From positions 1,013,764-1,077,763 of the forward strand of contig NZ_KK211162.1 of the NCBI RefSeq assembly GCF_000620665.1: a stretch of 64,000 nt of DNA. Direction: 5' to 3'. Below, piece by piece: positions 1 through 64,000 of this stretch. The notes beneath the pieces are model-generated. The model did not search any database, had not been told where the DNA came from, and was given only the letters and a program-made list of their open reading frames with translations. Both the position numbers and the translations under genes were made by a program. Origin of the DNA: Sphingomonas sp. URHD0057. Its GTDB lineage: Bacteria; Pseudomonadota; Alphaproteobacteria; Sphingomonadales; Sphingomonadaceae. The stretch's first letter is position 1. Each line of letters starts with the position of its first letter.

Positions 1-185
1 GCAAGGACTTCGAGTTCACGGTCGGCATGAGGAACGTCTTCGACAAGAAGCCGCCGCGGGTGAGCCTGGTCGGCCCGACGACAGGCGCCGTCGGCCTCCC
101 CGCTACCATCGGCCCGGTCGTCGCGACGTCGCAATACGACTTCCTTGGAAGGCGGATGTTCGTCAGTGTGAGCAGGAAATTCTAG
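1..185 (+). CDS. TonB-dependent receptor, C-terminal end only (5' part outside window)
   Basis: The window opens inside a reading frame (codons from base 3) that ends at a TAG at 183-185. The visible tail has the last strands of an outer-membrane beta-barrel: a GMRNVFDKKPPRV segment (the N-L/V-F-D-x-KPPR signature of TonB-dependent receptors), then SQYDFLGRRMFVSVSRKF ending in Phe, as expected for recognition by the barrel-assembly machinery. It aligns closely with the tail of the complete receptor at 2829-6062 (NLFDTKPPRI, then SQYDWLGRR). It is therefore the receptor of the first of two tandem cassettes and is followed by a strong hairpin and then a sulfotransferase gene. Substrate unknown. 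Confidence 0.9.
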   Translation, partial: KDFEFTVGMRNVFDKKPPRVSLVGPTTGAVGLPATIGPVVATSQYDFLGRRMFVSVSRKF

Positions 186-204
186 GCCTTACGGCTTGGT
201 TTTA

Positions 205-234
205 CGGGGGGCGGCCCTATTCTGCCGCCCCCCG
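205..234 (+). terminator. Hairpin terminator/attenuator after the first receptor gene
   Basis: A perfect 11-bp stem (CGGGGGGCGGC with GCCGCCCCCCG) around an 8-nt loop, followed by TTTCTTG, begins 20 nt after the receptor stop codon. The next gene starts 29 nt after the hairpin on the same strand, so it may either end transcription or reduce read-through into the sulfotransferases. A similar hairpin is at the same relative place in the second cassette. Confidence 0.7.
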
Positions 235-263
235 TTTCTTGTAAGCGAACTCCAACCGTGGCC

Positions 264-1067
264 ATGCAAGCCGTCATCAGGGTGAAGCCGGATACGCTGG
301 ACGCCGACACCGTCCGCTTCGCTCCCGAGCCCTTGCGGCAACCCTTGTTCCTCAACAGCATTCCGAAGAGCGGCAGCCACCTTCTTCGAAACATCCTGCG
401 GATGTTCGTGCCCGTCGAGCAGCAATATCGCGAACAATTCATCCAGTGGCCGAACATCCGGCAACATCTCGACGCCTTCGACTCCGCCCGCAACTACATG
501 AGCTTCGGGCATCTGTTTTTCACCGACGGCCCGGCGATTGAGCTCGCCGACGTGCGCAAGATCCTGCTTTACCGCGACCCCCACGAATGGGTCTTGTCGC
601 GTGCGCGATTCTATCTCTCCGATGAGTTCCAGGGCGAGCTTGAGCATCTCAAGGACGGCCGCATCCACGTCGATGATCTCCTGACGCTGATGATCTTTGG
701 AATTCGCACCGTCGTTCCGTCCCTGAACCACATGTACGAGCTGAATGTCGTCGCCTGGCTCGGGTCGGATGTTTTTGTGGTGCGTTATGAAGACCTTATC
801 GAGCACGTGCAGGCACTCGAAACGAACCAGGCCGAGTCTTACTTTGCCGCACTGTTCGAGGCGTGCGGCATTTCCCCCGTGCCGGCCAATTGGAAAGAGC
901 GCGTCCTGGTCGGAGCAGACCGACGCCAAAGCGGAACGGCGCGCGAGAACCTGACCGGCATCCGGACCAAGCTCCCCGACACCCTTCCCGCCAAGCACCA
1001 GCAAATGATCGAATATGCGGCGCCGGGGTTGCGCGCGATCCTCGGCTATGCCGATCGCGCTCGATGA
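264..1067 (+). CDS. Small sulfotransferase-domain protein, cassette 1
   Basis: Protein of 267 aa. The N-terminal FLNSIPKSGSHLLRN segment (about residues 30-44) is the PAPS 5'-phosphosulfate-binding loop of sulfotransferases. KILLYRDPHEW and VRYEDL segments further on fit the 3'-phosphate-binding strand and a conserved family motif, and a late GTARENL segment sits where cytosolic sulfotransferases have a phosphate-binding loop. A GTG two codons upstream (258) is possible, but the ATG at 264 gives the same start as the paralogue at 6159 (MQxV...DTLD). The stop overlaps the start of the next gene (ATGA), so the two are probably translationally coupled. Expected to use PAPS in the cytoplasm; acceptor unknown. 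Confidence 0.85.
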   Translation: MQAVIRVKPDTLDADTVRFAPEPLRQPLFLNSIPKSGSHLLRNILRMFVPVEQQYREQFIQWPNIRQHLDAFDSARNYMSFGHLFFTDGPAIELADVRKILLYRDPHEWVLSRARFYLSDEFQGELEHLKDGRIHVDDLLTLMIFGIRTVVPSLNHMYELNVVAWLGSDVFVVRYEDLIEHVQALETNQAESYFAALFEACGISPVPANWKERVLVGADRRQSGTARENLTGIRTKLPDTLPAKHQQMIEYAAPGLRAILGYADRAR

Positions 1068-2644
1068 CCGGCATTTCCGCATACCCTCGCCTGCGCCAGG
1101 CGGAGAAGGCGATCGAAGAGGGCCGTCTGGAAATGGCTTCGGCGATCGTGATCCAGCATTTGCGGGAAAATCGGAACGAACCGCGCGGGGTTGCTCTTCT
1201 CGGCTCGATCGCGTTCAAGATGGGCGCGCTGGTTCAAGCCGAGCAGTTCCTTCGGCAAGCGATCGCGGTTGGCGGCAGCTCACTCGAAGTCCAACGCGAG
1301 CTCGCCTCCGTCATGCACCACCAGGAGCGTTTGCCAGAGGCGTTGAGCGCTCTGAGCGTGCTTCAGGACCAAACTCCCGACGTGGGACTCCGCGGTGCAA
1401 AGGCGCTGATCCTCGATAAGCTCGGACGCAACGCCGAAGCGATCCGCGAACATGAAGACCTGGTGGCGAAGCATCCCGACCACCCCCGGGTCTGGCTCGG
1501 ATATGGGAACAGTCTTCGCTGGGCCGGCCGCAACGAGGAAGCCATTGCGGCTTACCGCCGGGCGACCGCGATCGATCCTGAACACGGCGATGTGTGGTGG
1601 GCGCTCGCCAATATCAAAACGAAGGTCCTCACCGACGAAGACATCGAGATCATGAAAAGCGCGTTGAAGCTTGCGATCGACGAACGAAACGTCATTCCGC
1701 TTCATTTCGCGCTCGGCCGAGCCCTTCACGATCGCAAGGAGTATCAGGGCGCTTTCGAGCATTTCGAAACCGGCAACCGACTGCGCGCAGAAACGATCAA
1801 TTACGTTCCCGAAGACCTGAGCGCCGAGGTGGATGAGATCGGCCGGCTATTCGACCGGGAGTTCTTCGAACGCCGTGAACGGCCGGCGCCGCGCGACGAA
1901 CCGACGCCGGTGTTCCTGATCAGCTTGCCCCGCGCCGGGTCGACATTGCTCGAGCAGATGCTCGACCAGCATCCGGACATCGAAGCCGTCGGTGAGCTCC
2001 CTTACGTGCGCGCGCTGGTCCGCAGCGCCCTGGAAATTCACACTCGGCGAAGGCCCACGACCGTCCCGCAAATGGTGCTGGCGATGAGTCCCCAGGAAGC
2101 GCGAGCCTACGGGCAGGATTATATGCACCGCGCTTCGCTGCATTGGACAGGACGTCCGCGCTATTTCGTCGACAAGATGCCCATGAACTGGAGCGAAGTG
2201 CCGTTCATTTGGCGCATTCTCCCCCAGGCACGCTTCATCGAGATCCGCCGCAACGCCATGGACTGCTGCGTCTCGAACTATATGCATTATTTCTCGCGCG
2301 CCCACTCGTCGTCATTCTCGCTGCGGCACATCGGCTGCGCCTACCTCGACATGGTACGCATGATGGATCACCTCAATTCGGTCGCGCCCCGCCTCGTCCA
2401 CTCCATCCGATACGAAGAACTTATCGAGAGCCCGGAACCGATCTTGCGCGGCGCGCTCGATTATCTCGGCCTCGAATGGGATCCGGCGCTGCTGAAGTTC
2501 TACGAATCCGATCGCATCGTCCGGACACCCAGCGTCGAACAGGTCCAGCAGCCGCTCAATCGCAAGGGCATCGGAACGTGGACGCCCTATGCGGAGTGGC
2601 TAGGGCCCTTGCGCGATGCGCTGGGATCCCTCGCCGACGCTTGA
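1064..2644 (+). CDS. TPR-sulfotransferase, cassette 1
   Basis: Protein of 526 aa. The first half consists of tetratricopeptide-like helical repeats (for example NSLRWAGRNEEAIAAYRRA). The second half is a Sulfotransfer_3-type domain: the PAPS loop FLISLPRAGSTLLEQML lies near residue 283 and is followed by HPDIEAVGEL; VDKMPMNW and FIEIRRNAMDCC (about residues 369-402) give the 3'-phosphate-binding part. The chosen ATG overlaps the upstream stop by 4 bp; an in-frame extension back to 863 would overlap the sulfotransferase gene almost completely and is rejected. TPR plus this sulfotransferase type recalls tyrosylprotein sulfotransferases, which act on proteins, so a protein or peptide acceptor is possible; this is inference. 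Confidence 0.85.
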   Translation: MTGISAYPRLRQAEKAIEEGRLEMASAIVIQHLRENRNEPRGVALLGSIAFKMGALVQAEQFLRQAIAVGGSSLEVQRELASVMHHQERLPEALSALSVLQDQTPDVGLRGAKALILDKLGRNAEAIREHEDLVAKHPDHPRVWLGYGNSLRWAGRNEEAIAAYRRATAIDPEHGDVWWALANIKTKVLTDEDIEIMKSALKLAIDERNVIPLHFALGRALHDRKEYQGAFEHFETGNRLRAETINYVPEDLSAEVDEIGRLFDREFFERRERPAPRDEPTPVFLISLPRAGSTLLEQMLDQHPDIEAVGELPYVRALVRSALEIHTRRRPTTVPQMVLAMSPQEARAYGQDYMHRASLHWTGRPRYFVDKMPMNWSEVPFIWRILPQARFIEIRRNAMDCCVSNYMHYFSRAHSSSFSLRHIGCAYLDMVRMMDHLNSVAPRLVHSIRYEELIESPEPILRGALDYLGLEWDPALLKFYESDRIVRTPSVEQVQQPLNRKGIGTWTPYAEWLGPLRDALGSLADA

Positions 2645-2828
2645 TTCACTGCAGAAATAGCCGGGTTGACCGGTGCTTCATGGGATTCAAGGGGTTAGAT
2701 CCTTTATCCAGTCAGTTGACAGTTTCTCTCTGGGCGGCAAATCATTGCGGCGGCATTACGTAACTGTAATGTGGCAACGTCGCGGTCACGACCATCGTGT
2801 CATTGGCCGCAAGAGGGGATGAGAACAG
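2645..2828 (+). promoter_or_regulatory. Upstream region of the second TonB-dependent receptor
   Basis: This 184-bp gap separates the first TPR-sulfotransferase from the second receptor. A TTGACA at 2716-2721 could be a -35 element, but no convincing -10 follows at 17-18 nt. Further down, CATTAC and GTAATG form an inverted repeat around a 6-nt spacer at 2754-2771, a candidate operator. No terminator hairpin is obvious after the TPR-sulfotransferase. The promoter assignment is weak. Confidence 0.3.
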
Positions 2829-5800
2829 ATGGGAAAATCAGAGCGTCGTAACGCTCGTGCACGAGTGAGCCTTTTGGTCGGCGTGTCGGCGACCGCGATC
2901 CTCATCTCGTCGCCGGCATGGGCGCAGACGGCTGATCAGCCCCCGGCCCCGCCGCCCGAGACGACGCTTCCCGCCGAGCAGCAGCTCCCGCCCACGGACA
3001 ATCAGCCGCCACCCTCGGAGGTAAGCAATCCCCGTCCGGCGGCGACGCAGCCCCAGCGCGATCAGCAGATCGTCATCACCGGCAGCCGCATCCGCCGCAC
3101 CGAGGCGACCAGCGCCGCCCCGCTCCAGATCATCGACCCAACGCTGAGCCAACGCCAGGGCCTGAACACGGCCGCGGAGATCATCCAGTCGTCGCCGATC
3201 GCCAGCGGATCGAGCCAAATCACCTCCGCCATCTCGACCAATTTCGTCACCAATGGCGGGCCCGGATCCCAAACCATCGATCTGCGCGGCCTTGGCGCCT
3301 CACGCACGTTGGTCCTGCTCAACGGGCGGCGGGCCGGCCCGGCCGGTACCCGCGGCGGCGTCACCGCATTCGACCTCAACGTCCTGCCGGCCGGCATCAT
3401 CCGTTCGGTGGAGATCCTCAAGGATGGTGCGTCGTCGATTTACGGCTCGGACGCCATCGCCGGCGTGGTCAACATCCTGACCAAGAAGGATACTGACGGC
3501 ATTGAACTGAATATCTCGGGCAACCTTCATCAGCACAAGGGCGGTGAGGAGTTCGAGGGCGGCGCGACCTGGGGCAAGGATTTCGGCCGCGGCCACATCC
3601 TGCTCTCCGCCGACTACTACAAGCAGAACTATTTGAAGCGGAAAGACCGCAAGTTCCTCGGCTGCCCGGAGGACTATATGTTCCGGCCCGACGGCTCGCG
3701 CGCCGACCTGATCGATCCGCGCACCGGAAAGCCGCGCTGCAACGGCGTCGTCTGGGGTCAGGTCTGGACCTATTACGCCTACAACCTTCCGGATTTTGGG
3801 ACGGCGGTCCTGCTTCAGCCGGACTTTGGCGACGGGCTCGCGCAATATGTGCCCCATGTTCCCGGGGCGCATGGATACGGCGAGCTCAACGTACCGTCGG
3901 ACTTCCTGCCCGTCGGCTATATCGCACGACCCGATACGAGCCCTGTCGACGACCTATTCGGGCCAAGTCGGTCTGTCGCCAATGCGCTCGAGAACCTCTA
4001 CAGCCCAATCGAGGCGGGGACGTCGGTCATCCCGAAGACCAAGCGAATCACGGGTTATGCCGACGCCTCGTACGAGATCACCGACAATATCGAGCTCTAC
4101 AGCGAGTTCCTGTTCAATAACCGCAAGACCTATACTCAAAGCCTCGTCCAACTTTACAACTTTGGGTACGCCGCGACTGCGCCGTTCGAAGGCGATCCCT
4201 TCCCTGGCTTCTATCAGCCGGAAGGCGGCTTCGTCCTTGTCAGCCCGACCAACATCACCGACCATTACGACAATAAGATCGACGTCGATTATTACCGCGG
4301 GGTGCTCGGCGCGACCGGCAAGCTGTTCGGCGACTGGGTCTGGGATGCTTACGGCCAGTACAGCCACAACGTCGGCAAATACACCTACGACCAGATCCTC
4401 GCCGACTCGATCGCCATCCAGAGCTACAAGACCGGCAGCTGCGTCGGCGAATTCACGTCGGTGGCGCATAAGGCGTGTATCGACATCAACTGGGTGGACC
4501 CGGCTTTCCTGGCCGGCAACCTGACCCAGGAGCAGATCGACTTCTTGTTCGGCACCGAAACCGGCAAGACGATCTACAACCAGAAATATTTCGAAGCCTC
4601 GACCACCGGCACTTTGTTCCACCTGCCCGCCGGCCCCGTCGGCATTGCCGCTGGTGCCGCCTGGCGAAAGGACTCGATCGACGACCAGCCGGGCAATATC
4701 ACCATGGCGCCCAATCCGGATCAGGATCCCAACGATCCGGACGACGATTTCATCGACAACGGCTACGCCAACCCAATCGCCTCAGGGCACACGTTTGGTC
4801 ACAGCGTGACCAAGGAAGCGTTCGCAGAAATCAACGTCCCGATCCTCAAAAACTTCGTCCTCGCGAAGAGCCTGCAATTCTCGGGCGCAGCGCGAGTTAC
4901 GGATGTGAAGGCGACCCGCGGCGGCGACGGCTTCAGCGCCAGCAGCAAGGGAAATTGGACCTACAAGCTGCAAGGGAATTGGCAGATCGTCGACGCGATC
5001 CGGCTGCGCTCGACTTACGGCACTTCTTACCGGGCCCCCGCCTTGTTCGAGCAGTTCCTGGCCAACCAGGTCTCCGGCGCGCGTCAGGTCAATATCGACC
5101 CATGCGTCAACTGGGCCAATGGCCTCGCCAAGGGCACGATCACGCAGCGCCAGGCCGACAATTGCGCCGCCGACGGCATCTCTCCGACCCACAGCGGCGC
5201 CGGCGTTCAGGCCGCGGTCTTCAATTCGGGTGGCGTCGGCGTGCTCGAGCCGGAAACGTCCCGGGCGTTTACGGCCAGCGTGATTCTGACGCCGCCGCAA
5301 TTCCTCGACACCAGTGTCGCATTCACGGTCGATTATTTCGACATCAAGGTGAAGGGCGAAATTACCCAGCTTGGCGCCAAGAACATCATCTACGGCTGCT
5401 ACGCCTCGCTGGACTTCCCCAACGACCCGTTGTGCTCGCTGTTCGAACGCGGCCAGGTCGGCGACCCGACGAACGTCAAGAACGTCTTCGACAAGTTCAT
5501 CAACGTCAACCGCCAGCACAACCGCGGCCTCGACTTCACGCTTCGCGCGACGCACCGTCTCGGCGGCTTCGGGCGCCTCTCCTTCCTCGGCAACGCCACC
5601 TATCAGCTCAAGGACGACGTTACGCTGTTCGGCGGGACGATCGACAATTTGAACGGCGAGATTGGCGATCCGAAGCTAGTGGCGGACGGCAAGTTCACCC
5701 TCGACCACAAGAACACCTCGTTCTTCTGGGGGATCGAATATGTCGGCAAGGCGTCGAACGCGAAGCAGTTCATTCGCGACAACGGCGGCCTCTGCAACAC

Positions 5801-6062
5801 CAACCCAGACACCCATCTCATCTTCGGCGACTATTGTTACAAGGTGAATGTCGAACAGCGCTTCTATCACAACGCTTCGGTCACTCAGCGCTTCGCCGGC
5901 GACCGTTACGAGCTCACCGTGGGCGTTGCGAACCTGTTCGACACCAAGCCGCCGCGGATCTCGACTCCGGCGGTGGTCAACATCGGCCAGGTACCGGCGG
6001 TGTCGCAATACGACTGGCTCGGCCGGCGCTTGTTCTTCTCGGCCAAAGCCCGGTTCAAGTAA
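2829..6062 (+). CDS. TonB-dependent receptor, cassette 2
   Basis: Protein of 1077 aa. Residues 1 to about 32 are a signal peptide ending in SPAWA before QTA. A Pro/Gln-rich linker follows (to about residue 80), then IVITGSRIRR, the combined TonB-box/plug start usual in sphingomonad receptors. The plug carries LRGLGASRTLVLLNGRR and GSDAIAGVVNILTKK. The rest is barrel with several Tyr- and Asn-rich loops, a late NLFDTKPPR motif and the C-terminal SQYDWLGRR segment ending in Phe-Lys. Such receptors import large or scarce substrates across the outer membrane using TonB energy; the substrate cannot be read from sequence. The linkage to sulfotransferases is the distinctive context. A Pro-rich stretch between signal and plug is longer than in many homologues. 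Confidence 0.95.
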   Translation: MGKSERRNARARVSLLVGVSATAILISSPAWAQTADQPPAPPPETTLPAEQQLPPTDNQPPPSEVSNPRPAATQPQRDQQIVITGSRIRRTEATSAAPLQIIDPTLSQRQGLNTAAEIIQSSPIASGSSQITSAISTNFVTNGGPGSQTIDLRGLGASRTLVLLNGRRAGPAGTRGGVTAFDLNVLPAGIIRSVEILKDGASSIYGSDAIAGVVNILTKKDTDGIELNISGNLHQHKGGEEFEGGATWGKDFGRGHILLSADYYKQNYLKRKDRKFLGCPEDYMFRPDGSRADLIDPRTGKPRCNGVVWGQVWTYYAYNLPDFGTAVLLQPDFGDGLAQYVPHVPGAHGYGELNVPSDFLPVGYIARPDTSPVDDLFGPSRSVANALENLYSPIEAGTSVIPKTKRITGYADASYEITDNIELYSEFLFNNRKTYTQSLVQLYNFGYAATAPFEGDPFPGFYQPEGGFVLVSPTNITDHYDNKIDVDYYRGVLGATGKLFGDWVWDAYGQYSHNVGKYTYDQILADSIAIQSYKTGSCVGEFTSVAHKACIDINWVDPAFLAGNLTQEQIDFLFGTETGKTIYNQKYFEASTTGTLFHLPAGPVGIAAGAAWRKDSIDDQPGNITMAPNPDQDPNDPDDDFIDNGYANPIASGHTFGHSVTKEAFAEINVPILKNFVLAKSLQFSGAARVTDVKATRGGDGFSASSKGNWTYKLQGNWQIVDAIRLRSTYGTSYRAPALFEQFLANQVSGARQVNIDPCVNWANGLAKGTITQRQADNCAADGISPTHSGAGVQAAVFNSGGVGVLEPETSRAFTASVILTPPQFLDTSVAFTVDYFDIKVKGEITQLGAKNIIYGCYASLDFPNDPLCSLFERGQVGDPTNVKNVFDKFINVNRQHNRGLDFTLRATHRLGGFGRLSFLGNATYQLKDDVTLFGGTIDNLNGEIGDPKLVADGKFTLDHKNTSFFWGIEYVGKASNAKQFIRDNGGLCNTNPDTHLIFGDYCYKVNVEQRFYHNASVTQRFAGDRYELTVGVANLFDTKPPRISTPAVVNIGQVPAVSQYDWLGRRLFFSAKARFK

Positions 6063-6083
6063 GACCGATTCAGCTTTTTAAGG

Positions 6084-6114
6084 GGCGGCGGAGCATGCTT
6101 CGCCGCCCTTTTTA
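6084..6114 (+). terminator. Hairpin terminator/attenuator after the second receptor gene
   Basis: GGGCGGCG pairs with CGCCGCCC across an AGCATGCT-containing loop, followed directly by five T residues. It starts 21 nt after the receptor stop and 45 nt before the sulfotransferase start, matching the layout of the first cassette. Confidence 0.8.
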
Positions 6115-6158
6115 TTCACCGGTAGCGAGACGCCGTTCCGGCCGTTAGGATTCAGCCG

Positions 6159-6947
6159 ATGCAGCGCGTCAATCTGAAGGCCGACACACTCGACCAGGAG
6201 AACCGGCGCTTTTCGCAGGCCGTCCTGCGCGAGCCCGTATTCCTCAACAGCGTGCCCAAGTCGGGCTCGCACCTGCTGCGCAACATCGTCCGCATGTTCG
6301 TGCCGGTCAGCCAGCAATACCAGCGACAGTTCGTCCAGTTCGCCAACCTCGAAGAGCATCGTGACGCATTCAACGCGGAATTGCCGATGGTCAGCTGGGG
6401 TCATCTGCCGTTTTCGGACGAATCGGCGATGGATCTCACCGGCGTCCGCAAGATATTGCTGGTCCGCGACCCCTGCAGCTGGGTGATTGCGCGCGCGCGC
6501 TTCTTCGTCTCGGACGAGTTCTCGGGCAACCTCGACCTGCTGAAGGAAGGCAGGCTCTCGGCCGAAGAGCTGATGAACCTGATGATCTTCGGCATCTACC
6601 AGCGCGCGCCGAGCCTCAATGAGATCTACACCCACAATGCGATCGCCTGGCTCGGCACCGGCGTGCACCTGGTCCGCTACGAAGACTTGGTTGGCCATCT
6701 CAAGAGGATCGCGGCGCCGGAGGCTGAGGCTTATTTCGGGGCTCTGCTCGAAGCTTGCGGCGTGGCGCTTCCGGGCGACTGGCGAGAGCGCGTGCAAGTC
6801 GGCAGCGACCGCGCGCAAAGCGGCACGGCGCGCGAGAATCTGTCGACCGCGACCAACCTCGAGTTCCCCGCGGAGCTTCCGGCGACCCAGCGGGCCCTGG
6901 TCGAGGTCGCGGCACCGGGTTTCCGATCCCTCCTCGGCTATGACTGA
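6159..6947 (+). CDS. Small sulfotransferase-domain protein, cassette 2
   Basis: Protein of 262 aa, clearly paralogous over its full length to the protein at 264-1067. The PAPS loop FLNSVPKSGSHLLRN lies at about residues 28-42; SxxxGHLPFSDE, KILLVRDPCSWV, LVRYEDLVGHL and QSGTARENL are all kept in the same order. The ATG lies about 8 nt after an AGGA. Its stop overlaps the start of the following TPR-sulfotransferase by 8 bp. Presumed cytoplasmic PAPS-dependent sulfotransferase; acceptor unknown. Conservation of the core motifs in both copies argues that both are active rather than decaying duplicates. Confidence 0.85.
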   Translation: MQRVNLKADTLDQENRRFSQAVLREPVFLNSVPKSGSHLLRNIVRMFVPVSQQYQRQFVQFANLEEHRDAFNAELPMVSWGHLPFSDESAMDLTGVRKILLVRDPCSWVIARARFFVSDEFSGNLDLLKEGRLSAEELMNLMIFGIYQRAPSLNEIYTHNAIAWLGTGVHLVRYEDLVGHLKRIAAPEAEAYFGALLEACGVALPGDWRERVQVGSDRAQSGTARENLSTATNLEFPAELPATQRALVEVAAPGFRSLLGYD

Positions 6948-8720
6948 CAAGGTCGAGGTCCAGGCCGGAACGCTCGAGGAGGGTCTGGCCAACGGCTATG
7001 CGCTGCTCGATCCGCATCCCGAGGCCGCGCTGATGCAGGCGCAGACCTTGCTCAAGCTCGGGTCCGACGCGCGGGTCTTTCGGCTCGCCGCGAGTGCCCA
7101 CCGCCGGCTCGACCAGGCGCGCGAAGCCGAAGCGGCGGAGCTTGCCGCGATCGAGCATAGCCTGACCGTCCCCGAGCTGAAGGCCGCCGCCGGGGCCGAG
7201 CACGAGGGCCGCAGCGCCGAAGCCGCCGCCGCGACAGCTGCCTGGCTCGAGCGGCATCCCGACGATCTGCTGGCGATGACGATTTCGGCCGAAGCCGCAA
7301 TCAGCATGAAGCTGCTCGGCGAAGGCGAGCAGCTGCTCCGCCGCGTGCTCGAGCGAGCCCCGGGTTTCCTCCGCGCCTCGATGTTCCTCGCGCGCGGCCT
7401 GATGCTCCAGTGCCGGATTGGCGAAGCGATCGAGGTCATGACGCGCGCGGTCGCCAGGGCTCCCGACAATCTCTCCGCCAACAAGTTCCTCGCCCAGCTC
7501 CAGGCCGAGGCGCGCGATTACGAAGGCGCGGCAGCGACCTACGAGCGCCTCCTCGGACGCCACGACAAGGAGGCCGAGCTGTGGGTCAGCTATGGCGACA
7601 TGCTTCGTTTCCTCGGCCGCCGCACCGACAGCGAACTCGCCTATCGCCGCGCCATTTTCTGCGACGGCGGGTACGGCGCCGGCTGGTGGGGCCTCGCCAG
7701 CCTGGACGCCAACGCGCTGGCCGACAAAGACGTGGCGCGAATGGAGGCCGCGCTCGTCGAGCGGCGCGACAAGCCGGAGGACGTCGGCGCCCTCCATTTC
7801 TCCCTCGGCGAAGCGTTCGACAAGCGCGGCCGCTATGAGGAGGCATTCGAGGAGTTCGCGGCCGGCAACGCGCTGCGAAGGAAGGCGCAGCCATACGACC
7901 CGGCGAGCCTGACCGATGAGATCAGCCGCTCGATCGAATTCTTCACCCGCCACCGGCTGGAGGCCCAGACGAGCGCCGCGGGCGACGCCGGCCCGATCTT
8001 CATCGTCGGCATGCCCCGATCGGGATCGACGCTGATCGAGCGCATCCTCGGCGGGCATCCTGAGATCGAGGCAACCGGCGAGTTGCCGATCATCCCGCGC
8101 ATCGTCGAGGTCCTGAGCGCGCGCGGCGGCGGGGTCGGCGGCTTTCGCGATGTGGTGGCGAAGATCGACCATGCCGGCCTGCGACGCCTCGGCGGAACCT
8201 ATCTCGAGCGCTCGCCCGAATACCGCAAGAGCGACAAGCCCCGGTTCACCGACAAGCTCCATATGAACTGGCGCCACATCGGCTTTCTCCGCATGATCCT
8301 GCCCGGCGCGAAGATGATCGACGTCCGCCGCGACGCGCTCGATTGCTGCTGGTCCAACTTCAAGCTGCTGTTCACCCGCGGCCACCCCGCCGCTAGCGAC
8401 CTCGACCATATCGGCCGTTTCTACCGCGATTATGTGCGCATGATGGACCATATGGACGCGGTCGCGCCCGGCGCCGTTCTTCGCGTCGGCTACGAAGACG
8501 TGATCGACGATGCCGAGCGTGAGGCGCGCCGCATCTTCTCATTCCTCGGCGTGGAGTTCAACGCCCAGTCGCTGGATTTCCACACGTCGGCCGAGCCCGT
8601 CGCGACCGCCAGCAGCGAACAGGTGCGCCGCCCTCTCAACCGCTCGGGCATTGGTACGTGGCGGCCTTACGCGCAGTGGCTGGCGCCCTTGCGCGAAGCT
8701 CTGGGGCCGCTCGCCGACGC

Positions 8721-8724
<4 letters not shown>
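6940..8724 (+). CDS. TPR-sulfotransferase, cassette 2
   Basis: Protein of 594 aa. About 340 residues of TPR-like Ala/Leu/Glu-rich helices precede a sulfotransferase domain with PAPS loop [17 protein letters not shown] (about residues 352-368), [17 protein letters not shown] and [15 protein letters not shown]. The C-terminal half matches the cassette 1 partner, including the endings [22 protein letters not shown] and PLADA. The N-terminal repeat region is longer than in cassette 1 (594 versus 526 aa) and more diverged. The start ATG overlaps the upstream gene by 8 bp. The stop (TAG 8722-8724) overlaps the convergent ahcY stop. A reading frame back to 6619 exists but is only a shadow of the upstream gene. 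Confidence 0.85.
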
Positions 8725-10148
<1,424 letters not shown>

Positions 10149-10203
10149 TGATCATGATGGTGCGCGTCCTCCGCGCCAATGCGCCGCCCCTAGCGCAGGG
10201 CAA

Positions 10204-10225
10204 CATATAAGGAAAGCTTTATATG
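10204..10225 (-). promoter_or_regulatory. Near-palindromic operator upstream of ahcY
   Basis: The 22-bp site has 7-bp perfect arms, CATATAA and TTATATG, flanking an 8-nt centre with a partly symmetric AAG/CTT core. It is the only AT-rich patch in a GC-rich intergenic region and lies 56-77 bp before the ahcY start. Operators of this shape occur before methyl-cycle genes controlled by ArsR-family SahR-type regulators in proteobacteria; assigning it to SahR is inference, since no such regulator is in the window. Confidence 0.55.
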
Positions 10226-10261
10226 ACCGCATTCACCAGTCCGGTGAACGTGCAGGTCCGG

Positions 10262-11761
10262 TTAGCCGGGCAGCCGTGTATCCGGACGGACACCCCGCTG
10301 TCGCCAATAGCGCGCCAATCCGATCTCCTCGCACAAGCCTTTGAAGCGGACGTCGTTACGGACAGCCGCGAGCGGGGGCAGGAACAGCCACTGGGTTCGG
10401 CACCAGCTAGGCGAATTTGCGACGAAGCTGCGCGGGACGATCGGCCGGTTCGCCACGAGCGGCCCCTTGCTCAGCAACAGGCCGTCGATAACGGCGAATG
10501 CTGCATCAATTTCACCAAGTTGGCTGAGCACCATCGCAGCATATGTCGCCTGGCCCGGATTGAGCTTCGCCGCCGCAAGATTGGCCTCTCTTGCACTTGC
10601 GATGGACGCGGGGCTCGGTTCGGCGAAGGCGTCGAGCGTAGGCAGCCATTGAGCAAGCCTGACGGGATGCGCATTACCCGGCGCGACTCCCGCGTTGCGG
10701 AGCATCGCCGAGGCTGCGCCTGTCCGACCCGTGAACGCGAGGATCATGAAACGCGCGTTCCACACCAGCGCGTGCCTGGGCCACAGCGGCAGCAACCGCT
10801 CGCTTAGATTGACGGCCTCCTCGTCGCGGCCCGCCGTCCAAAGCCGGAGGGCCCGCCGCCATTGGGGCGTCGGTGAGGTCGGAGCGGCTGCCGCTGCTTG
10901 CTCATTGTACAACCAGGACTTGGATGTTCGCCCTGCGGCCTGAAGGAACGATGTCATGCTGCCGAGTACATGCGGGTTGGCCGGCGCCGATGCACGCAGG
11001 GCCTCTAGCCGGTCTTCCATTTGAGACCAGTCAAGATTGCCGGCCGCAATGTCGATCATCGCGAGGCGCGCATGCGGCTCGCCGGGATCGCGCTGCAGCG
11101 CTGCTCGCGCAGCCTGCTCTGCAGCCCGCAGTGTCTCTCCGGCATTGGCGCTCCCGCCGTTGTTCGCACGGGTCTCTTCAGCCAGCGCCAGCAGCCCAAG
11201 CGCCTTCGCGTTCTCAGGATCGATCTCAAGCGCTGACCGCAAGGGCGGCAACGCATCGCCGGCTTGGAGCGGAACTGCGTCACGCAGCAGGATATCGCCG
11301 CGGTCGACCAAGCGCTGTGCCTCAGCGACGCGAGCCTGCTTTCGCGCGCGCCACAGTCCGGCTCCTCCGAGCGCAACCAGCGACGAAGCGCCGGCGCCGA
11401 GCAGAGATCGGCGGGTGATCGGCGGCGTCACGCCGTCGCCTGTCGGTTCGGCGATCAGTCGGTATCCGAGCCTGGGCACCGTCTCGATCTGCACCGCGCC
11501 GGCACTCGCCCGTTCGAGCGCTTTCCGGAGGTTTCCGACTAGCCGGTTCAGACTGTCGTCACCCACCTGAGCGTTGCCCCACAGGTGATCGAACAGCTCA
11601 CGCCGTGGCAGCACCTGTCCCTGACGCTCGACGAGTTGCAGGAGCAACTGCATCACCAGCGGTTCCATGGGCACCTCGCCGCCCGGCCCGGCAACGCGGC
11701 GACGGACCGGATCGATGGTCAGTTCGGCGACACGAAAAGGAAAAGTCGCTGCTGCGTTCAC
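10262..11761 (-). CDS. Winged-helix (OmpR/CadC-type) regulator with TPR-like C-terminal domain
   Basis: Protein of 499 aa starting at GTG after an AAGGGGG Shine-Dalgarno. Residues about 8-105 form a winged helix of the OmpR/PhoB type: MEPLVMQLLLQLVERQGQVLPRRELFDHLWG, then DDSLNRLVGNLRKAL and a PRLGYRL wing. There is no receiver domain. TRRSLLGAGASSLVALGGAGLW (about residues 117-138) is a hydrophobic stretch behind twin Arg, probably one membrane span, as in CadC-like regulators. The remainder (about 150-490) is Ala-rich helical repeat with TPR character. A membrane-anchored sensor-regulator is the likely role; targets are unknown, the divergently oriented or downstream secreted-protein genes being candidates by position only. 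Confidence 0.8.
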   Translation of the reverse strand: MNAAATFPFRVAELTIDPVRRRVAGPGGEVPMEPLVMQLLLQLVERQGQVLPRRELFDHLWGNAQVGDDSLNRLVGNLRKALERASAGAVQIETVPRLGYRLIAEPTGDGVTPPITRRSLLGAGASSLVALGGAGLWRARKQARVAEAQRLVDRGDILLRDAVPLQAGDALPPLRSALEIDPENAKALGLLALAEETRANNGGSANAGETLRAAEQAARAALQRDPGEPHARLAMIDIAAGNLDWSQMEDRLEALRASAPANPHVLGSMTSFLQAAGRTSKSWLYNEQAAAAAPTSPTPQWRRALRLWTAGRDEEAVNLSERLLPLWPRHALVWNARFMILAFTGRTGAASAMLRNAGVAPGNAHPVRLAQWLPTLDAFAEPSPASIASAREANLAAAKLNPGQATYAAMVLSQLGEIDAAFAVIDGLLLSKGPLVANRPIVPRSFVANSPSWCRTQWLFLPPLAAVRNDVRFKGLCEEIGLARYWRQRGVRPDTRLPG

Positions 11762-11981
11762 CAGTTCCCCCTTTTGTTCGGCGGATCATCGGCTGCTCAT
11801 CATGGTCTAATCGCTGCCCACCGCCAAGCTTCATCGCAGGCGCGAGCCGAGGGCGAACACAGGAGCTGATGGAATGGGACTGCAGCTCGTCGAGCCACAG
11901 TGGCAGCTCGCGGGTACTTGGGGACGTCAATGGGATGGGCGCGACGACGTCATCTGCGCGACAATGATGGGCGCATCACTT
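11762..11981. other. Intergenic region upstream of the winged-helix regulator
   Basis: This 220-bp stretch lies between the regulator start and the end of a small secreted-protein gene. It must hold the regulator promoter and the 3' end of the upstream gene. I see no convincing promoter pair, hairpin or small gene in it. Confidence 0.4.
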
Positions 11982-12281
11982 CTATCTGATTTCGACGTGG
12001 CCCAGGCAGGCAGCATATGACGTGAACTCGAAATCCACGAGCTGCCCCGTGTCCTTGAGGAAATTGCAGACCTGCGTTTTGAAGGCAGCATCTGGCGAGT
12101 GGGCAAATTCGAGGCAGTCTCGAAGGTCGAGCGGATACGCCGTGCCCGTAGCGAGCTCATAGCAGATCTCTTGGCGTGCCATCGCATGATCCGGGGCTCT
12201 GCCCTGTCGCGCCGGCGCGGGTGCGTTGAAATGCTGTCCTGCAGTCAGAGCCGCTGCTGCAAGTTGAATAAGCGCCGGCAT
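11982..12281 (-). CDS. Small cysteine-containing secreted protein, function unknown
   Basis: Protein of 99 aa. The ATG at 12281 follows a GGGAG Shine-Dalgarno; the longer in-frame extension to 12578 runs into the neighbouring gene and is rejected. The N-terminus (MPALIQLAAAALTAGQHF) is a short hydrophobic stretch that could be a signal peptide although it lacks a basic residue. The mature part has four Cys (in EICYEL, RDCLEF, QVCNFL and AACLGH), enough for two disulfides. It is followed on the same strand by the winged-helix regulator. I do not recognise a family. Confidence 0.55.
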   Translation of the reverse strand: MPALIQLAAAALTAGQHFNAPAPARQGRAPDHAMARQEICYELATGTAYPLDLRDCLEFAHSPDAAFKTQVCNFLKDTGQLVDFEFTSYAACLGHVEIR

Positions 12282-12374
12282 TTCGGACTCCCTTGGGATA
12301 GCATCCCGAACCATCGCCGTTCGACAGTGTCTCGAAGGGCTGGAAAGCGGATGTTTGTCTTGTCTCGGAAAGTA

Positions 12375-12394
12375 GGGACGCGTCGCCGCGTCCC
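12375..12394 (-). terminator. Hairpin downstream of a small secreted-protein gene
   Basis: A perfect 8-bp GGGACGCG/CGCGTCCC stem closes a GCGA tetraloop (minus-strand reading), 15 nt after the stop of the gene at 12409-12744. The following sequence has only a short T run, so it may be a weak terminator or an mRNA-stabilising hairpin. Confidence 0.5.
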
Positions 12395-12408
12395 CACCCG
12401 GAAGACAT

Positions 12409-12744
12409 TTAGTGCCTGCCGAACGTATGCTGCGGATTGCAGCCCTCGGATGGAAACGCAAAGCTGTCCCGCTGCGCGGGATCGCTCGGATCGTACAAGT
12501 CAAACTTGGACATGAAATAGCCAAATGACTGCACCTGTCCGCCTGGATCGATTCCGGGAAGTCCAAGGGGCGTGTCATTCAGCCCCGAAAACGAACAAAG
12601 AGAATTGCCATTGCTAATGCTGCTATTCGGCGGCGAGGGAACGTTGCCCGTCGGCGGCGGCCCGGTGATTTCGCCGGCGAGTACCGGTGCAGCCATTAGA
12701 CCGGCACCGACGATTAATGCAGTTGCACGAAGAAACTTCCTCAT
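12409..12744 (-). CDS. Small secreted protein with signal peptide, function unknown
   Basis: Protein of 111 aa. The ATG at 12744 follows an AAGGAA Shine-Dalgarno. MRKFLRATALIVGAGLMAAP plus VLA is a classical signal peptide with cleavage before GEITGPPP. The mature part is Pro/Gly/Ser-rich, with LCSFSGLNDTPLG, PGGQVQSFGYFM and a closing EGCNPQHTFGRH. Two Cys could form one disulfide. Similar short exported proteins of unknown role are, to my knowledge, frequent in alphaproteobacteria. An upstream extension to 12825 is rejected because it would bury the signal peptide. Confidence 0.65.
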   Translation of the reverse strand: MRKFLRATALIVGAGLMAAPVLAGEITGPPPTGNVPSPPNSSISNGNSLCSFSGLNDTPLGLPGIDPGGQVQSFGYFMSKFDLYDPSDPAQRDSFAFPSEGCNPQHTFGRH

Positions 12745-13134
12745 GGCGTTTTCCTTGTGAGATGTGTGAACTTCGCGACTCACCCGCGGTGCGCCTGCGT
12801 GAGGTTCGGCCTGCCAACGTGCCATGATGAACAGCCGATGATGTTCTGATCATCGTCACAATGCGTGCGCGGCAGGACCACAGGATATTGAAGGTCGCGG
12901 ATCTGTCCGACCGCTCCGACCGACGCGGCGAAAAGCGGACATTAGCATAACGGACAATGACGAGCCGGGGTCAGTTGCACGTTTCAGTAATTTCAGCCGG
13001 ACTTTATTCTCGCCTTTGTCCGTCGAAACCGTCGCCGCGCCTTTGAATGTCGCGTCAGGGCCGCGGCAAGGTCATTGTGCTACCGCCTGGCTAATGTCCG
13101 CAATGGATAAAAAGCGGTCGCTAGCGAACCATCC
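12745..13134. other. 390-bp non-coding region with repeat fragments
   Basis: This region lies between the secreted-protein gene start and the RTX gene stop. It holds the promoter of the former (not resolvable by eye) and two fragments of the dispersed palindromic repeat: a right-arm fragment at 12929-12943 (CGAAAAGCGGACATT) and a degenerate copy at 13092-13117. No open frame in it looks like a gene. Confidence 0.5.
13092..13117. repeat. Degenerate copy of the AATGTCnGC palindromic repeat
   Basis: AATGTCCGCAATGG followed by AAAAGCGG resembles the intergenic hairpin repeats at 16605, 45239 and 45736, with the right arm eroded after GCGG. Confidence 0.5.
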
Positions 13135-16100
13135 TCAGGCGAAGATGAAGTCGCCGGTGGCGACGTGGCTGACACCGATCAGCGTGATGGTGAAATCGGC
13201 GCGCCCGTTGTGATCAGCGTCGACTGAGATCACCGTCCCGCTCGTACCAACGGCGATCTTCAAGTCCGCGCTGGTGATGCCGGCGATGAGAGAAAGGTCG
13301 ATCGTGTCCGTTCCCGAGACGAAGTCCGTCACCTTGTCGCTGCCGCCACCCCTTTCGAACATGAACGTGTCGCCGCCAAGACCGCCGGTCAGCGTATCTG
13401 CCCCGAGGCCCCCGCGGAGGAGATCGTTGCCAGCTCCCCCAATCAGCTTGTCGCTTCCGGCCATGCCATAGAGAAAATTGTCGCCATCGTTGCCGATGAG
13501 GACGTTGGCGAGCGAGTTCCCGATGAGCTCGACCGAGAACGTGCCTTCGAGGACCCCATTCTCGACATTGGCGCCGAGTGTGTAACCGACCGTCGAATGG
13601 ACAGTATCTATACCCTGTCCCGCCAGCTCCATGACCTTGTCGCCGGCATCGTCGACATAATAAATGTCGTTGCCTGTCCCGCCCTTCATAACATCGCCGC
13701 CCGTGCCCCCGTTGAGCGTGTCGTTGCCGCCGAGACCGTTCAGCGTGTCGTTACCCGCGCCTCCGGTCAGCGTATCGGCGCCGCTGGTACCATTTAAGGT
13801 AATTGGCGGCGGCGCGGTGAACTGCAGGCCGGCCTGAACCGTCGCCAAATCGACATTCTGAAAGGTGATCTGGTCCGAGGACGAAAGCCGGACGACCACG
13901 TCAGATCCGATCTGAGTGATCGAGACAGCCGAGGCATAGCCATCGATCTGGACCACCTCTCCACCGGCCAGATCGGTGATGATGTCTTGCCCGTCGCCCT
14001 TGGCGAACAGGAACGTGTCGGTGCCGCCGCCGCCGGTCAACGTGTCGTTGCCCCAGCCTCCGTGAAGCGTGTCGTTCCCGCCGGCACCACTCAGGAAGTT
14101 ACTGCGATAGTCTCCGCCCAGCGTGTCGCCAAATGCCGAGCCGGTGGCATTTTCCACGTTACTAAAAGAATCGCCGCCCGCGCCATTCCCCCATTCGAAG
14201 TCAACGGACACGCCGCTCGTCGCATTGCGGTAATCGACCGTGTCGATACCCTCGCCGCCGGAGAAGGAGTCGATGCCGGCACCGCTGACAAGCGTGTCGT
14301 CGCCGTCACCACCCTCAATGCCATGGAAGCCGTCGCCAGCAATGAAAACGTCATCGCCGCCACCACCATATATGTTCCCGGTGTCTCCGTTCAGAATGAA
14401 CACATCGCTTCCGCCTTCACCGTCGACGCTGACGTCGGTCGACACTGTGAGTGTGTCGGCGAAGTCCGTGCCGCCAACGAACTGAAGATTTTCAACGTTC
14501 TGGATGGTTGCGCCGCCGATGACGGTTCCGGCGAGAAAGGATGCGGTGTCGAGAGTAACGCCGGTCGGCGCCGTAATCAGGCTCAAAAACAGGGTGTCCA
14601 CGCCGGTTCCGCCGTCGACATCGTCGCCGTAACCCGCGTTCAGGAAATCATCTCCGGCGCCACCGACTAGCGTGTCGTGCGCGCCGTCGGGGTCATTGAC
14701 CTCCGCATCCGAAAGCCCCTCCGCGCTGTATGAGTAGAGGGAATCGTTGCCCGCGCCCCCGTCGATGACGTCCGCACCGAGCCGGCCTTCGATCCGGTCA
14801 TCGCCGCTGCCGCCGTTCAAATGGTCGTTGTTCGAACTGCCATAGATCAATTGCCCGAACGGCAGTGCGGCAAAATACATGCCGGCCTGTACGGTCCCAA
14901 CGTCGGTATTCGACAGAGTGATCTGGTCGGTGCCCGAAAACACGACCACGACATCGCTTCCGACCTGCGTCATCGATTGAGCCTGCGTATAGTCTGCTAC
15001 CTCGATGAGATCGCCCGCCGTAAAATCGGTGATCACATCTTTCCCGTCGCCCGCACTGAAACGGAATGTATCGTCACCTCCGCCGCCTGAGAGAGTATCG
15101 TCGCCGGTTCCACCCCAAAAACCGTCGCGGCCCGTGCTGCCGATGATTGTATCGTTGCCGGCGTCGCCGCTGATGAAATTCGAATAAAAGGTGGGGGCGA
15201 CGTGGATGGTGTCGTCTCCGGCACCTCCGTGAAGGGTTCCGGCCCCGAAGATGATGTCGTCGCCATCGCCGCCGTTCGCGATCGCGCTCAGGTTGGCAGG
15301 GACATAAAGCGTGTCGTTGCCGTCGCCGCCGTCGACCTCCTGCAGATATTGGCTGCCGCGGCCATCGACGATGTCATTGCCATCGCCACCGTCGAGTAAT
15401 GAAGTAACATAGCCGGCGATCAGCGTGTCATCGCCGCCCATTCCCAAGAGGACTGCGCCGCCTCCATGTCCATTGCCGTCGGCGTCCTTTAGGTAATCGT
15501 TGTAATTGCTGCCTTGGATCCAGTTGATATTTTCGAAGCCCGTGATCGTGCCGCCGCCAACGACCAGCGTCCCGAGGCTGAAATCGGCAGTGACGCCACT
15601 GCCCGCGCCTTGAAAGCTGATGAATAGCTGGTCGCCGTAATTTCCCTGTTCGCCGCCATCGACATTGTCGCCGTATCCCGCGAAGATCGTGTCATCTCCG
15701 CCGCCGCCGATCAGGGTGTCGGCCTCACTTCCGGTATCGAGAGCGGGCGCGTGATACGGGATGTAATAATAGGGACTATTGTAAGCGGGTGAGACATCGG
15801 CGCTGTAGATCGTGTCCGCGCCTTCGCCGCCGTTGATCGTATCGCCGCCCGAGCCACCGGCAATGGCGTCGTTCCCGGCCAGACCATCAATCGCGTCGGA
15901 CCCGCCCAAACCATTGATCGTGTCGTCTCCACTGGTCCCGGTCAGCTGGTCCGGTCCCGCCGTCCCGTTGATCACCGGCGGCGTGGCGTCAGCAAAATAG
16001 AGCGCCGCCTGGACGCTTGCGAGGGTAGCATTCTGGAACGTGATCTGGTCGCCGGCAGACAGGACGAGGACCACGCTCGTACCGGCCTGGGTGATCGACT

Positions 16101-16422
16101 GGGCCGTGGCGTAGCCATGGATCTCGACCGTCTCGCCGGCCGCCAAATCGGCTATCGTGTCCTTTCCGTCGCCTGCCTGAAACTGAAAGAGGTCGAGTCC
16201 CTGGCCACCCCTCATGCCATCATCGCCGGCGCCGCCACTGATCACATCTGATCCGTCGCCACCGTCGATCCTGTCGTTTCCCCCCTGACCGTGGATCGTG
16301 TCCGATCCTCCGAGGCCGCTAATGATGTCGACGCCGGCGGTGCCGTTCAACACGTCATCGTTGGCAGTCCCGTTGATAGTCGTACTGCCACCCGTTGGTC
16401 CCGGCATAATCCCTCCAGCCAT
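13135..16422 (-). CDS. RTX-type calcium-binding repeat protein (type I secretion substrate)
   Basis: Protein of about 1095 aa (ATG at 16422; a GTG one codon upstream is possible). It is filled with hemolysin-type nonapeptides of the GGxGxDxxx type (GGNDTLNGGTGGD, GGAGDDTI and so on), which bind Ca2+ and fold outside the cell. Three longer modules of about 65 residues alternate with them, near residues 78, 453 and 802, each reading F-x-AGDGKD-x-I-x-D followed by a TQ-G-S-V-V strand and a QITFxNxxxxxVQA segment. No signal peptide is present, and the last residues (SHVATGDFIFA) are hydrophobic, both as expected for type I secretion. No secretion genes are nearby. No catalytic domain is visible, so an adhesin, surface-layer or matrix role is more likely than an enzyme. 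Confidence 0.85.
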   Translation of the reverse strand: MAGGIMPGPTGGSTTINGTANDDVLNGTAGVDIISGLGGSDTIHGQGGNDRIDGGDGSDVISGGAGDDGMRGGQGLDLFQFQAGDGKDTIADLAAGETVEIHGYATAQSITQAGTSVVLVLSAGDQITFQNATLASVQAALYFADATPPVINGTAGPDQLTGTSGDDTINGLGGSDAIDGLAGNDAIAGGSGGDTINGGEGADTIYSADVSPAYNSPYYYIPYHAPALDTGSEADTLIGGGGDDTIFAGYGDNVDGGEQGNYGDQLFISFQGAGSGVTADFSLGTLVVGGGTITGFENINWIQGSNYNDYLKDADGNGHGGGAVLLGMGGDDTLIAGYVTSLLDGGDGNDIVDGRGSQYLQEVDGGDGNDTLYVPANLSAIANGGDGDDIIFGAGTLHGGAGDDTIHVAPTFYSNFISGDAGNDTIIGSTGRDGFWGGTGDDTLSGGGGDDTFRFSAGDGKDVITDFTAGDLIEVADYTQAQSMTQVGSDVVVVFSGTDQITLSNTDVGTVQAGMYFAALPFGQLIYGSSNNDHLNGGSGDDRIEGRLGADVIDGGAGNDSLYSYSAEGLSDAEVNDPDGAHDTLVGGAGDDFLNAGYGDDVDGGTGVDTLFLSLITAPTGVTLDTASFLAGTVIGGATIQNVENLQFVGGTDFADTLTVSTDVSVDGEGGSDVFILNGDTGNIYGGGGDDVFIAGDGFHGIEGGDGDDTLVSGAGIDSFSGGEGIDTVDYRNATSGVSVDFEWGNGAGGDSFSNVENATGSAFGDTLGGDYRSNFLSGAGGNDTLHGGWGNDTLTGGGGTDTFLFAKGDGQDIITDLAGGEVVQIDGYASAVSITQIGSDVVVRLSSSDQITFQNVDLATVQAGLQFTAPPPITLNGTSGADTLTGGAGNDTLNGLGGNDTLNGGTGGDVMKGGTGNDIYYVDDAGDKVMELAGQGIDTVHSTVGYTLGANVENGVLEGTFSVELIGNSLANVLIGNDGDNFLYGMAGSDKLIGGAGNDLLRGGLGADTLTGGLGGDTFMFERGGGSDKVTDFVSGTDTIDLSLIAGITSADLKIAVGTSGTVISVDADHNGRADFTITLIGVSHVATGDFIFA

Positions 16423-16715
16423 CACTAAAACTCATCTGCCCGAGCAGACGTTCGGCTGAAGAACCCCGTGGCCGGTTCCGGGTCGGCTTCCCGGCTGATC
16501 CGGCATTCGGGAAAACCCCCGAAGCCCCTGCGCGACGGACGGTGCCCGTTGCGCAAATGAAACATTACCGGGCGGAAACCGCCCGTGCAACATGCGACCA
16601 ATCGAATGTCCGCAATGGGTCGAAAGGAGCCATCAGTGCAGCGGCACTTAGCGGCCTGACCCACCCGCGCTCCGTATTTTATGCTGTCCTTCGAGACGAC
16701 CAGCCGAGCGGCGGC
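16423..16715. other. Intergenic region upstream of the RTX gene
   Basis: About 290 bp containing the RTX promoter region and a copy of the dispersed repeat (16605-16690, listed separately). No gene is apparent. Confidence 0.4.
16605..16690. repeat. Dispersed intergenic repeat, long form (copy 1)
   Basis: It begins AATGTCCGCAATGGGTCGAA, continues through GTGCAGCGGCACTTAGCG (16636-16653) and CTGACC, and ends with ATTTTATGCTGTCCT (16676-16690). All parts recur in the same order in the copy beyond the next gene at 17476-17623. Confidence 0.65.
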
Positions 16716-17315
16716 TCAGGCCACTCGGGTAAAGTCCATGAACCAATCGTCTTCCCAGGTCTTCCCGTCATCCAGCGACATGGCTTGCTCCCATCGGGCC
16801 GATTGCGGCGTGATGCGGGACCAGATGAAGCGCGCCTTTATCGGCTTTCCGTCTAACTCGGTGTCGCCATAGAAAAGTCCGGTCCCGTCGCGGAACCCTC
16901 CATGCATTGGAGAATCGATTGTGGCGTCGCTCGCTTGCACCCACCAAATCGACCACAAACGCGTCGTCGCGTTGAACGTGCGAAGACTGACCGCGCGAAC
17001 GGTCTTGCTGGGAAATTCCAACACATTGTCATCGATATTTCCGTAACCTCCGAGGATTGGCCAAAGGGCAAGCGTACCGTTGAATTCGATCCAGTCGGCG
17101 CTGCCGACGAGGCGCTTTTTGAGATAGCGATGCCGTACGGCCCAACGCCCCGTCAGAAAGTCGAAGTCATGGAGATCGCCGGTCTGCGGCGACAAGTTGC
17201 CGCTGGCCCCTTTGGTTTGCGCTTCCGCCAATGCCGTTCCAGAAACCGAAGCCGCCGCAGCGATTGCTGCTAGCGACGCAATCATGTCACGGCGTGTGCC
17301 GCCTTTCTGGAGCAT
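16716..17315 (-). CDS. Exported protein of unknown function (DUF1579-like)
   Basis: Protein of 199 aa. The ATG at 17315 follows GGGAGGG; residues 1 to about 30 (MLQKGGTRRDMIASLAAIAA and following, ending SGTALA) are a signal peptide with twin Arg. The mature domain starts LHDFDFLTGRWAVRHRYLKKRL and includes ILGGYGNIDDN, FNATTRLWSIWWV and a closing WEQAMSLDDGKTWEDDWFMDF. The FLxGxW opening and predicted all-beta pattern resemble DUF1579-type lipocalin-like domains. No catalytic residues are evident. The gene is bracketed by two copies of a dispersed repeat. A longer frame to 17426 exists but has no Shine-Dalgarno. Confidence 0.6.
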   Translation of the reverse strand: MLQKGGTRRDMIASLAAIAAAASVSGTALAEAQTKGASGNLSPQTGDLHDFDFLTGRWAVRHRYLKKRLVGSADWIEFNGTLALWPILGGYGNIDDNVLEFPSKTVRAVSLRTFNATTRLWSIWWVQASDATIDSPMHGGFRDGTGLFYGDTELDGKPIKARFIWSRITPQSARWEQAMSLDDGKTWEDDWFMDFTRVA

Positions 17316-17832
17316 GCGACCCTCCCAGTGTCCCCCTATGTGGTGACTTGTTCCGACGTTCCCTCGGAAATTTGCTACGCCCGCAATTGGGTCCCCGGTA
17401 AGGTCCAGTTCTACATCGAGGCACATAACCAGTCTCGCCGTCCGAGCGCCGGACTTCGCTTCTTTCAGCCGACCAATGTCAAAAAAGGGGTGGAAGGCAG
17501 ACGCTCGTGCAGCGGCACTTAGCGACTGACCTCGGCATACCTATGCGACAGGACAACTTCTCCGACTGCTGATTGATTGGCCCAGCAATCGGTCAGCTGC
17601 GATCGGCAATTTTGTGCTGTCCTACAGCCCCGTCTTTGGCATATCTGAGTCGCCTCCTTCCTCCGGAGGCATAATGGCCACAAAACTCCCCGCCACCTTC
17701 ACCCGGTCCCCGTCCGCCCGCTTGCTCCTCGCCTGCGCGCGTTCGCGTTGGACCGAAGTTGACCAAGTTGACTCACCCCCCTCCCCCTTGCGTGGGTGCG
17801 CGTTGGGGTGCCAACTCTGCCAAATTTCGCGA
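17316..17832. other. 517-bp gene-free region
   Basis: It contains the promoter of the upstream exported-protein gene, copy 2 of the dispersed repeat (17476-17623) and, near 17690-17832, the 3' flank of yqgE. The small open frames here lack coding character and start signals. Confidence 0.5.
17476..17623. repeat. Dispersed intergenic repeat, long form (copy 2)
   Basis: AATGTC, GGGTGGAAGGCAGACG, the exact 18-mer GTGCAGCGGCACTTAGCG (17508-17525), CTGACC and ATTTTGTGCTGTCCT (17609-17623) follow in the same order as in copy 1, but with about 60 extra bases before the last block. Confidence 0.65.
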
Positions 17833-18420
17833 TCATGCCGCGCCGGTCTCGCTGGTCAGCAGCCGCGGATCGATGCCCTCGGCCTTGAACGCGGCCGCCC
17901 AGCGCTCGTCGGTCGGCGTGTCGAACAATATCTTCGCGTCGCCGCGCGCGGCGAACCAGCCGTGACGCGTCATCTCCTCCTCGAGCTGACCCTCGCCCCA
18001 GCCGGCGTAGCCGAGCGCGGCGATCCATTGCGACGGGCCGCGCCCTTCCGCGATCGCACGCAGCACGTCGATCGTGCCGGTCATCGCGAAGATCGGGCCG
18101 TCCGGGCCGGCGACATGCAGCGTATCCTGCCCGCCCCAGTCTTCGGAATGGAGAATGAAGCCGCGCCCCGGCTCGACCGGGCCGCCATGATGCACGGCCA
18201 AGTCCGGCGCTTCCCCCGGATCGATGTCGAGTTGCCGGAGCAGGCCGCGGAACGTCATTCCGGTGCGCTTGTGGCCGATGCCGATGCCGATCGCGCCATT
18301 CTCGTCGTGGACACACATGGCGATCACGGCGCGCTCGAAACGCGGGTCGGCCATGCCGGGCATTGCAAGCAACAGCCTGCTCGACAGAAACGCTGGCTCT
18401 TCAACCACGGGGCCGACCAT
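17833..18420 (-). CDS. yqgE: YqgE/AlgH family protein (UPF0301)
   Basis: Protein of 195 aa from the ATG at 18420 (a TTG eight codons upstream at 18444 is an alternative). It has the family signature FLSSRLLLAMPGMADPRFERAVI at the N-terminus, then GAIGIGIG, VHHGGPVEPGRGFILH and LGYAGWGEGQLEEEM. The family is widespread and compact and has no agreed biochemical activity; the AlgH name comes from a regulatory phenotype in Pseudomonas. It is divergent from the peroxiredoxin gene, 89 bp apart. Confidence 0.93.
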   Translation of the reverse strand: MVGPVVEEPAFLSSRLLLAMPGMADPRFERAVIAMCVHDENGAIGIGIGHKRTGMTFRGLLRQLDIDPGEAPDLAVHHGGPVEPGRGFILHSEDWGGQDTLHVAGPDGPIFAMTGTIDVLRAIAEGRGPSQWIAALGYAGWGEGQLEEEMTRHGWFAARGDAKILFDTPTDERWAAAFKAEGIDPRLLTSETGAA

Positions 18421-18509
18421 GGTCCGCCGATCCGCAACCGACAAGCCTTGAGGCCGTCACCCGCCACGCCTATCTGCCGCCTCGACCCCCACGCGAGGAG
18501 TATTCCCCA

Positions 18510-18998
18510 ATGACCATTCAAATCGGTGAGCGCCTGCCTGACGTGCCTTTGTCCGCCGCCGGCCTCGATGGCCCCCAGCCAACCACCAGCGCCGAATATT
18601 TTCAGGGCAAGCGCGTCGCGCTGTTCGCGGTCCCCGGCGCCTTCACGCCGACCTGCTCGGCGCGCCACCTGCCCTCCTACGTCGACAAGGCGCAGGACCT
18701 CAAAGCCCAGGGCATCGACGAAATTGCGTGCATTTCGGTCAACGATCCGTTCGTGATGGCCGCTTGGAACGCGCGCGACGGCTCGCAGGACATCACCATG
18801 CTGGCCGACGGCAACGGCGCGTTCGCACAGGCGATCGGCCTGACCATGGACGGCAGCAAGTTTGGCATGGGCGACCGCTCGCAGCGCTATTCGATGATCG
18901 TCGACGACGGCGTGGTCGAACAGCTCAATGTCGAGGCCCCCGGCGAATATCGAGCGTCGAGCGCCGAATATATGCTCGACCAGCTGGCGACCGCGTAA
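18510..18998 (+). CDS. Peroxiredoxin (Prx5-type, AhpC/TSA family)
   Basis: Protein of 162 aa with a GAGGAG Shine-Dalgarno 9 nt before the ATG. The peroxidatic site PGAFTPTCS (Thr46, Cys49) is that of the Prx5 group. The typical EIACISVNDPFVMAAW, DITMLADGNG and QRYSMIVDDGVV segments follow. Such enzymes reduce hydrogen peroxide or organic hydroperoxides in the cytoplasm using thiol donors such as glutathione/glutaredoxin. It stands alone on its strand, followed by a small membrane-protein gene. Confidence 0.95.
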   Translation: MTIQIGERLPDVPLSAAGLDGPQPTTSAEYFQGKRVALFAVPGAFTPTCSARHLPSYVDKAQDLKAQGIDEIACISVNDPFVMAAWNARDGSQDITMLADGNGAFAQAIGLTMDGSKFGMGDRSQRYSMIVDDGVVEQLNVEAPGEYRASSAEYMLDQLATA

Positions 18999-19122
18999 CG
19001 GCTTTTTACGGCTGGCCGCTGCCCGGCCACTCCTCACCGCTCAACCGTCGAATCGACCGAACGGCAAGCGCTTTCAATCGTTTAATCGAGATGAATGCGT
19101 AACAATTGTGAGGAGTATTAGT

Positions 19123-19539
19123 ATGCCCAGGAACAGCAATCGAGGCGGACGGAACAACAACCCTTCGGGCCGCAACCAGTATAGCGACTGGGGCGTGATG
19201 GAGATGGCGCGCGAGCGTCCGGTGGCGGCGGCCGCGGCCGCAGTGGGCGCCGCGGCGGCGGGCCTTTTCCTGTGGTCGAAGCGCACGCAGATCACCGACC
19301 AGCTTAGCAGCCTCAGCGACCAAATGGGCGAGTGGCGGCAGAATATGGGCTCGGGCGGCACCGGCGGTGAATTTGACGATACCGCGGGCCTGACGACGAC
19401 CGGCTCGAGCCGCACTGCCGGCCGCGGCATGAGCGAAACCGGCGGCGGCAATGCCAGCCTCGGCGCGAAGAGCGGCGGCGGCGGAATGCGCTCGACGGCG
19501 AGCGGACGCGGGCGCGCTCAAAGCCGGGCCACGAGCTAA
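19123..19539 (+). CDS. Small basic, Gly-rich protein with one membrane-like segment, unknown function
   Basis: Protein of 138 aa; GAGGAG precedes the ATG. The N-terminus is Asn/Arg/Gly-rich (MPRNSNRGGRNNNPSGR), followed by WGVMEMARERP and an Ala/Gly-rich hydrophobic stretch AAAAAAVGAAAAGLFLW (about residues 36-52), then an amphipathic helix TDQLSSLSDQMGEW and a low-complexity Gly/Ser/Thr tail. The arrangement resembles small inner-membrane or envelope-stress proteins with a single span near a glycine-rich region. No known family recognised. Confidence 0.6.
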   Translation: MPRNSNRGGRNNNPSGRNQYSDWGVMEMARERPVAAAAAAVGAAAAGLFLWSKRTQITDQLSSLSDQMGEWRQNMGSGGTGGEFDDTAGLTTTGSSRTAGRGMSETGGGNASLGAKSGGGGMRSTASGRGRAQSRATS

Positions 19540-19545
19540 CTACCA

Positions 19546-19565
19546 GGGGCGCCTCCGGGCGCCCC
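19546..19565. terminator. Bidirectional terminator between convergent genes
   Basis: GGGGCGCC pairs with GGCGCCCC around a TCCG tetraloop, followed by TTCTTCT. It starts 7 nt after the upstream stop and ends 5 nt before the stop of the opposite-strand hydrolase gene, so it can serve both. Confidence 0.8.
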
Positions 19566-19570
19566 TTCTT

Positions 19571-20326
19571 CTACGCGGCGAGAAACTCGGCAATCGCTTC
19601 GCCGAACTCGGGCTTGGTGACCGAGCTCATGTGGGTTCCCGGAACTTCACGGAAGACGGCGTTGGGGAGCACATTGGCAAGCTCCTCGGCCGAGCCGTTG
19701 TCCTCGTCCTCGCTTCCGCACACTACCAGCGTCGGCATGGTGAACGCTTCGAGCCAGGTCACGAACGCATCCTCGAAGCTTTCGAGCAGCTGCGCCGCCG
19801 CGACCCGATCGACCTTCTGGGTCTTCATGAACTGGATCGAAAGCCAGTGCGGGTCGCCGCGTTGGGCGGTGTCGAACAATGCGATTGTCTCGAGGAAGAA
19901 GATCTTTCGCCGTTTCCAGTTGCGCAAGCCCTCGAGTCCCGCCCCGCCGAGGATCGCCTTGCGCGGCCGCAACCCCTCGCCGACCGCCTCCACAACCGTC
20001 CGTGAGCCGAGCGAGAATCCGCCGAGGTCGAAGTCGCTCAGCCCCAGTTGGGCGATCAGCTCGCGCAGGTCCCGCGCCAGGATTCCCTTGGGATAATATT
20101 GCTCGCCATGCGGTCTGCCGCTGAGCCCGTGGGCGCGAAGGTCGGGCATGATCACTCGAAATCCCGCTTCCGCAATCCGCGCGGCGTGCCCAAACTTGAT
20201 CCAATTGACGTTGGCGTCGGAGAACAGGCCGTGGAGGAGGATGACCGGCCGGCCCTGGCCGCATTCGCGCCAAGCCAGCTCGACGCCGTCGGACGCGGTC
20301 CAGTAATGCGTGGAGACTTCGCTCAT
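19571..20326 (-). CDS. Alpha/beta hydrolase
   Basis: Protein of 251 aa. The fold is shown by PVILLHGLFSD (oxyanion-hole HG, about residue 32), VIMPDLRAHGLSG, the nucleophile elbow GGFSLGS (Ser105), an acid in VCGSEDEDNGS and a catalytic His in PGTHMSS. The length fits a minimal hydrolase with a small cap. It has no signal peptide, so it is cytoplasmic. Substrate cannot be inferred; esterase or lactonase-like activity is likely. It is divergent from the sulfotransferase gene at 20378. Confidence 0.88.
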   Translation of the reverse strand: MSEVSTHYWTASDGVELAWRECGQGRPVILLHGLFSDANVNWIKFGHAARIAEAGFRVIMPDLRAHGLSGRPHGEQYYPKGILARDLRELIAQLGLSDFDLGGFSLGSRTVVEAVGEGLRPRKAILGGAGLEGLRNWKRRKIFFLETIALFDTAQRGDPHWLSIQFMKTQKVDRVAAAQLLESFEDAFVTWLEAFTMPTLVVCGSEDEDNGSAEELANVLPNAVFREVPGTHMSSVTKPEFGEAIAEFLAA

Positions 20327-20377
20327 CCGGGAAATCCACTCCTTGGTGCGGCGCCCAATGCCCGGCTAAGGGGCCGC

Positions 20378-21388
20378 ATGTCCAGCGCGCCAAGCCCTGA
20401 CGAGATCGCCCGCGACGCCACATGGCTCGCCCAGGCGCTCGACCCCGCCGCGGGCGTCATCCGGCTGATCGCCATGGACCGCGACAGCTACCGTGCGGCG
20501 AGCTTCCTCGACGACCGGATGCTGCAGCAGCCATTGGATGCACAGATTGTTCCCTGGCCGGACGTGGAGGCGGCAATGGCCGGAGATCTGCGCAGCGACG
20601 CGCGCTGGATCTTCCATATCGGCCATGTCGGGTCGACCCTCGTTTCCCGGCTCCTTGGGGAACTCGACAACGTCCTCGCGCTGCGTGAGCCGCGGCTGCT
20701 CCGCGACCTGGCGCTTTGCCCGCCAGACGTGCGGGATCGATACCTGCCGCCGGTGGGGAAGCTGATGTCGCGCACCTTCGCGCCCACAGAGGTAGCGCTG
20801 GTCAAAGCGACCAGCTTTGTCAGCGAAATCGCCGCCGAGCTCGTTCCGGCGGGCGAAGCCGCGCTGCTCATGTACGCGACACCACGAAACTACGTCGCGA
20901 GCATTCTCGCCGGCGAAAATTCGACAAAGGAGCTGCACGCGCTGGCCCCGACGCGGGCGCAGCGACTGGCACGCCGGATCACCGCCATCCGAACGCCGCA
21001 TAACGATGCCGAGCTCGCCGCGGTGGCCTGGGCCTGCGAGATGAGCGCGCTCGAAACCGCAGCCGAGGCAATGAGTGACCGCCGCGTTGCATGGCTCGAC
21101 TTCGACCGGATGCTGGCGGATATGCCGACAGCGCTCGCGGCCAGCGTGGAACTCCTGCAAATCCCGGCCGATGCCGAAGAACTGGAGGCGATCGCCGCCG
21201 GCCCGCTCACGACCCGCTACTCCAAGGCGCTCGAACACGACTACAGCCCTGCCTTGCGCCGCGACCTGATCGCCGACGCGACCCGCCGCTTTACGTCCGA
21301 GGTCGATGGGGCCCTTGCCATGTTGCGCGCGGCAGCCGAGAAATCGCCGTTGCTTGCGCGCTCGCTCGCTCGCTGCGGGGAGGATTGA
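20378..21388 (+). CDS. Sulfotransferase-like protein (third locus)
   Basis: Protein of 336 aa. WIFHIGHVGSTLVSRLLGEL (about residues 77-96) is a P-loop-like sulfotransferase 5'-phosphosulfate motif in the HxGHVGSTLxSRLL form, followed by LREPRLLRDLA. AALLMYATPRNYVASI and WLDFDRMLADM come later in the positions of the 3'-phosphate region and a core strand, though the usual R-x7-S arrangement is not clear. It belongs to a divergent branch from the two small sulfotransferases at the window start. Its stop overlaps the ATG of the dioxygenase gene by one base, so the pair forms an operon. Acceptor unknown; PAPS use is inferred from the loop. Confidence 0.7.
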   Translation: MSSAPSPDEIARDATWLAQALDPAAGVIRLIAMDRDSYRAASFLDDRMLQQPLDAQIVPWPDVEAAMAGDLRSDARWIFHIGHVGSTLVSRLLGELDNVLALREPRLLRDLALCPPDVRDRYLPPVGKLMSRTFAPTEVALVKATSFVSEIAAELVPAGEAALLMYATPRNYVASILAGENSTKELHALAPTRAQRLARRITAIRTPHNDAELAAVAWACEMSALETAAEAMSDRRVAWLDFDRMLADMPTALAASVELLQIPADAEELEAIAAGPLTTRYSKALEHDYSPALRRDLIADATRRFTSEVDGALAMLRAAAEKSPLLARSLARCGED

Positions 21389-22050
21389 TGTATCGAATTC
21401 TGCCGATTCTGACCGAGGCGGAGGTTGCCGAGTGCCGCCGGATCGCGGCTGCCGCGACCTTCGTCGACGGGCGCATCAGCAACCCGCACAATGTCGCCAA
21501 GCAGAACGAGCAACTGCACGACGCCGAACCCTATCAGCAAAGCTCGGAGCTTCTGCGCCAGGCCCTCGTCCGCAGTGAGGAGTTCCGCAACTTCTCCTTC
21601 GCTTACGCTTTGGCGCCGCCGATGATGACCCGCTACAAGCAGGGAATGCAATACGGCGCGCATGCGGACGCCGCCTTCCTGCCGCTGCCGCAGGGCACGA
21701 TCCGCAGCGATTTGTCGTGCACCATCTTCCTCAATGAGCCCGATGAATATGACGGCGGAGAGCTGCACATCAGCCTTGGCGATGCGGATTTGTTGTTCAA
21801 GCTCAAGCCCGGAGAAGCCGTGCTCTATCCGTCGGACACGCTGCACCAGGTGGTCCCGGTCACCAAGGGGGAGCGGCTGGTCGCGATCACCTTCATCCAG
21901 AGCCGCATCCAGGATCCGTTCCGCCGCAACCTGCTTTACAATTTGAACGAGGTCGCGGCGCTCGAGGGCAACAATATGGCGCCCGAGAACTTCACGCTCC
22001 TCCAACTCGTGCAGAATCAACTGATGAGGCACTGGGCCGAAACGCCCTGA
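21388..22050 (+). CDS. Fe(II)/2-oxoglutarate-dependent dioxygenase, PKHD/PiuC type
   Basis: Protein of 220 aa, matching the length and layout of PKHD-type hydroxylases: MYRILPILTEAEVAECR at the start, then KQNEQL, the iron-binding H92-x-D94 in YGAHADAAF, distal His153 in TLHQVVPV and the 2-oxoglutarate-binding Arg163 in KGERLVAITF. YDGGELHISLGD is the conserved jelly-roll turn. PiuC-like proteins often lie next to TonB-dependent receptors for iron uptake. Here the partner is a sulfotransferase instead, and receptors are about 14 kb away. Substrate unknown. Confidence 0.92.
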   Translation: MYRILPILTEAEVAECRRIAAAATFVDGRISNPHNVAKQNEQLHDAEPYQQSSELLRQALVRSEEFRNFSFAYALAPPMMTRYKQGMQYGAHADAAFLPLPQGTIRSDLSCTIFLNEPDEYDGGELHISLGDADLLFKLKPGEAVLYPSDTLHQVVPVTKGERLVAITFIQSRIQDPFRRNLLYNLNEVAALEGNNMAPENFTLLQLVQNQLMRHWAETP

Positions 22051-22150
22051 TTTCGTCCCTTCGTCACGGAATTCGGCACTCCGGCCCATTCGTCTTTGCC
22101 CCCGGCCGTCCGCGCGCCAGCCTGCCGTCATAGCACCACCGCGGGGAACG

Positions 22151-22900
22151 ATGACGATGACCAAGATCGACAGGCGAGCACTCCTGACCACCGGAGGCGT
22201 CCTCGGCGTCGCCGCATTCGGAATCGCCGGCGCCCAGGCCGTGATCGCACCCAAGGCAGCGGCGCCGAAGGCCGCGCCGGATATGGGCGGCCGGATTCCC
22301 GTCGCATTCGTGATGGGTTCGGGGTCGACGATGATCGACTTCGCCGGGCCGTGGGAGGTGTTCCAGGACGCCGGCGACGGCGAGAACCAGGCATTCTACA
22401 TCTACACCGTGTCAGACTCGACCGACGAGATCATGACGACCGGCAATTACCTCAACGACAAGATGAACGGATTGCGATTCCGGCCCGACTTCAGCTTTGC
22501 CGACGCGCCCCAGCCGCGCATCATCATGATGGGCGCGCAGGGTGGCCACACGCCGGCGAAAATTGAATGGATTAAGCAGGCGGCGGTGAAGGCGGATCAT
22601 GTTTTCTCGAACTGCACCGGGGCGTTCCTGCTCGCCAAGACCGGGCTCCTCGACGGCCTTTCGGCCACCACGCATCACGATTTCTTCGACGGCTTCGAGA
22701 AGCAATTCCCCAAGGTGAAGCTGGTCCGCGACGCGCGCTACGTCGACAATGGGAAGATGATTACGTCCGGGGGCCTGACATCAGGCATCGACGGCGCACT
22801 GCACATCGTCGAACGAACGCTGGGACGCGAACGGGCGGAGCGGACGATCGCCTATATGGAATATAGCGGCGACGGCTGGCGGACCCGGGCGCGCGCCTAG
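22151..22900 (+). CDS. DJ-1/PfpI family protein with Tat-type signal
   Basis: Protein of 249 aa (ATG 22151; ATG 22157 is equally possible and better spaced from GGGGA). KIDRRALLTTGGVLGVAAFG is a twin-arginine signal. The domain starts PVAFVMGSGSTMIDFAGPWEVF and carries the nucleophile elbow FSNCTGAFLLAKTGLLDG with Cys155, followed by TTHHDFF and ITSGGLTSGIDGALHIVE, the layout of isonitrile hydratase-like and AraC-type DJ-1 relatives. Export is unusual for these mostly cytoplasmic proteins. The stop overlaps the asd stop on the other strand. Confidence 0.88.
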   Translation: MTMTKIDRRALLTTGGVLGVAAFGIAGAQAVIAPKAAAPKAAPDMGGRIPVAFVMGSGSTMIDFAGPWEVFQDAGDGENQAFYIYTVSDSTDEIMTTGNYLNDKMNGLRFRPDFSFADAPQPRIIMMGAQGGHTPAKIEWIKQAAVKADHVFSNCTGAFLLAKTGLLDGLSATTHHDFFDGFEKQFPKVKLVRDARYVDNGKMITSGGLTSGIDGALHIVERTLGRERAERTIAYMEYSGDGWRTRARA

Positions 22901-23925
22901 GCCGCCTTCTGCAGATGCTTGCGGCCGAGAAGCTCGGCGATCTGGACGGTGTTGAGCGCCGCGCCCTTGCGGAGGTTGTCGCTGACCACCCATAGCGACA
23001 GGCCGTTGTCGACCGTCGGGTCGTCGCGGACGCGGCTGACGAAGGTGGCGTAGTCGCCCACGCACTCCACCGGCGTCACATAGCCGCCGTCCTCGCGCTT
23101 ATCGATGAGCATGACGCCGGGCGCCTCACGCAGCAGTTTTTGCGCTTCCTTGGCGCTAATTTCATTCTCGAATTCGACGTTCACCGCCTCCGAATGCCCG
23201 ACGAACACGGGGACGCGGACGCACGTCGCGGTCACCTTGATCGAGGGATCGAGGATTTTCTTGGTTTCCACCACCATCTTCCATTCTTCCTTGGTCGAGC
23301 CATCGTCGAGGAAGCTGTCGATTTGGGGGATGACGTTGAACGCGATCTGCTTGGTGAACTTCACCGGCTCGTTGGAATCGCCGACGAAGATGTTGCGGGA
23401 TTGCTCGAACAGTTCGTCCATCCCGGCTTTTCCGGCGCCAGATACCGACTGATAGGTCGCAACGACGACGCGCTTGATCTTTGCCGCGTCGTGCAAGGGC
23501 TTGAGGGCCACCACCATTTGCGCGGTCGAGCAATTGGGGTTGGCGATGATGTTCTTCTTGCGATAGCCGGCGATGGCTTCGGGATTCACCTCTGGCACGA
23601 TCAACGGCACGTCCGGGTCCATGCGGAACGCCGAGCTGTTGTCGATCACGATACAGCCCTGTGCTGCCGCGACCGGCGCATATTTGAGGCTGGTCGAAGC
23701 CCCCGCCGAAAACAGGGCGATGTCGTAGCCGGTGAAGTCGAAATGCTCGAGGTTCTTGACCTTGAGCTCCTGGCCGCTGTCGCCGAAGTCGATCAAATTA
23801 CCAGTCGAACGCGCCGAGGCGACTGCGGCAACCTCGTCAGCGGGGAATTGACGCTCGGCGAGGATGTTCAGGATCTCGCGCCCGACATTGCCCGTCGCAC
23901 CGACGACCGCGACCCGATAACCCAT
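22897..23925 (-). CDS. asd: Aspartate-semialdehyde dehydrogenase
   Basis: Protein of 342 aa; the ATG at 23925 follows AAGGAA. It reduces beta-aspartyl phosphate to aspartate semialdehyde in lysine, methionine, threonine and diaminopimelate synthesis. VAVVGATGNVGREIL is the NADP-binding motif; the catalytic Cys132 lies in NPNCSTAQM and QSVSGAGKAGMDEL is typical. CVRVPVFVGHSEAVNVEF carries the phosphate-binding Arg and catalytic His region. A much longer in-frame extension to 24987 runs antisense through the peptidase gene and is rejected. dapF, of the same pathway, is at 32154. Confidence 0.98.
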   Translation of the reverse strand: MGYRVAVVGATGNVGREILNILAERQFPADEVAAVASARSTGNLIDFGDSGQELKVKNLEHFDFTGYDIALFSAGASTSLKYAPVAAAQGCIVIDNSSAFRMDPDVPLIVPEVNPEAIAGYRKKNIIANPNCSTAQMVVALKPLHDAAKIKRVVVATYQSVSGAGKAGMDELFEQSRNIFVGDSNEPVKFTKQIAFNVIPQIDSFLDDGSTKEEWKMVVETKKILDPSIKVTATCVRVPVFVGHSEAVNVEFENEISAKEAQKLLREAPGVMLIDKREDGGYVTPVECVGDYATFVSRVRDDPTVDNGLSLWVVSDNLRKGAALNTVQIAELLGRKHLQKAA

Positions 23926-24027
23926 GTGCCGATTTCCTTGCTGAAGACGGGCCGCGAGGTGGGCTTGGCGCCCCCGATTGTCAACGCGAACAAAGCTGTC
24001 ACTATCCGCACCGGAATTGGGGGCGTC

Positions 24028-26238
24028 ATGGCAAATTGGCTTCGCGCGCTGCTGGTGTTCGCGCTCCTGCTGGCAGGCTTCGCGCTCAAAGGTGTGCTGA
24101 TCGCCCCGCCGACTGCGCCGGCCCACGTAAGAGCGGGCGAGTTCGATACGAGCCGCGCTGCCACACGGCTCCAGCGCATCCTCGGCGATGAGCGCCCGCA
24201 CCCTGTCGACAGCGCGGCGGACGACGCGGTTCGCACCCGGTTGATCGCCGAGCTGCGCGCGAGCGGTCTTCAGCCGCAGGTCCACGAAACGATGGACTGC
24301 AGCGCGATGCCCAGGACCCGCGCCGTCAGCTGCTCGCGCGTCCGCAACGTGATCGCCACAATCCCGTCGCGGCGGCCGGGCCGGCAATTGCTGCTGAACG
24401 CGCATTATGACAGCACGCCGACCGGCCCCGGCGCGGGCGACGACGGGCTTGGCGTCGCGGTCCTGCTCGAGGTCGGATCGATCCTCAAAGCAAACCCGCC
24501 GCCTCGGCCGGTCACGTTGCTGTTCAACGAAGGCGAGGAATATGGCCTCAACGGTGCCCACGCCTTCGTAAGCGGCGATTCGCTGGCGCGCCAGGTCGAT
24601 TCGCTGATCAACATCGATGTCCGCGGGGTGAGCGGTCCGGCGCTGATGTACGAAACCAGCGATCCCAACGGCGCCGCCGTGGGCATCTACGCCAGCGCCG
24701 CGCGGCGGCCCTACGCCAATTCGATCAGCACCGATTTTGCCAGGCTGATCCCGAACACCACCGATGTTGTCTTTTTCAAGCCGCGCGGCTGGACGCTGCT
24801 CAACTACGGCATCATCGGCAACGAGACCCCCTATCACTCGCCCGGCGACACGGTCGCGGCGCTGAGCCGGGACAGCCTCGGGCATGTCGGTACGGAAGTG
24901 CTCGCCGCGACCAATGCCATGGCGGCCTCGGCCGATCCCGCTCGGGCAGGAACGGGGCGGACCGTGTTCACCGATCTCGGTGGTCACGCTTTGTTGCGCT
25001 TGCCTCTGTTCGCCGCGGCGACCGCTCTCGCCATCCTGTTGCTCGCGGCATTGCTGCTCGGCTGGCGCAGATCGGCGCTCGGTCGGCCGTTATTGCTGTG
25101 CACGGCGATGGTTTTCAGCGGAAGCCTGGCGGCGGGCCTGCTGAGCTTTGTCGCGGGCCTGGTCCGGGCCGGCGATTTCTGGCGCGCCTATCCGTTGGTC
25201 TCCTACCTCGCCCTCTACGCCACGCTCCTCGCGGCCATGGGCGCGATCTGGTCGAGGTGGGGCCGAGGCTTCGACCCCAAGCGGATGCGGGCGGCCGCCT
25301 GGCTCCTCATCCTGATCTTCGGTTCGGCGCTCAGCCTCGCTTTGCCCGGGGCCACCATCTTCTTTCTGATCGCCCCGGCAATCGCCCTGCTCGGGATCGC
25401 GCTCTCCGCGCGCTCGCCGTCGGCGGCGAACTTCCTCGCCGTCCTTGCGATCCTCGTTCAGTTTGTGATGGTCGCGCAGCTGCTGGCGCTCATGGAAATG
25501 CTGCTGATCGACGGGCCATTGGCGGCGGTCGTCCCGCTTGCCGCGCTCGCCGCGTTGCCAGCAATCGTCGAGACCGACGCTGGATCGCCGCGCCCCGCCC
25601 TGCTCGGCTTGCTTCTCGTCGCATCGGTGCTGTGGGTCGCGGCGCTGGCAGCGCCTCGGGCCAGTGCCGAACGGCCGCTCGGGTTCAGCATCGATTATTT
25701 CCGGGATGCCACCAAGGGGACCGCGAACTGGGGCGTCGCGACCAAGCAAGCGCCCCTGCCCGCGAGCTTCCCGGGCCGTTGGAGCAAGTCCGTCCTGCCT
25801 TACAACGGCCGGCCGCGCTGGGCCTCGGATGCGCCACTGCTGCAGACGCCGATCCCGAACGCGCGTGTCCTCAGCAACATCCCGGAGGGTAACGGCCGCC
25901 GGGTGCGCCTGATGATCTCGCCGGGCGGCGGCAACAGTGTCGCGATCCGTTTCCCGAAGGATGTGAAGCTGCTTGCCCTGGGCCTTGCGGGCGCCGCGAT
26001 TCCCCTTCCCGCAAAGGGCGAGCCCGAAAAGCCGCTGCTGCGCTGCACTGGTCGATCATGCGCGGGCCTGCAGATCGAGGTGCTACTCGGCAATCGGGAG
26101 CCGGTCGAGGCGGAACTGTTCTCCACGCGCTTTGGCTTGCCGCCGGAGGGGCAAGCGCTAATCGCCGCGCGCCCTGCAAACGCAATGCCGCAATATGCGC
26201 CGGATCAGACCATCACGATGACGCGAATCAAGCTCTGA
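24028..26238 (+). CDS. M28-family zinc peptidase with C-terminal membrane domain
   Basis: Protein of 736 aa. The N-terminus MANWLRALLVFALLLAGF is a membrane anchor or signal. The M28 core has zinc ligands in NAHYDSTPTGPGAGDDGLG (His, Asp), NEGEEYGLNGAH (the catalytic and ligand Glu pair), NIDVRG and TPYHSPGDT (last His). From about residue 320 to 550 there are roughly seven or eight hydrophobic segments, then a final soluble domain to the end. The plan (peptidase, polytopic membrane region, soluble tail) resembles eukaryotic Fxna/vacuolar membrane M28 proteases. The peptidase probably faces the periplasm. Its stop is followed 42 bp later by the convergent rplS. Confidence 0.9.
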   Translation: MANWLRALLVFALLLAGFALKGVLIAPPTAPAHVRAGEFDTSRAATRLQRILGDERPHPVDSAADDAVRTRLIAELRASGLQPQVHETMDCSAMPRTRAVSCSRVRNVIATIPSRRPGRQLLLNAHYDSTPTGPGAGDDGLGVAVLLEVGSILKANPPPRPVTLLFNEGEEYGLNGAHAFVSGDSLARQVDSLINIDVRGVSGPALMYETSDPNGAAVGIYASAARRPYANSISTDFARLIPNTTDVVFFKPRGWTLLNYGIIGNETPYHSPGDTVAALSRDSLGHVGTEVLAATNAMAASADPARAGTGRTVFTDLGGHALLRLPLFAAATALAILLLAALLLGWRRSALGRPLLLCTAMVFSGSLAAGLLSFVAGLVRAGDFWRAYPLVSYLALYATLLAAMGAIWSRWGRGFDPKRMRAAAWLLILIFGSALSLALPGATIFFLIAPAIALLGIALSARSPSAANFLAVLAILVQFVMVAQLLALMEMLLIDGPLAAVVPLAALAALPAIVETDAGSPRPALLGLLLVASVLWVAALAAPRASAERPLGFSIDYFRDATKGTANWGVATKQAPLPASFPGRWSKSVLPYNGRPRWASDAPLLQTPIPNARVLSNIPEGNGRRVRLMISPGGGNSVAIRFPKDVKLLALGLAGAAIPLPAKGEPEKPLLRCTGRSCAGLQIEVLLGNREPVEAELFSTRFGLPPEGQALIAARPANAMPQYAPDQTITMTRIKL

Positions 26239-26280
26239 CCGCTACGCCGTCAGTCTATCGCACCAGAGCGGCTGGAGGCC

Positions 26281-26691
26281 CTAGCCCTTGGCTTCGGTCT
26301 CGGCGCCCCGGTCGCCCGGAACGTCGCGCTGGACCATTCGGCGCTCGGCGATGCGCGCCGACTTACCGGTGCGGCCGCGCAGGTAATAGAGCTTGGCGCG
26401 GCGGACGTCGCCGCGGCGCACGACCTCGATATGGTCGATGATCGGCGAATAGAGCGGGAACACGCGCTCGACGCCCTCGCCGAAACTGATCTTGCGGACG
26501 GTGAAGCTGGAGCCGACACCCTTGTTGGCGCGGGCGATGCAGACGCCCTCGAAATTCTGCACACGAGTGCGCTCGCCCTCGATCACCTTGACGCCGACGC
26601 GCAGCGTGTCGCCTGGGCGGAATTCGGGAACGGGCTTGTCGGCGGTGAGCGCATCAATGGCTTCGCGCTCGAGGGTCTCGATCAGGTTCAT
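26281..26691 (-). CDS. rplS: 50S ribosomal protein L19
   Basis: Protein of 136 aa. [45 protein letters not shown] and [10 protein letters not shown] are the family signatures, and [21 protein letters not shown] closes the conserved part. The last 15 residues form a charged tail. The start overlaps the trmD stop (ATGA), as in the common rpsP-rimM-trmD-rplS order. Confidence 0.98.
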
Positions 26692-27425
26692 TTGTTCTTC
26701 TCTTCACTGTCCCGCTGCGCGCCAGAGGGCGGTGCCTGCGATGCGCCCCCGTGGCGCTCGATCAGGTCCGGCCGCCGTAGCCGTGTATCGTCGACCGCGC
26801 GTTCGTGTCGCCACGCCGCGATCTTCGCATGATCCCCCGACCGCAGCACTTCGGGGATCGTGCGCCCTTCCCATGTCACTGGTCGGGTATAGTGCGGATA
26901 TTCCAGGAGACTCTCATCGAAGCTCTCCTCCTCTCCGCTGGAGGCCGCGCCCATTACCCCGGGAAGCAGCCTCACGCAAGCATCGAGGACGACCATCGCG
27001 CCAAGCTCGCCGCCCGAGAGCACATAATCGCCAATCGACACCGGTTCTATCGGGCGCGCCTCGAAGATCCGCTCGTCGAACCCCTCGAACCGGCCGCAGA
27101 GCAGGATCATGCCCTCGCCCGCCGCCAGCTCGCGCACCCGCTCCTGGGTCAGCGGAGCGCCACGCGGCGTCAGCGCCAGCATCGGGCGGCCATCGGCGAC
27201 GCCGTCGAGCGCTCCTGCGAGCACATCCGGCCGAAGCACCATTCCGGCGCCGCCGCCGGCCGGCGTATCATCGACGCTGCGATGCTTGTCGGTCGCGAAA
27301 TCGCGGATGTTGACGGCGTCTAGCGCCCAAATGCCCTCCTCCAAAGCTTTGCCCGCCAAACTCGCGCCCAGCGGCCCCGGAAACATCTCTGGGTAGAGCG
27401 TGAGGACGGTCGCGCGGAAGGTCAT
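26688..27425 (-). CDS. trmD: tRNA (guanine-N1)-methyltransferase
   Basis: Protein of 245 aa, the usual size. It methylates G37 of tRNAs reading CNN codons from S-adenosylmethionine, preventing frameshifts. [50 protein letters not shown] and the knot region [16 protein letters not shown] are unmistakable. The ATG at 27425 overlaps the stop of the upstream small membrane-protein gene by 4 bp; the longer frame to 27653 is a shadow. The C-terminal end is slightly extended with Gln/Ser/Glu. Confidence 0.98.
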
Positions 27426-27742
27426 TCCGCCTGCCTGCGGCTGGTCAGGGTCGCGCCGACCAGCCCACCGATCCACGCAAGCAGCGCGAACCCGCCGCCG
27501 ATCGCGGTCAGCGCCATGATGGCCAGATCCTCGATCTGCTCGCTTCCACGATGATCCATCATGGCAATCATCAGCACCCCGATGCAGGTCGCGATCAAGG
27601 TCATCAGCGGAAGCGCCAAGGCGGCAACCAGTCTCCTCCGCCGCCGGCTCCATTGCGGGCGGATTCTGGTGAGCAGGGAAACGAGCGCCGAGCCCATGAA
27701 GACCGCGAGCGCGAAGCCGATCAGCACAAAGGTCCAGTTCAT
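27422..27742 (-). CDS. Small membrane protein, unknown function
   Basis: Protein of 106 aa with three hydrophobic segments: [20 protein letters not shown], a stretch around [20 protein letters not shown] and one around [20 protein letters not shown]. Between the first two is a basic loop RRRRR. No family recognised. It overlaps trmD by 4 bp (ATGA) and is probably cotranscribed with trmD-rplS. It is divergent from the thioredoxin-reductase-like gene. Confidence 0.7.
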
Positions 27743-27794
27743 TGGCCGCGGGCTAGTCGGGAACCGCCGTTGCGGCAATCCATTGGGCCGCTTC

Positions 27795-28757
27795 ATGGAC
27801 GAACCCATTCTCGACTGCCTGGTCATCGGCGGCGGGCCCGCGGGCCTGACCGCCGCCATCTATCTCGCCCGCTTCCACCTCGACATCCTCGTCGTCGATG
27901 GCGGCAAGAGCCGGACGAGCTGGATTCCCTGCACCCGCAACCACGCTGGCTACCCCGACGGCATCAGCGGGGAGGAGCTGCTCCAGCGGATGCGCGACCA
28001 GGCATGCAAATATGGCGCGAAGATCGAGGCGGAGTTCGCGACCAAGCTCGAGCGTGAGGGGCAAAGCGGACTGTTCACCGCCACCTGGGGCTCGGGCGAA
28101 GCGAGGGCGCGGACCGTGCTGCTTGCGACCGGCGTCAGCAATCGCCGCCCGCCGATGGACGAGGAGCTTCACGATGACGCGCTGGCGCGCGGCCTCATCC
28201 GCTATTGTCCGATTTGCGACGGCTACGAGGTGACCGACAAGCGGGTCGGCGTGATCGGCAGCGACAGCCATGGCGTTGCCGAGGCGGTGTTCATCCGCAG
28301 CTACACCGCCGACGTCACGCTCATCGCGCCGGACGCTGCGCTAAAGCTGGGAGCCGAGGACCAGCGCAAGCTCAAGGAGGCCGAGATCGACTGTGTCGAC
28401 GGCCCTGCTCAGGCGGTTGCGCTCGCCGGCGAGTGCATCGTCGTCGACACCGCCGAAGGTCACTACACCTTCGACAGCGTCTATCCGGCGCTCGGGTCGG
28501 ACACGCACACCCAGCTCGGCGAGATGGTCGGCGCGGCGCTCGCCGAGGACGGCTGCTTCCTTTGCGACGACCACCAGCGGACCAACGTTGTTGGCCTCTA
28601 TGCGGCGGGCGATGTGGTGCACGGGCTCGACCAGATCGGCCACGCCATGGGCGAAGGGGGTGTCGCCGCGACCACCATCCGCAATGACCTGTGGACCAAG
28701 GACCCGCGCTGGCGCGAGCCGGTCGAGGAGCTGGAACAAGCGGAAAGCGGCAGTTAG
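27795..28757 (+). CDS. Thioredoxin-reductase-like NAD(P)/FAD-dependent oxidoreductase
   Basis: Protein of 320 aa. CLVIGGGPAGLTAAIYLAR is the FAD-binding Rossmann motif, ATGVSNRRPP the conserved ATG motif, C138-PI-C141 in IRYCPICDG the redox pair, VGVIGSDSHGVAEAV the second nucleotide-binding motif (variant GxGxxG) and GLYAAGDVVHG the final FAD motif. Compared with TrxB, the second Rossmann motif is modified (GSDSHG), so the pyridine-nucleotide preference may differ. The gene lies between rimM and the trmD block on the opposite strand, and its stop overlaps the rimM stop. Confidence 0.92.
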   Translation: MDEPILDCLVIGGGPAGLTAAIYLARFHLDILVVDGGKSRTSWIPCTRNHAGYPDGISGEELLQRMRDQACKYGAKIEAEFATKLEREGQSGLFTATWGSGEARARTVLLATGVSNRRPPMDEELHDDALARGLIRYCPICDGYEVTDKRVGVIGSDSHGVAEAVFIRSYTADVTLIAPDAALKLGAEDQRKLKEAEIDCVDGPAQAVALAGECIVVDTAEGHYTFDSVYPALGSDTHTQLGEMVGAALAEDGCFLCDDHQRTNVVGLYAAGDVVHGLDQIGHAMGEGGVAATTIRNDLWTKDPRWREPVEELEQAESGS

Positions 28758-29254
28758 GCGAGAAATTCCGGATCGAGGAGGATGCGGCCGTTCTCCAACT
28801 CGGCAATTCCAGGCTTGAACGGGATCAGCGAGCGCTTGCCCTGCTCGTTCTCGATTTCGAGCAGGTCGCCGGCGCCGTAATTCTCGACGGCAACGACGGT
28901 GCCGACACGAGCGTCGGCGCGATCGAACGCCGCCAGCCCGATCAGGTCGCCGTAATAATATTCGCCCTCACCGAGCGGCGCGAGGGCGGCGCGGTCGACC
29001 TCGACCAGCGATCCGCGGAGCGCCTCGGCGGCGCCTCGATCGGCAATGCCCTCGAACCGGGCGACGGGCGATTTGCCTTCGCGCACCGCAAGGAGCCGCC
29101 GCTCGGAGCCGCCGACATAGAGCTTTTTGTGGTTCGACAGGCTTTCGACGCTGTCGCTGAACAGCTTGAGTCGCACCTCGCCTTTGACGCCATGCGCTCC
29201 GGCGACCGCGGCGAGAGCGATCCTGCGCTCGCCACGGTCACCCGAAGTCGTCAA
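28754..29254 (-). CDS. rimM: Ribosome maturation factor RimM
   Basis: Protein of 166 aa. AAVAGAHGVKGEVRLKLFSD is the RimM N-terminal signature; EGEYYYGDLIGL and the C-terminal PRC-barrel motif NGAGDLLEIE-like (NYGAGDLLEIENEQGK) with LIPF are present. It assists 30S maturation by binding S19 and the 16S head. The start codon is TTG directly after the rpsP stop (TAATTG). The stop overlaps that of the convergent thioredoxin-reductase-like gene. Confidence 0.96.
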   Translation of the reverse strand: MTTSGDRGERRIALAAVAGAHGVKGEVRLKLFSDSVESLSNHKKLYVGGSERRLLAVREGKSPVARFEGIADRGAAEALRGSLVEVDRAALAPLGEGEYYYGDLIGLAAFDRADARVGTVVAVENYGAGDLLEIENEQGKRSLIPFKPGIAELENGRILLDPEFLA

Positions 29255-30001
29255 TTACTCGGCCTTCTCTTCGGTCTCGGCCTGGGGCGAGTCCGCGGTC
29301 GGCGGGTTCACATCGTCCGCGCCTTCGGCCGGGGCCTCGTCGGCCGGCGCTTCCTCGGCGACGGCTTCCTCAGCCGGAGCTTCCGCCGCGTCGGGCTCGG
29401 CCACGACCGACTCTTCGCCAGCCTCGGCTTCAGCAGCAGCCTCTTCGGCCACCACTTCCTCGGCAGGAGTCTCTTCAGCAGCAACGTCCGCGACCGGAGC
29501 TTCCTCGCCCGCTTCCGCCTCGGCGGCGGCTTCTTCGGCTACCGGCTCTTCGACCGGAAGATCGGCGGTGTCGGCCGGGGCCTGCTCGGCAGCAACTTCC
29601 TCGGCCTCGGTCGGAGCCTCGGCGACGGGTTCCTCCTGCGGCGCGGCGGCGGCTTCGGCGGCTTCGGCTTCCTTGGCGGCGCGCTGCTCGACGCGCTCCT
29701 TGGCCTTCTCGCCCGGCTCCGCCTTCTGGGGGTTGTTGCGGGCGGTCCGCTCGCGGATGCCGGCGGCATCGAGGAAGCGCAGCACGCGGTCCGACGGCTG
29801 GGCACCGACCGATAGCCAGTGCGAAATGCGCTCCGCATCGAGCTTCACCCGCTCCGGCGAATCCTTCGCCAGCAGCGGATTGTAGCTGCCGAGCTTCTCG
29901 ATGAAGCGGCCGTCGCGCGGGGCGCGGCTGTCGGCGACGACGATGCGGTAATAAGGCCGCTTCTTGGCGCCGCCACGGGTTAGACGAATTGCTAGTGCCA
30001 T
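29255..30001 (-). CDS. rpsP: 30S ribosomal protein S16 with long acidic C-terminal tail
   Basis: Protein of 248 aa; AGGAA precedes the ATG. Residues 1 to about 85 are ordinary S16 ([55 protein letters not shown]). From about residue 95 comes a tail of roughly 150 residues rich in Ala, Glu, Pro and Val, with a near repeat [14 protein letters not shown] occurring twice. Bacterial S16 is normally 80-90 aa; tails of this type are known in some alphaproteobacteria but this one is very long. The tail is encoded in frame with the usual codon bias of the region, so a frameshift is unlikely. It sits between ffh and rimM. Confidence 0.95.
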
Positions 30002-30026
30002 TTGTTATTCCTTTCAGTGCGTTCGT

Positions 30027-31517
30027 TTATTTCTTTGAGAATTTATCGAAACCGGGTGGCAAATTGAACGGGGAACCTCCGCCGAGACCCGGAAGCGCCG
30101 GACCGCCACTGCCAAGGCCCGGCATGCCGCCGGGCGGCAGCGCGCCGGGAGGAGCAAGTCCGCCGAGCGCTCCTTCGAGGCCGCCCTTGCTGAACATCGC
30201 GGCGAGCTTGCCCAGCCCACCCATTTTCTTCAGCCGCTTCATCGCGGTCGCCATTTCCTGGTGCATTTTGAGGAGCTTGTTGATCTCCTGCACCGTCGTT
30301 CCGCTGCCCTTGGCGACGCGGATCTTGCGCTTGGCGTTGATCAGCTCGGGCTTGATCCGCTCCTTCGCGGTCATCGACGAGAGCATCGCCTCCATGTGGA
30401 CCAGCGCCTTGTCGTCCTGCGCCTTGTCCATCGCGCCCTTCATGCCCTTGAGGCCCGGCATCATGCCGGCGAGCGCACCAAGTCCGCCCATGCGCTGCAT
30501 CTGCCGCAGCTGCGACCACAGATCGTCGAGGTCGAACTTGCCCTTGGCCATCTTGGCCGCGAGCTTCTCGGCTTCCTCGACCTGGATCGTCTCGGCGGCG
30601 CGCTCGACCAGGCTGACGACGTCGCCCATGCCGAGGATGCGGCCGGCAACGCGCTGCGGGTGGAAGGCCTCGAGCTTGTCGATCGCCTCGCCGACGCCGG
30701 CGAACTTGATCGGCTTGCCGGTGACCGCGCGCATGGACAGCGCCGCGCCGCCACGTGCATCGCCGTCGAGCCGGGTCAGGATCACGCCGCTCAAGTCGAC
30801 CTCGCCGGCAAAGCCCTTGGCGACGTTGACCGCGTCCTGACCAGTCAGCGCATCGACCACGAGCAGAGTCTCGGTCGGCTGCGATGCCGCCGCGACCGCC
30901 TTCATCTCGGCCATCAATTGATCGTCGACGTGGAGCCGGCCCGCGGTGTCGAGCAGCACCACGTCATAGGCCTGGAGCTTGGCCGACTGGATCGCGCGTT
31001 TGGCGATGTCGACCGGCTGCTGCCCGGTGACGATCGGCAGCGTATCGACGTTCGCCTGGCGGCCGAGCACCGCGAGCTGCTCCTGTGCCGCCGGCCGCGC
31101 CACGTCGAGCGAGGCCATCAGCACCTTCTTGCGCTCGCGCTCGGCAAGCCGCTTGGCAAGCTTAGCCGTCGTCGTCGTCTTGCCCGAGCCCTGAAGCCCG
31201 ACCATCAGGATTACCGCCGGCGGCGTGACCGCGAGATTGAGCTCCGACGTCTCCGCGCCAAGCGTCTCGACCAATGCATCGTGGACGATCTTGACGACCA
31301 TCTGGCCCGGCGTGACCGAGCGCAGCACTTCGGCGCCCACCGCCTGCTCGGTGACCTTGTCGACAAAGTCGCGAGCAACCGGCAGCGCGACGTCGGCTTC
31401 GAGCAAAGCGACGCGCACCTCGCGCATCGCAGCGCGCACGTCGCTCTCGCTGAGCGCGCCGCGCCCGCGAAGCCGGTCGAATACGCTGCCGAGCCGATCG
31501 CTCAACGTGTCGAACAA
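30027..31517 (-). CDS. ffh: Signal recognition particle protein Ffh
   Basis: Protein of 496 aa. The N domain is followed by the GTPase motifs GLQGSGKTTT (G1), DVARPAAQEQL (insertion/G2 region), DTAGRLHVDD (G3), TRLDGDARGG and GVGEAIDKL (late G motifs). The methionine-rich M domain (MQRMGGLGALAGMMPGLKGM and more) binds signal peptides and SRP RNA. A Gly/Pro-rich tail ends FDKFSKK. The start codon is TTG, preceded by GGGAGAA. It lies upstream of rpsP on the same strand, 25 bp apart. The receptor gene ftsY is 2.6 kb away on the opposite strand. Confidence 0.98.
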   Translation of the reverse strand: MFDTLSDRLGSVFDRLRGRGALSESDVRAAMREVRVALLEADVALPVARDFVDKVTEQAVGAEVLRSVTPGQMVVKIVHDALVETLGAETSELNLAVTPPAVILMVGLQGSGKTTTTAKLAKRLAERERKKVLMASLDVARPAAQEQLAVLGRQANVDTLPIVTGQQPVDIAKRAIQSAKLQAYDVVLLDTAGRLHVDDQLMAEMKAVAAASQPTETLLVVDALTGQDAVNVAKGFAGEVDLSGVILTRLDGDARGGAALSMRAVTGKPIKFAGVGEAIDKLEAFHPQRVAGRILGMGDVVSLVERAAETIQVEEAEKLAAKMAKGKFDLDDLWSQLRQMQRMGGLGALAGMMPGLKGMKGAMDKAQDDKALVHMEAMLSSMTAKERIKPELINAKRKIRVAKGSGTTVQEINKLLKMHQEMATAMKRLKKMGGLGKLAAMFSKGGLEGALGGLAPPGALPPGGMPGLGSGGPALPGLGGGSPFNLPPGFDKFSKK

Positions 31518-31672
31518 ACTGGTTCTCCCAACCTCAAACGCAACGCCTCAAAACGCAAAATACGCCGGCGGGCGAAACCTCGCCGGCCAGCGTGCACCCG
31601 TGGGCGCCTACATCGATGTCTGTCCTTAGGACGTGGCGCGCTTAGCCGCTCGATCGAGAAAACTCAACCGTG
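31518..31672. other. Intergenic region upstream of ffh
   Basis: A 155-bp gap holding the ffh leader and, at its centre, the hairpin at 31564-31587. No small RNA gene is evident; in particular the SRP RNA gene is not seen here. Confidence 0.4.
31564..31587 (-). terminator. Hairpin upstream of ffh, probable terminator of the preceding gene
   Basis: A 7-bp stem GCCGGCG/CGCCGGC with a 10-nt inner loop is followed (minus strand) by TATTTTGCGTTTTG. It lies 86 nt after the stop of the gene at 31673-32101 and before ffh. Confidence 0.55.
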
Positions 31673-32101
31673 TCAGAACTTGGGCTTGCCCTTCGGCTTG
31701 CGTGGTCGCGAGGGGCCGCCCCCCGGTCCGCGAGGCCCGCGGTTGGGCCCTTCGCCGTTCGGCGGGCCGCGGCGAGGGCCGCGCGGCGGACCGCGGCGAT
31801 CGTTGCTTGGGCGCTGGCGGTCGGGCACGCGGTCCATCGGGCGCGCCGCCTGCATCTCCTGGCGCAGGCCGACCGCATAGCCTTCCTTGAGAAGCGCCGT
31901 GAACGCCGCCCGCGTGCTCTCCGCGAGCTGGTCCCGCAACTCCTTGGGCAAATCGGCGAAGGTGACGTTGGCGTGGATCGCCTGGACATCGCGCAGCAGC
32001 TGGTTGGGCAACCCGCCCGAGGCGCGCTTCAGCGCGGCGATGCCGTCGAGCACCGCCGAGAACAGGATCGATTGCATGACGTCGTTGGCGGCTCTCGGCA
32101 T
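31673..32101 (-). CDS. Hypothetical protein with basic Pro/Gly/Arg-rich tail
   Basis: Protein of 142 aa. The first 85 residues are helical (MPRAANDVMQSILFSAVLDG, LRDVQAIHANVTFADLPKEL, FTALLKEGYAVGLRQ). The C-terminal 50 residues are Arg/Gly/Pro-rich with repeated RGPPRGPRRGPPNG-like units and a KPKGKPKF end, suggesting RNA or nucleic-acid contact. The ATG at 32101 follows GAGGGC; an extension to 32476 runs antisense into dapF and is rejected. It is divergent from dapF, 52 bp apart, and on the same strand as ffh. No known family recognised. Confidence 0.65.
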   Translation of the reverse strand: MPRAANDVMQSILFSAVLDGIAALKRASGGLPNQLLRDVQAIHANVTFADLPKELRDQLAESTRAAFTALLKEGYAVGLRQEMQAARPMDRVPDRQRPSNDRRGPPRGPRRGPPNGEGPNRGPRGPGGGPSRPRKPKGKPKF

Positions 32102-32153
32102 GATGCCCTCGCAAGGTGGACTAAGCCCGGCGCGCTCCCTAAGTCGCGGGCCG

Positions 32154-32954
32154 ATGCGGCGGCACTTCCACAAGATGCATGGTCTCGGCAATGATTTCGT
32201 GATCATCGATGCGCGAAACGAGCCGTTCGACGTCACGCCGTCGCTCGCCAAAGCGATCGCCGATCGCCGCACCGGCGTCGGTTGCGACCAGCTGATCGTG
32301 CTCGAACCGAGCACCACCGCCGACCTCAAGATGCGGATCTGGAACCAGGACGGCGGCGAGGTCGAAAGCTGCGGCAACGCCACGCGCTGCGTCGTCCAGC
32401 TGACCGGCGTCCGGACGATCGACAGCGATGGGGGCCTGTTGACCGGCGAGAGCGTCGGCGCCGAGGTCGAGGTCACGCTTCCAGAGCCTCGCTTCGCCTG
32501 GAACGAGATTCCACTTGCCTACGCGATGGACACCAACCCGCTGCCGATGGCGTGGGATGAGCTGAATCATCCGGTCGCCATCAACGTCGGCAATCCCCAT
32601 CTGGTTTTCTTCGTGCCCGATGCGCGCGAAGTCCCCCTGCAAGACGTAGGGCCGCGGATAGAGAACGACCCCGCCTTCCCCGAACGGATCAACGTCAACG
32701 TCGCAACCTTGGTTCATGACCGGTTGAAGCTGCGCACGTTCGAGCGCGGCGTCGGCGAGACGCTCGCCTGCGGGACCGGCGCCTGCGCCAGCGCGGTCGC
32801 GGCGATCGTAACCAGGCGCGCGCAGTCTCCCGTCACCGTAGACATGGCCGGCGGCTCGCTGACGGTCACGTGGGAGCCGGGCCAGCCCATTCGCATGCGC
32901 GGGACCGCCACGCATGTCTTCGAGGGCGAGCTCAACTTGGACGCGCTGCAATGA
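32154..32954 (+). CDS. dapF: Diaminopimelate epimerase
   Basis: Protein of 266 aa. It interconverts LL- and meso-diaminopimelate for lysine and peptidoglycan. The two catalytic cysteines lie in ESCGNATRC (Cys73) and LACGTGACASA (near residue 215), with FHKMHGLGNDFVIID at the start and INVGNPHLVFFV in the middle. It heads a six-gene run in which each stop overlaps the next start by 4 bp. Confidence 0.98.
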   Translation: MRRHFHKMHGLGNDFVIIDARNEPFDVTPSLAKAIADRRTGVGCDQLIVLEPSTTADLKMRIWNQDGGEVESCGNATRCVVQLTGVRTIDSDGGLLTGESVGAEVEVTLPEPRFAWNEIPLAYAMDTNPLPMAWDELNHPVAINVGNPHLVFFVPDAREVPLQDVGPRIENDPAFPERINVNVATLVHDRLKLRTFERGVGETLACGTGACASAVAAIVTRRAQSPVTVDMAGGSLTVTWEPGQPIRMRGTATHVFEGELNLDALQ

Positions 32955-34111
32955 GCGTCGAGACGATCACCCTCGGCTGCCGTCTCAATTTCGCGGAGAG
33001 CGAGACGATCGCGCGTGAAGCGCCGGCCAGCGAAGACTGGATCGTCGTCAACAGCTGCGCCGTGACCAACGAGGCCGTGCGCCAGACCCGCCAGGCCATC
33101 CGCCACGCGCACCGCCGGCGCCCGCCCGCCAAGATCCTCGTGACTGGCTGCGCCGCCGAACTCGACGCGACGGCGTTCGAGGCAATGCCTGAGGTCTCCC
33201 GCGTCGTCGGAAACACGAATAAACTCAGCGCCTTCAAGGCAAATGACGTCATGGCGCCAGCGGGCTTCTTGCACCATGTGAAGAGCTTCGTCGCGATCCA
33301 GACCGGCTGCGACCATCGCTGCACCTTCTGCTCGATCTGGCAGGCCCGCGGGCCGAGCGTCTCGCTGCCCTTCGACGCCATTCGCGACGCCGTCGCTCGC
33401 GAGATCGGCCGCGGCGCGAAGGAGATCGTCCTCACCGGCGTCGACATCACCGACTATGAGGGCGGCCTCGGCGTGCTGTGCCAGCGCCTGCTCGCCGCCG
33501 AACCCAGGCTCCAGCGCTTGCGTCTGTCATCGCTCGACAGCATCGAAGTCGACGAGGCCTTGTTCGAGCTGATCGCCGGCGAGCCCCGGTTGATGCCGCA
33601 TTTCCATCTTTCCCTGCAGGCCGGCGACGATTTGATCCTCAAGCGGATGAAGCGCCGTCACAGCCGCGCCCAGGCGGTGCGGACGGTCGAGCGGATCAAG
33701 GCCGCGCGCTCCGATGCCACGATCGGCGCCGACCTCATCGCCGGATTTCCGACCGAGTCTGAGGAGATGGCGCTGAATACGCTGGAATTGCTTGATGATT
33801 GCGACATTGTCGCAGCTCACGTTTTTCCCTTCTCCCCGCGCCCGAAGACGCCCGCCGCGCGCATGCCGCAAGTTGAGCGCGCGCGGGTCAAAGTCCGCGC
33901 CGCCCGCCTCCGCGTTGCCGCCGCCGAGCGGCGCATTCGCTGGCTCGACCGTATGGTCGGCAACCGGCAGCCGGTCCTCATCGAGGGTGACGGCACCGGC
34001 CACACGGATAATTTCGCCCCGGTGGCCATCGTCGGCACCCGCCGCGGCGAGACGGGCCTCGCCCGCATTACCGGCCGCAATGAAGGTCGATTGGCGGCGG
34101 TCTGGGCATGA
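32951..34111 (+). CDS. mtaB: MtaB-like tRNA methylthiotransferase (radical SAM)
   Basis: Protein of 386 aa. The N-terminal UPF0004 domain has its three cysteines in LGCRLNFAE, NSCAVTN and VTGCAAE; the radical-SAM cluster motif CDHRCTFC (C-x3-C-x2-C) follows, with GxxEIVLTGVDI, LRLSSLDSIEVD and HFHLSLQAGDD. These fit the MtaB branch, which adds the methylthio group to t6A37 of tRNA, rather than MiaB (LGCRLN instead of MiaB's GCQMN). Overlaps dapF and ftsY by 4 bp each. Confidence 0.9.
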   Translation: MSVETITLGCRLNFAESETIAREAPASEDWIVVNSCAVTNEAVRQTRQAIRHAHRRRPPAKILVTGCAAELDATAFEAMPEVSRVVGNTNKLSAFKANDVMAPAGFLHHVKSFVAIQTGCDHRCTFCSIWQARGPSVSLPFDAIRDAVAREIGRGAKEIVLTGVDITDYEGGLGVLCQRLLAAEPRLQRLRLSSLDSIEVDEALFELIAGEPRLMPHFHLSLQAGDDLILKRMKRRHSRAQAVRTVERIKAARSDATIGADLIAGFPTESEEMALNTLELLDDCDIVAAHVFPFSPRPKTPAARMPQVERARVKVRAARLRVAAAERRIRWLDRMVGNRQPVLIEGDGTGHTDNFAPVAIVGTRRGETGLARITGRNEGRLAAVWA

Positions 34112-35025
34112 GCTGGCTCGATCGCCTGCGCGGCGGCTTCCAGAAAACCGCCGAGCGGGTCGCCGACAACCTTACCGGCGTCACCAACCGCGCCGCGCTC
34201 GACACCGCCACGCTCGATGACGTCGAGGAGGCACTGATCGCCTCCGACCTTGGCCCCGAAGCGTCGCACCGGATCCGTGAGGCGATCGCCCGGCAGAAAT
34301 TCGAGCGGCTCGACGAGCGCGGGCTGCGGACGATTCTCGCCGACGAGATCGAGAAGATCCTAACCCCCGTCGCCAAACCGCTGGAAGTCTGGGGCTTTCC
34401 CCGGCCCCATGTCATCCTGGTGATCGGCGTCAACGGTTCGGGCAAGACGACCACCATCGGCAAGCTCGGCCACTGGCTGAAGGAGCAGGATTACGGCGTC
34501 CTGCTCGCCGCCGGGGATACCTTTCGCGCCGCGGCGATCGAGCAACTGCAGATCTGGGGCGACCGCATCGGCGCGCCGGTCATTTCGGGCAAGGAAGGCG
34601 GCGACGCGGCCGGGATCGTGTTCGACGGCGTCAAGCAGGCCACCGCCCACGGCGAGGACGTGCTGATCGTCGACACCGCCGGGCGCCTGCAGAACAAGAC
34701 GCATTTGATGGAGGAGTTGGCCAAGATCCGCCGCGTGCTCGGCCGCCTCAACCCCGAGGCGCCGCACGACATTCTGCTCGTGCTCGACGCGACCACCGGT
34801 CAGAACGCGCTTGCCCAGGTCGAAGTGTTTCGCGAGAGCGCGGGCGTGACCGGCCTCATCATGACCAAGCTCGACGGCACCGCGCGGGGCGGCATCCTGG
34901 TCGCCGCGGCCGAGCGATTCGGGCTCCCGATCCACGCCATCGGGGTCGGCGAGACCGCCGACGACCTGCGCCCGTTCGACCCTCGCGCCGTCGCCCGAGC
35001 GATCGCCGGACTGCCGCCCGAATGA
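34108..35025 (+). CDS. ftsY: Signal recognition particle receptor FtsY
   Basis: Protein of 305 aa. It is the membrane-docking GTPase for SRP-nascent chain complexes. [14 protein letters not shown] (G1), [27 protein letters not shown] (G3), [10 protein letters not shown] and [13 protein letters not shown] are present. It is essentially the NG domain plus a short basic N-terminus ([14 protein letters not shown]) and lacks the long acidic A domain of the E. coli protein, as in many alphaproteobacteria. The partner ffh is nearby on the opposite strand. Confidence 0.98.
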
Positions 35026-35632
35026 GCGAGAAAGCCGAGCCGCAGGGCGGCGCCAAGCTCCTGATCGACCTTGGACCGCTGCTGGTGTTCTTCCTGGTCA
35101 ATTTCCTGGCACCGGTCCCGTCCGTGCTGAGAATCTTCGTGGCGACGGGTGCCTTCATGGTGGCCATGGTCGCGGCGATGCTGTTTTCGGCCATTCGCTA
35201 TCACCGGATTTCGCCGCTCCTATGGTTCTCCGGCGTGATGGTCGTGATTCTCGGCGGACTGACGATCTGGCTGCACAACGAAGCCTTCATCAAAATGAAG
35301 CCGACGATCTACTATGTGCTCGTGTCCGGGCTATTATGGTTCGGTCTGGCGACGGATCGTCCCCTGCTTCAGCGCGTGCTGGGCAGCTCCTACCCTGGGC
35401 TCGACGACGATGGCTGGCGAAAGTTGACGCGCAACTGGGCCCTGTTCTTCGCGATCATGGCGGTGCTGAACGAGGCGGTCTGGCGCAACAGCTCGACCAA
35501 TTTCTGGCTCGGCTTCAAGCTGTGGGGCGCAATCCCCCTCACCTTCCTGTTCGCGGCCGCAAACATGCCGATGCTGTTAAGGCACGGCCTCATGAAGGAG
35601 GACGCAGTGCCAGCCGAACCGGGACCTGTCGA

Positions 35633-35636
<4 letters not shown>
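35022..35636 (+). CDS. yciB: Inner membrane septation protein YciB/IspZ
   Basis: Protein of 204 aa. [19 protein letters not shown] at the N-terminus and later [46 protein letters not shown] and [21 protein letters not shown] are the family signatures. Five or six membrane spans are visible. The family is needed for normal septation and envelope integrity. Overlaps ftsY upstream and the ABC ATPase downstream by 4 bp. Confidence 0.95.
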
Positions 35637-36567
<931 letters not shown>

Positions 36568-36571
<4 letters not shown>

Positions 36572-37329
36572 ACTGGAACGGGATCGGCGCCATCTACAAG
36601 TTCGAGATGGCGCGCTGGGGGCGGACCCTGTGGCAAAGCCTGATCACCCCGGTGATCACCACCGCGCTCTATTTCGTGGTGTTCGGATCGGCGCTCGGCA
36701 GCCGCATGACGGCGATGGACGGGATCAGCTACGGCAGCTTCATCGTGCCCGGGCTGACGCTTCTTTCGGTGTTCATGCAATCGATCTTCAACGCCAGCTT
36801 CGGAATTTATTTTCCGAAGTTTACCGGCACGATCTACGAACTTCTCTCAGCACCGATCTCGAGCTTCGAGGCGGTGCTGGCCTATGTCGGAGCAGCCACC
36901 ACCAAGTCGGTGATCCTCGCCCTCGTCACGCTGGCAACCGCCCTTCTGTTCGTGCCCGTCCAGGTCGATCACCCGATCGCGATGCTCCTGTTCCTGCTTG
37001 GCATCACCACCGGATTTTGCCTGTTCGGCTTCGCCATCGGCGTCTGGTCCAAGAATTTCGAGCAGTTGCAGATCTTCCCGATGCTGGTGATTACGCCGCT
37101 GACCTTCCTCGGCGGCGCCTTCTACTCGATCAAGGCGCTCGGCGCGCCGTGGCGGACGATTGCGGCGTTCAACCCCATCGTCCACCTCATCAGCGGCTTC
37201 CGCTGGAGCTTCTACTCCGTCGCCGACGTGCCCGTCTGGGCCAGCGCCGCGGTCACGCTGGCGATCAACGTCGCCTGCATGGCGGTCATCGCCTGGATGT
37301 TTAAGACGGGCTACCGGCTCAAGCAGTAA
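36568..37329 (+). CDS. ABC-2 type permease (YadH-like)
   Basis: Protein of 253 aa with about six membrane spans. [23 protein letters not shown] near the start, [12 protein letters not shown], then [18 protein letters not shown] and [19 protein letters not shown] are typical of the ABC-2 family. Partner of the ATPase immediately upstream (ATGA overlap). Its stop overlaps the end of sodB on the other strand by 11 bp. Confidence 0.95.
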
Positions 37330-37975
37330 GCTCCGGCGACCGCGCGCCCTCGCCTTGGTTGGCGCGCTCGAAGCCTTGCCCGTCGAGGTTCTGGGCGACG
37401 AAGTCCCAGTTGACGATGTTCGCCAGCACCGTGCTCGCGAACCGCGGACGTTCGTTGCGATAGTCGATGTAATATGCGTGCTCCCACACATCGAGCGTGA
37501 ACAGCGGCACCATGCCCTCGTGGACGATCGGAGTGTCGGCATCGTGGAGCGACGTCACGCGCAGGTTGCCACGATCGAGGAGAAGCCACGCCCAGCCGTT
37601 GGAGAAATGATTGACCGCTTCCTCCTGCAGCTTCTGCAGCAGGTATTCGGCGTTCCCGAACGCGTCGTTGATCAGCGTCGCCAGCTTGCCCGATGGCTGC
37701 TGGCCCTGCGCCGGCGCCAGGCATTGCCAGAAGAAGCTGTGATTCCACAGCTGCGCGCCATTGTTGAACAGCTTGGCGTTATCGGACCGCCGCGCCTCGC
37801 GGACCACCTGGGTCAATGACGCTCCGCTGAGGTCCCGCTGTCCTTCGATCAGTTCGTTGGTCTTGGCGACATAGGCCTTGTGGTGCTTGCCGTGATGGTA
37901 GTCGAGCGTCTCGGCCGACATGTGCGGCGCAAGCGCGTCTTTGGCATAGGGCAGTTCTCGCAGTTGGAAGGGCAT
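37319..37975 (-). CDS. sodB: Superoxide dismutase, Fe-type
   Basis: Protein of 218 aa; a strong AAGGAG precedes the ATG at 37975. Metal ligands are visible: His27 in LDYHHGKHH, a second His in QLWNHSFFW, and Asp and His in LDVWEHAYYIDYRN. FELRELPYAKDAL-type opening (here MPFQLRELPYAKDAL) and AQ/QP-containing NGAQLWNH fit the Fe-dependent group. Cytoplasmic; converts superoxide to oxygen and hydrogen peroxide. The C-terminus is slightly longer than in E. coli SodB. Confidence 0.98.
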   Translation of the reverse strand: MPFQLRELPYAKDALAPHMSAETLDYHHGKHHKAYVAKTNELIEGQRDLSGASLTQVVREARRSDNAKLFNNGAQLWNHSFFWQCLAPAQGQQPSGKLATLINDAFGNAEYLLQKLQEEAVNHFSNGWAWLLLDRGNLRVTSLHDADTPIVHEGMVPLFTLDVWEHAYYIDYRNERPRFASTVLANIVNWDFVAQNLDGQGFERANQGEGARSPELTA

Positions 37976-38165
37976 TTGGGGCAACTCCTTGAACTGTCGG
38001 GGAAACGCCGTTTCCAGCGCCGTCTCCGATCGTGCACCCCTGCCCGCCTTCGCCCGAGATGCTTGCAGCGGGGAAAATTTCAACCCAAGAAGCGACGGCG
38101 AAACGAAGTTTTGCGTCGAAGCGCGGCGCGACGGCGCATTGGCGCAACGACAGAGGGGGAAAGTG
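37976..38165. promoter_or_regulatory. Divergent promoter region of sodB and a membrane-protein gene
   Basis: 190 bp between divergent starts. It must contain both promoters; no clear -35/-10 pair or operator stands out by eye. Confidence 0.35.
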
Positions 38166-38738
38166 ATGGGAAAATTCTTCGCGAATCTGAACCTGGTCCT
38201 GTGCGTGGGACTGATCCTTGCCGTGCTGATCGCGGTCTTTCCGGACTCCGGCTATCGGCCTCCGACCGGGGACCTCGTCAACGGCGTGCTGCAATGGCTG
38301 CACGTCTTCTTCGGCATCACCTGGATCGGGCTGCTCTATTATTTCAACTTCGTGCAGACGCCGACCATGCCGACGATTCCCGCCGAGCTGAAGCCGGGGG
38401 TCTCCAAGTACATCGCCCCTAAAGCCTTGTTCTATTTCCGCTGGGGCGCGGCCTTTACCGTCCTCACCGGCCTCCTCCTCGCCTGGTCCTATGGGGAGCT
38501 CGTCGAAGCGCTGACGCTGCAGCCGTCGGCGCGGCTAATCGGCATCGGCATGTGGCTGGCGCTGATCATGGCCTTCAACGTCTGGGTCATCATCTGGCCC
38601 AACCAGCAGAAGGTCCTCGGCCTGGTAGCCGCCGACGATGCGGCCAAGGCGAAAGCCGCTGCGACGGCGGGCATGGCCTCGCGCCTCAACGTGCTGCTGT
38701 CGATCCCAATGCTGCTGGCAATGACCAACGCCCACTGA
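38166..38738 (+). CDS. Membrane protein related to the PuuD (urate hydroxylase) membrane domain
   Basis: Protein of 190 aa. About four membrane spans: MGKFFANLNLVLCVGLILAV, VLQWLHVFFGITWIGLLYYFNF, KALFYFRWGAAFTVLTGLLL and IGMWLALIMAFNVWVIIWPNQ. LHVFFGITWIGLLYYFNFVQ and the WxNQQKVLG segment resemble the membrane part of bacterial PuuD proteins, but the cytochrome c domain found in the full-length oxidase is absent. No urate genes are nearby, so urate oxidation is not claimed. Confidence 0.7.
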   Translation: MGKFFANLNLVLCVGLILAVLIAVFPDSGYRPPTGDLVNGVLQWLHVFFGITWIGLLYYFNFVQTPTMPTIPAELKPGVSKYIAPKALFYFRWGAAFTVLTGLLLAWSYGELVEALTLQPSARLIGIGMWLALIMAFNVWVIIWPNQQKVLGLVAADDAAKAKAAATAGMASRLNVLLSIPMLLAMTNAH

Positions 38739-38755
38739 CGGGGGCGGTCGATCGC

Positions 38756-39304
38756 TCAGTGAACCCGGTAGCGCGCCAGCTGCTCGGCCGGCAGCTTCCA
38801 GCCCGGCGCCATGTCGCGCGCCTGGCTGAGATCCGTGAAGGCCGCCTTGAGATCGCCCATCATCTCATGCGCGACGCCGCGCGCGTAAAGCGCCAATGCG
38901 GGGCGGATCGTATGCGCCTCGATCGCGCGCTGGATGAGCGGCATGGCTTCGCTCGGCTTGTCCTGGCGTAGCCGCAGCAAGCCCTTGTTGAGATAGGCTT
39001 CGGCCTCGTTCCGGTCCATCGACAGCGCGGTGTCGAAATCGCGATCGGCGCCGGCATTGTCGCCGAGATTCATGCGAACGATGCCGCGATTGACGAGCGT
39101 TGCGACGCGGTCTTCAAAGCTCAGCGGCTCCTGATCCAGGGCAGCCGTGCAATTGTCGAGCTCGCCCGACCGGACGCTGTAGCTTTGCGATGCCGCATAG
39201 CAGGTGGCGGCGCGGCTTCCGACGCTGAACGTGCTGGCTTGGGCCGGTGCAATAGACAGACCGGCGACAAGAATAGTGCCGGTACAAAAAGTCAGCGCTT
39301 TCAT
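38756..39304 (-). CDS. Exported TPR protein
   Basis: Protein of 182 aa. MKALTFCTGTILVAGLSIAP followed by AQA is a signal peptide. Two or three TPR-like units follow: VNRGIVRMNLGDNAGADRDF, AYLNKGLLRLRQDKPSEAM and LYARGVAHEMMGDLKAAFTD. Two Cys in the mature part (TCYAAS, DNCTAAL) could form a disulfide. Probably a periplasmic protein-interaction module; partner unknown. Confidence 0.8.
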   Translation of the reverse strand: MKALTFCTGTILVAGLSIAPAQASTFSVGSRAATCYAASQSYSVRSGELDNCTAALDQEPLSFEDRVATLVNRGIVRMNLGDNAGADRDFDTALSMDRNEAEAYLNKGLLRLRQDKPSEAMPLIQRAIEAHTIRPALALYARGVAHEMMGDLKAAFTDLSQARDMAPGWKLPAEQLARYRVH

Positions 39305-39386
39305 AACGACCTCCGTGGATTCTGCCGTCGCATCATACCACGGGCGGAAGATCGTTTCCTGAGCGTTTTGAAAGCGAATTCGGCGT

Positions 39387-40439
39387 TTATGCCGAAGAAT
39401 CGTGAAGCTTATGCCGCTTCAAGGCATGACGAAGCTGGTCATAGCTGAGGCCCAGCGCGACGGCGGTCGCGCGCTGGTTGAAGCGGTTGCGCTTCAGCGC
39501 GTCCTCGAGCAGCGCGCGCTCATATTCCGCGACCGCTGACCGAAAATCACTGGTCGAGGCCGGCGCCGGGACCGGTGTCGCGCCCGGCAGGTCGGCATCG
39601 GCCGCGGTCTCGTCCTCGACCAGTCGTGCCGGCCCTACATAAGCCTGGGCTGCCGCGCGCGGCGCCCACGGCGAATGAAAGGGATCGAAGACGATCTCCT
39701 CGACCGGCCGCTCGGGGTCCTCGTGCCGGTAGACGGCGCGCTCGACGACGTTGCGGAGCTCGCGGACATTTCCCGGCCAGTGATAGGCCTCGAGCTCGGC
39801 CATCGCGCGCGGGCTGAATCCCGGCCAGTTGGGCCAGTCGAGCTCGACGCCCATGCGCCGCCCGAAGTGCTCCGCGAGCAATGGAATGTCTTCCTCGCGC
39901 GAGCGCAGGGGCGGCAAGGTGATGACCTCGAACGACAGGCGATCGAGCAGGTCGGCCCGAAACTTCCCCTTGTCGACCTGGGCGGGCAAGCTTTCGTTGG
40001 TCGCCGCGACGATACGGACGTCGACCGCGATCGGCCTCGACGCGCCGATGCGGGTGATTTCACCATATTCGACGGCGCGCAGGAGGCGGTCCTGGGCCGC
40101 CATCGACAACGTCCCGAGCTCATCGAGGAACAAGGTGCCGCCGTCGGCTTCCTCGAACCGCCCGTGGCGGGTCTTGGCGGCGCCCGTAAAGCTGCCCGCC
40201 TCATGTCCGAACAGCTCCGCCTCGATCAGGTTTTCGGGAAGCGCCGCGCAATTCATGACGATCAGCGGCCCGGCCCAGCGCTGCGACAGGTGATGAAGGC
40301 GTTCCGCGATCAGCTCCTTGCCGGTGCCGCGCTCGCCGACGACGAGCGCCGGCCGGTTGAGCGGCGCGGCCCGGCTCGCCCGCTCGACCGCGTCGAGGAA
40401 CGCCAGGCTTTGCCCGATGAATTGTTCGGCCCGCTCCAT
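39387..40439 (-). CDS. pspF: Phage shock protein operon transcriptional activator PspF
   Basis: Protein of 350 aa. A sigma-54-dependent AAA+ activator without an N-terminal receiver. Walker A is VGERGTGKELIAERLH, the sigma-54 contact loop reads AGSFTGA (Ser in place of the usual Ala of GAFTGA), Walker B is GGTLFLDELGTL and the sensor region is AATNESLPAQV. The C-terminal Fis-type helix-turn-helix is RFNQRATAVALGLSYDQLRHALKRHKL. It is divergent from pspA, as in E. coli, and is expected to be held inactive by PspA and to fire the sigma-54 promoter upstream of pspA. Confidence 0.96.
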   Translation of the reverse strand: MERAEQFIGQSLAFLDAVERASRAAPLNRPALVVGERGTGKELIAERLHHLSQRWAGPLIVMNCAALPENLIEAELFGHEAGSFTGAAKTRHGRFEEADGGTLFLDELGTLSMAAQDRLLRAVEYGEITRIGASRPIAVDVRIVAATNESLPAQVDKGKFRADLLDRLSFEVITLPPLRSREEDIPLLAEHFGRRMGVELDWPNWPGFSPRAMAELEAYHWPGNVRELRNVVERAVYRHEDPERPVEEIVFDPFHSPWAPRAAAQAYVGPARLVEDETAADADLPGATPVPAPASTSDFRSAVAEYERALLEDALKRNRFNQRATAVALGLSYDQLRHALKRHKLHDSSA

Positions 40440-40563
40440 TTTGTCTTTCGATCAGAAATCTGACCGACTGTTGGTGGCAAATCCCATGATTTGGCAAGGA
40501 TTTTCATGCTGATTTCACACTTAAAAATCGGAAAATTCAGCATGTTTGGCGTTTCTTGCGTTT

Positions 40564-40579
40564 TGGCACGCCTTTTGAA
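40564..40579 (+). promoter_or_regulatory. Sigma-54 promoter of the psp operon
   Basis: TGGCAC, five bases, then TTGAA: the -24/-12 elements of a sigma-54 promoter with one mismatch in the -12 half (TTGCA). It lies about 50 bp before the pspA ATG. The AT-rich upstream region (about 40470-40560) is where PspF binding sites would be expected. Confidence 0.85.
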
Positions 40580-40628
40580 TGGTAAATGGCAGGTACAGGG
40601 TCCTGATTTGTGAATGCGGAGTGCTGGA

Positions 40629-41297
40629 ATGGGTATTTTTTCCCGGTCGCGCGATATTTTCGCGGCCAATATCACGGAGCTGCTCGACCGCTCCGAAGAT
40701 CCGGCGAAGATGATCCGGATGGTCATCCTCGAGATGGAGGAGACGTTGGTCGAAGTGCGCTCGTCTGCGGCGCGCTGCATCGCCGACGGCAAGGAAATGC
40801 GGCGGGCCCTGATGCGGCTCGACGAACTCCAGTCGAGCTGGACCGAAAAGGCCGAGCTCGCGCTCAGCAAGGAGCGCGAGGACCTTGCCAAGGCAGCGTT
40901 GATGGAGCGCCAGAAAGCGGCGGACATGGCCGACGGCCTGCGCCAGGAAATCGGTGTCATCGACGGCACCCTCAAGGATTATGAGGCGGACATCGCCAAG
41001 CTGCAGGGCAAGCTGCGTGAAGCGCGCGCGCGCCAGAACGCGATCTCGACTCGGTTCGAAAGCGCGGTGACGCGAGCCAAGGCGCGCGAGATCATGAACG
41101 GCAATCGCACCGAGGACGCCTTTTCGCGCTTCGAGGTGCTCGAGCGCCGCGCCGACTTCGCCGAGGGCCGCGCGGACGCACTGGGAATGACGGGGCCGAA
41201 GAGCCTCGAGGAAGAGATTGCAGAACTAAGGGCGAGCGAGTCGGTCGATGCCGAGCTGGAGGCGATGAAGGCCGCGCTCAAAGCGAAGGGAAAATAA
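40629..41297 (+). CDS. pspA: Phage shock protein A
   Basis: Protein of 222 aa, a PspA/IM30 coiled-coil. The start MGIFSRSRDIFAANITELLD is the amphipathic membrane-binding helix, followed by EDPAKMIRMVILEMEETLVEVR and long coiled-coil, with FEVLERRADFAEGRADAL near the end. GGAG about 8 nt before the ATG sets the start; an extension of five codons is possible. It protects membranes under stress and binds PspF as negative regulator. Confidence 0.97.
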   Translation: MGIFSRSRDIFAANITELLDRSEDPAKMIRMVILEMEETLVEVRSSAARCIADGKEMRRALMRLDELQSSWTEKAELALSKEREDLAKAALMERQKAADMADGLRQEIGVIDGTLKDYEADIAKLQGKLREARARQNAISTRFESAVTRAKAREIMNGNRTEDAFSRFEVLERRADFAEGRADALGMTGPKSLEEEIAELRASESVDAELEAMKAALKAKGK

Positions 41298-41303
41298 GAC
41301 TTT

Positions 41304-41582
41304 ATGGATGATGTTCTCGGATATTTGGTTGGTGCGATCGCCATCCTCACCTGCTGCCTTGGGTTTCCGTGGCTAGTGTTTCACTACATCACCAAATGGA
41401 AGCAGGCGAAGACGTTGACGTCAGGCGACGAGCAACTGCTCGATGAGCTGCACGATGTCGCGCGAAGGCTTGACGACCGCCTGTGCACGATCGAGCGGAT
41501 CATGACCGCGGAAAATCCAGACTGGCGTCAGCAGTGCCTCCCGGGCCGCGAGAACCAGCGCCTGCTGGCGGACGGAGAATAA
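41304..41582 (+). CDS. pspB: Phage shock protein B
   Basis: Protein of 92 aa. One membrane span near the N-terminus (YLVGAIAILTCCLGFPWLVF) followed by HYITKWKQAK and a cytoplasmic helix with the motif RRLDDRLCTIERIMTAENPDW. E. coli PspB has the same plan and works with PspC to sense membrane stress. The longer C-terminal tail here (about 20 residues) is charged. Confidence 0.92.
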   Translation: MDDVLGYLVGAIAILTCCLGFPWLVFHYITKWKQAKTLTSGDEQLLDELHDVARRLDDRLCTIERIMTAENPDWRQQCLPGRENQRLLADGE

Positions 41583-41583
41583 A

Positions 41584-42024
41584 ATGGCGGACGATCGCTA
41601 CCCCATTTCTTCGGACCGGTCCGACCGCGGTTATTTGACCGAGCAGCCGGCCAGCCGCACCCGCTTCTATCGCGACAAGCGCCACGGCAAGGTCATGGGC
41701 GTCTGTGCCGGGATCGCCGATTATACGGGCTTCGACGTGAGCCTGGTCCGGATTTGCATGATCGCCGCACTGTTCCTCAGCAGCGGTTCCATCCTGCCGA
41801 TCTATTTCATCGCCGGCTGGATTGCGCCGGTGAAGCCGCGCGAGCTCGACTATTCCGACCGCGAGGAAACGCGCTTTTGGCAAGGCGTCCGCGCCTCACC
41901 GGCCCGGAGCGCGCGCGACATCCGCTCACGCTTCCGCGACCTCGACCGGCGCCTGGCCGACATCGAAAGCTATGTAACCACCGAAAATCGTTCGCTCGCT
42001 CGTGAAATCGACCAGCTTCGCTGA
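41584..42024 (+). CDS. pspC: Phage shock protein C
   Basis: Protein of 146 aa. The PspC domain begins FYRDKRHGKVMGVCAGIADY, followed by a hydrophobic stretch MIAALFLSSGSILPIYFIAG and WIAP. The C-terminal helix is DLDRRLADIESYVTTENRSL followed by AREIDQLR, the same motif type as in PspB and the small genes downstream. Expected to signal with PspB to PspA/PspF. Confidence 0.95.
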   Translation: MADDRYPISSDRSDRGYLTEQPASRTRFYRDKRHGKVMGVCAGIADYTGFDVSLVRICMIAALFLSSGSILPIYFIAGWIAPVKPRELDYSDREETRFWQGVRASPARSARDIRSRFRDLDRRLADIESYVTTENRSLAREIDQLR

Positions 42025-42048
42025 ACCACCAGGAAGGGGCACAACTCA

Positions 42049-42393
42049 ATGGATCAGGACGTCCAGCAAGTCTTCAACTTCGTCATTGACATACTGCCGT
42101 GGGTCGCCGCGATCGTCGCCTTCAGCGTCGGCGGCGCGGTATTTTCCACCTGGCTCAAGATCAAGAACGGCTATCCGCTGTCCAACAGCTGGGGGATGCC
42201 GATGCATCCCAAGACCGACAGCGAGGCAGCGGAGAGGATCCGCCTCCTCACGACTGAGAATGCCCAGCTCCGCGCCGAGCTCGGGTCGGTCAAGGACCGG
42301 CTGGAAAACATCGAGCGAATCGTGACCGACGAGCCGACACGGCTGGCTCAGGAGATTGATTCCCTCGCGCACGGCAAGGCTGGCCGCGCATGA
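42049..42393 (+). CDS. PspB-like small membrane protein in the psp operon
   Basis: Protein of 114 aa; AGGAAGGGG precedes the ATG. One span (VIDILPWVAAIVAFSVGGAVF), a loop SNSWGMPMHPKTDSEAA, then a coiled coil ending VKDRLENIERIVTDEPTRLA followed by QEIDSLAHG. The C-terminal motif matches PspB and PspC, so it belongs to the same membrane-stress unit. Stop overlaps the next ATG by 4 bp. Confidence 0.75.
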   Translation: MDQDVQQVFNFVIDILPWVAAIVAFSVGGAVFSTWLKIKNGYPLSNSWGMPMHPKTDSEAAERIRLLTTENAQLRAELGSVKDRLENIERIVTDEPTRLAQEIDSLAHGKAGRA

Positions 42394-42677
42394 TCGGCCC
42401 CGGCGAAGTGATGGTCGCGCTGATCGTCATCGGGCTCCCCGTGATCATGCTGATGGTGATCGGAAACCGCTTCTTTCGCCTCCGCGAAAAGAAGCTCGAG
42501 GTCGAAGCGGGGTTGGCAGCGGAAAAAGCCGCACAATATGCGTCGCGCACGATGGAGCTCGAGCAGCGTGTCCGAGTCCTCGAGCAGATCGCCACCGACG
42601 GAGGCGCCCAGACGGCCGCCCAAATCGAGGCGTTGCGTGAGCACAAGCGGATCGAGAGCGGAGAAGAAATTCGATGA
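42390..42677 (+). CDS. Small membrane/coiled-coil protein in the psp operon (I)
   Basis: Protein of 95 aa. Residues about 4-28 are a membrane span (EVMVALIVIGLPVIMLMVIG), followed by FFRLREKKLEVEAG and a coiled coil with LEQRVRVLEQIATDGGAQTA. The helix is a weaker version of the RhxxhERIhT motif seen in its neighbours. It overlaps both flanking genes by 4 bp. Function unknown, probably an accessory PspB-type sensor. Confidence 0.7.
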   Translation: MIGPGEVMVALIVIGLPVIMLMVIGNRFFRLREKKLEVEAGLAAEKAAQYASRTMELEQRVRVLEQIATDGGAQTAAQIEALREHKRIESGEEIR

Positions 42678-42922
42678 ATCCTTTTGAGATGGTTGCGGTG
42701 ATCGTGGTCGCGGTGATGATCGGGTCAGTCCTCCGCGCGCGGTACGGCTATCATCGACGCGGTGGTGCGCCCGCGGGCGTCAGTCCCGAAGAGCGTGCCG
42801 AGACTTTGCGCCTGCGCGAGGAAGTGAAACAGCTCAAGGAACGGATCACCGTCCTGGAGCGGATCACGATCGAAAAAGAGAACAGCCTGGCCAAGGAAAT
42901 CGAGTCGCTCCGCGACCGCTAG
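42674..42922 (+). CDS. Small membrane/coiled-coil protein in the psp operon (II)
   Basis: Protein of 82 aa. A span at residues about 3-20 (PFEMVAVIVVAVMIGSVLRA), then RARYGYHRRG and a coiled coil with LREEVKQLKERITVLERITI and a closing EKENSLAKEIESLRDR. It is clearly paralogous to the 83-aa protein at 43009 (same layout, LxxEVKxLKERhxVhERIT and ENSLxxEIExLRDR). Translationally coupled to the gene before it. Confidence 0.75.
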   Translation: MNPFEMVAVIVVAVMIGSVLRARYGYHRRGGAPAGVSPEERAETLRLREEVKQLKERITVLERITIEKENSLAKEIESLRDR

Positions 42923-43008
42923 CGATGCTAGGGCAAAGGGGTGAGCGGTCTTCCAGCCCTGTCGGACATTCGGGAGCGCGATAATATCGGGGTGGAGGAC
43001 AAAGCCTA

Positions 43009-43260
43009 ATGGACGGCGGACAACTCACGGCGGTTCTCATTGTCGCGATCGTTATGGTGGCCTCGATTATCCGCGCGAGGTTCGGCTATGGCCGGCACGG
43101 CCGTCGCGGCGGCGAGGTGAGCGCCGGGGAACAGGCCGAAAACCTGCGCCTTCGGGACGAGGTGAAAGAGCTAAAGGAGCGCCTCAAGGTGATCGAGCGG
43201 ATCACGGTCGAAAAGGAAAACAGCCTGTCTCGCGAAATCGAGCAGCTACGCGATCGCTAG
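43009..43260 (+). CDS. Small membrane/coiled-coil protein, paralogue at the end of the psp locus
   Basis: Protein of 83 aa with GGAGG before the ATG. MDGGQLTAVLIVAIVMVASI is the span, RARFGYGRHG the basic loop, and RDEVKELKERLKVIERITVE with KENSLSREIEQLRDR the coiled coil. The similarity to the preceding 82-aa protein indicates a recent tandem duplication. An 86-bp gap separates the two and no clear terminator is visible in it. Confidence 0.75.
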   Translation: MDGGQLTAVLIVAIVMVASIIRARFGYGRHGRRGGEVSAGEQAENLRLRDEVKELKERLKVIERITVEKENSLSREIEQLRDR

Positions 43261-43292
43261 TGACCGCGCTGCCCCGGTGTTAGGGCAGGCGC

Positions 43293-43709
43293 ATGCCGCT
43301 GCCCGCGCTCAAAGACATTCTCGAGGAATATCAGCTCGTCGATGCCGAGGACCGCTACCGGCTGCTGATCGACCTTGGCCGCCAGCTCGAACCGATGCCC
43401 GAGGCGCTCAAGACCGACGCGACCAAGGTACGCGGCTGCTCGGCTTCGGTCTGGGTTTATCCGACCGCCGCGGACGGGCGGCTGCATTTCCTCGCCGACA
43501 GCAACGCCGCGATCACCAAGGGCATTGTCGCGCTGATCCTGTCATCGGTGCAGGATAAGCCCGCGGCGGAAGTGGCCCGAATGGATGTTGCCGACCTCCT
43601 CGCTCCGTTCGAGCTCGCCAGGCACCTCAGCGCCAACCGCACGCAAGGCGTTCCCAACATGATTGCTCTCGTGAAAGCGACCGCGGAGCGCTACGCTGCG
43701 GCCGCCTGA
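43293..43709 (+). CDS. sufE: Cysteine desulfuration protein SufE
   Basis: Protein of 138 aa. The active-site Cys49 lies in KVRGCSASVW; RYRLLIDLGRQLEPMPE precedes it, and the closing FELARHLSANRTQGVPNMIALV is typical. SufE accepts persulfide sulfur from SufS for Fe-S cluster assembly. No other suf gene is adjacent, so it is an isolated copy. Confidence 0.96.
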   Translation: MPLPALKDILEEYQLVDAEDRYRLLIDLGRQLEPMPEALKTDATKVRGCSASVWVYPTAADGRLHFLADSNAAITKGIVALILSSVQDKPAAEVARMDVADLLAPFELARHLSANRTQGVPNMIALVKATAERYAAAA

Positions 43710-43731
43710 GGAGTACGGCTGGGGAAGTTGA

Positions 43732-44151
43732 TTGGAAAACGACTCAATACGAACGATTGGTACCGACACGCTCGTCGACATCTGGATCGACGGCAAAATC
43801 CGCGCCCTGTGCGTTTCGCATGAGGCCATCGGCGCCTTCCTTGGCTTCGACCAGGCCAAGGACCTGACCGAAAGCGACCGCTGCGAATTCGTCAGGACTC
43901 ATCTGCCGCTGATCATCACCGCGGCCAAGGCACGGCTCGGCGAAACGGGCTTTGACGCCGAGGCAGTGACCATCGACGTCGGGCAGCTGCCGCGCCCGGA
44001 CGGAAAGCCTGGCGATCGTCGCGAGAACGATCGCCGCTCGAGTGAACGGCGCAAGGTCGATGTCCCGCGACGGGGACAGGCGGAACGGCGGCGGAGCGAT
44101 CGCCGGCAGGGCGACCGGCGGACGAAGCCCGCCAAGCCACGGACGCGTTAA
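43732..44151 (+). CDS. Hypothetical protein with Arg-rich RR-repeat tail
   Basis: Protein of 139 aa starting at TTG after GGGGAAG; no better start is in frame. The N-terminal 85 residues form a compact domain (TLVDIWIDGKIRALCVSHEA, LTESDRCEFVRTHLPLIITA) vaguely like DUF1488 proteins. From about residue 92 the tail is RRENDRRSSERRKVDVPRRG and RRRSDRRQGDRR, repeated RRxxxRR units that suggest nucleic-acid or membrane-phosphate binding. Its stop overlaps that of the convergent J-domain gene. Function unknown. Confidence 0.55.
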   Translation: MENDSIRTIGTDTLVDIWIDGKIRALCVSHEAIGAFLGFDQAKDLTESDRCEFVRTHLPLIITAAKARLGETGFDAEAVTIDVGQLPRPDGKPGDRRENDRRSSERRKVDVPRRGQAERRRSDRRQGDRRTKPAKPRTR

Positions 44152-44693
44152 CCGACCGTCGTCTTCCCGCTGTTCCGCTCCTCGGCCTTTTTGAGGACGT
44201 CGTAAGCCGCCTGCACCTGCTTGAACCGCTTGGCCGCCTCGTGGTCGCCGGGATTGGCGTCCGGATGCGTTTCCTTCACCAGCCGCCGATGGGCCGCCTT
44301 GACCGCCTTGAAATCGGCGTCGGGCTCCAGCTCCAGGGCATCGAGGGCGCGCATCTCGTCGCGGCTTCGCGTGCCGTCGCCCGGCCCCGCCCATTGCCAT
44401 TGGGCGGACTGGCGAAATCCCTTCGCCCCAAGCTCCTCGTCGGCGGCGCGCCGCGCCGCCTCTTCGGGGCTTAGCCCGGCGAAATAATTCCAGTTCTTGT
44501 TGTATTCGGCGGCGTGCGCCTCGCAGAAATACCAGCGGTCGGAACTGTGCGGCGCCTTGGGCGCGGGCCGGTCGCCGATCTCATTGCAGCCTTCGCGGTC
44601 ACACAGCCGAATCCGCGCGGCCGAGCGGCTCTTGTCGCCATAAGAGCGCCAGCGCGGAAATCCCCAGTCGTCCGATCGTTTGTGCTTGGCCAT
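44148..44693 (-). CDS. J-domain protein (DnaJ family) with N-terminal zinc-like motif
   Basis: Protein of 181 aa. The J domain is at the C-terminus, with AHRRLVKETHPDANPGD containing the HPD tripeptide (residues 143-145) that stimulates DnaK ATPase. The N-terminal part has CDREGCNEIGDR and WYFCEAHAAEYN (Cys31, Cys36, Cys57, His60), a possible zinc site. It stands alone, without dnaK. Such short proteins act as specialised co-chaperones. The ATG at 44693 is preferred over an upstream start at 44738, which lies in a repeat. Confidence 0.88.
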   Translation of the reverse strand: MAKHKRSDDWGFPRWRSYGDKSRSAARIRLCDREGCNEIGDRPAPKAPHSSDRWYFCEAHAAEYNKNWNYFAGLSPEEAARRAADEELGAKGFRQSAQWQWAGPGDGTRSRDEMRALDALELEPDADFKAVKAAHRRLVKETHPDANPGDHEAAKRFKQVQAAYDVLKKAEERNSGKTTVG

Positions 44694-44710
44694 TCGAATC
44701 CTTTTGCCGT

Positions 44711-44797
44711 CATTGCGAGGAGCAAGGCGACGAAGCAATCCATTTGCGCCGTCTGGATTGCTTCGCCCGCATCAGGGTGCGGGGTCGCAATGACGAA
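44711..44797. repeat. GTCATTGCGAG-type palindromic repeat, copy 1
   Basis: GTCATTGCGAGGAGCAAGGC, then GAAGCAATCCA, an inverse TGGATTGCTTC and finally GTCGCAATGACG form a long interrupted palindrome. This sequence is widespread in bacterial genomes as a REP/MITE-like element. A second copy is at 56623-56697. It lies between the J-domain gene and rnpB. Confidence 0.8.
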
Positions 44798-44802
44798 AAT
44801 GA

Positions 44803-45192
44803 TGCCAGAGGGCCTGTAAGCCGGGTTCTGTCCATCGCGCCTTGTGGGCGAGACTGTGCGGCCATTCCTCTAGGAGACGAGTCGCCCCGCCCCTCAAGCA
44901 ACCAACCCGGGCGACGAGCCGGAACAGGCCCATATGTCGCCCCTATTCGGTCTTGCACCCGGTGGGGTTTACCGTGCCGATCCCGTTGCCGCGACCGCGG
45001 TGCGCTCTTGCCGCACCCTTTCGACCTTACCCGTCCGAAGCCGGGCGGTGTCCTTTCTGTGGCACTGTCCCTGATGCGCCTTCGCCGAAGCTAGCGGCGC
45101 ACCGCCGGGCGTTACCCGGCACCGTTGTTCCGTGGAGCCCGGACTTTCCTCGCCGGAGACAAGTCCCCGCCGCGGCCGCCCGGCCCTCTGGC
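44803..45192 (-). ncRNA. rnpB: RNase P RNA (class A)
   Basis: The minus strand opens GCCAGAGGGCC, which pairs with GGCCCTCTGGC at its other end, forming helix P1 over about 390 nt. Inside are the conserved GAGGAAAGTCCGGGCTCC segment (complement near 45131-45155) and, near the 3' end, the complement of GTAAGCCGGGTTCTGTCC, both diagnostic of class A RNase P RNA. It processes tRNA 5' ends together with the protein subunit (rnpA, not in this window). Exact ends are set by the P1 pairing and may be a few bases off. Confidence 0.95.
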
Positions 45193-45238
45193 GAGCGGGA
45201 TATAGGGGAATGGCCCGACCGTTGCGAGTCAGGTTCCC

Positions 45239-45268
45239 AATGTCTGCTTTGGGTGGAGAGCGGACCTT
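45239..45268. repeat. AATGTCnGC palindromic repeat (copy at lipoprotein 3' end)
   Basis: AATGTCTGC, TTTGGGTGGAGA and GCGGACCTT: an imperfect palindrome with G-T pairing. The stop codon of the lipoprotein gene lies at its border. Confidence 0.55.
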
Positions 45269-45710
45269 AGTCGGGGCATTCCTCGAACCTGACAAGGCGC
45301 TCACCAACATCCGAGGCGGCCGCAAAGAGCTTACGCTTTGCCGCCTCACGCTTTGGCGGGGCAGACGTGCGATAAACAAAATCCAAGCGATACGCTCGGT
45401 CGTAGCTTAAATGGTGCGGACCGTTCGGATTACACCTGTCGCGAGGCATCGGGGACAGAACCACGGTCACGCCGCTTGCCTCTAGAGTATACATTTTGCT
45501 CCGGTCAGCATCCGGAGGCGCATAATCCGATGGCTCCCATGCCCCAGACAAGCGGTTTGAGAGAGCGTCCAGGAAACGCTCGACTGGAACTTTGCTCGTG
45601 TTCAACACGAAGTTTTCTTGGTCTGGCCGCGTAACCCGACACCCGGTTAGGGTGAGCGGGACGCAAATACAGACGAGAGCCGCAGCAAAGCGGCGGAAAG
45701 CTAGGCTCAT
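45267..45710 (-). CDS. Lipoprotein, unknown function
   Basis: Protein of 147 aa. RRFAAALVCICVPLTLTGCR contains a lipobox (LTGC) with lipidated Cys at about residue 24. The mature domain is basic, with DRAYRLDFVYRTSAPPKREA near the end; two further Cys occur (DRCNPN, EECPD). No family recognised. It lies between rnpB and an amidase gene, flanked by two palindromic repeats. Confidence 0.7.
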   Translation of the reverse strand: MSLAFRRFAAALVCICVPLTLTGCRVTRPDQENFVLNTSKVPVERFLDALSNRLSGAWEPSDYAPPDADRSKMYTLEASGVTVVLSPMPRDRCNPNGPHHLSYDRAYRLDFVYRTSAPPKREAAKRKLFAAASDVGERLVRFEECPD

Positions 45711-45735
45711 TCGTCCTCGCTACGATAGCGGCGCT

Positions 45736-45765
45736 AATGTCTGCAACGGGTCGAACGCAGACATT
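45736..45765. repeat. AATGTCTGC perfect palindromic repeat
   Basis: AATGTCTGC and GCAGACATT form a perfect 9-bp stem around a 12-nt loop (AACGGGTCGAAC). It lies between the divergent or tandem genes of the lipoprotein and amidase and may act as a hairpin terminator or mRNA stabiliser. Confidence 0.7.
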
Positions 45766-45784
45766 GGCAACTGACTATCGCTCC

Positions 45785-46471
45785 CTACTGCGGCCTCGGC
45801 AGCAACAACGCCAGCAACTTCGCCCGACACTCGCCGTCGATGATCCCGTCGATGAGGTCGGGGCGGAAGCGGCGCTGGAAGGCGATCACCGCCTTCTGCT
45901 CGTCGGTCACGTCATAGCCGAAGCGCTCCAGCGCGAGCAGGAAGCCCGCGTCGGTCCAGAAGGGATCGATGAGGTCGCGCGAGGGGCTCGGCAGAGCGAG
46001 CCTGCGCTTGGCCAGCTCCCACCACGGGAACAGCTCGCCCGGGTCCTCCTTGCGCGCCGGAGCGACGTCGGAATGCCCCACAACGTTGCCGCGGCCGATG
46101 CCGTGGCGCTCCTTGATGTCGGCGACCAATGGAATGACCGAGGCGATCTGCTCGTCGGGAAATTCGCGGTAGCCGAACTCGTGGCCCGGATTGACGATCT
46201 CGATGCCGACGCTGGCGGAATTGACGTCGGCGACCCCGCGCCAGCGCGACTTGCCCGCGTGCCATGCGCGATTGGCTTCGTCGACGAGACGATAGACGGT
46301 GCCATCCTCGTCGACGAGATAGTGGCAGGAGACCCCGGCCTCGGGCGAGGTCAGGCGATCGAGCGCCCCGCCGGCGTCGGGCATGCCGGTGTAATGGAGA
46401 ACGATCATCGAGACCGGCAGCAGGCGCTCGTCGAAATTGGGCGACGGCCGCTCGATGAAATCCATGTCCAT
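45785..46471 (-). CDS. N-acetylmuramoyl-L-alanine amidase (AmpD/AmiD-like)
   Basis: Protein of 228 aa from the ATG at 46471. VSMIVLHYTGM carries the first zinc His (His26), GVSCHYLVDEDGTVYRLV follows, and VVGHSDVAPARKEDPGELF holds the other zinc ligands. The last 60 residues (FGYDVTDEQKAVIAFQRRFRP) are a peptidoglycan-binding domain 1. It cleaves the amide bond between MurNAc and the stem peptide. No signal peptide is evident from this start, so a cytoplasmic recycling role like AmpD is possible, although the added PG-binding domain fits AmiD better. It starts 34 bp after cheR and may be cotranscribed. Confidence 0.9.
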   Translation of the reverse strand: MDMDFIERPSPNFDERLLPVSMIVLHYTGMPDAGGALDRLTSPEAGVSCHYLVDEDGTVYRLVDEANRAWHAGKSRWRGVADVNSASVGIEIVNPGHEFGYREFPDEQIASVIPLVADIKERHGIGRGNVVGHSDVAPARKEDPGELFPWWELAKRRLALPSPSRDLIDPFWTDAGFLLALERFGYDVTDEQKAVIAFQRRFRPDLIDGIIDGECRAKLLALLLPRPQ

Positions 46472-46505
46472 GGCGCCGCAATGGCGCACAGCTATGGCGC
46501 TTGGG

Positions 46506-47378
46506 TCAAGCCCCGGATGCGGCGCGGCGGTCGGCGGCGCGTTTCTCGATTCGCGTCCCATCGCCGGTCAGGCGGTATAGCCCCCGCGCCTTGATGTCCG
46601 CCCCAAGCTTGCTGCTCTGGCCGATCACCGTTTCCCCGGCGCCCAGCATCAGCCAGCCGTCTTCGGCCATCGCCCCGGCCAGGCGGTCGAAGGCCAACGC
46701 CTTCTTCTCGGGACTGAGATAGAGCAGGACATTGCGGCACAGCACGATATCGAAGTCGCCGGGATGGGGGAACGGCTCAAGCAGATTGTGGACCTGGAAC
46801 CGGATCGGCCGGCGCAGCGCTTCGGCCGCGCGCCAGCCATCGGACGTCTCTTCAAACCACTTGATCATCTGGTTGATGCCGAGCCCGCGCTGGACCTCGA
46901 ACTGGCTGTACGACCCTAGCCGCGCCCGATCGATGCAGTGGGTCGATACATCGCTTCCCAGGATGTCGATCGTCCATCCGCGCCATTGCTCGGGCTCGTC
47001 GGCGAACAGCATCGCCAGCGAATAGACTTCCTGACCCGTCGAGCAGCCCGCCGACCAGATGCGCACGCGGCTGCTTTTGGCACGCCGCTGCAACAGCTCG
47101 GGCAAGGCATAGCGCGCGAGAAGGTCGAACGGCGCGCGGTCGCGGAAGAAATAGGTTTCGTTATTGAGCAAGGCTTCGACCACCTCCTGCGACAGGCTCG
47201 GCTCTTTCCCCATCACGAGGATGGTGATGAGCTCGTCGAGCGTGCCGATTCCGCGTTCGCGGAGCAGTGCCGAAAGCGCAGTCTCGATCCGCCAGCGACG
47301 GCTCATGGTCAGCTGCTGGCCGGTCCGCGCTTCGAGCAATCCGGCAAGGATCCGGCTGGAGCTGTCGCTCAGCTGCAC
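46506..47378 (-). CDS. cheR: Chemotaxis protein methyltransferase CheR
   Basis: Protein of 290 aa; starts at GTG, overlapping the cheB stop by 10 bp. It methylates glutamates of chemoreceptors. NNETYFFRDRAPFDLL, RIWSAGCSTGQEVYSLAML (SAM site), FDIVLCRNVLLYLSPE and GWLMLGAGETV are typical. It lacks a TPR or the pentapeptide-tether features that some versions carry. No methyl-accepting receptor gene is in the window. Confidence 0.96.
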   Translation of the reverse strand: MQLSDSSSRILAGLLEARTGQQLTMSRRWRIETALSALLRERGIGTLDELITILVMGKEPSLSQEVVEALLNNETYFFRDRAPFDLLARYALPELLQRRAKSSRVRIWSAGCSTGQEVYSLAMLFADEPEQWRGWTIDILGSDVSTHCIDRARLGSYSQFEVQRGLGINQMIKWFEETSDGWRAAEALRRPIRFQVHNLLEPFPHPGDFDIVLCRNVLLYLSPEKKALAFDRLAGAMAEDGWLMLGAGETVIGQSSKLGADIKARGLYRLTGDGTRIEKRAADRRAASGA

Positions 47379-48481
47379 TGGGATTGCTCCTCGGTACGGG
47401 CGGCGATCCGCCGCGCGATCTTGTCGGGCGCGAGGACGGCGCTGGCGAGACCGGCTTCGAGGATCGCGCGCGGCATGCCCCAAACGGCGCAGCTCGCCTG
47501 ATCCTGCGCCAGTACCGAGCCGCCGTCGGCGACCAGCTGGGCGGCGCCCTCGACTCCGTCGCGCCCCATTCCCGTGAGGACGACGCCGAGCGCTCCCTCG
47601 CCGAAGATCGCGCCCGCCGAAGCGAGCATCGGGTCAACCGACGGCAGGCAGCCGCTCGAGCTCGGCCCGTAGCTCAGCCGAACGCACGCGCCGCGGCGTG
47701 ACGGCTCGAGCGTCAGGTGCGCCGTACCGGGAGCAAGAATGATACGATCGGGGCAAAGCTCCATGCCGTCCTCGGCAACCAGGGTCTCGCGCTGCGCCAT
47801 GATGCTCAGCTGGCGCGCGAACACCGGCATGAACGGCGCCGGCAAATGCTGGGTGACGAGGATTGGAATGCCGATCCTGAGCGGCAGCTCATGGAACAGC
47901 ACGCCGAGCGCGTGGATCCCGCCGGTCGACGCACCGATCGCGACGACGTCGATCGGATCGCTCGGCATCGGCCGAAGCAACTCTTCCGGCGCCAGTCCCG
48001 CTGGGTTGACCGGCGCGATGACCGGCGCGCGCGCATAACCCAGCGCCTTGAGCTTGCCGACCAGGATTTCAGAGAATTTTCCGTTGAACCGTCCGGTCCC
48101 CGGCTTGGGCAGGGTGTCGGCGGCGCCGAGCGCTAAAGCCGCGACGGTCTGCTCGGCGCCTTCTTCGGCGAGCGAGGAGACGATCATCACCTTGGCGCCG
48201 GACGCCGCAGCGATGATGCGCGGCATCGATTTCAGCCCGCCAGCGCCCGGCATCTCCAGGTCGAGCAGGATGATATCGACGCGAATGTGGGCAAGTGCCT
48301 CGATCGCGGCTTCGGCGGTGCCTGCGATGGCGGAGATTTCGAATACCGGATCGCTTTCGATCATCCGCGACAGCACCGCCCGGGCGACCGTCGAATCATC
48401 GACGATCATCAGCCGGATGCGGCGGCGTGCAGGACGGGGATCCGGCAGGCGGTCCCGCGATCTGGCGAGCGCCCGCTCCAC
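47369..48481 (-). CDS. cheB: Chemotaxis response regulator / protein-glutamate methylesterase CheB
   Basis: Protein of 370 aa starting at GTG. The receiver domain has RLMIVDDSTVARAVLSRM, the phosphoacceptor Asp in DIILLDLEMPGAGG and KP at the end of beta-5 (LPKPGTG). The methylesterase domain has the catalytic Ser in IGASTGGIHAL, His in VTQHLPAPFMPVFA and Asp in TGMGRDGVEGA. It demethylates receptors and is paired with CheR. Confidence 0.96.
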   Translation of the reverse strand: MERALARSRDRLPDPRPARRRIRLMIVDDSTVARAVLSRMIESDPVFEISAIAGTAEAAIEALAHIRVDIILLDLEMPGAGGLKSMPRIIAAASGAKVMIVSSLAEEGAEQTVAALALGAADTLPKPGTGRFNGKFSEILVGKLKALGYARAPVIAPVNPAGLAPEELLRPMPSDPIDVVAIGASTGGIHALGVLFHELPLRIGIPILVTQHLPAPFMPVFARQLSIMAQRETLVAEDGMELCPDRIILAPGTAHLTLEPSRRGACVRLSYGPSSSGCLPSVDPMLASAGAIFGEGALGVVLTGMGRDGVEGAAQLVADGGSVLAQDQASCAVWGMPRAILEAGLASAVLAPDKIARRIAARTEEQSQCS

Positions 48482-48491
48482 GTCGCCTAAC

Positions 48492-48857
48492 TCAGGCGAC
48501 GCCGACGAGCTGCAGCTTGATGTGAAGCGTCTCTCGGTCGAAGGGTTTCATCACATATTCGTCCGCGCCCGCCTCGAGCGCCGCGCGAATGTGCGCCATG
48601 TCGTTCTCGGTCGTGCAAAAGACGACCTTCGGCTGATCGGAATGGCCGCGCTGGCGCAGCATCTTCAGGAACTCCATGCCGCTCATCACCGGCATGTTCC
48701 AGTCGAGCAGGACCACGTCGGGCATCTTGGCCTCGCAGCGCGACAAGGCCTCCTGGCCGTCGCCGGCTTCCTCGACCTCGAACTCGAGGGTTTCGAGGAT
48801 GTGCCTCGCGACCTTGCGGATCACCTTTGAGTCATCGACGATCAAACAGCTCTTCAT
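48492..48857 (-). CDS. cheY: Chemotaxis response regulator CheY
   Basis: Protein of 121 aa, a stand-alone receiver. SCLIVDDSKVIRKVARHIL, phosphoacceptor Asp52 in VVLLDWNMPVMSGMEFL, Thr in VVFCTTEND and Lys in YVMKPFDRE. Phospho-CheY would control the flagellar or pilus motor. It lies between cheW and cheB. Confidence 0.95.
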   Translation of the reverse strand: MKSCLIVDDSKVIRKVARHILETLEFEVEEAGDGQEALSRCEAKMPDVVLLDWNMPVMSGMEFLKMLRQRGHSDQPKVVFCTTENDMAHIRAALEAGADEYVMKPFDRETLHIKLQLVGVA

Positions 48858-48915
48858 TGGTTCGGCTTCCCGCTTGGACTGGCGCAGTCTTTAAACACTA
48901 AGGGTAACGAAGAAA

Positions 48916-49353
48916 TTAAGCTGCCTTGGCCTCGACGCCGCCGATCAACGCAGCAACGTCGACGACCAGCAGGGGCCCGCTTTCGGTCTCGACCATGCCC
49001 TCGGAAATGCGTTCCCATCCGGGTCCCATTGCGGCCCGCACCGCAACCGGCTCGGACAAAGCTTCGACAACGTCTTCGACGAGGTCGACGATGAGCGCGT
49101 AATGATGGCCGTCGAGCTCGACGACGACGGCCTCGCGAATACCGCTCGAACATTCGGTGGTTCCAAGATCGATCGAGCGCATGCAGTCGATGACCGTCAG
49201 CACCCGGCTGCGCAACGCGGACAGCCCGGCGACATGCGGAGCGGCGCGCGGCACCGGAATGAGAGTGTCCAGCTCGACGACGGATTCGACTGCGGCGGCC
49301 GGCAAAGCGACGCGCTCGCCGGCGATCGTCACGACTAGTAGAAGCTCGTTCAC
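48916..49353 (-). CDS. cheW: Chemotaxis coupling protein CheW
   Basis: Protein of 145 aa starting at GTG within the cheA stop (GTGA overlap). LLLVVTIAGERVALPAAAVE begins the SH3-like CheW fold; SALRSRVLTVIDCMRSIDL and HYALIVDLVEDVVEAL are conserved. It bridges receptors and CheA. Confidence 0.94.
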   Translation of the reverse strand: MNELLLVVTIAGERVALPAAAVESVVELDTLIPVPRAAPHVAGLSALRSRVLTVIDCMRSIDLGTTECSSGIREAVVVELDGHHYALIVDLVEDVVEALSEPVAVRAAMGPGWERISEGMVETESGPLLVVDVAALIGGVEAKAA

Positions 49354-51689
49354 TTGCCCCTCCCCGCGCCGGCTGACTTAAGGGCCATCAGCAATCCCGC
49401 GCGGTCATAGCGATAGATACTCTCGTCCTTCTTCCCCGAAGCTTCCGCTTCGCTGCGCAGCCAGATCGTCTCCCTGGCCGCATCGTCGGAAATTTCGGCA
49501 CCGCGCGAGGCAATCACGAGGTCGGCCGGCTCATCGCCCTCGCCGACGACGCGATAGCCCGCCGCTTCGACTATCGGGCGCAGCATGTTCTGCATCCACG
49601 GATCGTCGCTTGGCAGGCGACACACCGGGGCCTCGCCCGCGCACGCCGATGCGCCGACGTAATTGGCGAACAGCCAGTGTGCGTCCACGATCTCCGCCGG
49701 CTCGCCGCTGATCAAGGACACGCCGCCAATTTCTCCGGGGCTGGCGGCATGGATGACGTCATTTTCGATCACTGCGAAGTCGAGCACTTCGGCGAACGCA
49801 TATCCGATCTCGTGCGCACCGTCGTTCAGCCGGAACACGCGGACCTTCCCCTCGCCGAACTCGGCAGCGGTTGCACCCGCCAGCGGCAGGATGGCTTCGC
49901 CGACCTGGACGCGCAGTTGCCCGGCGGCGTCCTGGATCGCCGATGGTGCGACCTCTTCGATGCGATCGACGACTGCCAGGCGCAGCGCGCGACGGCCGCC
50001 GTCAAGGCCGCGGAACAGCAGCACGGCGGTCGACTTCGACGCTTCGCTGGTAGCGGCCTCGGCAATGCGCGAGCCGCGCTCCTGTACTTCCAGCTTGACT
50101 CCGCCGACCTCGGCGAGCCCGTTGGCATCGAACAGCAGGATCGGGCTGCCGTCGTCCGCCAACGTAGTCCCGGCATAGAGTCCGGTCGCCATCACCGCCG
50201 GGGCGGCAGGCTTAACCACCAGCTCCTCGTGATCGTGGATGCGGTCGACCGAAAGCGCATAAACATCGCCGCCGCTGGCACGAAGCACGACGAGCCGGCG
50301 GTCGGTTTCCGGGACGTCGCTCTTCAAGCCGAGGATGTCGGCGAGTGAGACTTCCGGCACGCGGCGACCGCGGATCGTCGCGACGCCCGCGCCGCCGACC
50401 CTTTCCAAGGTCACGGATTCGCCGTTGGCCCGGACGATTTCCTCGATTGCCGAGCGCGGGATCGCGAAATGCTGGCCGGCGATGGAAACCGTCAGCGCCG
50501 GGATGATCGTCAGCGTCAGCGGCACGCGGAGCGTCATCCGCGTGCCTTGGCCGAGCTTGCTGTCGACCTCGACGATGCCGCCGATGCGCTCGATGTTCGA
50601 GCGCACCACGTCCATCCCGACCCCGCGGCCGGAGATGGCGGTGACTTGATCGGCGGTCGACAGTCCGGCCTCGAAGATGAGCGCCAGCTGATCGCGCGGG
50701 CTGAGCGCATCGGCGGCGGCCGTGTCGAGCAAGCCGGACGCGGTCGCCTTGTCGACCAGCTTCCTGCCGTCGATTCCGCGACCGTCGTCATGGATGTCGA
50801 TCAGGATCTGGTTGCCCGACTGGCGCGCCGAAACCGAGAGTATGCCGATTTCGCGCTTGCCGGACTTGAGGCGGTCGGCGGGAAGCTCGATGCCGTGATC
50901 GACCGCGTTGCGGACGATGTGCGTCAGGGGATCGCGGATCATTTCGATCATCTCGCGATCCAGCTCAACGTCGCCGCCTTCGATGTCGACGAGGACTTGC
51001 TTGCCAAGCTCGGCGCAGAGGTCGCGCACCATGCGCGGGAGGCCGACGAACAGGTTCTCGATCCGCTGCATGCGCGTGCGCGTGATTGCATCGCGCATAT
51101 CGGCGATGATCGATGACAAGCGCTCGAAGGCGCCATCAACGGGCACGTCGGTCGGCGACTCCCGGAGACGACGCGCGAGCTCGTTACGTGCCAGGACCAT
51201 GTCGGAGACTGTGCTCATGACACGGTCGAGCAACTCGACCGACAGCCGGATGGTGCGCGGCGCGGAAGCAGACTTGCCATTTCCTTCGAGCGCGGCGGCG
51301 AGCGGCGTTGCGGGCCCCTCAGCGCCGGGCGCGAGCGCGGCGATCAGCAAGCTGTCGTCCCCGACCGGAAAATCCTCCCCCGCCTCGATCGCCGCGACCA
51401 TTTCGCCAATTCGGTCAACGATCGCGAGCACGGCGCTGACGAGCGCACCGTCGGCCTCGCGGCGGTTGGCGCGAACGTCGGCAAGCGCATCCTCGGCGGC
51501 GTGGCTCAGGGCCTCGAGCCGCGGAAATTCGAAGAAGCCGCAATTGCCTTTGACGGTGTGGACAAAGCGGAAGATCGAATCCAGGCGCGCGCGGTCGTCC
51601 GGCCGGGCCTCCCAGGCGACGATCTCGCCGCCCAGGGCTTCGAGCATCTCGCGGCATTCGGCTACGAAATCGGCAATCAGGTCGTCCAT
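49350..51689 (-). CDS. cheA: Chemotaxis histidine kinase CheA, without P2, with C-terminal extension
   Basis: Protein of 779 aa. The Hpt domain has His44 in FRFVHTVKGNCGFF. Only about 35 low-complexity residues separate it from the dimerisation domain (about 145-210), so the CheY/CheB-binding P2 domain is missing. The ATPase domain has the N box THIVRNAVDHGIELP, DDGRGID and GRGVGMDVVRS. A CheW domain (about 395-520) is followed by a second CheW-like region (about 545-670) and a final 90-residue receiver-like remnant with no phosphoacceptor Asp in the usual context (ADLVIASRGAEISDD). Phosphotransfer would depend on direct Hpt contact. Confidence 0.94.
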   Translation of the reverse strand: MDDLIADFVAECREMLEALGGEIVAWEARPDDRARLDSIFRFVHTVKGNCGFFEFPRLEALSHAAEDALADVRANRREADGALVSAVLAIVDRIGEMVAAIEAGEDFPVGDDSLLIAALAPGAEGPATPLAAALEGNGKSASAPRTIRLSVELLDRVMSTVSDMVLARNELARRLRESPTDVPVDGAFERLSSIIADMRDAITRTRMQRIENLFVGLPRMVRDLCAELGKQVLVDIEGGDVELDREMIEMIRDPLTHIVRNAVDHGIELPADRLKSGKREIGILSVSARQSGNQILIDIHDDGRGIDGRKLVDKATASGLLDTAAADALSPRDQLALIFEAGLSTADQVTAISGRGVGMDVVRSNIERIGGIVEVDSKLGQGTRMTLRVPLTLTIIPALTVSIAGQHFAIPRSAIEEIVRANGESVTLERVGGAGVATIRGRRVPEVSLADILGLKSDVPETDRRLVVLRASGGDVYALSVDRIHDHEELVVKPAAPAVMATGLYAGTTLADDGSPILLFDANGLAEVGGVKLEVQERGSRIAEAATSEASKSTAVLLFRGLDGGRRALRLAVVDRIEEVAPSAIQDAAGQLRVQVGEAILPLAGATAAEFGEGKVRVFRLNDGAHEIGYAFAEVLDFAVIENDVIHAASPGEIGGVSLISGEPAEIVDAHWLFANYVGASACAGEAPVCRLPSDDPWMQNMLRPIVEAAGYRVVGEGDEPADLVIASRGAEISDDAARETIWLRSEAEASGKKDESIYRYDRAGLLMALKSAGAGRGK

Positions 51690-51773
51690 CGGAAGAGACC
51701 GTCCCCCAAGCGCTGGTTCGAGGGCCTTATGCCGGGCAGGAGTTAACGCGCCGTTATCCCTACGACCGTTGGC

Positions 51774-52631
51774 CTAGTCCCGCAGAATCATAACTCCGAC
51801 CCGGTGCTCGCAGCTGCGTCTGGGCTCTGCCTCCGGGGGCGCCGTGGGATCGCGAAAAGCAGTATGGAAAACGTTGGCGCGCGGTCCGGCGTCCGGACTT
51901 TCCTTCCAGAACTCGGACTGCTTGAACACGAGGACCTCATTGGTCGTCATCGCTGGGTAATATCGCCAGCTCTGGCCGGGGTTGAAGCGCAGCGCGAGGT
52001 GGCGGCTCACGCGCCCCTCCGAGGTGAGGCGCGGAATCCGTGCCGAAAAGACGTCGTCGGGGTCGACACTCAGTGGGTCGCACAGCGCAAGGGGATAGTC
52101 CCGCACCGGCTCGCGCATATTGATCGGCCGCCAGAAGTTGATGAGCATGAAGCCGGCGACCTCGTCGCGAGCAAAGTTCCGGCGCCAGTTCAGCTCGGCT
52201 TGCGGCGTCGTCAGCGCGCCAAGATTGGTGGCATAGGAATCGGGAGTGAGAGGACCATCGCAATGGACGCCTTCGCCGTAGATCCGTTTGCCACCGCCCC
52301 TGGTAACGACCTTTGTCCCCTGAAAGATTTCAACGCGCCGCCCAGGCAGCAATCGCTCGCGAGTGATCGACGCGACCTCCGGGCGATAGACATTGGCGAC
52401 GTCGGCGTCCCAATCGCGAACCGCCGTTTGATGGGGAAGAAGGACGCACGCATGCTCGGTCAGGAAACCCGATTCTGACGGCGCTTCCCGTTGCATCGCG
52501 CGAGCATCGGCGATTTCGGCCAAATGGTCCTGTCGATAGGCCGGGGGGCGAACGCCGGTGAACACCATCGGCGGAGCCTCTGCGCCGACATACTCCTTCG
52601 CGAGCAATCCTTTGATCGAAGCTTGCAGCAC
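51774..52631 (-). CDS. CmcJ/NvfI-family oxidoreductase-like protein
   Basis: Protein of 285 aa, starting at GTG. The CmcJ/NvfI pattern is seen: VHCDGPLTPDSY, MLINFWRPINMREPVRDYPLALCDPLSVDPDDV and RHLALRFNPGQSWRYYPAMT TNE-like segments, ending with DPTAPPEAEPRRSCEHRVGV. Members include fungal and bacterial enzymes that act in secondary metabolism, some of them non-haem iron oxygenases. The His-x-Asp in VHCD and a later His/Arg pair could bind metal, which is inference. It sits between cheA and chpT, an unexpected place for such a gene. Confidence 0.75.
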   Translation of the reverse strand: MLQASIKGLLAKEYVGAEAPPMVFTGVRPPAYRQDHLAEIADARAMQREAPSESGFLTEHACVLLPHQTAVRDWDADVANVYRPEVASITRERLLPGRRVEIFQGTKVVTRGGGKRIYGEGVHCDGPLTPDSYATNLGALTTPQAELNWRRNFARDEVAGFMLINFWRPINMREPVRDYPLALCDPLSVDPDDVFSARIPRLTSEGRVSRHLALRFNPGQSWRYYPAMTTNEVLVFKQSEFWKESPDAGPRANVFHTAFRDPTAPPEAEPRRSCEHRVGVMILRD

Positions 52632-52634
52632 AAC

Positions 52635-53276
52635 TCAGCGTGTAGCCGTAATCGTCACTCCGATCATCAGCACATCGCTCGAAGGCTCGGACAATTTGAT
52701 CGAGCCGCCGGCCTCCGCGGCGAGGCTGTGGGCGAGCCAGGCGCCGGCCGCGCGCGGCTCGACCGTATTTCCGCTCGCGCCTTTCTCGAGCGTCTCGCGA
52801 AGCACCGGATCAAGCAGGATGCGCGGTCCTTCGGCGCGAACCGCAAGCTCGATCTCGCCGTCACTGCTCTCCGCCCCGACATCGAGCCGCCCGCCCCTCA
52901 CCAGCGCGTCCCCGGCCAGGAGCGCGAGATTGAGGAGGAGCTTCACCGCACCCTTGGCGAGCTTGCCGTCGGTCACGACCCAGCCGACCTCGATGCGCCG
53001 TTCTGCCCCAAACACGCCTTCGAGCGCCGCCTGCGCCTCATGCGTGTCGACGGCATCGCCGAATCCCCCCGCCGCCCCGAAGGCGAGACGGAAGAATTTG
53101 AGCTTGTTAGCCGAGGCCCGGGCGCTGTCGGAAAGAAGCTCGAGGCACTTCTCGCGCATGTCGGGATCGGTTTCGTCGGCGAGGAGCTCAATGCCGTTGT
53201 TGAGCGCACCGACCGGGCTCATAAGGTCGTGGCAGAGCCGCGAGCAAAGCAAACTGGCGAGATCGACCGGGTTCAT
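52635..53276 (-). CDS. chpT: Histidine phosphotransferase ChpT
   Basis: Protein of 213 aa from the ATG at 53276. ASLLCSRLCHDLMSPVGALN contains the phosphorylated His16, followed by NGIELLADE; the degenerate ATPase-like C-terminal domain ends GAWLAHSLAAEAGG. In Caulobacter ChpT relays phosphate from CckA to CtrA and CpdR in cell-cycle control. The longer frame to 53417 is rejected because it overlaps the neighbouring divergent promoter region and start of the hydrolase. Confidence 0.93.
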   Translation of the reverse strand: MNPVDLASLLCSRLCHDLMSPVGALNNGIELLADETDPDMREKCLELLSDSARASANKLKFFRLAFGAAGGFGDAVDTHEAQAALEGVFGAERRIEVGWVVTDGKLAKGAVKLLLNLALLAGDALVRGGRLDVGAESSDGEIELAVRAEGPRILLDPVLRETLEKGASGNTVEPRAAGAWLAHSLAAEAGGSIKLSEPSSDVLMIGVTITATR

Positions 53277-53364
53277 CGCGTGGCGATGGATGCGCCAGAG
53301 TTTAACCTTGCGCAAGCTTGGCGCTTCCGCTGTCTTGGCGGCGACAGCTGAAGGAGGATGCGCG

Positions 53365-54645
53365 TTGACGAAAGCTCGCTTGATCGCTGCGGCGCTGGCG
53401 TTTGCCCTCCCGATCACCCCCGCGCCGGCGAAAACGCCGTCGTCTCAGGCGCAAACGCAATTCCATCTTGTTCCGTCGCGCATCGACCGAACGCTTCGCC
53501 AGATGGTGGACAGCGACCGGATCGCCGGGGCCGCGGCGCTCGTCTGGAAGGACGGACGCGAGATCTATTTCGGAACCGCCGGCTACGCCGACCGCGAAGC
53601 AAAAAGGCCGTTCCGGCGCGATACGCTAACCCAGGTCTGGTCGATGACGAAGCCGGTTACCGGCGTCGCTTTGATGACACTGTGGGAGCAAGGGCGGTTC
53701 AGCCTCGACGATCCGCTCGCCAGATATTTGCCTGAATATGCCGACGTCAAAGTGTTCGTCGGCACGGATTCGGCGGGTAAGCCGATCCTCAAGAGTCCTG
53801 ACCGCCCGATCGTGCTCCGCGACATCATGCGCCACACTGCCGGCTTCGTGACCGATGGCGGGGACGCGGGCGCGGAAAAGATCTTCGCTGAGGTTGATCC
53901 GCTCAACCTCGACAACACCCTCGACCAATTCAGCCGCAAACTGGTAACCGTCCCGCTCGCTTATGATCCGGGCACGCAATGGCGCTACAGCCCGGCGGTC
54001 GATGTGCAGGCACGTCTCATCGAGAAGCTTAGCGGCATGCCGTTCGAAACTTACGTGCGCAGTCACGTCTTCGAACCGCTCGGCATGCGAGATAGCGCCT
54101 GGACGCAGCCGGAAGCACGTTATCCCCGTCTCGCCGCGGCCTATGCCGCCGGGCCCGATGGCAAGCTCAGCCGCAAGAGCGACGCCGACATCCGCCGCTT
54201 CAACTTCAGCGATCGCAAGCTGACCCGCGGCGGGGCGGGCATCGCGACGACGATGAACGACTATCTCCGCTTCGCACGGATGTTGCTCAACCACGGCACG
54301 CTCGACGGGGTCCGGATCCTCAAGCCGTCGACGGTCAAGCTAATGACCACCGATCAGCTCGATCCGAAGATCACCGAGCGCGCCTGGCTGCCCACCAAGG
54401 GCAATGGCGGGTTCGGATTCGATTTCTTCGTTCGCACCGGGCAGCCGAAGGAATCGGCCGAAAACCGGGGGACGGTCGGCGAATTCTGGTGGGACGGGGC
54501 GTGGTCGACCTTGTTCTGGATCGACCCTGCCAACGATATGATCGTCCTCTTTTTCACCCAGAAAGAGCCTTGGGATGGAACGCTCCATCATGACATCCGG
54601 CAAGCCGTCTACGGTGACAATTATCTCGGCCCCAAGGGGGATTGA
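53365..54645 (+). CDS. Beta-lactamase-fold serine hydrolase (class C/EstB type), exported
   Basis: Protein of 426 aa. AAGGAGGA at 53351-53358 points to the TTG at 53365; the ATG at 53358 is in another frame. MTKARLIAAALAFALPITPA is a signal peptide. The catalytic SxxK is SMTK (Ser93-Lys96) and the YxN-like motif is RYSPAVD. GGAGIATTMNDYLRFARML and NGGFGFDFFVRTG are typical of esterase/D-aminopeptidase relatives. Likely a periplasmic esterase or penicillin-binding-type hydrolase; resistance to beta-lactams is not implied. Confidence 0.9.
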   Translation: MTKARLIAAALAFALPITPAPAKTPSSQAQTQFHLVPSRIDRTLRQMVDSDRIAGAAALVWKDGREIYFGTAGYADREAKRPFRRDTLTQVWSMTKPVTGVALMTLWEQGRFSLDDPLARYLPEYADVKVFVGTDSAGKPILKSPDRPIVLRDIMRHTAGFVTDGGDAGAEKIFAEVDPLNLDNTLDQFSRKLVTVPLAYDPGTQWRYSPAVDVQARLIEKLSGMPFETYVRSHVFEPLGMRDSAWTQPEARYPRLAAAYAAGPDGKLSRKSDADIRRFNFSDRKLTRGGAGIATTMNDYLRFARMLLNHGTLDGVRILKPSTVKLMTTDQLDPKITERAWLPTKGNGGFGFDFFVRTGQPKESAENRGTVGEFWWDGAWSTLFWIDPANDMIVLFFTQKEPWDGTLHHDIRQAVYGDNYLGPKGD

Positions 54646-54696
54646 GCGGCACTGCCATTGAACAGTGGCGCCATGAAACCCATATTTCAGGAGAAG

Positions 54697-55647
54697 ATGG
54701 GGGGTCATCAGACGATCGATGTGCGCCTGGCGCCCGCCCACGCCGGCTGGCGCCTCGACCGTGCGCTTGCCGCAGCCGTTCCGACCATGTCGCGCGAGCG
54801 CCTGAAAACGCTGATCCGCAGCGGCGCGGTCGAAGCTTACGGCACGTCCGTCCGCGACCCCGCGACCAAGGTCAAAGGCGACGAGCATTTGAGCGTCGCG
54901 GTGCCGGAGCCGGCACCGGCACATAATGTGCCGCAGGACATTCCGCTGACCATCGCTTTCGAGGACGAGCATTTGCTGGTCGTCGACAAGCCCGCCGGCC
55001 TCGTCGTTCACCCCGCGGCCGGCAATCTCGATGGCACGCTGGTCAATGCCCTGCTGCACCATTGCGGCGGCAGCCTGTCGGGCATCGGCGGGGTTGCTCG
55101 CCCGGGGATCGTGCACCGCATCGACAAGGACACGTCGGGCCTGCTCGTCGTCGCCAAGACCGACGTCGCGCATGAAGGGCTGGCGAGGCAATTCGCCGCT
55201 CACTCGATCGAGCGGCGCTATCTCGCCATCGTCTCGGGCGTGCCCAGGGCCAGCCAGGGTACCGTCGACGCTCCGCTGGCGCGGTCGGCCAGCAACCGCA
55301 AGAAGATCGCCATCGTCGAAGGCAAGCGGGGCAAGCGCTCGGTCACCCATTGGAAGCGGCTCGACGTGCTGCGCGACGCGGCGCTGGTCGAATGCCGGCT
55401 GGAAACCGGCCGGACCCACCAGGTGCGCGTGCACATGGCGTCGCTCGGCCATCCGCTGCTCGGTGATCCGGTTTACGGTCGTGCCGGAAAGACGCACGGC
55501 AAGCTGTTGAACGATTTGAGATTTCATCGCCAGGCGCTGCATGCGGCCGAGCTTGGCTTCGTTCATCCGGTGACGAAAATCAGGCTGTCGTTCGCCAGTC
55601 CCATGCCGGCTGACATGCAGGAACTGTTCAAGGCACTTGGTGTATAA
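54697..55647 (+). CDS. rluD: RluA/RluD-family pseudouridine synthase
   Basis: Protein of 316 aa from the ATG at 54697, which follows AGGAGA; ATGs at 54658 or 54673 are alternatives without a good Shine-Dalgarno. The S4 domain (WRLDRALAAAVPTMSRERLK, IRSGAV) is followed by the catalytic domain with GIVHRIDKDTSGLLVVAK (catalytic Asp near residue 142), ERRYLAIVSG and GRTHQVRVHMASLGHPLLGD. The S4 plus catalytic arrangement fits RluD (23S rRNA pseudouridines) rather than RluA. Confidence 0.92.
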   Translation: MGGHQTIDVRLAPAHAGWRLDRALAAAVPTMSRERLKTLIRSGAVEAYGTSVRDPATKVKGDEHLSVAVPEPAPAHNVPQDIPLTIAFEDEHLLVVDKPAGLVVHPAAGNLDGTLVNALLHHCGGSLSGIGGVARPGIVHRIDKDTSGLLVVAKTDVAHEGLARQFAAHSIERRYLAIVSGVPRASQGTVDAPLARSASNRKKIAIVEGKRGKRSVTHWKRLDVLRDAALVECRLETGRTHQVRVHMASLGHPLLGDPVYGRAGKTHGKLLNDLRFHRQALHAAELGFVHPVTKIRLSFASPMPADMQELFKALGV

Positions 55648-55703
55648 GGTTTAACTCGCTAGGGCGCGCAATCCGCCCTGCCAAAGGGAGAAAGACGACT
55701 AGA

Positions 55704-56612
55704 ATGGCTACTCAAAAACGGATCGTCTCGCTCCCCGCGTCCGGTGGGGAGGCCGGACTCAACCGCTATCTCTCCGAGATCAAGAAATTCCCGATCCTCA
55801 CTCCCGAGGAAGAATATATGCTCGCCAAGCGCTGGCGCGAGCATGGCGACACCGAGGCCGCGGCGAAGCTCGTCAATTCGCACCTTCGGCTCGTGGCCAA
55901 GATCGCCATGGGCTATCGCGGCTACGGCTTGCCCGTCAGCGAGCTGATCAGCGAAGGCAATATCGGCCTGATGCAGGGCGTGAAGAAGTTCGAGCCCGAG
56001 CGCGGCTTCCGCCTCGCCACCTATGCGATGTGGTGGATCCGCGCCTCGATCCAGGAATTCATCCTGCGCTCGTGGAGCCTCGTGAAAATGGGCACCACCG
56101 CGGCGCAGAAGAAGCTGTTCTTCAACCTCCGCCGGATGAAGAATCAGATCGACGCATTCGAAGAAGGCGACCTCAAGCCCGCCGACGTGACCAAGATCGC
56201 GACCGACCTCGGTGTCAGCGAGGAAGAGGTCGTGTCGATGAACCGCCGCATGGGCATGGGCGGCGACACCTCGCTCAATGTCTCGCTCAAGGGCGATGAA
56301 GGCGGCGAGGCCCAATGGCAGGACTTCCTCGTCGACACCGGCCCGCTGCAGGACGAGCGCATCGCGGAGGATGAAGAAGCCCGCGTTCGCCACGATCTAC
56401 TGATGAGCGCGATGGACGGCTTGAACGACCGCGAGCGCCACATCCTGATGGAGCGGCGGCTGGCCGACGAGCCCAAGACGCTCGAGGAACTGAGCCAGGT
56501 CTATGGCGTCAGCCGCGAGCGCATCCGCCAGATCGAGGTCCGCGCGTTCGAGAAACTGCAGGCCGGGCTGCTGCGGCTGGCCGGCGAGCGGCGATTGCTG
56601 CCGGCCGCGTAG
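55704..56612 (+). CDS. rpoH: RNA polymerase sigma-32 factor RpoH
   Basis: Protein of 302 aa. Region 2 contains LVNSHLRLVAKIAMGYRGYG and FRLATYAMWWIRASIQEFIL; the RpoH box QKKLFFNLR (residues 135-143) is diagnostic; region 4 ends TLEELSQVYGVSRERIRQIE. It directs heat-shock transcription. Alphaproteobacteria often have several rpoH copies; only this one is in the window. A 56-bp gap separates it from the pseudouridine synthase gene upstream. Confidence 0.97.
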   Translation: MATQKRIVSLPASGGEAGLNRYLSEIKKFPILTPEEEYMLAKRWREHGDTEAAAKLVNSHLRLVAKIAMGYRGYGLPVSELISEGNIGLMQGVKKFEPERGFRLATYAMWWIRASIQEFILRSWSLVKMGTTAAQKKLFFNLRRMKNQIDAFEEGDLKPADVTKIATDLGVSEEEVVSMNRRMGMGGDTSLNVSLKGDEGGEAQWQDFLVDTGPLQDERIAEDEEARVRHDLLMSAMDGLNDRERHILMERRLADEPKTLEELSQVYGVSRERIRQIEVRAFEKLQAGLLRLAGERRLLPAA

Positions 56613-56622
56613 ACCAAAGCCG

Positions 56623-56697
56623 TCATTGCGAGCGTAGCGAAGCAATCCAGGCGCCGTGTCTGGATTGCTTCGTCGCATTCGCTCCTCGCAATGACGA
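56623..56697. repeat. GTCATTGCGAG-type palindromic repeat, copy 2
   Basis: GTCATTGCGAGCGTAGCGAA, GCAATCCAGG, then CTGGATTGCTTCGTCGCATT and CGCTCCTCGCAATGACG form an almost complete palindrome. It lies 11 bp after the rpoH stop and could also work as a terminator. Confidence 0.85.
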
Positions 56698-56821
56698 GAG
56701 CGTAATCAACCCCTCTTGCCTTCTGCCGAAAACCGTCGGACGGTGAGATATTCAACATAGGCGCCCGAGCGCCTTCTTGAGAGCGACTCGCGCGCCCGCA
56801 ACGGCACGAAGGGAGAGTCGC

Positions 56822-58849
56822 ATGACCGGAGAATCACCCAAAGGCACCCGAGTCATCGCGCTGGTGGGACCCGCCGGCGCGGGAAAGACCAGCCTTGCCG
56901 AGGCAATGCTGTTCGCAGCCGGAACCACCGACCGATTGGGGTCGACGGCCAACGGCTCCAGCATCGGCGATTCGAGTCCTGAAAGTCGCCAGCGCGGCGG
57001 CTCGACCGAGCTCAACCTCTACAATTTCGACTATCTCGGCGACTCCTTCGCCATCCTCGATTGCCCCGGGTCGGTCGGGTTTTCGGCGGACGGGAACCGC
57101 GCGCTGGCGATCGCCGATGTCGCGATCGTTGTCGTCGACCCCGACCCCGCGCGCGCGGCGCTGGCCGCGCCTGCCCTCCGCGCCCTCGACGAGCTCGGCA
57201 TTCCCCACCTCATTTTCGTCAACCGCATCGATCAGGCTCATGGCCGAGTGCGCGACCTTCTGTCCGCTCTCCAGCCGATGAGCGTCTCGCCCTTGATCGC
57301 GCGCCAGATCCCCATTTGGGATGGCGAGAAAGTCGGCGGCTTCGTCGACTTGGCGCTCGAGCGCGCCTTCAAATATCGCCCTGGCTCGGAGTCCGAGCGG
57401 ATCGAAATTCCGTCCGATCTTCACGACCGCGAGATCGAAGCTCGCACCCACATGCTCGAGCAGCTTGCCGATCATGATGACGAGCTGCTCGAACAGCTGC
57501 TGATGGATCAAGCGCCGACGCCCGAAAAGGTGTTCCAGGATCTCGCTAGGGAGACCGGCGAGAGCCTCGGCGTCTCGGTGCTGTTCGGCTCGGCCAACAG
57601 CTCGTGGGGCGTGCGCCGCTTGCTGAAGGCGCTGCGCCACGAAGCGCCCGGTCCCGAAGGCGCCGCGGCCCGGCTCGAAGTCTCCAATCCGGCGATATAC
57701 GCCTTCAAGGTCATCCACGGCTCGATCGGCCGACTGGCGCTCTCGCGCGTGCTCGGCGGATCCATCGCCGAAGGCTCCGACCTCAAGACCGCCGATGGTG
57801 AGCATGCGCGCCTCGGTGCGATCTTCAAGGTCCAGGGTGAAAAGACGCAAAAGGTCGGCGAAGCGCGCGACGGTGACGTCGTCGCGGTCGCGAAGATCGA
57901 CACGGTGAAGACCGGCCAGTGGCTCGGCGCCGGCAAGCTGCCGCCGGCAATCGAAATCGACTATCCCGCGCGCAACTGCGCGATTGCCATCGAGCCCGCG
58001 GACCGCAAGGACGACGTCAAGCTGTCAGGCGCGCTTCAGCGGCTGCAGGAAGAGGATTCCGCGCTGCTCGTCGAACATGATGACGCCAACCACGAAATCC
58101 GCTTGCGCGGGGTCAACGACGAGCATCTGAACACTGTGCTCGCACGGTTGAAACGCCGCTTCGGTGTCGAGGTGAAGGGCCATCAGCCCGCGGTCGGCTA
58201 TCGCGAATCGATCCGCAAGCCGGTCCGCCAGCATGGCCGCCACAAGAAGCAGTCGGGCGGTCACGGCCAGTTCGGCGACGTCATCATCGAAATTCGCCCG
58301 CTGTCGCGCGGTGAGGGCTTTCAGTTCGAAGAGAAGATCCACGGCGGCTCGGTGCCCAAGCAATGGATTCCCGCGGTCCAGGAAGGGGTCAGGGAGGCGA
58401 TGCACAAGGGCCCGCTCGGCTTCCACGTCGTCGATGTCGCCGTCGCCCTGGTCGACGGCAGCTATCACAGCGTCGACAGCTCGGAGCTCGCCTTCCGCCT
58501 CGCCGGCCGGCTTGCCATGCAGGAGGCGCTCGCCGCCGCCGGCCCGCATTTGCTCGAGCCCATGCACAAGCTTGGCGTGGTTTGCCCATCGAGCTCGACG
58601 AGCCGCATCACGTCGGCCATCGCCGGCCGCCGCGGGCAAATGCTCGGCATGGGCCCGCGCGACGGCTGGACCGGCTGGGATCGGATCGACGCGCTCATTC
58701 CCGAATCCGACCTTGCCGGCCTGGAGGCGGAGCTGCGTTCGCAGAGCCAAGGGCTGGCGACCTATGAAGCCGAGTTCGACCATCTCGCCGAGCTCAACGG
58801 GCCGCTTGCCGACAAGGTGATCCAGCAAAGGGTGCCGGAACCCGCGTAG
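56822..58849 (+). CDS. Elongation factor G-like GTPase (EF-G2/FusA-like), atypical G domain
   Basis: Protein of 675 aa; GGGAG before the ATG. The G domain has G1 GPAGAGKT (16-23), but G3 reads DCPGS (80-84) where EF-G has DTPGH, so the catalytic His is replaced by Ser84; G4 is NRID (134-137) instead of NKxD. The rest matches EF-G domains II-V (KVIHGSIGRLALSRVLGGSI, DEHLNTVLARLKRRFGVEV, GGHGQFGDVIIEIRPL, and late EPMHKLGVVCPSS). It is likely a ribosome-associated paralogue of unknown role, like the actinobacterial EF-G2 group that also changes this His. Confidence 0.9.
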   Translation: MTGESPKGTRVIALVGPAGAGKTSLAEAMLFAAGTTDRLGSTANGSSIGDSSPESRQRGGSTELNLYNFDYLGDSFAILDCPGSVGFSADGNRALAIADVAIVVVDPDPARAALAAPALRALDELGIPHLIFVNRIDQAHGRVRDLLSALQPMSVSPLIARQIPIWDGEKVGGFVDLALERAFKYRPGSESERIEIPSDLHDREIEARTHMLEQLADHDDELLEQLLMDQAPTPEKVFQDLARETGESLGVSVLFGSANSSWGVRRLLKALRHEAPGPEGAAARLEVSNPAIYAFKVIHGSIGRLALSRVLGGSIAEGSDLKTADGEHARLGAIFKVQGEKTQKVGEARDGDVVAVAKIDTVKTGQWLGAGKLPPAIEIDYPARNCAIAIEPADRKDDVKLSGALQRLQEEDSALLVEHDDANHEIRLRGVNDEHLNTVLARLKRRFGVEVKGHQPAVGYRESIRKPVRQHGRHKKQSGGHGQFGDVIIEIRPLSRGEGFQFEEKIHGGSVPKQWIPAVQEGVREAMHKGPLGFHVVDVAVALVDGSYHSVDSSELAFRLAGRLAMQEALAAAGPHLLEPMHKLGVVCPSSSTSRITSAIAGRRGQMLGMGPRDGWTGWDRIDALIPESDLAGLEAELRSQSQGLATYEAEFDHLAELNGPLADKVIQQRVPEPA

Positions 58850-58898
58850 AGTTTAATTGGCGCGACAGGCGGTCCGCCTTCGCTTAATCCGCGCGCCA

Positions 58899-60200
58899 AT
58901 GAAGCACTGGTTCAAAGACCAGCAACTACGGTCGTTGCTCAGGAACACGAGCTATCTCGGAATGTCGCGCGCCGTCGCCGCGATCTGCGGCATTGCGACG
59001 ATCGCCTTTGCTGGTCGTGGGCTCGGCTTGCTGCTGCTGGGGACGCTGATCCTCATCACCAGCTACACCAAGGCGGTCAGCGGGCTGGCCAAGTTCCAGT
59101 CCTGGCAGGTGATTGTCCGTTACGGCGGTCACGGCGTCGCCCACGGGGATCCCGAGCATTTCAGGATCGCAACGGGGTTCGCCTTCTCGCTTGACCTGGT
59201 GAGCGGCATTGCCGGCATGCTGGTGGCGGTCGCGCTGCTTCCCTTCATTAGCCAATGGGTGGGCATTCAGCCGCAATATCTGTGGCTCGGGATGTTCTAC
59301 TGCACCTTGCTGCCGACCACGGGCGCGGCAACGCCGACCGGCGTCCTGCGCGTACTCGATCGGTTTGACCTGATCGGCTGGTCGGACACGCTGACGCCGA
59401 TCAGCCGCGCGATCCTCGCCGGACTCGCGTTCCTGGCGAACGCACCATTCGCCGCCTACGTCGTCATTTGGTACGTGACCGACCTCGCCGGCGATCTGTT
59501 GACCTGGTTCCTCGCCTTCCGCGAACTGCGTCGAACCGGACATCTCGAAAGCATTCGGCCGACGCTGCGGCCCACCGAACTCGCGGGCGCCTGGCGATTC
59601 GCAATCGACGTGAACCTCGCGGCGAGCGTCCAGGCGATCTGGGGCCCGACGGGTCGCCTGGTGGTCGGCGGACTGCTCGGACCTGCGGGCGCGGCGCTGT
59701 TCCGGGTCGCATCCACCCTGGCAGACAGCGCGCAAAAGCCGGCCGACCTCCTCGGGCGGGCTTTCTATCCCGAAATCATTCGGATGGATTTTACGACCAA
59801 CAAGCCCTGGAAGCTGATGTTGCGCGTGATGGTCCTTGCCAGCGGAATCGCGGTGTTTGCGATCGGCCTGCTATTGGTCGGCGGAAAGCCATTGATGTCG
59901 GTCGTGTTCGGCAAGGCATTTCTCGCGGCTTATGAGCCGCTCGTCATTTTGATGCTGATCCCCGTTCTCGGCATCTTCGGTTTCCCCTTGCAGCCGATGC
60001 TGTACGCGCTCGGCCGATCCGACGCACCGCTAAAGGCGAAGCTGATCGCCACCGCCGTCTTCTTCGGCACCATCGCGCCCCTGTGCTGGGCATTTGGAGT
60101 GATCGGCGCCGCCGTTGCGCTGGTGCTCGGGAACGCCGCTAACATCACGGCGATGATGCTCCAGCTAAAAGGCGAGCGCGGCCGAGTATCGAAACGCTGA
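58899..60200 (+). CDS. Polysaccharide flippase-like membrane protein (MOP/Wzx superfamily)
   Basis: Protein of 433 aa with about 12 membrane spans: AVAAICGIATIAFAGRGLGLL, LGTLILITSYTKAVSGLAKF, FSLDLVSGIAGMLVAVALLP and others. GLAKFQSWQVIVRYGG and LVVGGLLGPAGAALFRVAS are typical of oligosaccharide flippases. The start ATG at 58899 is preferred to an earlier start at 58857. It is convergent with a glycerophosphotransferase-like gene, so the two may act in the same surface-polymer pathway. Confidence 0.88.
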   Translation: MKHWFKDQQLRSLLRNTSYLGMSRAVAAICGIATIAFAGRGLGLLLLGTLILITSYTKAVSGLAKFQSWQVIVRYGGHGVAHGDPEHFRIATGFAFSLDLVSGIAGMLVAVALLPFISQWVGIQPQYLWLGMFYCTLLPTTGAATPTGVLRVLDRFDLIGWSDTLTPISRAILAGLAFLANAPFAAYVVIWYVTDLAGDLLTWFLAFRELRRTGHLESIRPTLRPTELAGAWRFAIDVNLAASVQAIWGPTGRLVVGGLLGPAGAALFRVASTLADSAQKPADLLGRAFYPEIIRMDFTTNKPWKLMLRVMVLASGIAVFAIGLLLVGGKPLMSVVFGKAFLAAYEPLVILMLIPVLGIFGFPLQPMLYALGRSDAPLKAKLIATAVFFGTIAPLCWAFGVIGAAVALVLGNAANITAMMLQLKGERGRVSKR

Positions 60201-60221
60201 CGAATTCGCTTTCTCGGTCGC

Positions 60222-61307
60222 CTAGGACGCGGTCGGTTGTCCCAACTCCCGCCGCGCAAACCCCAAAATCGCGTTCGCTTGTCGTTCGGACGCGGGCTCC
60301 TCTGACAAATCGATGGAACGGAGGGTGGCGTCCCGTTGAGCGGGCTCGAATTGAGATTGCATGGCAGCCGCCTGGGTCAGCGCCTGCCGGAGGTCTTCCG
60401 GCCGCTCGATCACCTGGCCCAGCTTCCAGTGCGCATAATTCTCATTCCCCGCCCACGCGATCCGGTCGAAATTCAGGAATATGCACGGTCGCGGGCGGCG
60501 CAGGAACTCATACACCTGGCTGGAGATGTCCCCGATGTAGACCGCCGCTTCCTCGGTGTAGGTCATGTCGATCGACTGGATGCTGCCCATGTCGATGCAC
60601 ACATTGGAAGCCGCCGATCGTATCTTCGGTCCATCCTTGAGCTTGACGTGAGGCGCGACGACGAAGCGCCAGTCGGCGATCTGCTCCATCGCCCGAACGA
60701 CCGCCTCACCGTATCGAAACCAGGAGGACAGATGTTCGTCGAAATGCGGGTTGTAGAAAGCTATCGGGACGGCAGGCTCGTTGCCGGTGCGGGGGGGAAT
60801 TAGCTCATACTTCGCGTAACCGACCACCTCGCAATTGCGGTCGTTGACGAGTCCGCGCTCAATCAGCCGCGCCTTGTCCTTGACGCCGTTCACCAACGTC
60901 AGATCGAAATGCTTGTGCTTGGGATTGTAGCTTCCTTCGCGATCGCCGGCGCCGTGCTTCAGATGGATGATCCGCGAACGAAAGCCGGGAAGCCGGTAAA
61001 GCAGGCTGCTCGTCGTCTCGGTTGTGACGATGATGGGGTAGCGCCTGATCTCCAGAAAATGGGTCAGCAGCACCAGCCGCCTTTTCGGGGGCGAAAACAG
61101 TCCGTCTCGCGCAAAGTGTGGAGTCCACAGCTTGCGGATCCGAAGCAGGCGATCGGGGTCGTACGACCTGACCAGGTCCAATCCCGCGTCACTGGCGCCG
61201 AAAATTGTCACTTCCACCCCGGGTTCGCGCGCCAGGCGCAACGCGGCCGGCAACCAATGTAGAAATTGGTGGGCTTGCGAAATTGCGAGGAAAGCGATGC
61301 GCAACAT
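60222..61307 (-). CDS. CDP-glycerol glycerophosphotransferase-like protein
   Basis: Protein of 361 aa. The N-terminal Rossmann-like part opens LRIAFLAISQAHQFLHWLPA; IIHLKHGAGDREGSYNPKHK, LVNGVKDKARLIERGLV, the IAFYNPHFDEHLSSWF segment and DISSQVYEFLRRPRPCIFLN are as in TagB/TagF-like transferases and UDP-sugar epimerase-fold GT-B enzymes. A role in surface polymer assembly is likely. It is convergent with the flippase gene and lies next to a HAD phosphatase. No signal peptide; soluble or peripheral. Confidence 0.75.
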   Translation of the reverse strand: MLRIAFLAISQAHQFLHWLPAALRLAREPGVEVTIFGASDAGLDLVRSYDPDRLLRIRKLWTPHFARDGLFSPPKRRLVLLTHFLEIRRYPIIVTTETTSSLLYRLPGFRSRIIHLKHGAGDREGSYNPKHKHFDLTLVNGVKDKARLIERGLVNDRNCEVVGYAKYELIPPRTGNEPAVPIAFYNPHFDEHLSSWFRYGEAVVRAMEQIADWRFVVAPHVKLKDGPKIRSAASNVCIDMGSIQSIDMTYTEEAAVYIGDISSQVYEFLRRPRPCIFLNFDRIAWAGNENYAHWKLGQVIERPEDLRQALTQAAAMQSQFEPAQRDATLRSIDLSEEPASERQANAILGFARRELGQPTAS

Positions 61308-61317
61308 TGGTCGTGTC

Positions 61318-62136
61318 TTAACGCTGCAGCCCGTCCACGACAGCCACGGGTCTCCAGTCGCCAAGCCCATGTCGGGCCGCAAAATCGACCGGGAACGGCG
61401 CCCCGGCATTGACCCCTCCGGTGACAAACACCGCGTCGATTCCTATCCTCGCTGCGCCCAGCATATCCGTCTCCAGCCCGTCGCCGATCGCCAGGACTGC
61501 CTCGATCGACGGGCGCCCGGCGACTTCCAGCGCATGGGCATAAATCGGCTCGAAGGGTTTGCCATACCAACTTACTTGCCCGCCCAGCGCCTCATAAGCG
61601 TCGGCGATCGCGCCGGCGCACAGTTCCGGGACGCCGCCGCGGACCACCAGCCGATCCGGGTTCAGGCAATGCATCCGCACGTTCCGCTCAACCCACCGTT
61701 CGAGGTCCTCGCCATAGTCCGCGACCCGCGGTCGAGCCTCCTCCAGCCCGGTGCAGGCGAGATCGGTGAAACCGTCGCCCGCCGCGATCCTGAGGCCGCG
61801 CCCTTCGATAACGACGCGGTCCTCCGGAGTGCCGATGAAGCCGATGGCCGCGCCCAGCGCTTTTAGAGCGGTGATTCCGGCTTCCCCGCTCGTCACAATC
61901 GCGTCCCAGCAATCGCGCGGAAGCCCCAGCCGCGCCAGCTGCTCTTCGACGACATCCGCAGTCTTCGGAGCATTGGTGATCAACAGAACGTAGCGGCCGT
62001 CACGACGCCATTGTTGGAGCCGCCTCGCGGCGCCCGGATAAAGCTTCACGCCATCGTGAAGTACGCCCCAGACGTCGCAAAGAATGACGCGGTACTTGGG
62101 ATCGAGCCGATCCCAGAAATTTCTCGCGTCCGCCAT
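61318..62136 (-). CDS. HAD-IIA family hydrolase (TIGR01459 type)
   Basis: Protein of 272 aa. VILCDVWGVLHDGV holds the nucleophile Asp21 and the second loop Asp; YVLLITNAPKTADVV is the second motif, GKPFEPIYAHALE and AIGDGLETDMLGAARIGIDAV the fourth. Probable sugar-phosphate or glycerol-phosphate phosphatase. It ends 10 bp from the start of the glycerophosphotransferase-like gene on the same strand, which suggests cotranscription and perhaps joint glycerol-phosphate metabolism. Confidence 0.9.
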   Translation of the reverse strand: MADARNFWDRLDPKYRVILCDVWGVLHDGVKLYPGAARRLQQWRRDGRYVLLITNAPKTADVVEEQLARLGLPRDCWDAIVTSGEAGITALKALGAAIGFIGTPEDRVVIEGRGLRIAAGDGFTDLACTGLEEARPRVADYGEDLERWVERNVRMHCLNPDRLVVRGGVPELCAGAIADAYEALGGQVSWYGKPFEPIYAHALEVAGRPSIEAVLAIGDGLETDMLGAARIGIDAVFVTGGVNAGAPFPVDFAARHGLGDWRPVAVVDGLQR

Positions 62137-62222
62137 CCGCCGCGCCCTAGCTGAGTCCGTGCAGCCGTGTGAAGCTTGACGCCTTGGCGGCCAGCGGCTT
62201 GGGTTCGGATGAAGGAGCCGAC

Positions 62223-63515
62223 ATGGGCAAGCGACTGACCCGTTACATCCTCTTGGCGCTGGTCCTCGGTGTCATCGCCGGCTGGGCGGTCAATGCCGCG
62301 ATCGACGACGGCACGCCGGCAAGCGCCGAGCGGCTGAAGTCGATCGCCGATTATCTGAGCATCGTCACTGCTCTGTTCTTGCGCCTGATCAAGATGATCA
62401 TCGCGCCCCTGGTGTTCTCGACGCTGGTCGCCGGGATTGCCCACATGGGCGACATCGCCGCACTCGGCCGCGTCGGGCTGCGCTCGCTCGGCTGGTTCAT
62501 TGCTGCCACCTTCGTCTCGCTGACCCTCGGCCTGATCCTGGTCACCGTCCTTCACCCAGGGGTCGGGCTTAACCTGACGATTCCGCCCGCAACCGCCGCC
62601 AGCGGCGTCGAAACGGCGGCGTTCAATCTCAAGGACTTCGTGTCGCACCTCGTCCCGGCTTCGATCATCGAGGCGATGAGCACCAACGAGATCCTGCCGA
62701 TCGTCATCTTCTCGATCTTCTTCGGGGTCGCGCTGACTTCGATCGGCGAGAAGGGCAAGCCGATCGTCCGTGGCGTGGAATCGCTGGTGCGGGTGATGCT
62801 GCAAGTGACGAACTACGTGATGCGCTTCGCACCCTTCGCGGTGTTCACGGCGGTCGCCAGCGCGCTCGCCGAGCGCGGCCCCCAGATCATCATGACGCTC
62901 GGAAAATTCGTCGGCAGCTTCTACCTCGGCCTCGCGATCCTGTGGGCGATCCTGATCGGCGCCTGCTTCGTGATCGTCGGCCCGCGCACGCGCCATCTCG
63001 TGCGCTACATTCGAGATCCGGTGGTGCTCGCCTTCTCCACCGCGTCGAGCGAAGCGGCCTACCCGCGCACGCTCGAGGAGCTCGAACGGTTCGGCGTACC
63101 GCCGCGCATCGCCAGCTTCGTCCTGCCACTGGGCTATTCGTTCAACCTCGACGGCTCGATGATGTACATGACGTTCGCGTCGATCTTCATCGCGCAGGCT
63201 TACGGCATCCACCTCAGCCTGGGGCAGGAAATCACCATGCTGCTGGTGCTGATGATCACCTCCAAGGGCATGGCCGGCGTGCCGCGCGCCAGCCTGGTGG
63301 TGATCGCGGCGACCCTGTCGATGTTCAAGATCCCGGAAGCCGGGCTGCTGCTGATCCTTGCCGTCGACCATTTCCTCGACATGGGCCGCTCGGCGACGAA
63401 CGTCGTCGGCAATGCGGTTGCCTCCAGTGTCGTGGCGCGCTGGGAAGGCGAGCTCGCTCCTCCCATGTCACCCGATATCGAATCCGTGTCCGCCGCCGCC
63501 CGCAAGCGCGCTTAG
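62223..63515 (+). CDS. Dicarboxylate/amino acid:cation symporter (DctA/GltP family)
   Basis: Protein of 430 aa. AAGGAG precedes the ATG at 62223; a GTG at 62169 would add a non-hydrophobic leader and is rejected. It has eight or more spans and the DAACS signatures LFLRLIKMIIAPLVFSTLV, AFSTASSEAAYPRTLEELE (HP1 serine-rich loop), LGYSFNLDGSMMYM and the substrate region NVVGNAVASSVVARWEG. Likely imports glutamate, aspartate or C4-dicarboxylates with cations. Divergent from the HAD gene by 86 bp. Confidence 0.94.
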   Translation: MGKRLTRYILLALVLGVIAGWAVNAAIDDGTPASAERLKSIADYLSIVTALFLRLIKMIIAPLVFSTLVAGIAHMGDIAALGRVGLRSLGWFIAATFVSLTLGLILVTVLHPGVGLNLTIPPATAASGVETAAFNLKDFVSHLVPASIIEAMSTNEILPIVIFSIFFGVALTSIGEKGKPIVRGVESLVRVMLQVTNYVMRFAPFAVFTAVASALAERGPQIIMTLGKFVGSFYLGLAILWAILIGACFVIVGPRTRHLVRYIRDPVVLAFSTASSEAAYPRTLEELERFGVPPRIASFVLPLGYSFNLDGSMMYMTFASIFIAQAYGIHLSLGQEITMLLVLMITSKGMAGVPRASLVVIAATLSMFKIPEAGLLLILAVDHFLDMGRSATNVVGNAVASSVVARWEGELAPPMSPDIESVSAAARKRA

Positions 63516-64000
63516 CCGAACGGCCGATCGATGTTCGGCGGCGGGGTGGTGAAGAATTTCGGCCCGGCCTCGGTCATGTGCCAGCAATCCTCGAGCCGCA
63601 CTCCGAACTTTCCTGGAATGTAGAGGCCGGGCTCGTCGGAGAAGCACATGCCGGGCGCCAGCGGCGTCATCTCACCGTGAACCAGATAGATCGGCTCGTG
63701 CACCTCCATGCCGATGCCGTGTCCGGTGCGATGCGATAGACCCGGGAGGCGATAACCGGGACCGAAGCCCCAGCTTTCGTAGGTCCGGCGCACCGCGTCG
63801 TCGACCGCGCCCGCCGGCAGTCCGACCTTCGCCGTCTCGATCGCGATTTGCTGGCCCCGGCGGACTTGATCCCACAACTTGCGCTGGTCGGCGCTCGGCG
63901 GCCCGACGACGAAGGTACGGGTGATGTCCGCCTGGTAGCCATGGACCGAGCTGGTGCAGTCCATCAGCACGACGTCGCCGCGCTGAACGACGTGCGGCTT
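63512..64000 (-). CDS. M24 family metallopeptidase (Xaa-Pro peptidase type), C-terminal part
   Basis: Only the last 162 residues are in the window; the gene continues past base 64000. Metal ligands are visible: Asp in LMDCTSSVHGY and ADITRTF, His in RTGHGIGMEVHEP, Glu in CFSDEPGLY and VRLEDCW. The pita-bread fold and HGIGMEVHE favour Xaa-Pro aminopeptidase/prolidase. The stop overlaps the symporter stop by 4 bp. Confidence 0.93.
   Translation of the reverse strand, partial: KPHVVQRGDVVLMDCTSSVHGYQADITRTFVVGPPSADQRKLWDQVRRGQQIAIETAKVGLPAGAVDDAVRRTYESWGFGPGYRLPGLSHRTGHGIGMEVHEPIYLVHGEMTPLAPGMCFSDEPGLYIPGKFGVRLEDCWHMTEAGPKFFTTPPPNIDRPFG

Follow-up and report, generated by a model that had tools for sequence, protein, structure and literature searches.

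To our knowledge, bacterial tyrosine sulfation is represented by one system, RaxST/RaxX of Xanthomonas. RaxST acts in the cytoplasm (PMC9372746). In Caulobacter FlmG, the TPR part binds the substrate, flagellin, whose modification takes place in the cytoplasm ahead of secretion (PMC7591256). Sulfotransferase genes also occur in other settings: in methanobactin operons the sulfotransferase MbnS (PF00685) is joined by MbnT, a TonB-dependent transporter (PMC3621798), one arylsulfate sulfotransferase gene of Sutterella has a TonB-type outer-membrane transport gene nearby (PMC10932419), and sulfotransferases are found in carbohydrate clusters (PMC4110880). No report of a sulfated TonB-dependent receptor was found in those portions of the literature that were searched for a receptor/sulfotransferase link or for receptor sulfation.

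Here we describe a locus of Sphingomonas sp. URHD0057 in which the genes for a TonB-dependent receptor (TBDR), a small sulfotransferase (SST) and a TPR-sulfotransferase (TPR-ST) follow one another in this order twice within the window, the whole stretch of 64,000 nucleotides that was analysed. Of TBDR1 the window holds the last 60 codons and the stop (C-terminal end, 3..185, + strand; frame-3 translation ending ...YDFLGRRMFVSVSRKF*), while the bulk of the gene lies 5' of it; a sequence match places the full gene at C3:1010598-1013945 of the same genome. SST1, a small sulfotransferase-like protein (258..1067, +), may start with GTG at 258 or, more likely, with ATG at 264. It is followed by the 526-aa TPR-ST1 (1064..2644, +), which matches several TPR models and whose catalytic domain (1907..2485, +; residues 282-474; Sulfotransfer_3, PF13469, 1.4e-41) matches CurM and the TPST1 and TPST2 chains. 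The second copy consists of TBDR2 (2829..6062, +; 1077 aa), which has the plug (PF07715, 1.9e-15) and barrel (PF00593, 2e-24) domains of the receptor family, the 262-aa small sulfotransferase-like SST2 (6159..6947, +) and the 594-aa TPR-containing TPR-ST2 (6940..8724, +), with its Sulfotransfer_3 catalytic domain at 7993..8562 (+; residues 352-541; PF13469, 4.7e-41). The two sulfotransferase genes overlap by 4 nt in the first copy and by 8 nt in the second, so that the repeated order and the overlaps read in the initial annotation hold. A third pair, TPR-ST3 followed by TBDR3, lies on the opposite strand just 5' of the window and outside it.

The same annotation had called the repeat a tandem duplication with matching C-terminal signatures, and here the picture changes in part. 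Identity between the copies is 51% for the receptors, 55% for the SSTs and 36-38% for the TPR-STs, and the trees rule out a recent tandem event, since each copy belongs to a lineage held separately by other genera; the two cassettes are old lineages standing side by side, and they are duplicates in a deep sense only. The C-terminal signature of the TPR-ST pair (closing W, Y or F, L and P/D-L residues) is present but recurs in alignments of four and of eight TPR-STs, and thus appears to belong to the whole family and not specifically to the two copies.

The linkage extends well beyond this genome. In other genomes, a TBDR gene stands directly 5' of the SST gene in 31 of 32 SST regions, and a TPR-ST gene 3' of it in 23 of the 32. 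Sphingopyxis microcysteis Z10-6 (L060) is an example of a type-A strain. Within the Sphingomonas genome, which has 20 TBDR plug domains in all, five of seven TPR-STs were found near a TBDR (four adjacent, one about 2.4 kb away), a proximity that is not due to chance. The other two had no receptor within the fetched neighbourhood; one of these adjoins what reads as cysD. A TBDR was the immediate neighbour of 61 of 82 TPR-ST ORFs versus 115 of 763 other ORFs of the same loci, a figure that drops to 68 of 762 once the 55 type-B partner receptors are excluded. The trees of TBDR and TPR-ST share a strongly supported split (own1+16 and own2+7). The outcome that the initial annotation named as refuting its link, a lack of co-occurrence in other genomes, is clearly not what is seen. 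Receptor/TPR-ST pairs are also borne on plasmids, and receptors of several subfamilies have a partner from this enzyme family; a plasmid search with SST2 gave no match at E<=1e-20. The neighbours of the cassette are receptors, sulfotransferases and sahH, the last of which lies in the fetched stretch of 17 of the 47 type-A loci searched and is absent from that of the other 30.

A pair formed by TPR-ST with a different receptor subfamily (type B), whose structural model resembles those of solved receptors, FyuA among them (E=1.1e-42), is more widely spread than the type-A cassette of the window. In a survey of 396 genomes of one order, 185 of the 186 genomes with a type-B receptor also had a type-B TPR-ST; two to three candidates were scored per genome, and gene counts are therefore to be read as "at least". 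Cross-matching of the 116 receptors scoring at least 690 bits with the TPR-STs from the top match down to G034:C1:1277032 placed a TPR-ST within 3 kb of 104 of the 116 among the matches listed, in three arrangements (88 upstream on the same strand, 13 upstream on the opposite strand and 3 downstream on the opposite strand).

The assignment of the larger enzyme to the TPST-like sulfotransferases is supported. In a profile search of the PDB with TPR-ST, the sulfotransferases that rank highest are protein-tyrosine sulfotransferases, and the catalytic domain of TPR-ST1 alone retrieves CurM first and TPST1 next among solved structures; for the TPR part, O-GlcNAc transferase (OGT) is nearest after an engineered TPR protein. 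R290, E311 and K371, corresponding to the 5'-PSB Arg, the catalytic Glu and the conserved Lys, do not vary among the 25 type-A TPR-STs compared, and their region aligns with TPST1, with a one-residue gap placed by HMMER near the Glu. In TPST, residues R78, E99 and K158 are the 5'-PSB Arg, the Glu and the DK/NK-site Lys, respectively, and the Arg-to-Glu spacing of 21 in TPR-ST equals that of TPST2. The 3'-PB Ser of TPST1 is matched by Ser404 in TPR-ST1, a position that is Ala in TPR-ST3 and not invariant in the 25 type-A enzymes, and by S401 in eight of eight type-B TPR-STs. Across 33 SSTs, K37, H85, R106 and S121 are conserved, with no more than a single exception. The SULT-type PF00685 domain scored below its cut-off of 22 bits in both SST1 (20.1 bits, E=0.00046) and SST2 (15.9 bits, E=0.0089), and a structure search found no solved SST relatives at E<=1.

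A candidate acceptor site is found in the type-B receptors. The loop motif D-Y-[S/T]-D-Y-xxx-Y-D is nearly exceptionless in 52 aligned type-B receptors, and D362, Y363, Y366 and Y370 are invariant in an alignment of 35. In Novosphingobium pentaromativorans US6-1, an environmental strain with the TPR-ST gene JI59_RS19740, the loop peptide of receptor JI59_RS19735 is DYSYYSVAYD. In a good predicted type-B model, the loop lies between strands 344-362 and 398-416 on the long-loop side, and is predicted to be extracellular. Animal TPST substrates usually have an Asp immediately ahead of the Tyr (PMC9372746). Relatives without a nearby TPR-ST mostly lack the tyrosines of this loop: the mean Tyr count is 6.45 in 11 TPR-ST-linked receptors versus 0.42 in 33 unlinked relatives, with p-values that ignore kinship. 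Among the 40-residue windows scanned (45 receptor ORFs, the 497-residue fragment L248_2 being left out and L233_19, next to a 313-aa weak sulfotransferase match, being scored as unlinked), the motif loop shows the largest linked/unlinked difference in Tyr; Trp and Phe are not enriched in the linked loops, which are also longer (28-60 residues versus an unlinked mean of 31) and richer in Gly. The association rests on few independent events, because the receptor tree accommodates the linked label with some three changes, of which the starred branches force only one. Of the type-B receptors, the 12 for which the matches listed show no TPR-ST inside 3 kb all retain the motif, and 11 of these 12 belong to genomes that have TPR-STs elsewhere. 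In the named loci, which are the best 80 of 426, two of the 25 receptors that are not adjacent match the short motif pattern.

The initial annotation had suggested either a substrate shared by the enzymes and the receptor or modification of the receptor or of an associated peptide. Sulfation of the type-B receptors gains good indirect support from these data. An acidic-Tyr motif was sought in the type-A receptors, those of the window included, and was not found. Among adjacent receptors, the 19 that do not resemble TBDR4 (types A and C) all lack it, as do the linked receptors of loci L250, L251 and L252 and the linked N. capsulatum and Asticcacaulis plasmid receptors. When type-A receptors that have a TPR-ST were compared with those that lack one, no clean acceptor site emerged. 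Between linked and unlinked type-A receptors Tyr differs in two loops, yet Trp differs likewise, and we therefore do not count the Tyr difference toward sulfation. With a mean pLDDT of 43.6, the AlphaFold model of TBDR2 gives no reliable loop topology for the receptors of the window.

We favor, with a probability of roughly 0.4, the reading that the cassette is an operon of a receptor and its modifying enzymes, in which TPR-ST sulfates the partner receptor before export. The substrate, the place and timing of its modification and the effect would then be as follows. Using PAPS, TPR-ST would modify the product of the neighbouring receptor gene while this is still in the cytoplasm, ahead of its export and folding in the outer membrane, and SST would probably act likewise on the adjacent receptor. 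The TPR half would grip the unfolded receptor chain, much as that of FlmG does flagellin, while the TPST-like half would add sulfate to the hydroxyls of residues destined for extracellular loops. In type B, the tyrosines of the D-Y-[S/T]-D-Y-xxx-Y-D loop are the most likely targets. Sulfation would alter charge and ligand recognition at the mouth of the receptor.

A serious rival, and quite possible though well short of an even chance, is that the enzymes serve to produce a sulfated ligand (a peptide or another small molecule, for instance a metallophore or a signal) that is exported and re-imported by the linked receptor, with the Tyr/Asp loop as its binding site. Loops rich in Tyr and Asp can bind ligands or metals without any modification, and the type-A loops differ in both Tyr and Trp, as a changed binding pocket would. 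The methanobactin operons offer a precedent (PMC3621798), and a table of genes found to go along with halotolerance in Pontixanthobacter lists a lasso-peptide B2 protein, two sulfotransferases and an aspartyl beta-hydroxylase under neighbouring cluster numbers (PMC10040529), which would suggest a single locus. The Sphingomonas genome itself has two PF13471 (lasso B2-type protease) matches above the cut-off, neither near the cassette, so sulfated peptides could be made elsewhere. However, no further gene fits within the cassette: in the 23 three-gene loci no more than 118 nt separate the receptor gene from SST, and the two sulfotransferase genes touch or overlap, which would still admit a tiny peptide. 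A TPST-like catalytic domain joined to an OGT-like TPR part also suggests a protein substrate, and one enzyme family teams with several receptor subfamilies.

That two of the seven TPR-STs have no receptor in the fetched neighbourhood, one of them by the apparent cysD, indicates other roles in the family, and would fit enzymes that act on a different part of the cell surface (exopolysaccharide, lipopolysaccharide, lipid, carotenoid or another secreted protein) and share nothing but regulation with the receptor. We consider this unlikely: the near-absolute co-occurrence with one receptor clade and an adjacency that survives changes of gene order both exceed what shared regulation usually yields. 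Common descent accounts for part of the conservation, given sahH beside 17 of the 47 type-A loci, but inherited synteny with no functional link is already disfavoured and very improbable, as the remaining 30 have no sahH in the stretch fetched, the type-B linkage persists through the 88/13/3 arrangements among the matches listed, and pairs are carried on plasmids.

Receptor sulfation may be part of something broader. We put forward, as a doubtful extension, that TBDRs of Alphaproteobacteria and some xanthomonads are Tyr-sulfated on an extracellular loop by TPR-guided cytoplasmic TPST-like enzymes, within a wider set of receptor-linked and often TPR-fused modifiers (sulfotransferases, Asp/Asn beta-hydroxylases and 2OG-Fe(II) oxygenases). 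If true, bacterial transporters would bear sulfated tyrosine, and nutrient receptors would be tuned post-translationally, as animal chemokine receptors are. A widespread pairing of enzyme and receptor with a candidate acceptor motif would make a testable system of many sulfotransferases and receptors that are now unassigned, and would point to covalent modification as a means by which outer-membrane transporters can set what they bind.

We know of no TPR domain in RaxST, unlike the TPR-fused enzyme described here, and of none in human TPST1 and TPST2. RaxST resembles TPR-ST as a TPST-like enzyme without a membrane anchor, which acts in the cytoplasm on a protein exported later (PMC9372746 and PMC6637879); its target, however, is a 60-residue peptide exported by RaxAB, whereas the enzyme of the cassette is tied to outer-membrane receptors. 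The human TPSTs are among the nearest solved relatives of the TPR-ST catalytic domain, with a corresponding 5'-PSB Arg, a Glu 21 residues on and a DK/NK Lys, but are membrane-anchored Golgi enzymes (PMC9372746). The methanobactin operon likewise places a sulfotransferase and a TonB-dependent transporter together, but MbnS is thought to act on a threonine of the small peptide from MbnA/B/C, and the coordinates leave no room inside the cassette for a precursor peptide of this type and MbnB/MbnC genes. FlmG and O-GlcNAc transferase share with TPR-ST the N-terminal TPR part followed by a catalytic domain, although they transfer a sugar instead of sulfate, and FlmG provides a precedent for TPR-guided cytoplasmic modification ahead of secretion.

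The initial annotation described a TonB-dependent receptor (TBDR), a small sulfotransferase (SST) and a TPR-sulfotransferase (TPR-ST) occurring twice in this order, and the coordinates bear it out, with only the end of the first receptor, TBDR1 (3-185, plus strand like all cassette genes), inside the window and its complete gene upstream. SST1 (258/264-1067) and TPR-ST1 (1064-2644) complete the first cassette, and TBDR2 (2829-6062), SST2 (6159-6947) and TPR-ST2 (6940-8724) form the second; the reported start/stop overlaps of the sulfotransferase pairs measure 4 and 8 nt, respectively. Pfam assigns plug and barrel domains to TBDR2, Sulfotransfer_3 plus TPRs to TPR-ST1 and TPR-ST2, and a sub-threshold Sulfotransfer_1 match to SST1 and SST2, while none of the five cassette proteins matched an NCBIfam model above cut-off. 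The adenosylhomocysteinase gene sahH (8721-10148, minus strand) converges on TPR-ST2, their ends overlapping by 4 nt, and sahH was present in the fetched stretch of 17 of the 47 type A-related loci searched. At 13135-16425 (minus strand), a protein of about 1096 residues carries many GGxGxDxL-type repeats and is RTX-like by eye.

The genome (11 contigs, 2.79 Mb) encodes seven TPR-STs (E<=1e-5), two SSTs (E<=0.001) and 20 TBDR plug domains. A TBDR lies near five of these TPR-STs: the two in the window; TPR-ST3, in an opposite-strand TPR-ST3 > TBDR3 pair further upstream than TBDR1; TPR-ST4, preceding TBDR4 at C3:381642; and one at C4:407926, about 2.4 kb from TBDR5 and accompanied by an Asp/Asn beta-hydroxylase and by a protein that no Pfam model matches. 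No receptor was found in the stretches fetched for the remaining two, one of which adjoins a cysD-like ORF. The C4 locus (L011 5578-9369; G000:C4 ~405577-409368) comprises TPR-ST5, the TPR-containing beta-hydroxylase (PF05118) and the unmatched 359-aa protein, whose stretch HSGFCCSTL resembles a sulfotransferase P-loop by eye. On contig C7 (L010 4842-10040), a many-TPR TPR-ST adjoins cysD-like and cysN-like GTP-binding ORFs, recognized by inspection and not by Pfam, which would place a sulfotransferase next to genes for sulfate activation.

The three-gene order of the window (type A) recurs elsewhere, so that the refuting condition named in the initial annotation, absence of co-occurrence outside this genome, does not apply. 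SST is found in 33 of 396 genomes of the order and 11 of 84 genera, and only the window's genome has two copies. Of the SST regions fetched from all 32 other genomes, 31 have a complete receptor immediately upstream in the same orientation and 23 a TPR-ST after SST; eight have receptor and SST without a visible TPR-ST, including L152 at a contig edge. The exception, L181 from the same genus, has its SST beyond sahH, and in its locus (1-5281) two 2OG-Fe(II) oxygenases (TPR-containing PF13759; PF13640) lie between a receptor end and sahH. At least 61 type-A receptors occur in 56 of the 396 genomes (E<=1e-120), 33 of them SST-linked by position; of the regions fetched around the other 28, six contain a TPR-ST and 22 do not. 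Receptor and TPR-ST trees share a strongly supported split that places the first cassette with 16 relatives and the second with seven, TPR-ST2 being on a long branch. The two cassettes are therefore old lineages standing side by side, and the proposed tandem duplication holds only in a deep sense, not as a recent event. In the gene-tree comparison that the initial annotation proposed, receptor and TPR-ST thus agree, but the SST tree retains the first group with weaker support (87/67) and places SST2 instead with two others (80/79).

The grouping of receptors with TPR-STs is widespread. When species genomes were scanned with a TPR-ST alignment, 72 of the best 80 of 426 loci had a TBDR within two genes of the TPR-ST. 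These 72 comprise 12 type-A loci, 55 type-B loci, where TPR-ST lies directly upstream of a receptor subfamily unlike that of type A (TBDR4 in the window's genome), and other arrangements; among the hosts of the 80 loci are Sphingomonas, Novosphingobium, Sphingopyxis, Sphingorhabdus, Erythrobacter, Caulobacter, Phenylobacterium, Asticcacaulis, Lysobacter and Dokdonella. The immediate neighbour was a TBDR for 61 of 82 TPR-ST ORFs in these loci, compared with 115/763 of their other ORFs (68/762 without the 55 type-B partner receptors). Type-B receptors occur in 186 of 396 genomes (E<=1e-140) and TPR-STs in 224 by the type-B profile, which admits some other TPR-STs too (E<=1e-120); both occur in 185, the sole receptor genome without TPR-ST being 67% complete. 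A TPR-ST lies within 3 kb of 104 of the 116 type-B receptors at >=690 bits (88 upstream on the same strand, 13 upstream and three downstream on the other).

In several places, receptors neighbour other protein-modifying enzymes, some TPR-containing, such as the beta-hydroxylase on C4 and the oxygenases at L181. On Asticcacaulis sp. DW145 plasmid pASDW145_1 (L323 516-8384), one receptor is followed by four modifying enzymes: sulfotransferase family 2, Asp/Asn beta-hydroxylase, TPR-ST and sulfotransferase. At loci L295, L298 and L300, TBDR3-like receptors have both an OXY5-like TPR-2OG oxygenase and a TPR-ST7-like gene in their vicinity, which suggests an additional receptor/modifier combination.

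The TPST-like assignment of the TPR-ST is supported by a profile search, where, among the best 60 of 212 matches, protein-tyrosine sulfotransferases (E 6.5e-17 to 1.6e-12) were the first sulfotransferases to appear and a polyketide-synthase type (2e-11) came next; the TPR part was closest to an engineered TPR protein, with O-GlcNAc transferase next. The catalytic domain of TPR-ST1 alone matched nine sequences, headed by CurM (4.7e-9, two short stretches) and then TPST1, TPST2, a polyketide-synthase sulfotransferase and another tyrosine sulfotransferase. R290, E311 and K371 are kept in 25/25 type-A TPR-STs, with an Arg-to-Glu spacing of 21, equal to the distance between R78 and E99 in TPST2.

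Type-B receptors contain a candidate acceptor loop with the motif D-Y-[S/T]-D-Y-xxx-Y-D. In 52 aligned receptors (51 of the 55 from the loci plus the seed), the counts are D 52, Y 52, S/T 49, D/E/Y 48/2/2, Y 52, xxx, Y 52 and D/E 51/1; more distant members have looser forms, e.g. DYTGY or DYVGY, and D362, Y363, Y366 and Y370 are invariant in 35 receptors picked from the 55. An AlphaFold model of the L097 receptor (pLDDT 80.7, pTM 0.82) has the standard TonB-receptor fold, in which residues 363-397 form a loop that contains short helices and connects long strands. Since this is the long-loop side and other strand ends are linked by two-residue turns (342-343, 484-485), the modelled loop should be extracellular.

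In the best 80 of 426 loci, a short motif pattern occurs in 52/55 adjacent TBDR4-like, 0/19 other adjacent and 2/25 non-adjacent receptors. A control sample of 40 regions around receptor matches of declining similarity, from 25 genomes, yielded 45 receptor ORFs, of which 44 were counted. The 11 receptors linked to a TPR-ST have 4, 4, 7, 8, 8, 8, 9, 10, 10, 11 and 14 loop tyrosines, versus 0-6 (median 1) in 33 unlinked ones, and tyrosine outside the loop is similar (0.038 vs 0.034). Linked loops are longer (28-60 residues vs an unlinked mean of 31); with a narrower cut, mean tyrosines are 6.45 vs 0.42, and linked loops show no Trp enrichment, lower Phe, slightly higher Asp+Glu and higher Gly. 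Unlinked relatives often retain the loop Asp and lack the following Tyr. Phylogeny is a caveat on this association: linkage takes about three changes when placed on the receptor tree, of which well-supported branches force only one. Seven of the 11 linked receptors fall in the main clade, L220 stands alone, and a second linked group (L250, L251, L252) has fewer tyrosines and no motif.

By sequence pattern, the motif is also absent from linked receptors of types A and C. Among the five plasmid records matched, it is absent from linked receptors of N. capsulatum and Asticcacaulis and present in those adjoining TPR-ST in N. pentaromativorans US6-1 and Novosphingobium sp. PP1Y. The 12 of 116 type-B receptors without a TPR-ST within 3 kb all keep DY[ST]xY; one (G159) is at a contig end, and the other 11 come from eight genomes that encode TPR-STs at other positions, inside the fetched stretch for L306, L314 and L315. 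The motif can thus be retained when the enzyme is encoded in trans, and it does not strictly track adjacency.

These receptors might instead take up a sulfated ligand. Methanobactin operons with MbnS and MbnT offer a precedent (PMC3621798), entries for a lasso-peptide B2 protein, sulfotransferases and an aspartyl beta-hydroxylase carry adjacent numbers in a Pontixanthobacter gene table (PMC10040529), and the window's genome has two above-cut-off PF13471 domains, the protease type of lasso-peptide pathways, at C3:624026-624304 (L327) and C6:183528-183797 (L328), both remote from the cassette. On these grounds, ligand sulfation is the main rival reading, serious though less likely than not. Modification of the receptor by its neighbouring enzyme is an inference and the best reading, and the TPR-ST would then act on the receptor encoded beside it. 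The protein sulfation proposed initially thereby gains a concrete candidate site in the sister group, type B, while a search of the window's own receptors found no acceptor site. The reading draws on the linkage and the loop together with published precedents. RaxST shows that a bacterial TPST-like enzyme can work in the cytoplasm on a substrate that is exported afterwards, and a review describes Asp immediately before the Tyr for most animal TPST substrates whose affinity is at least moderate (PMC9372746). FlmG binds its substrate through its TPR half in the cytoplasm (PMC7591256).
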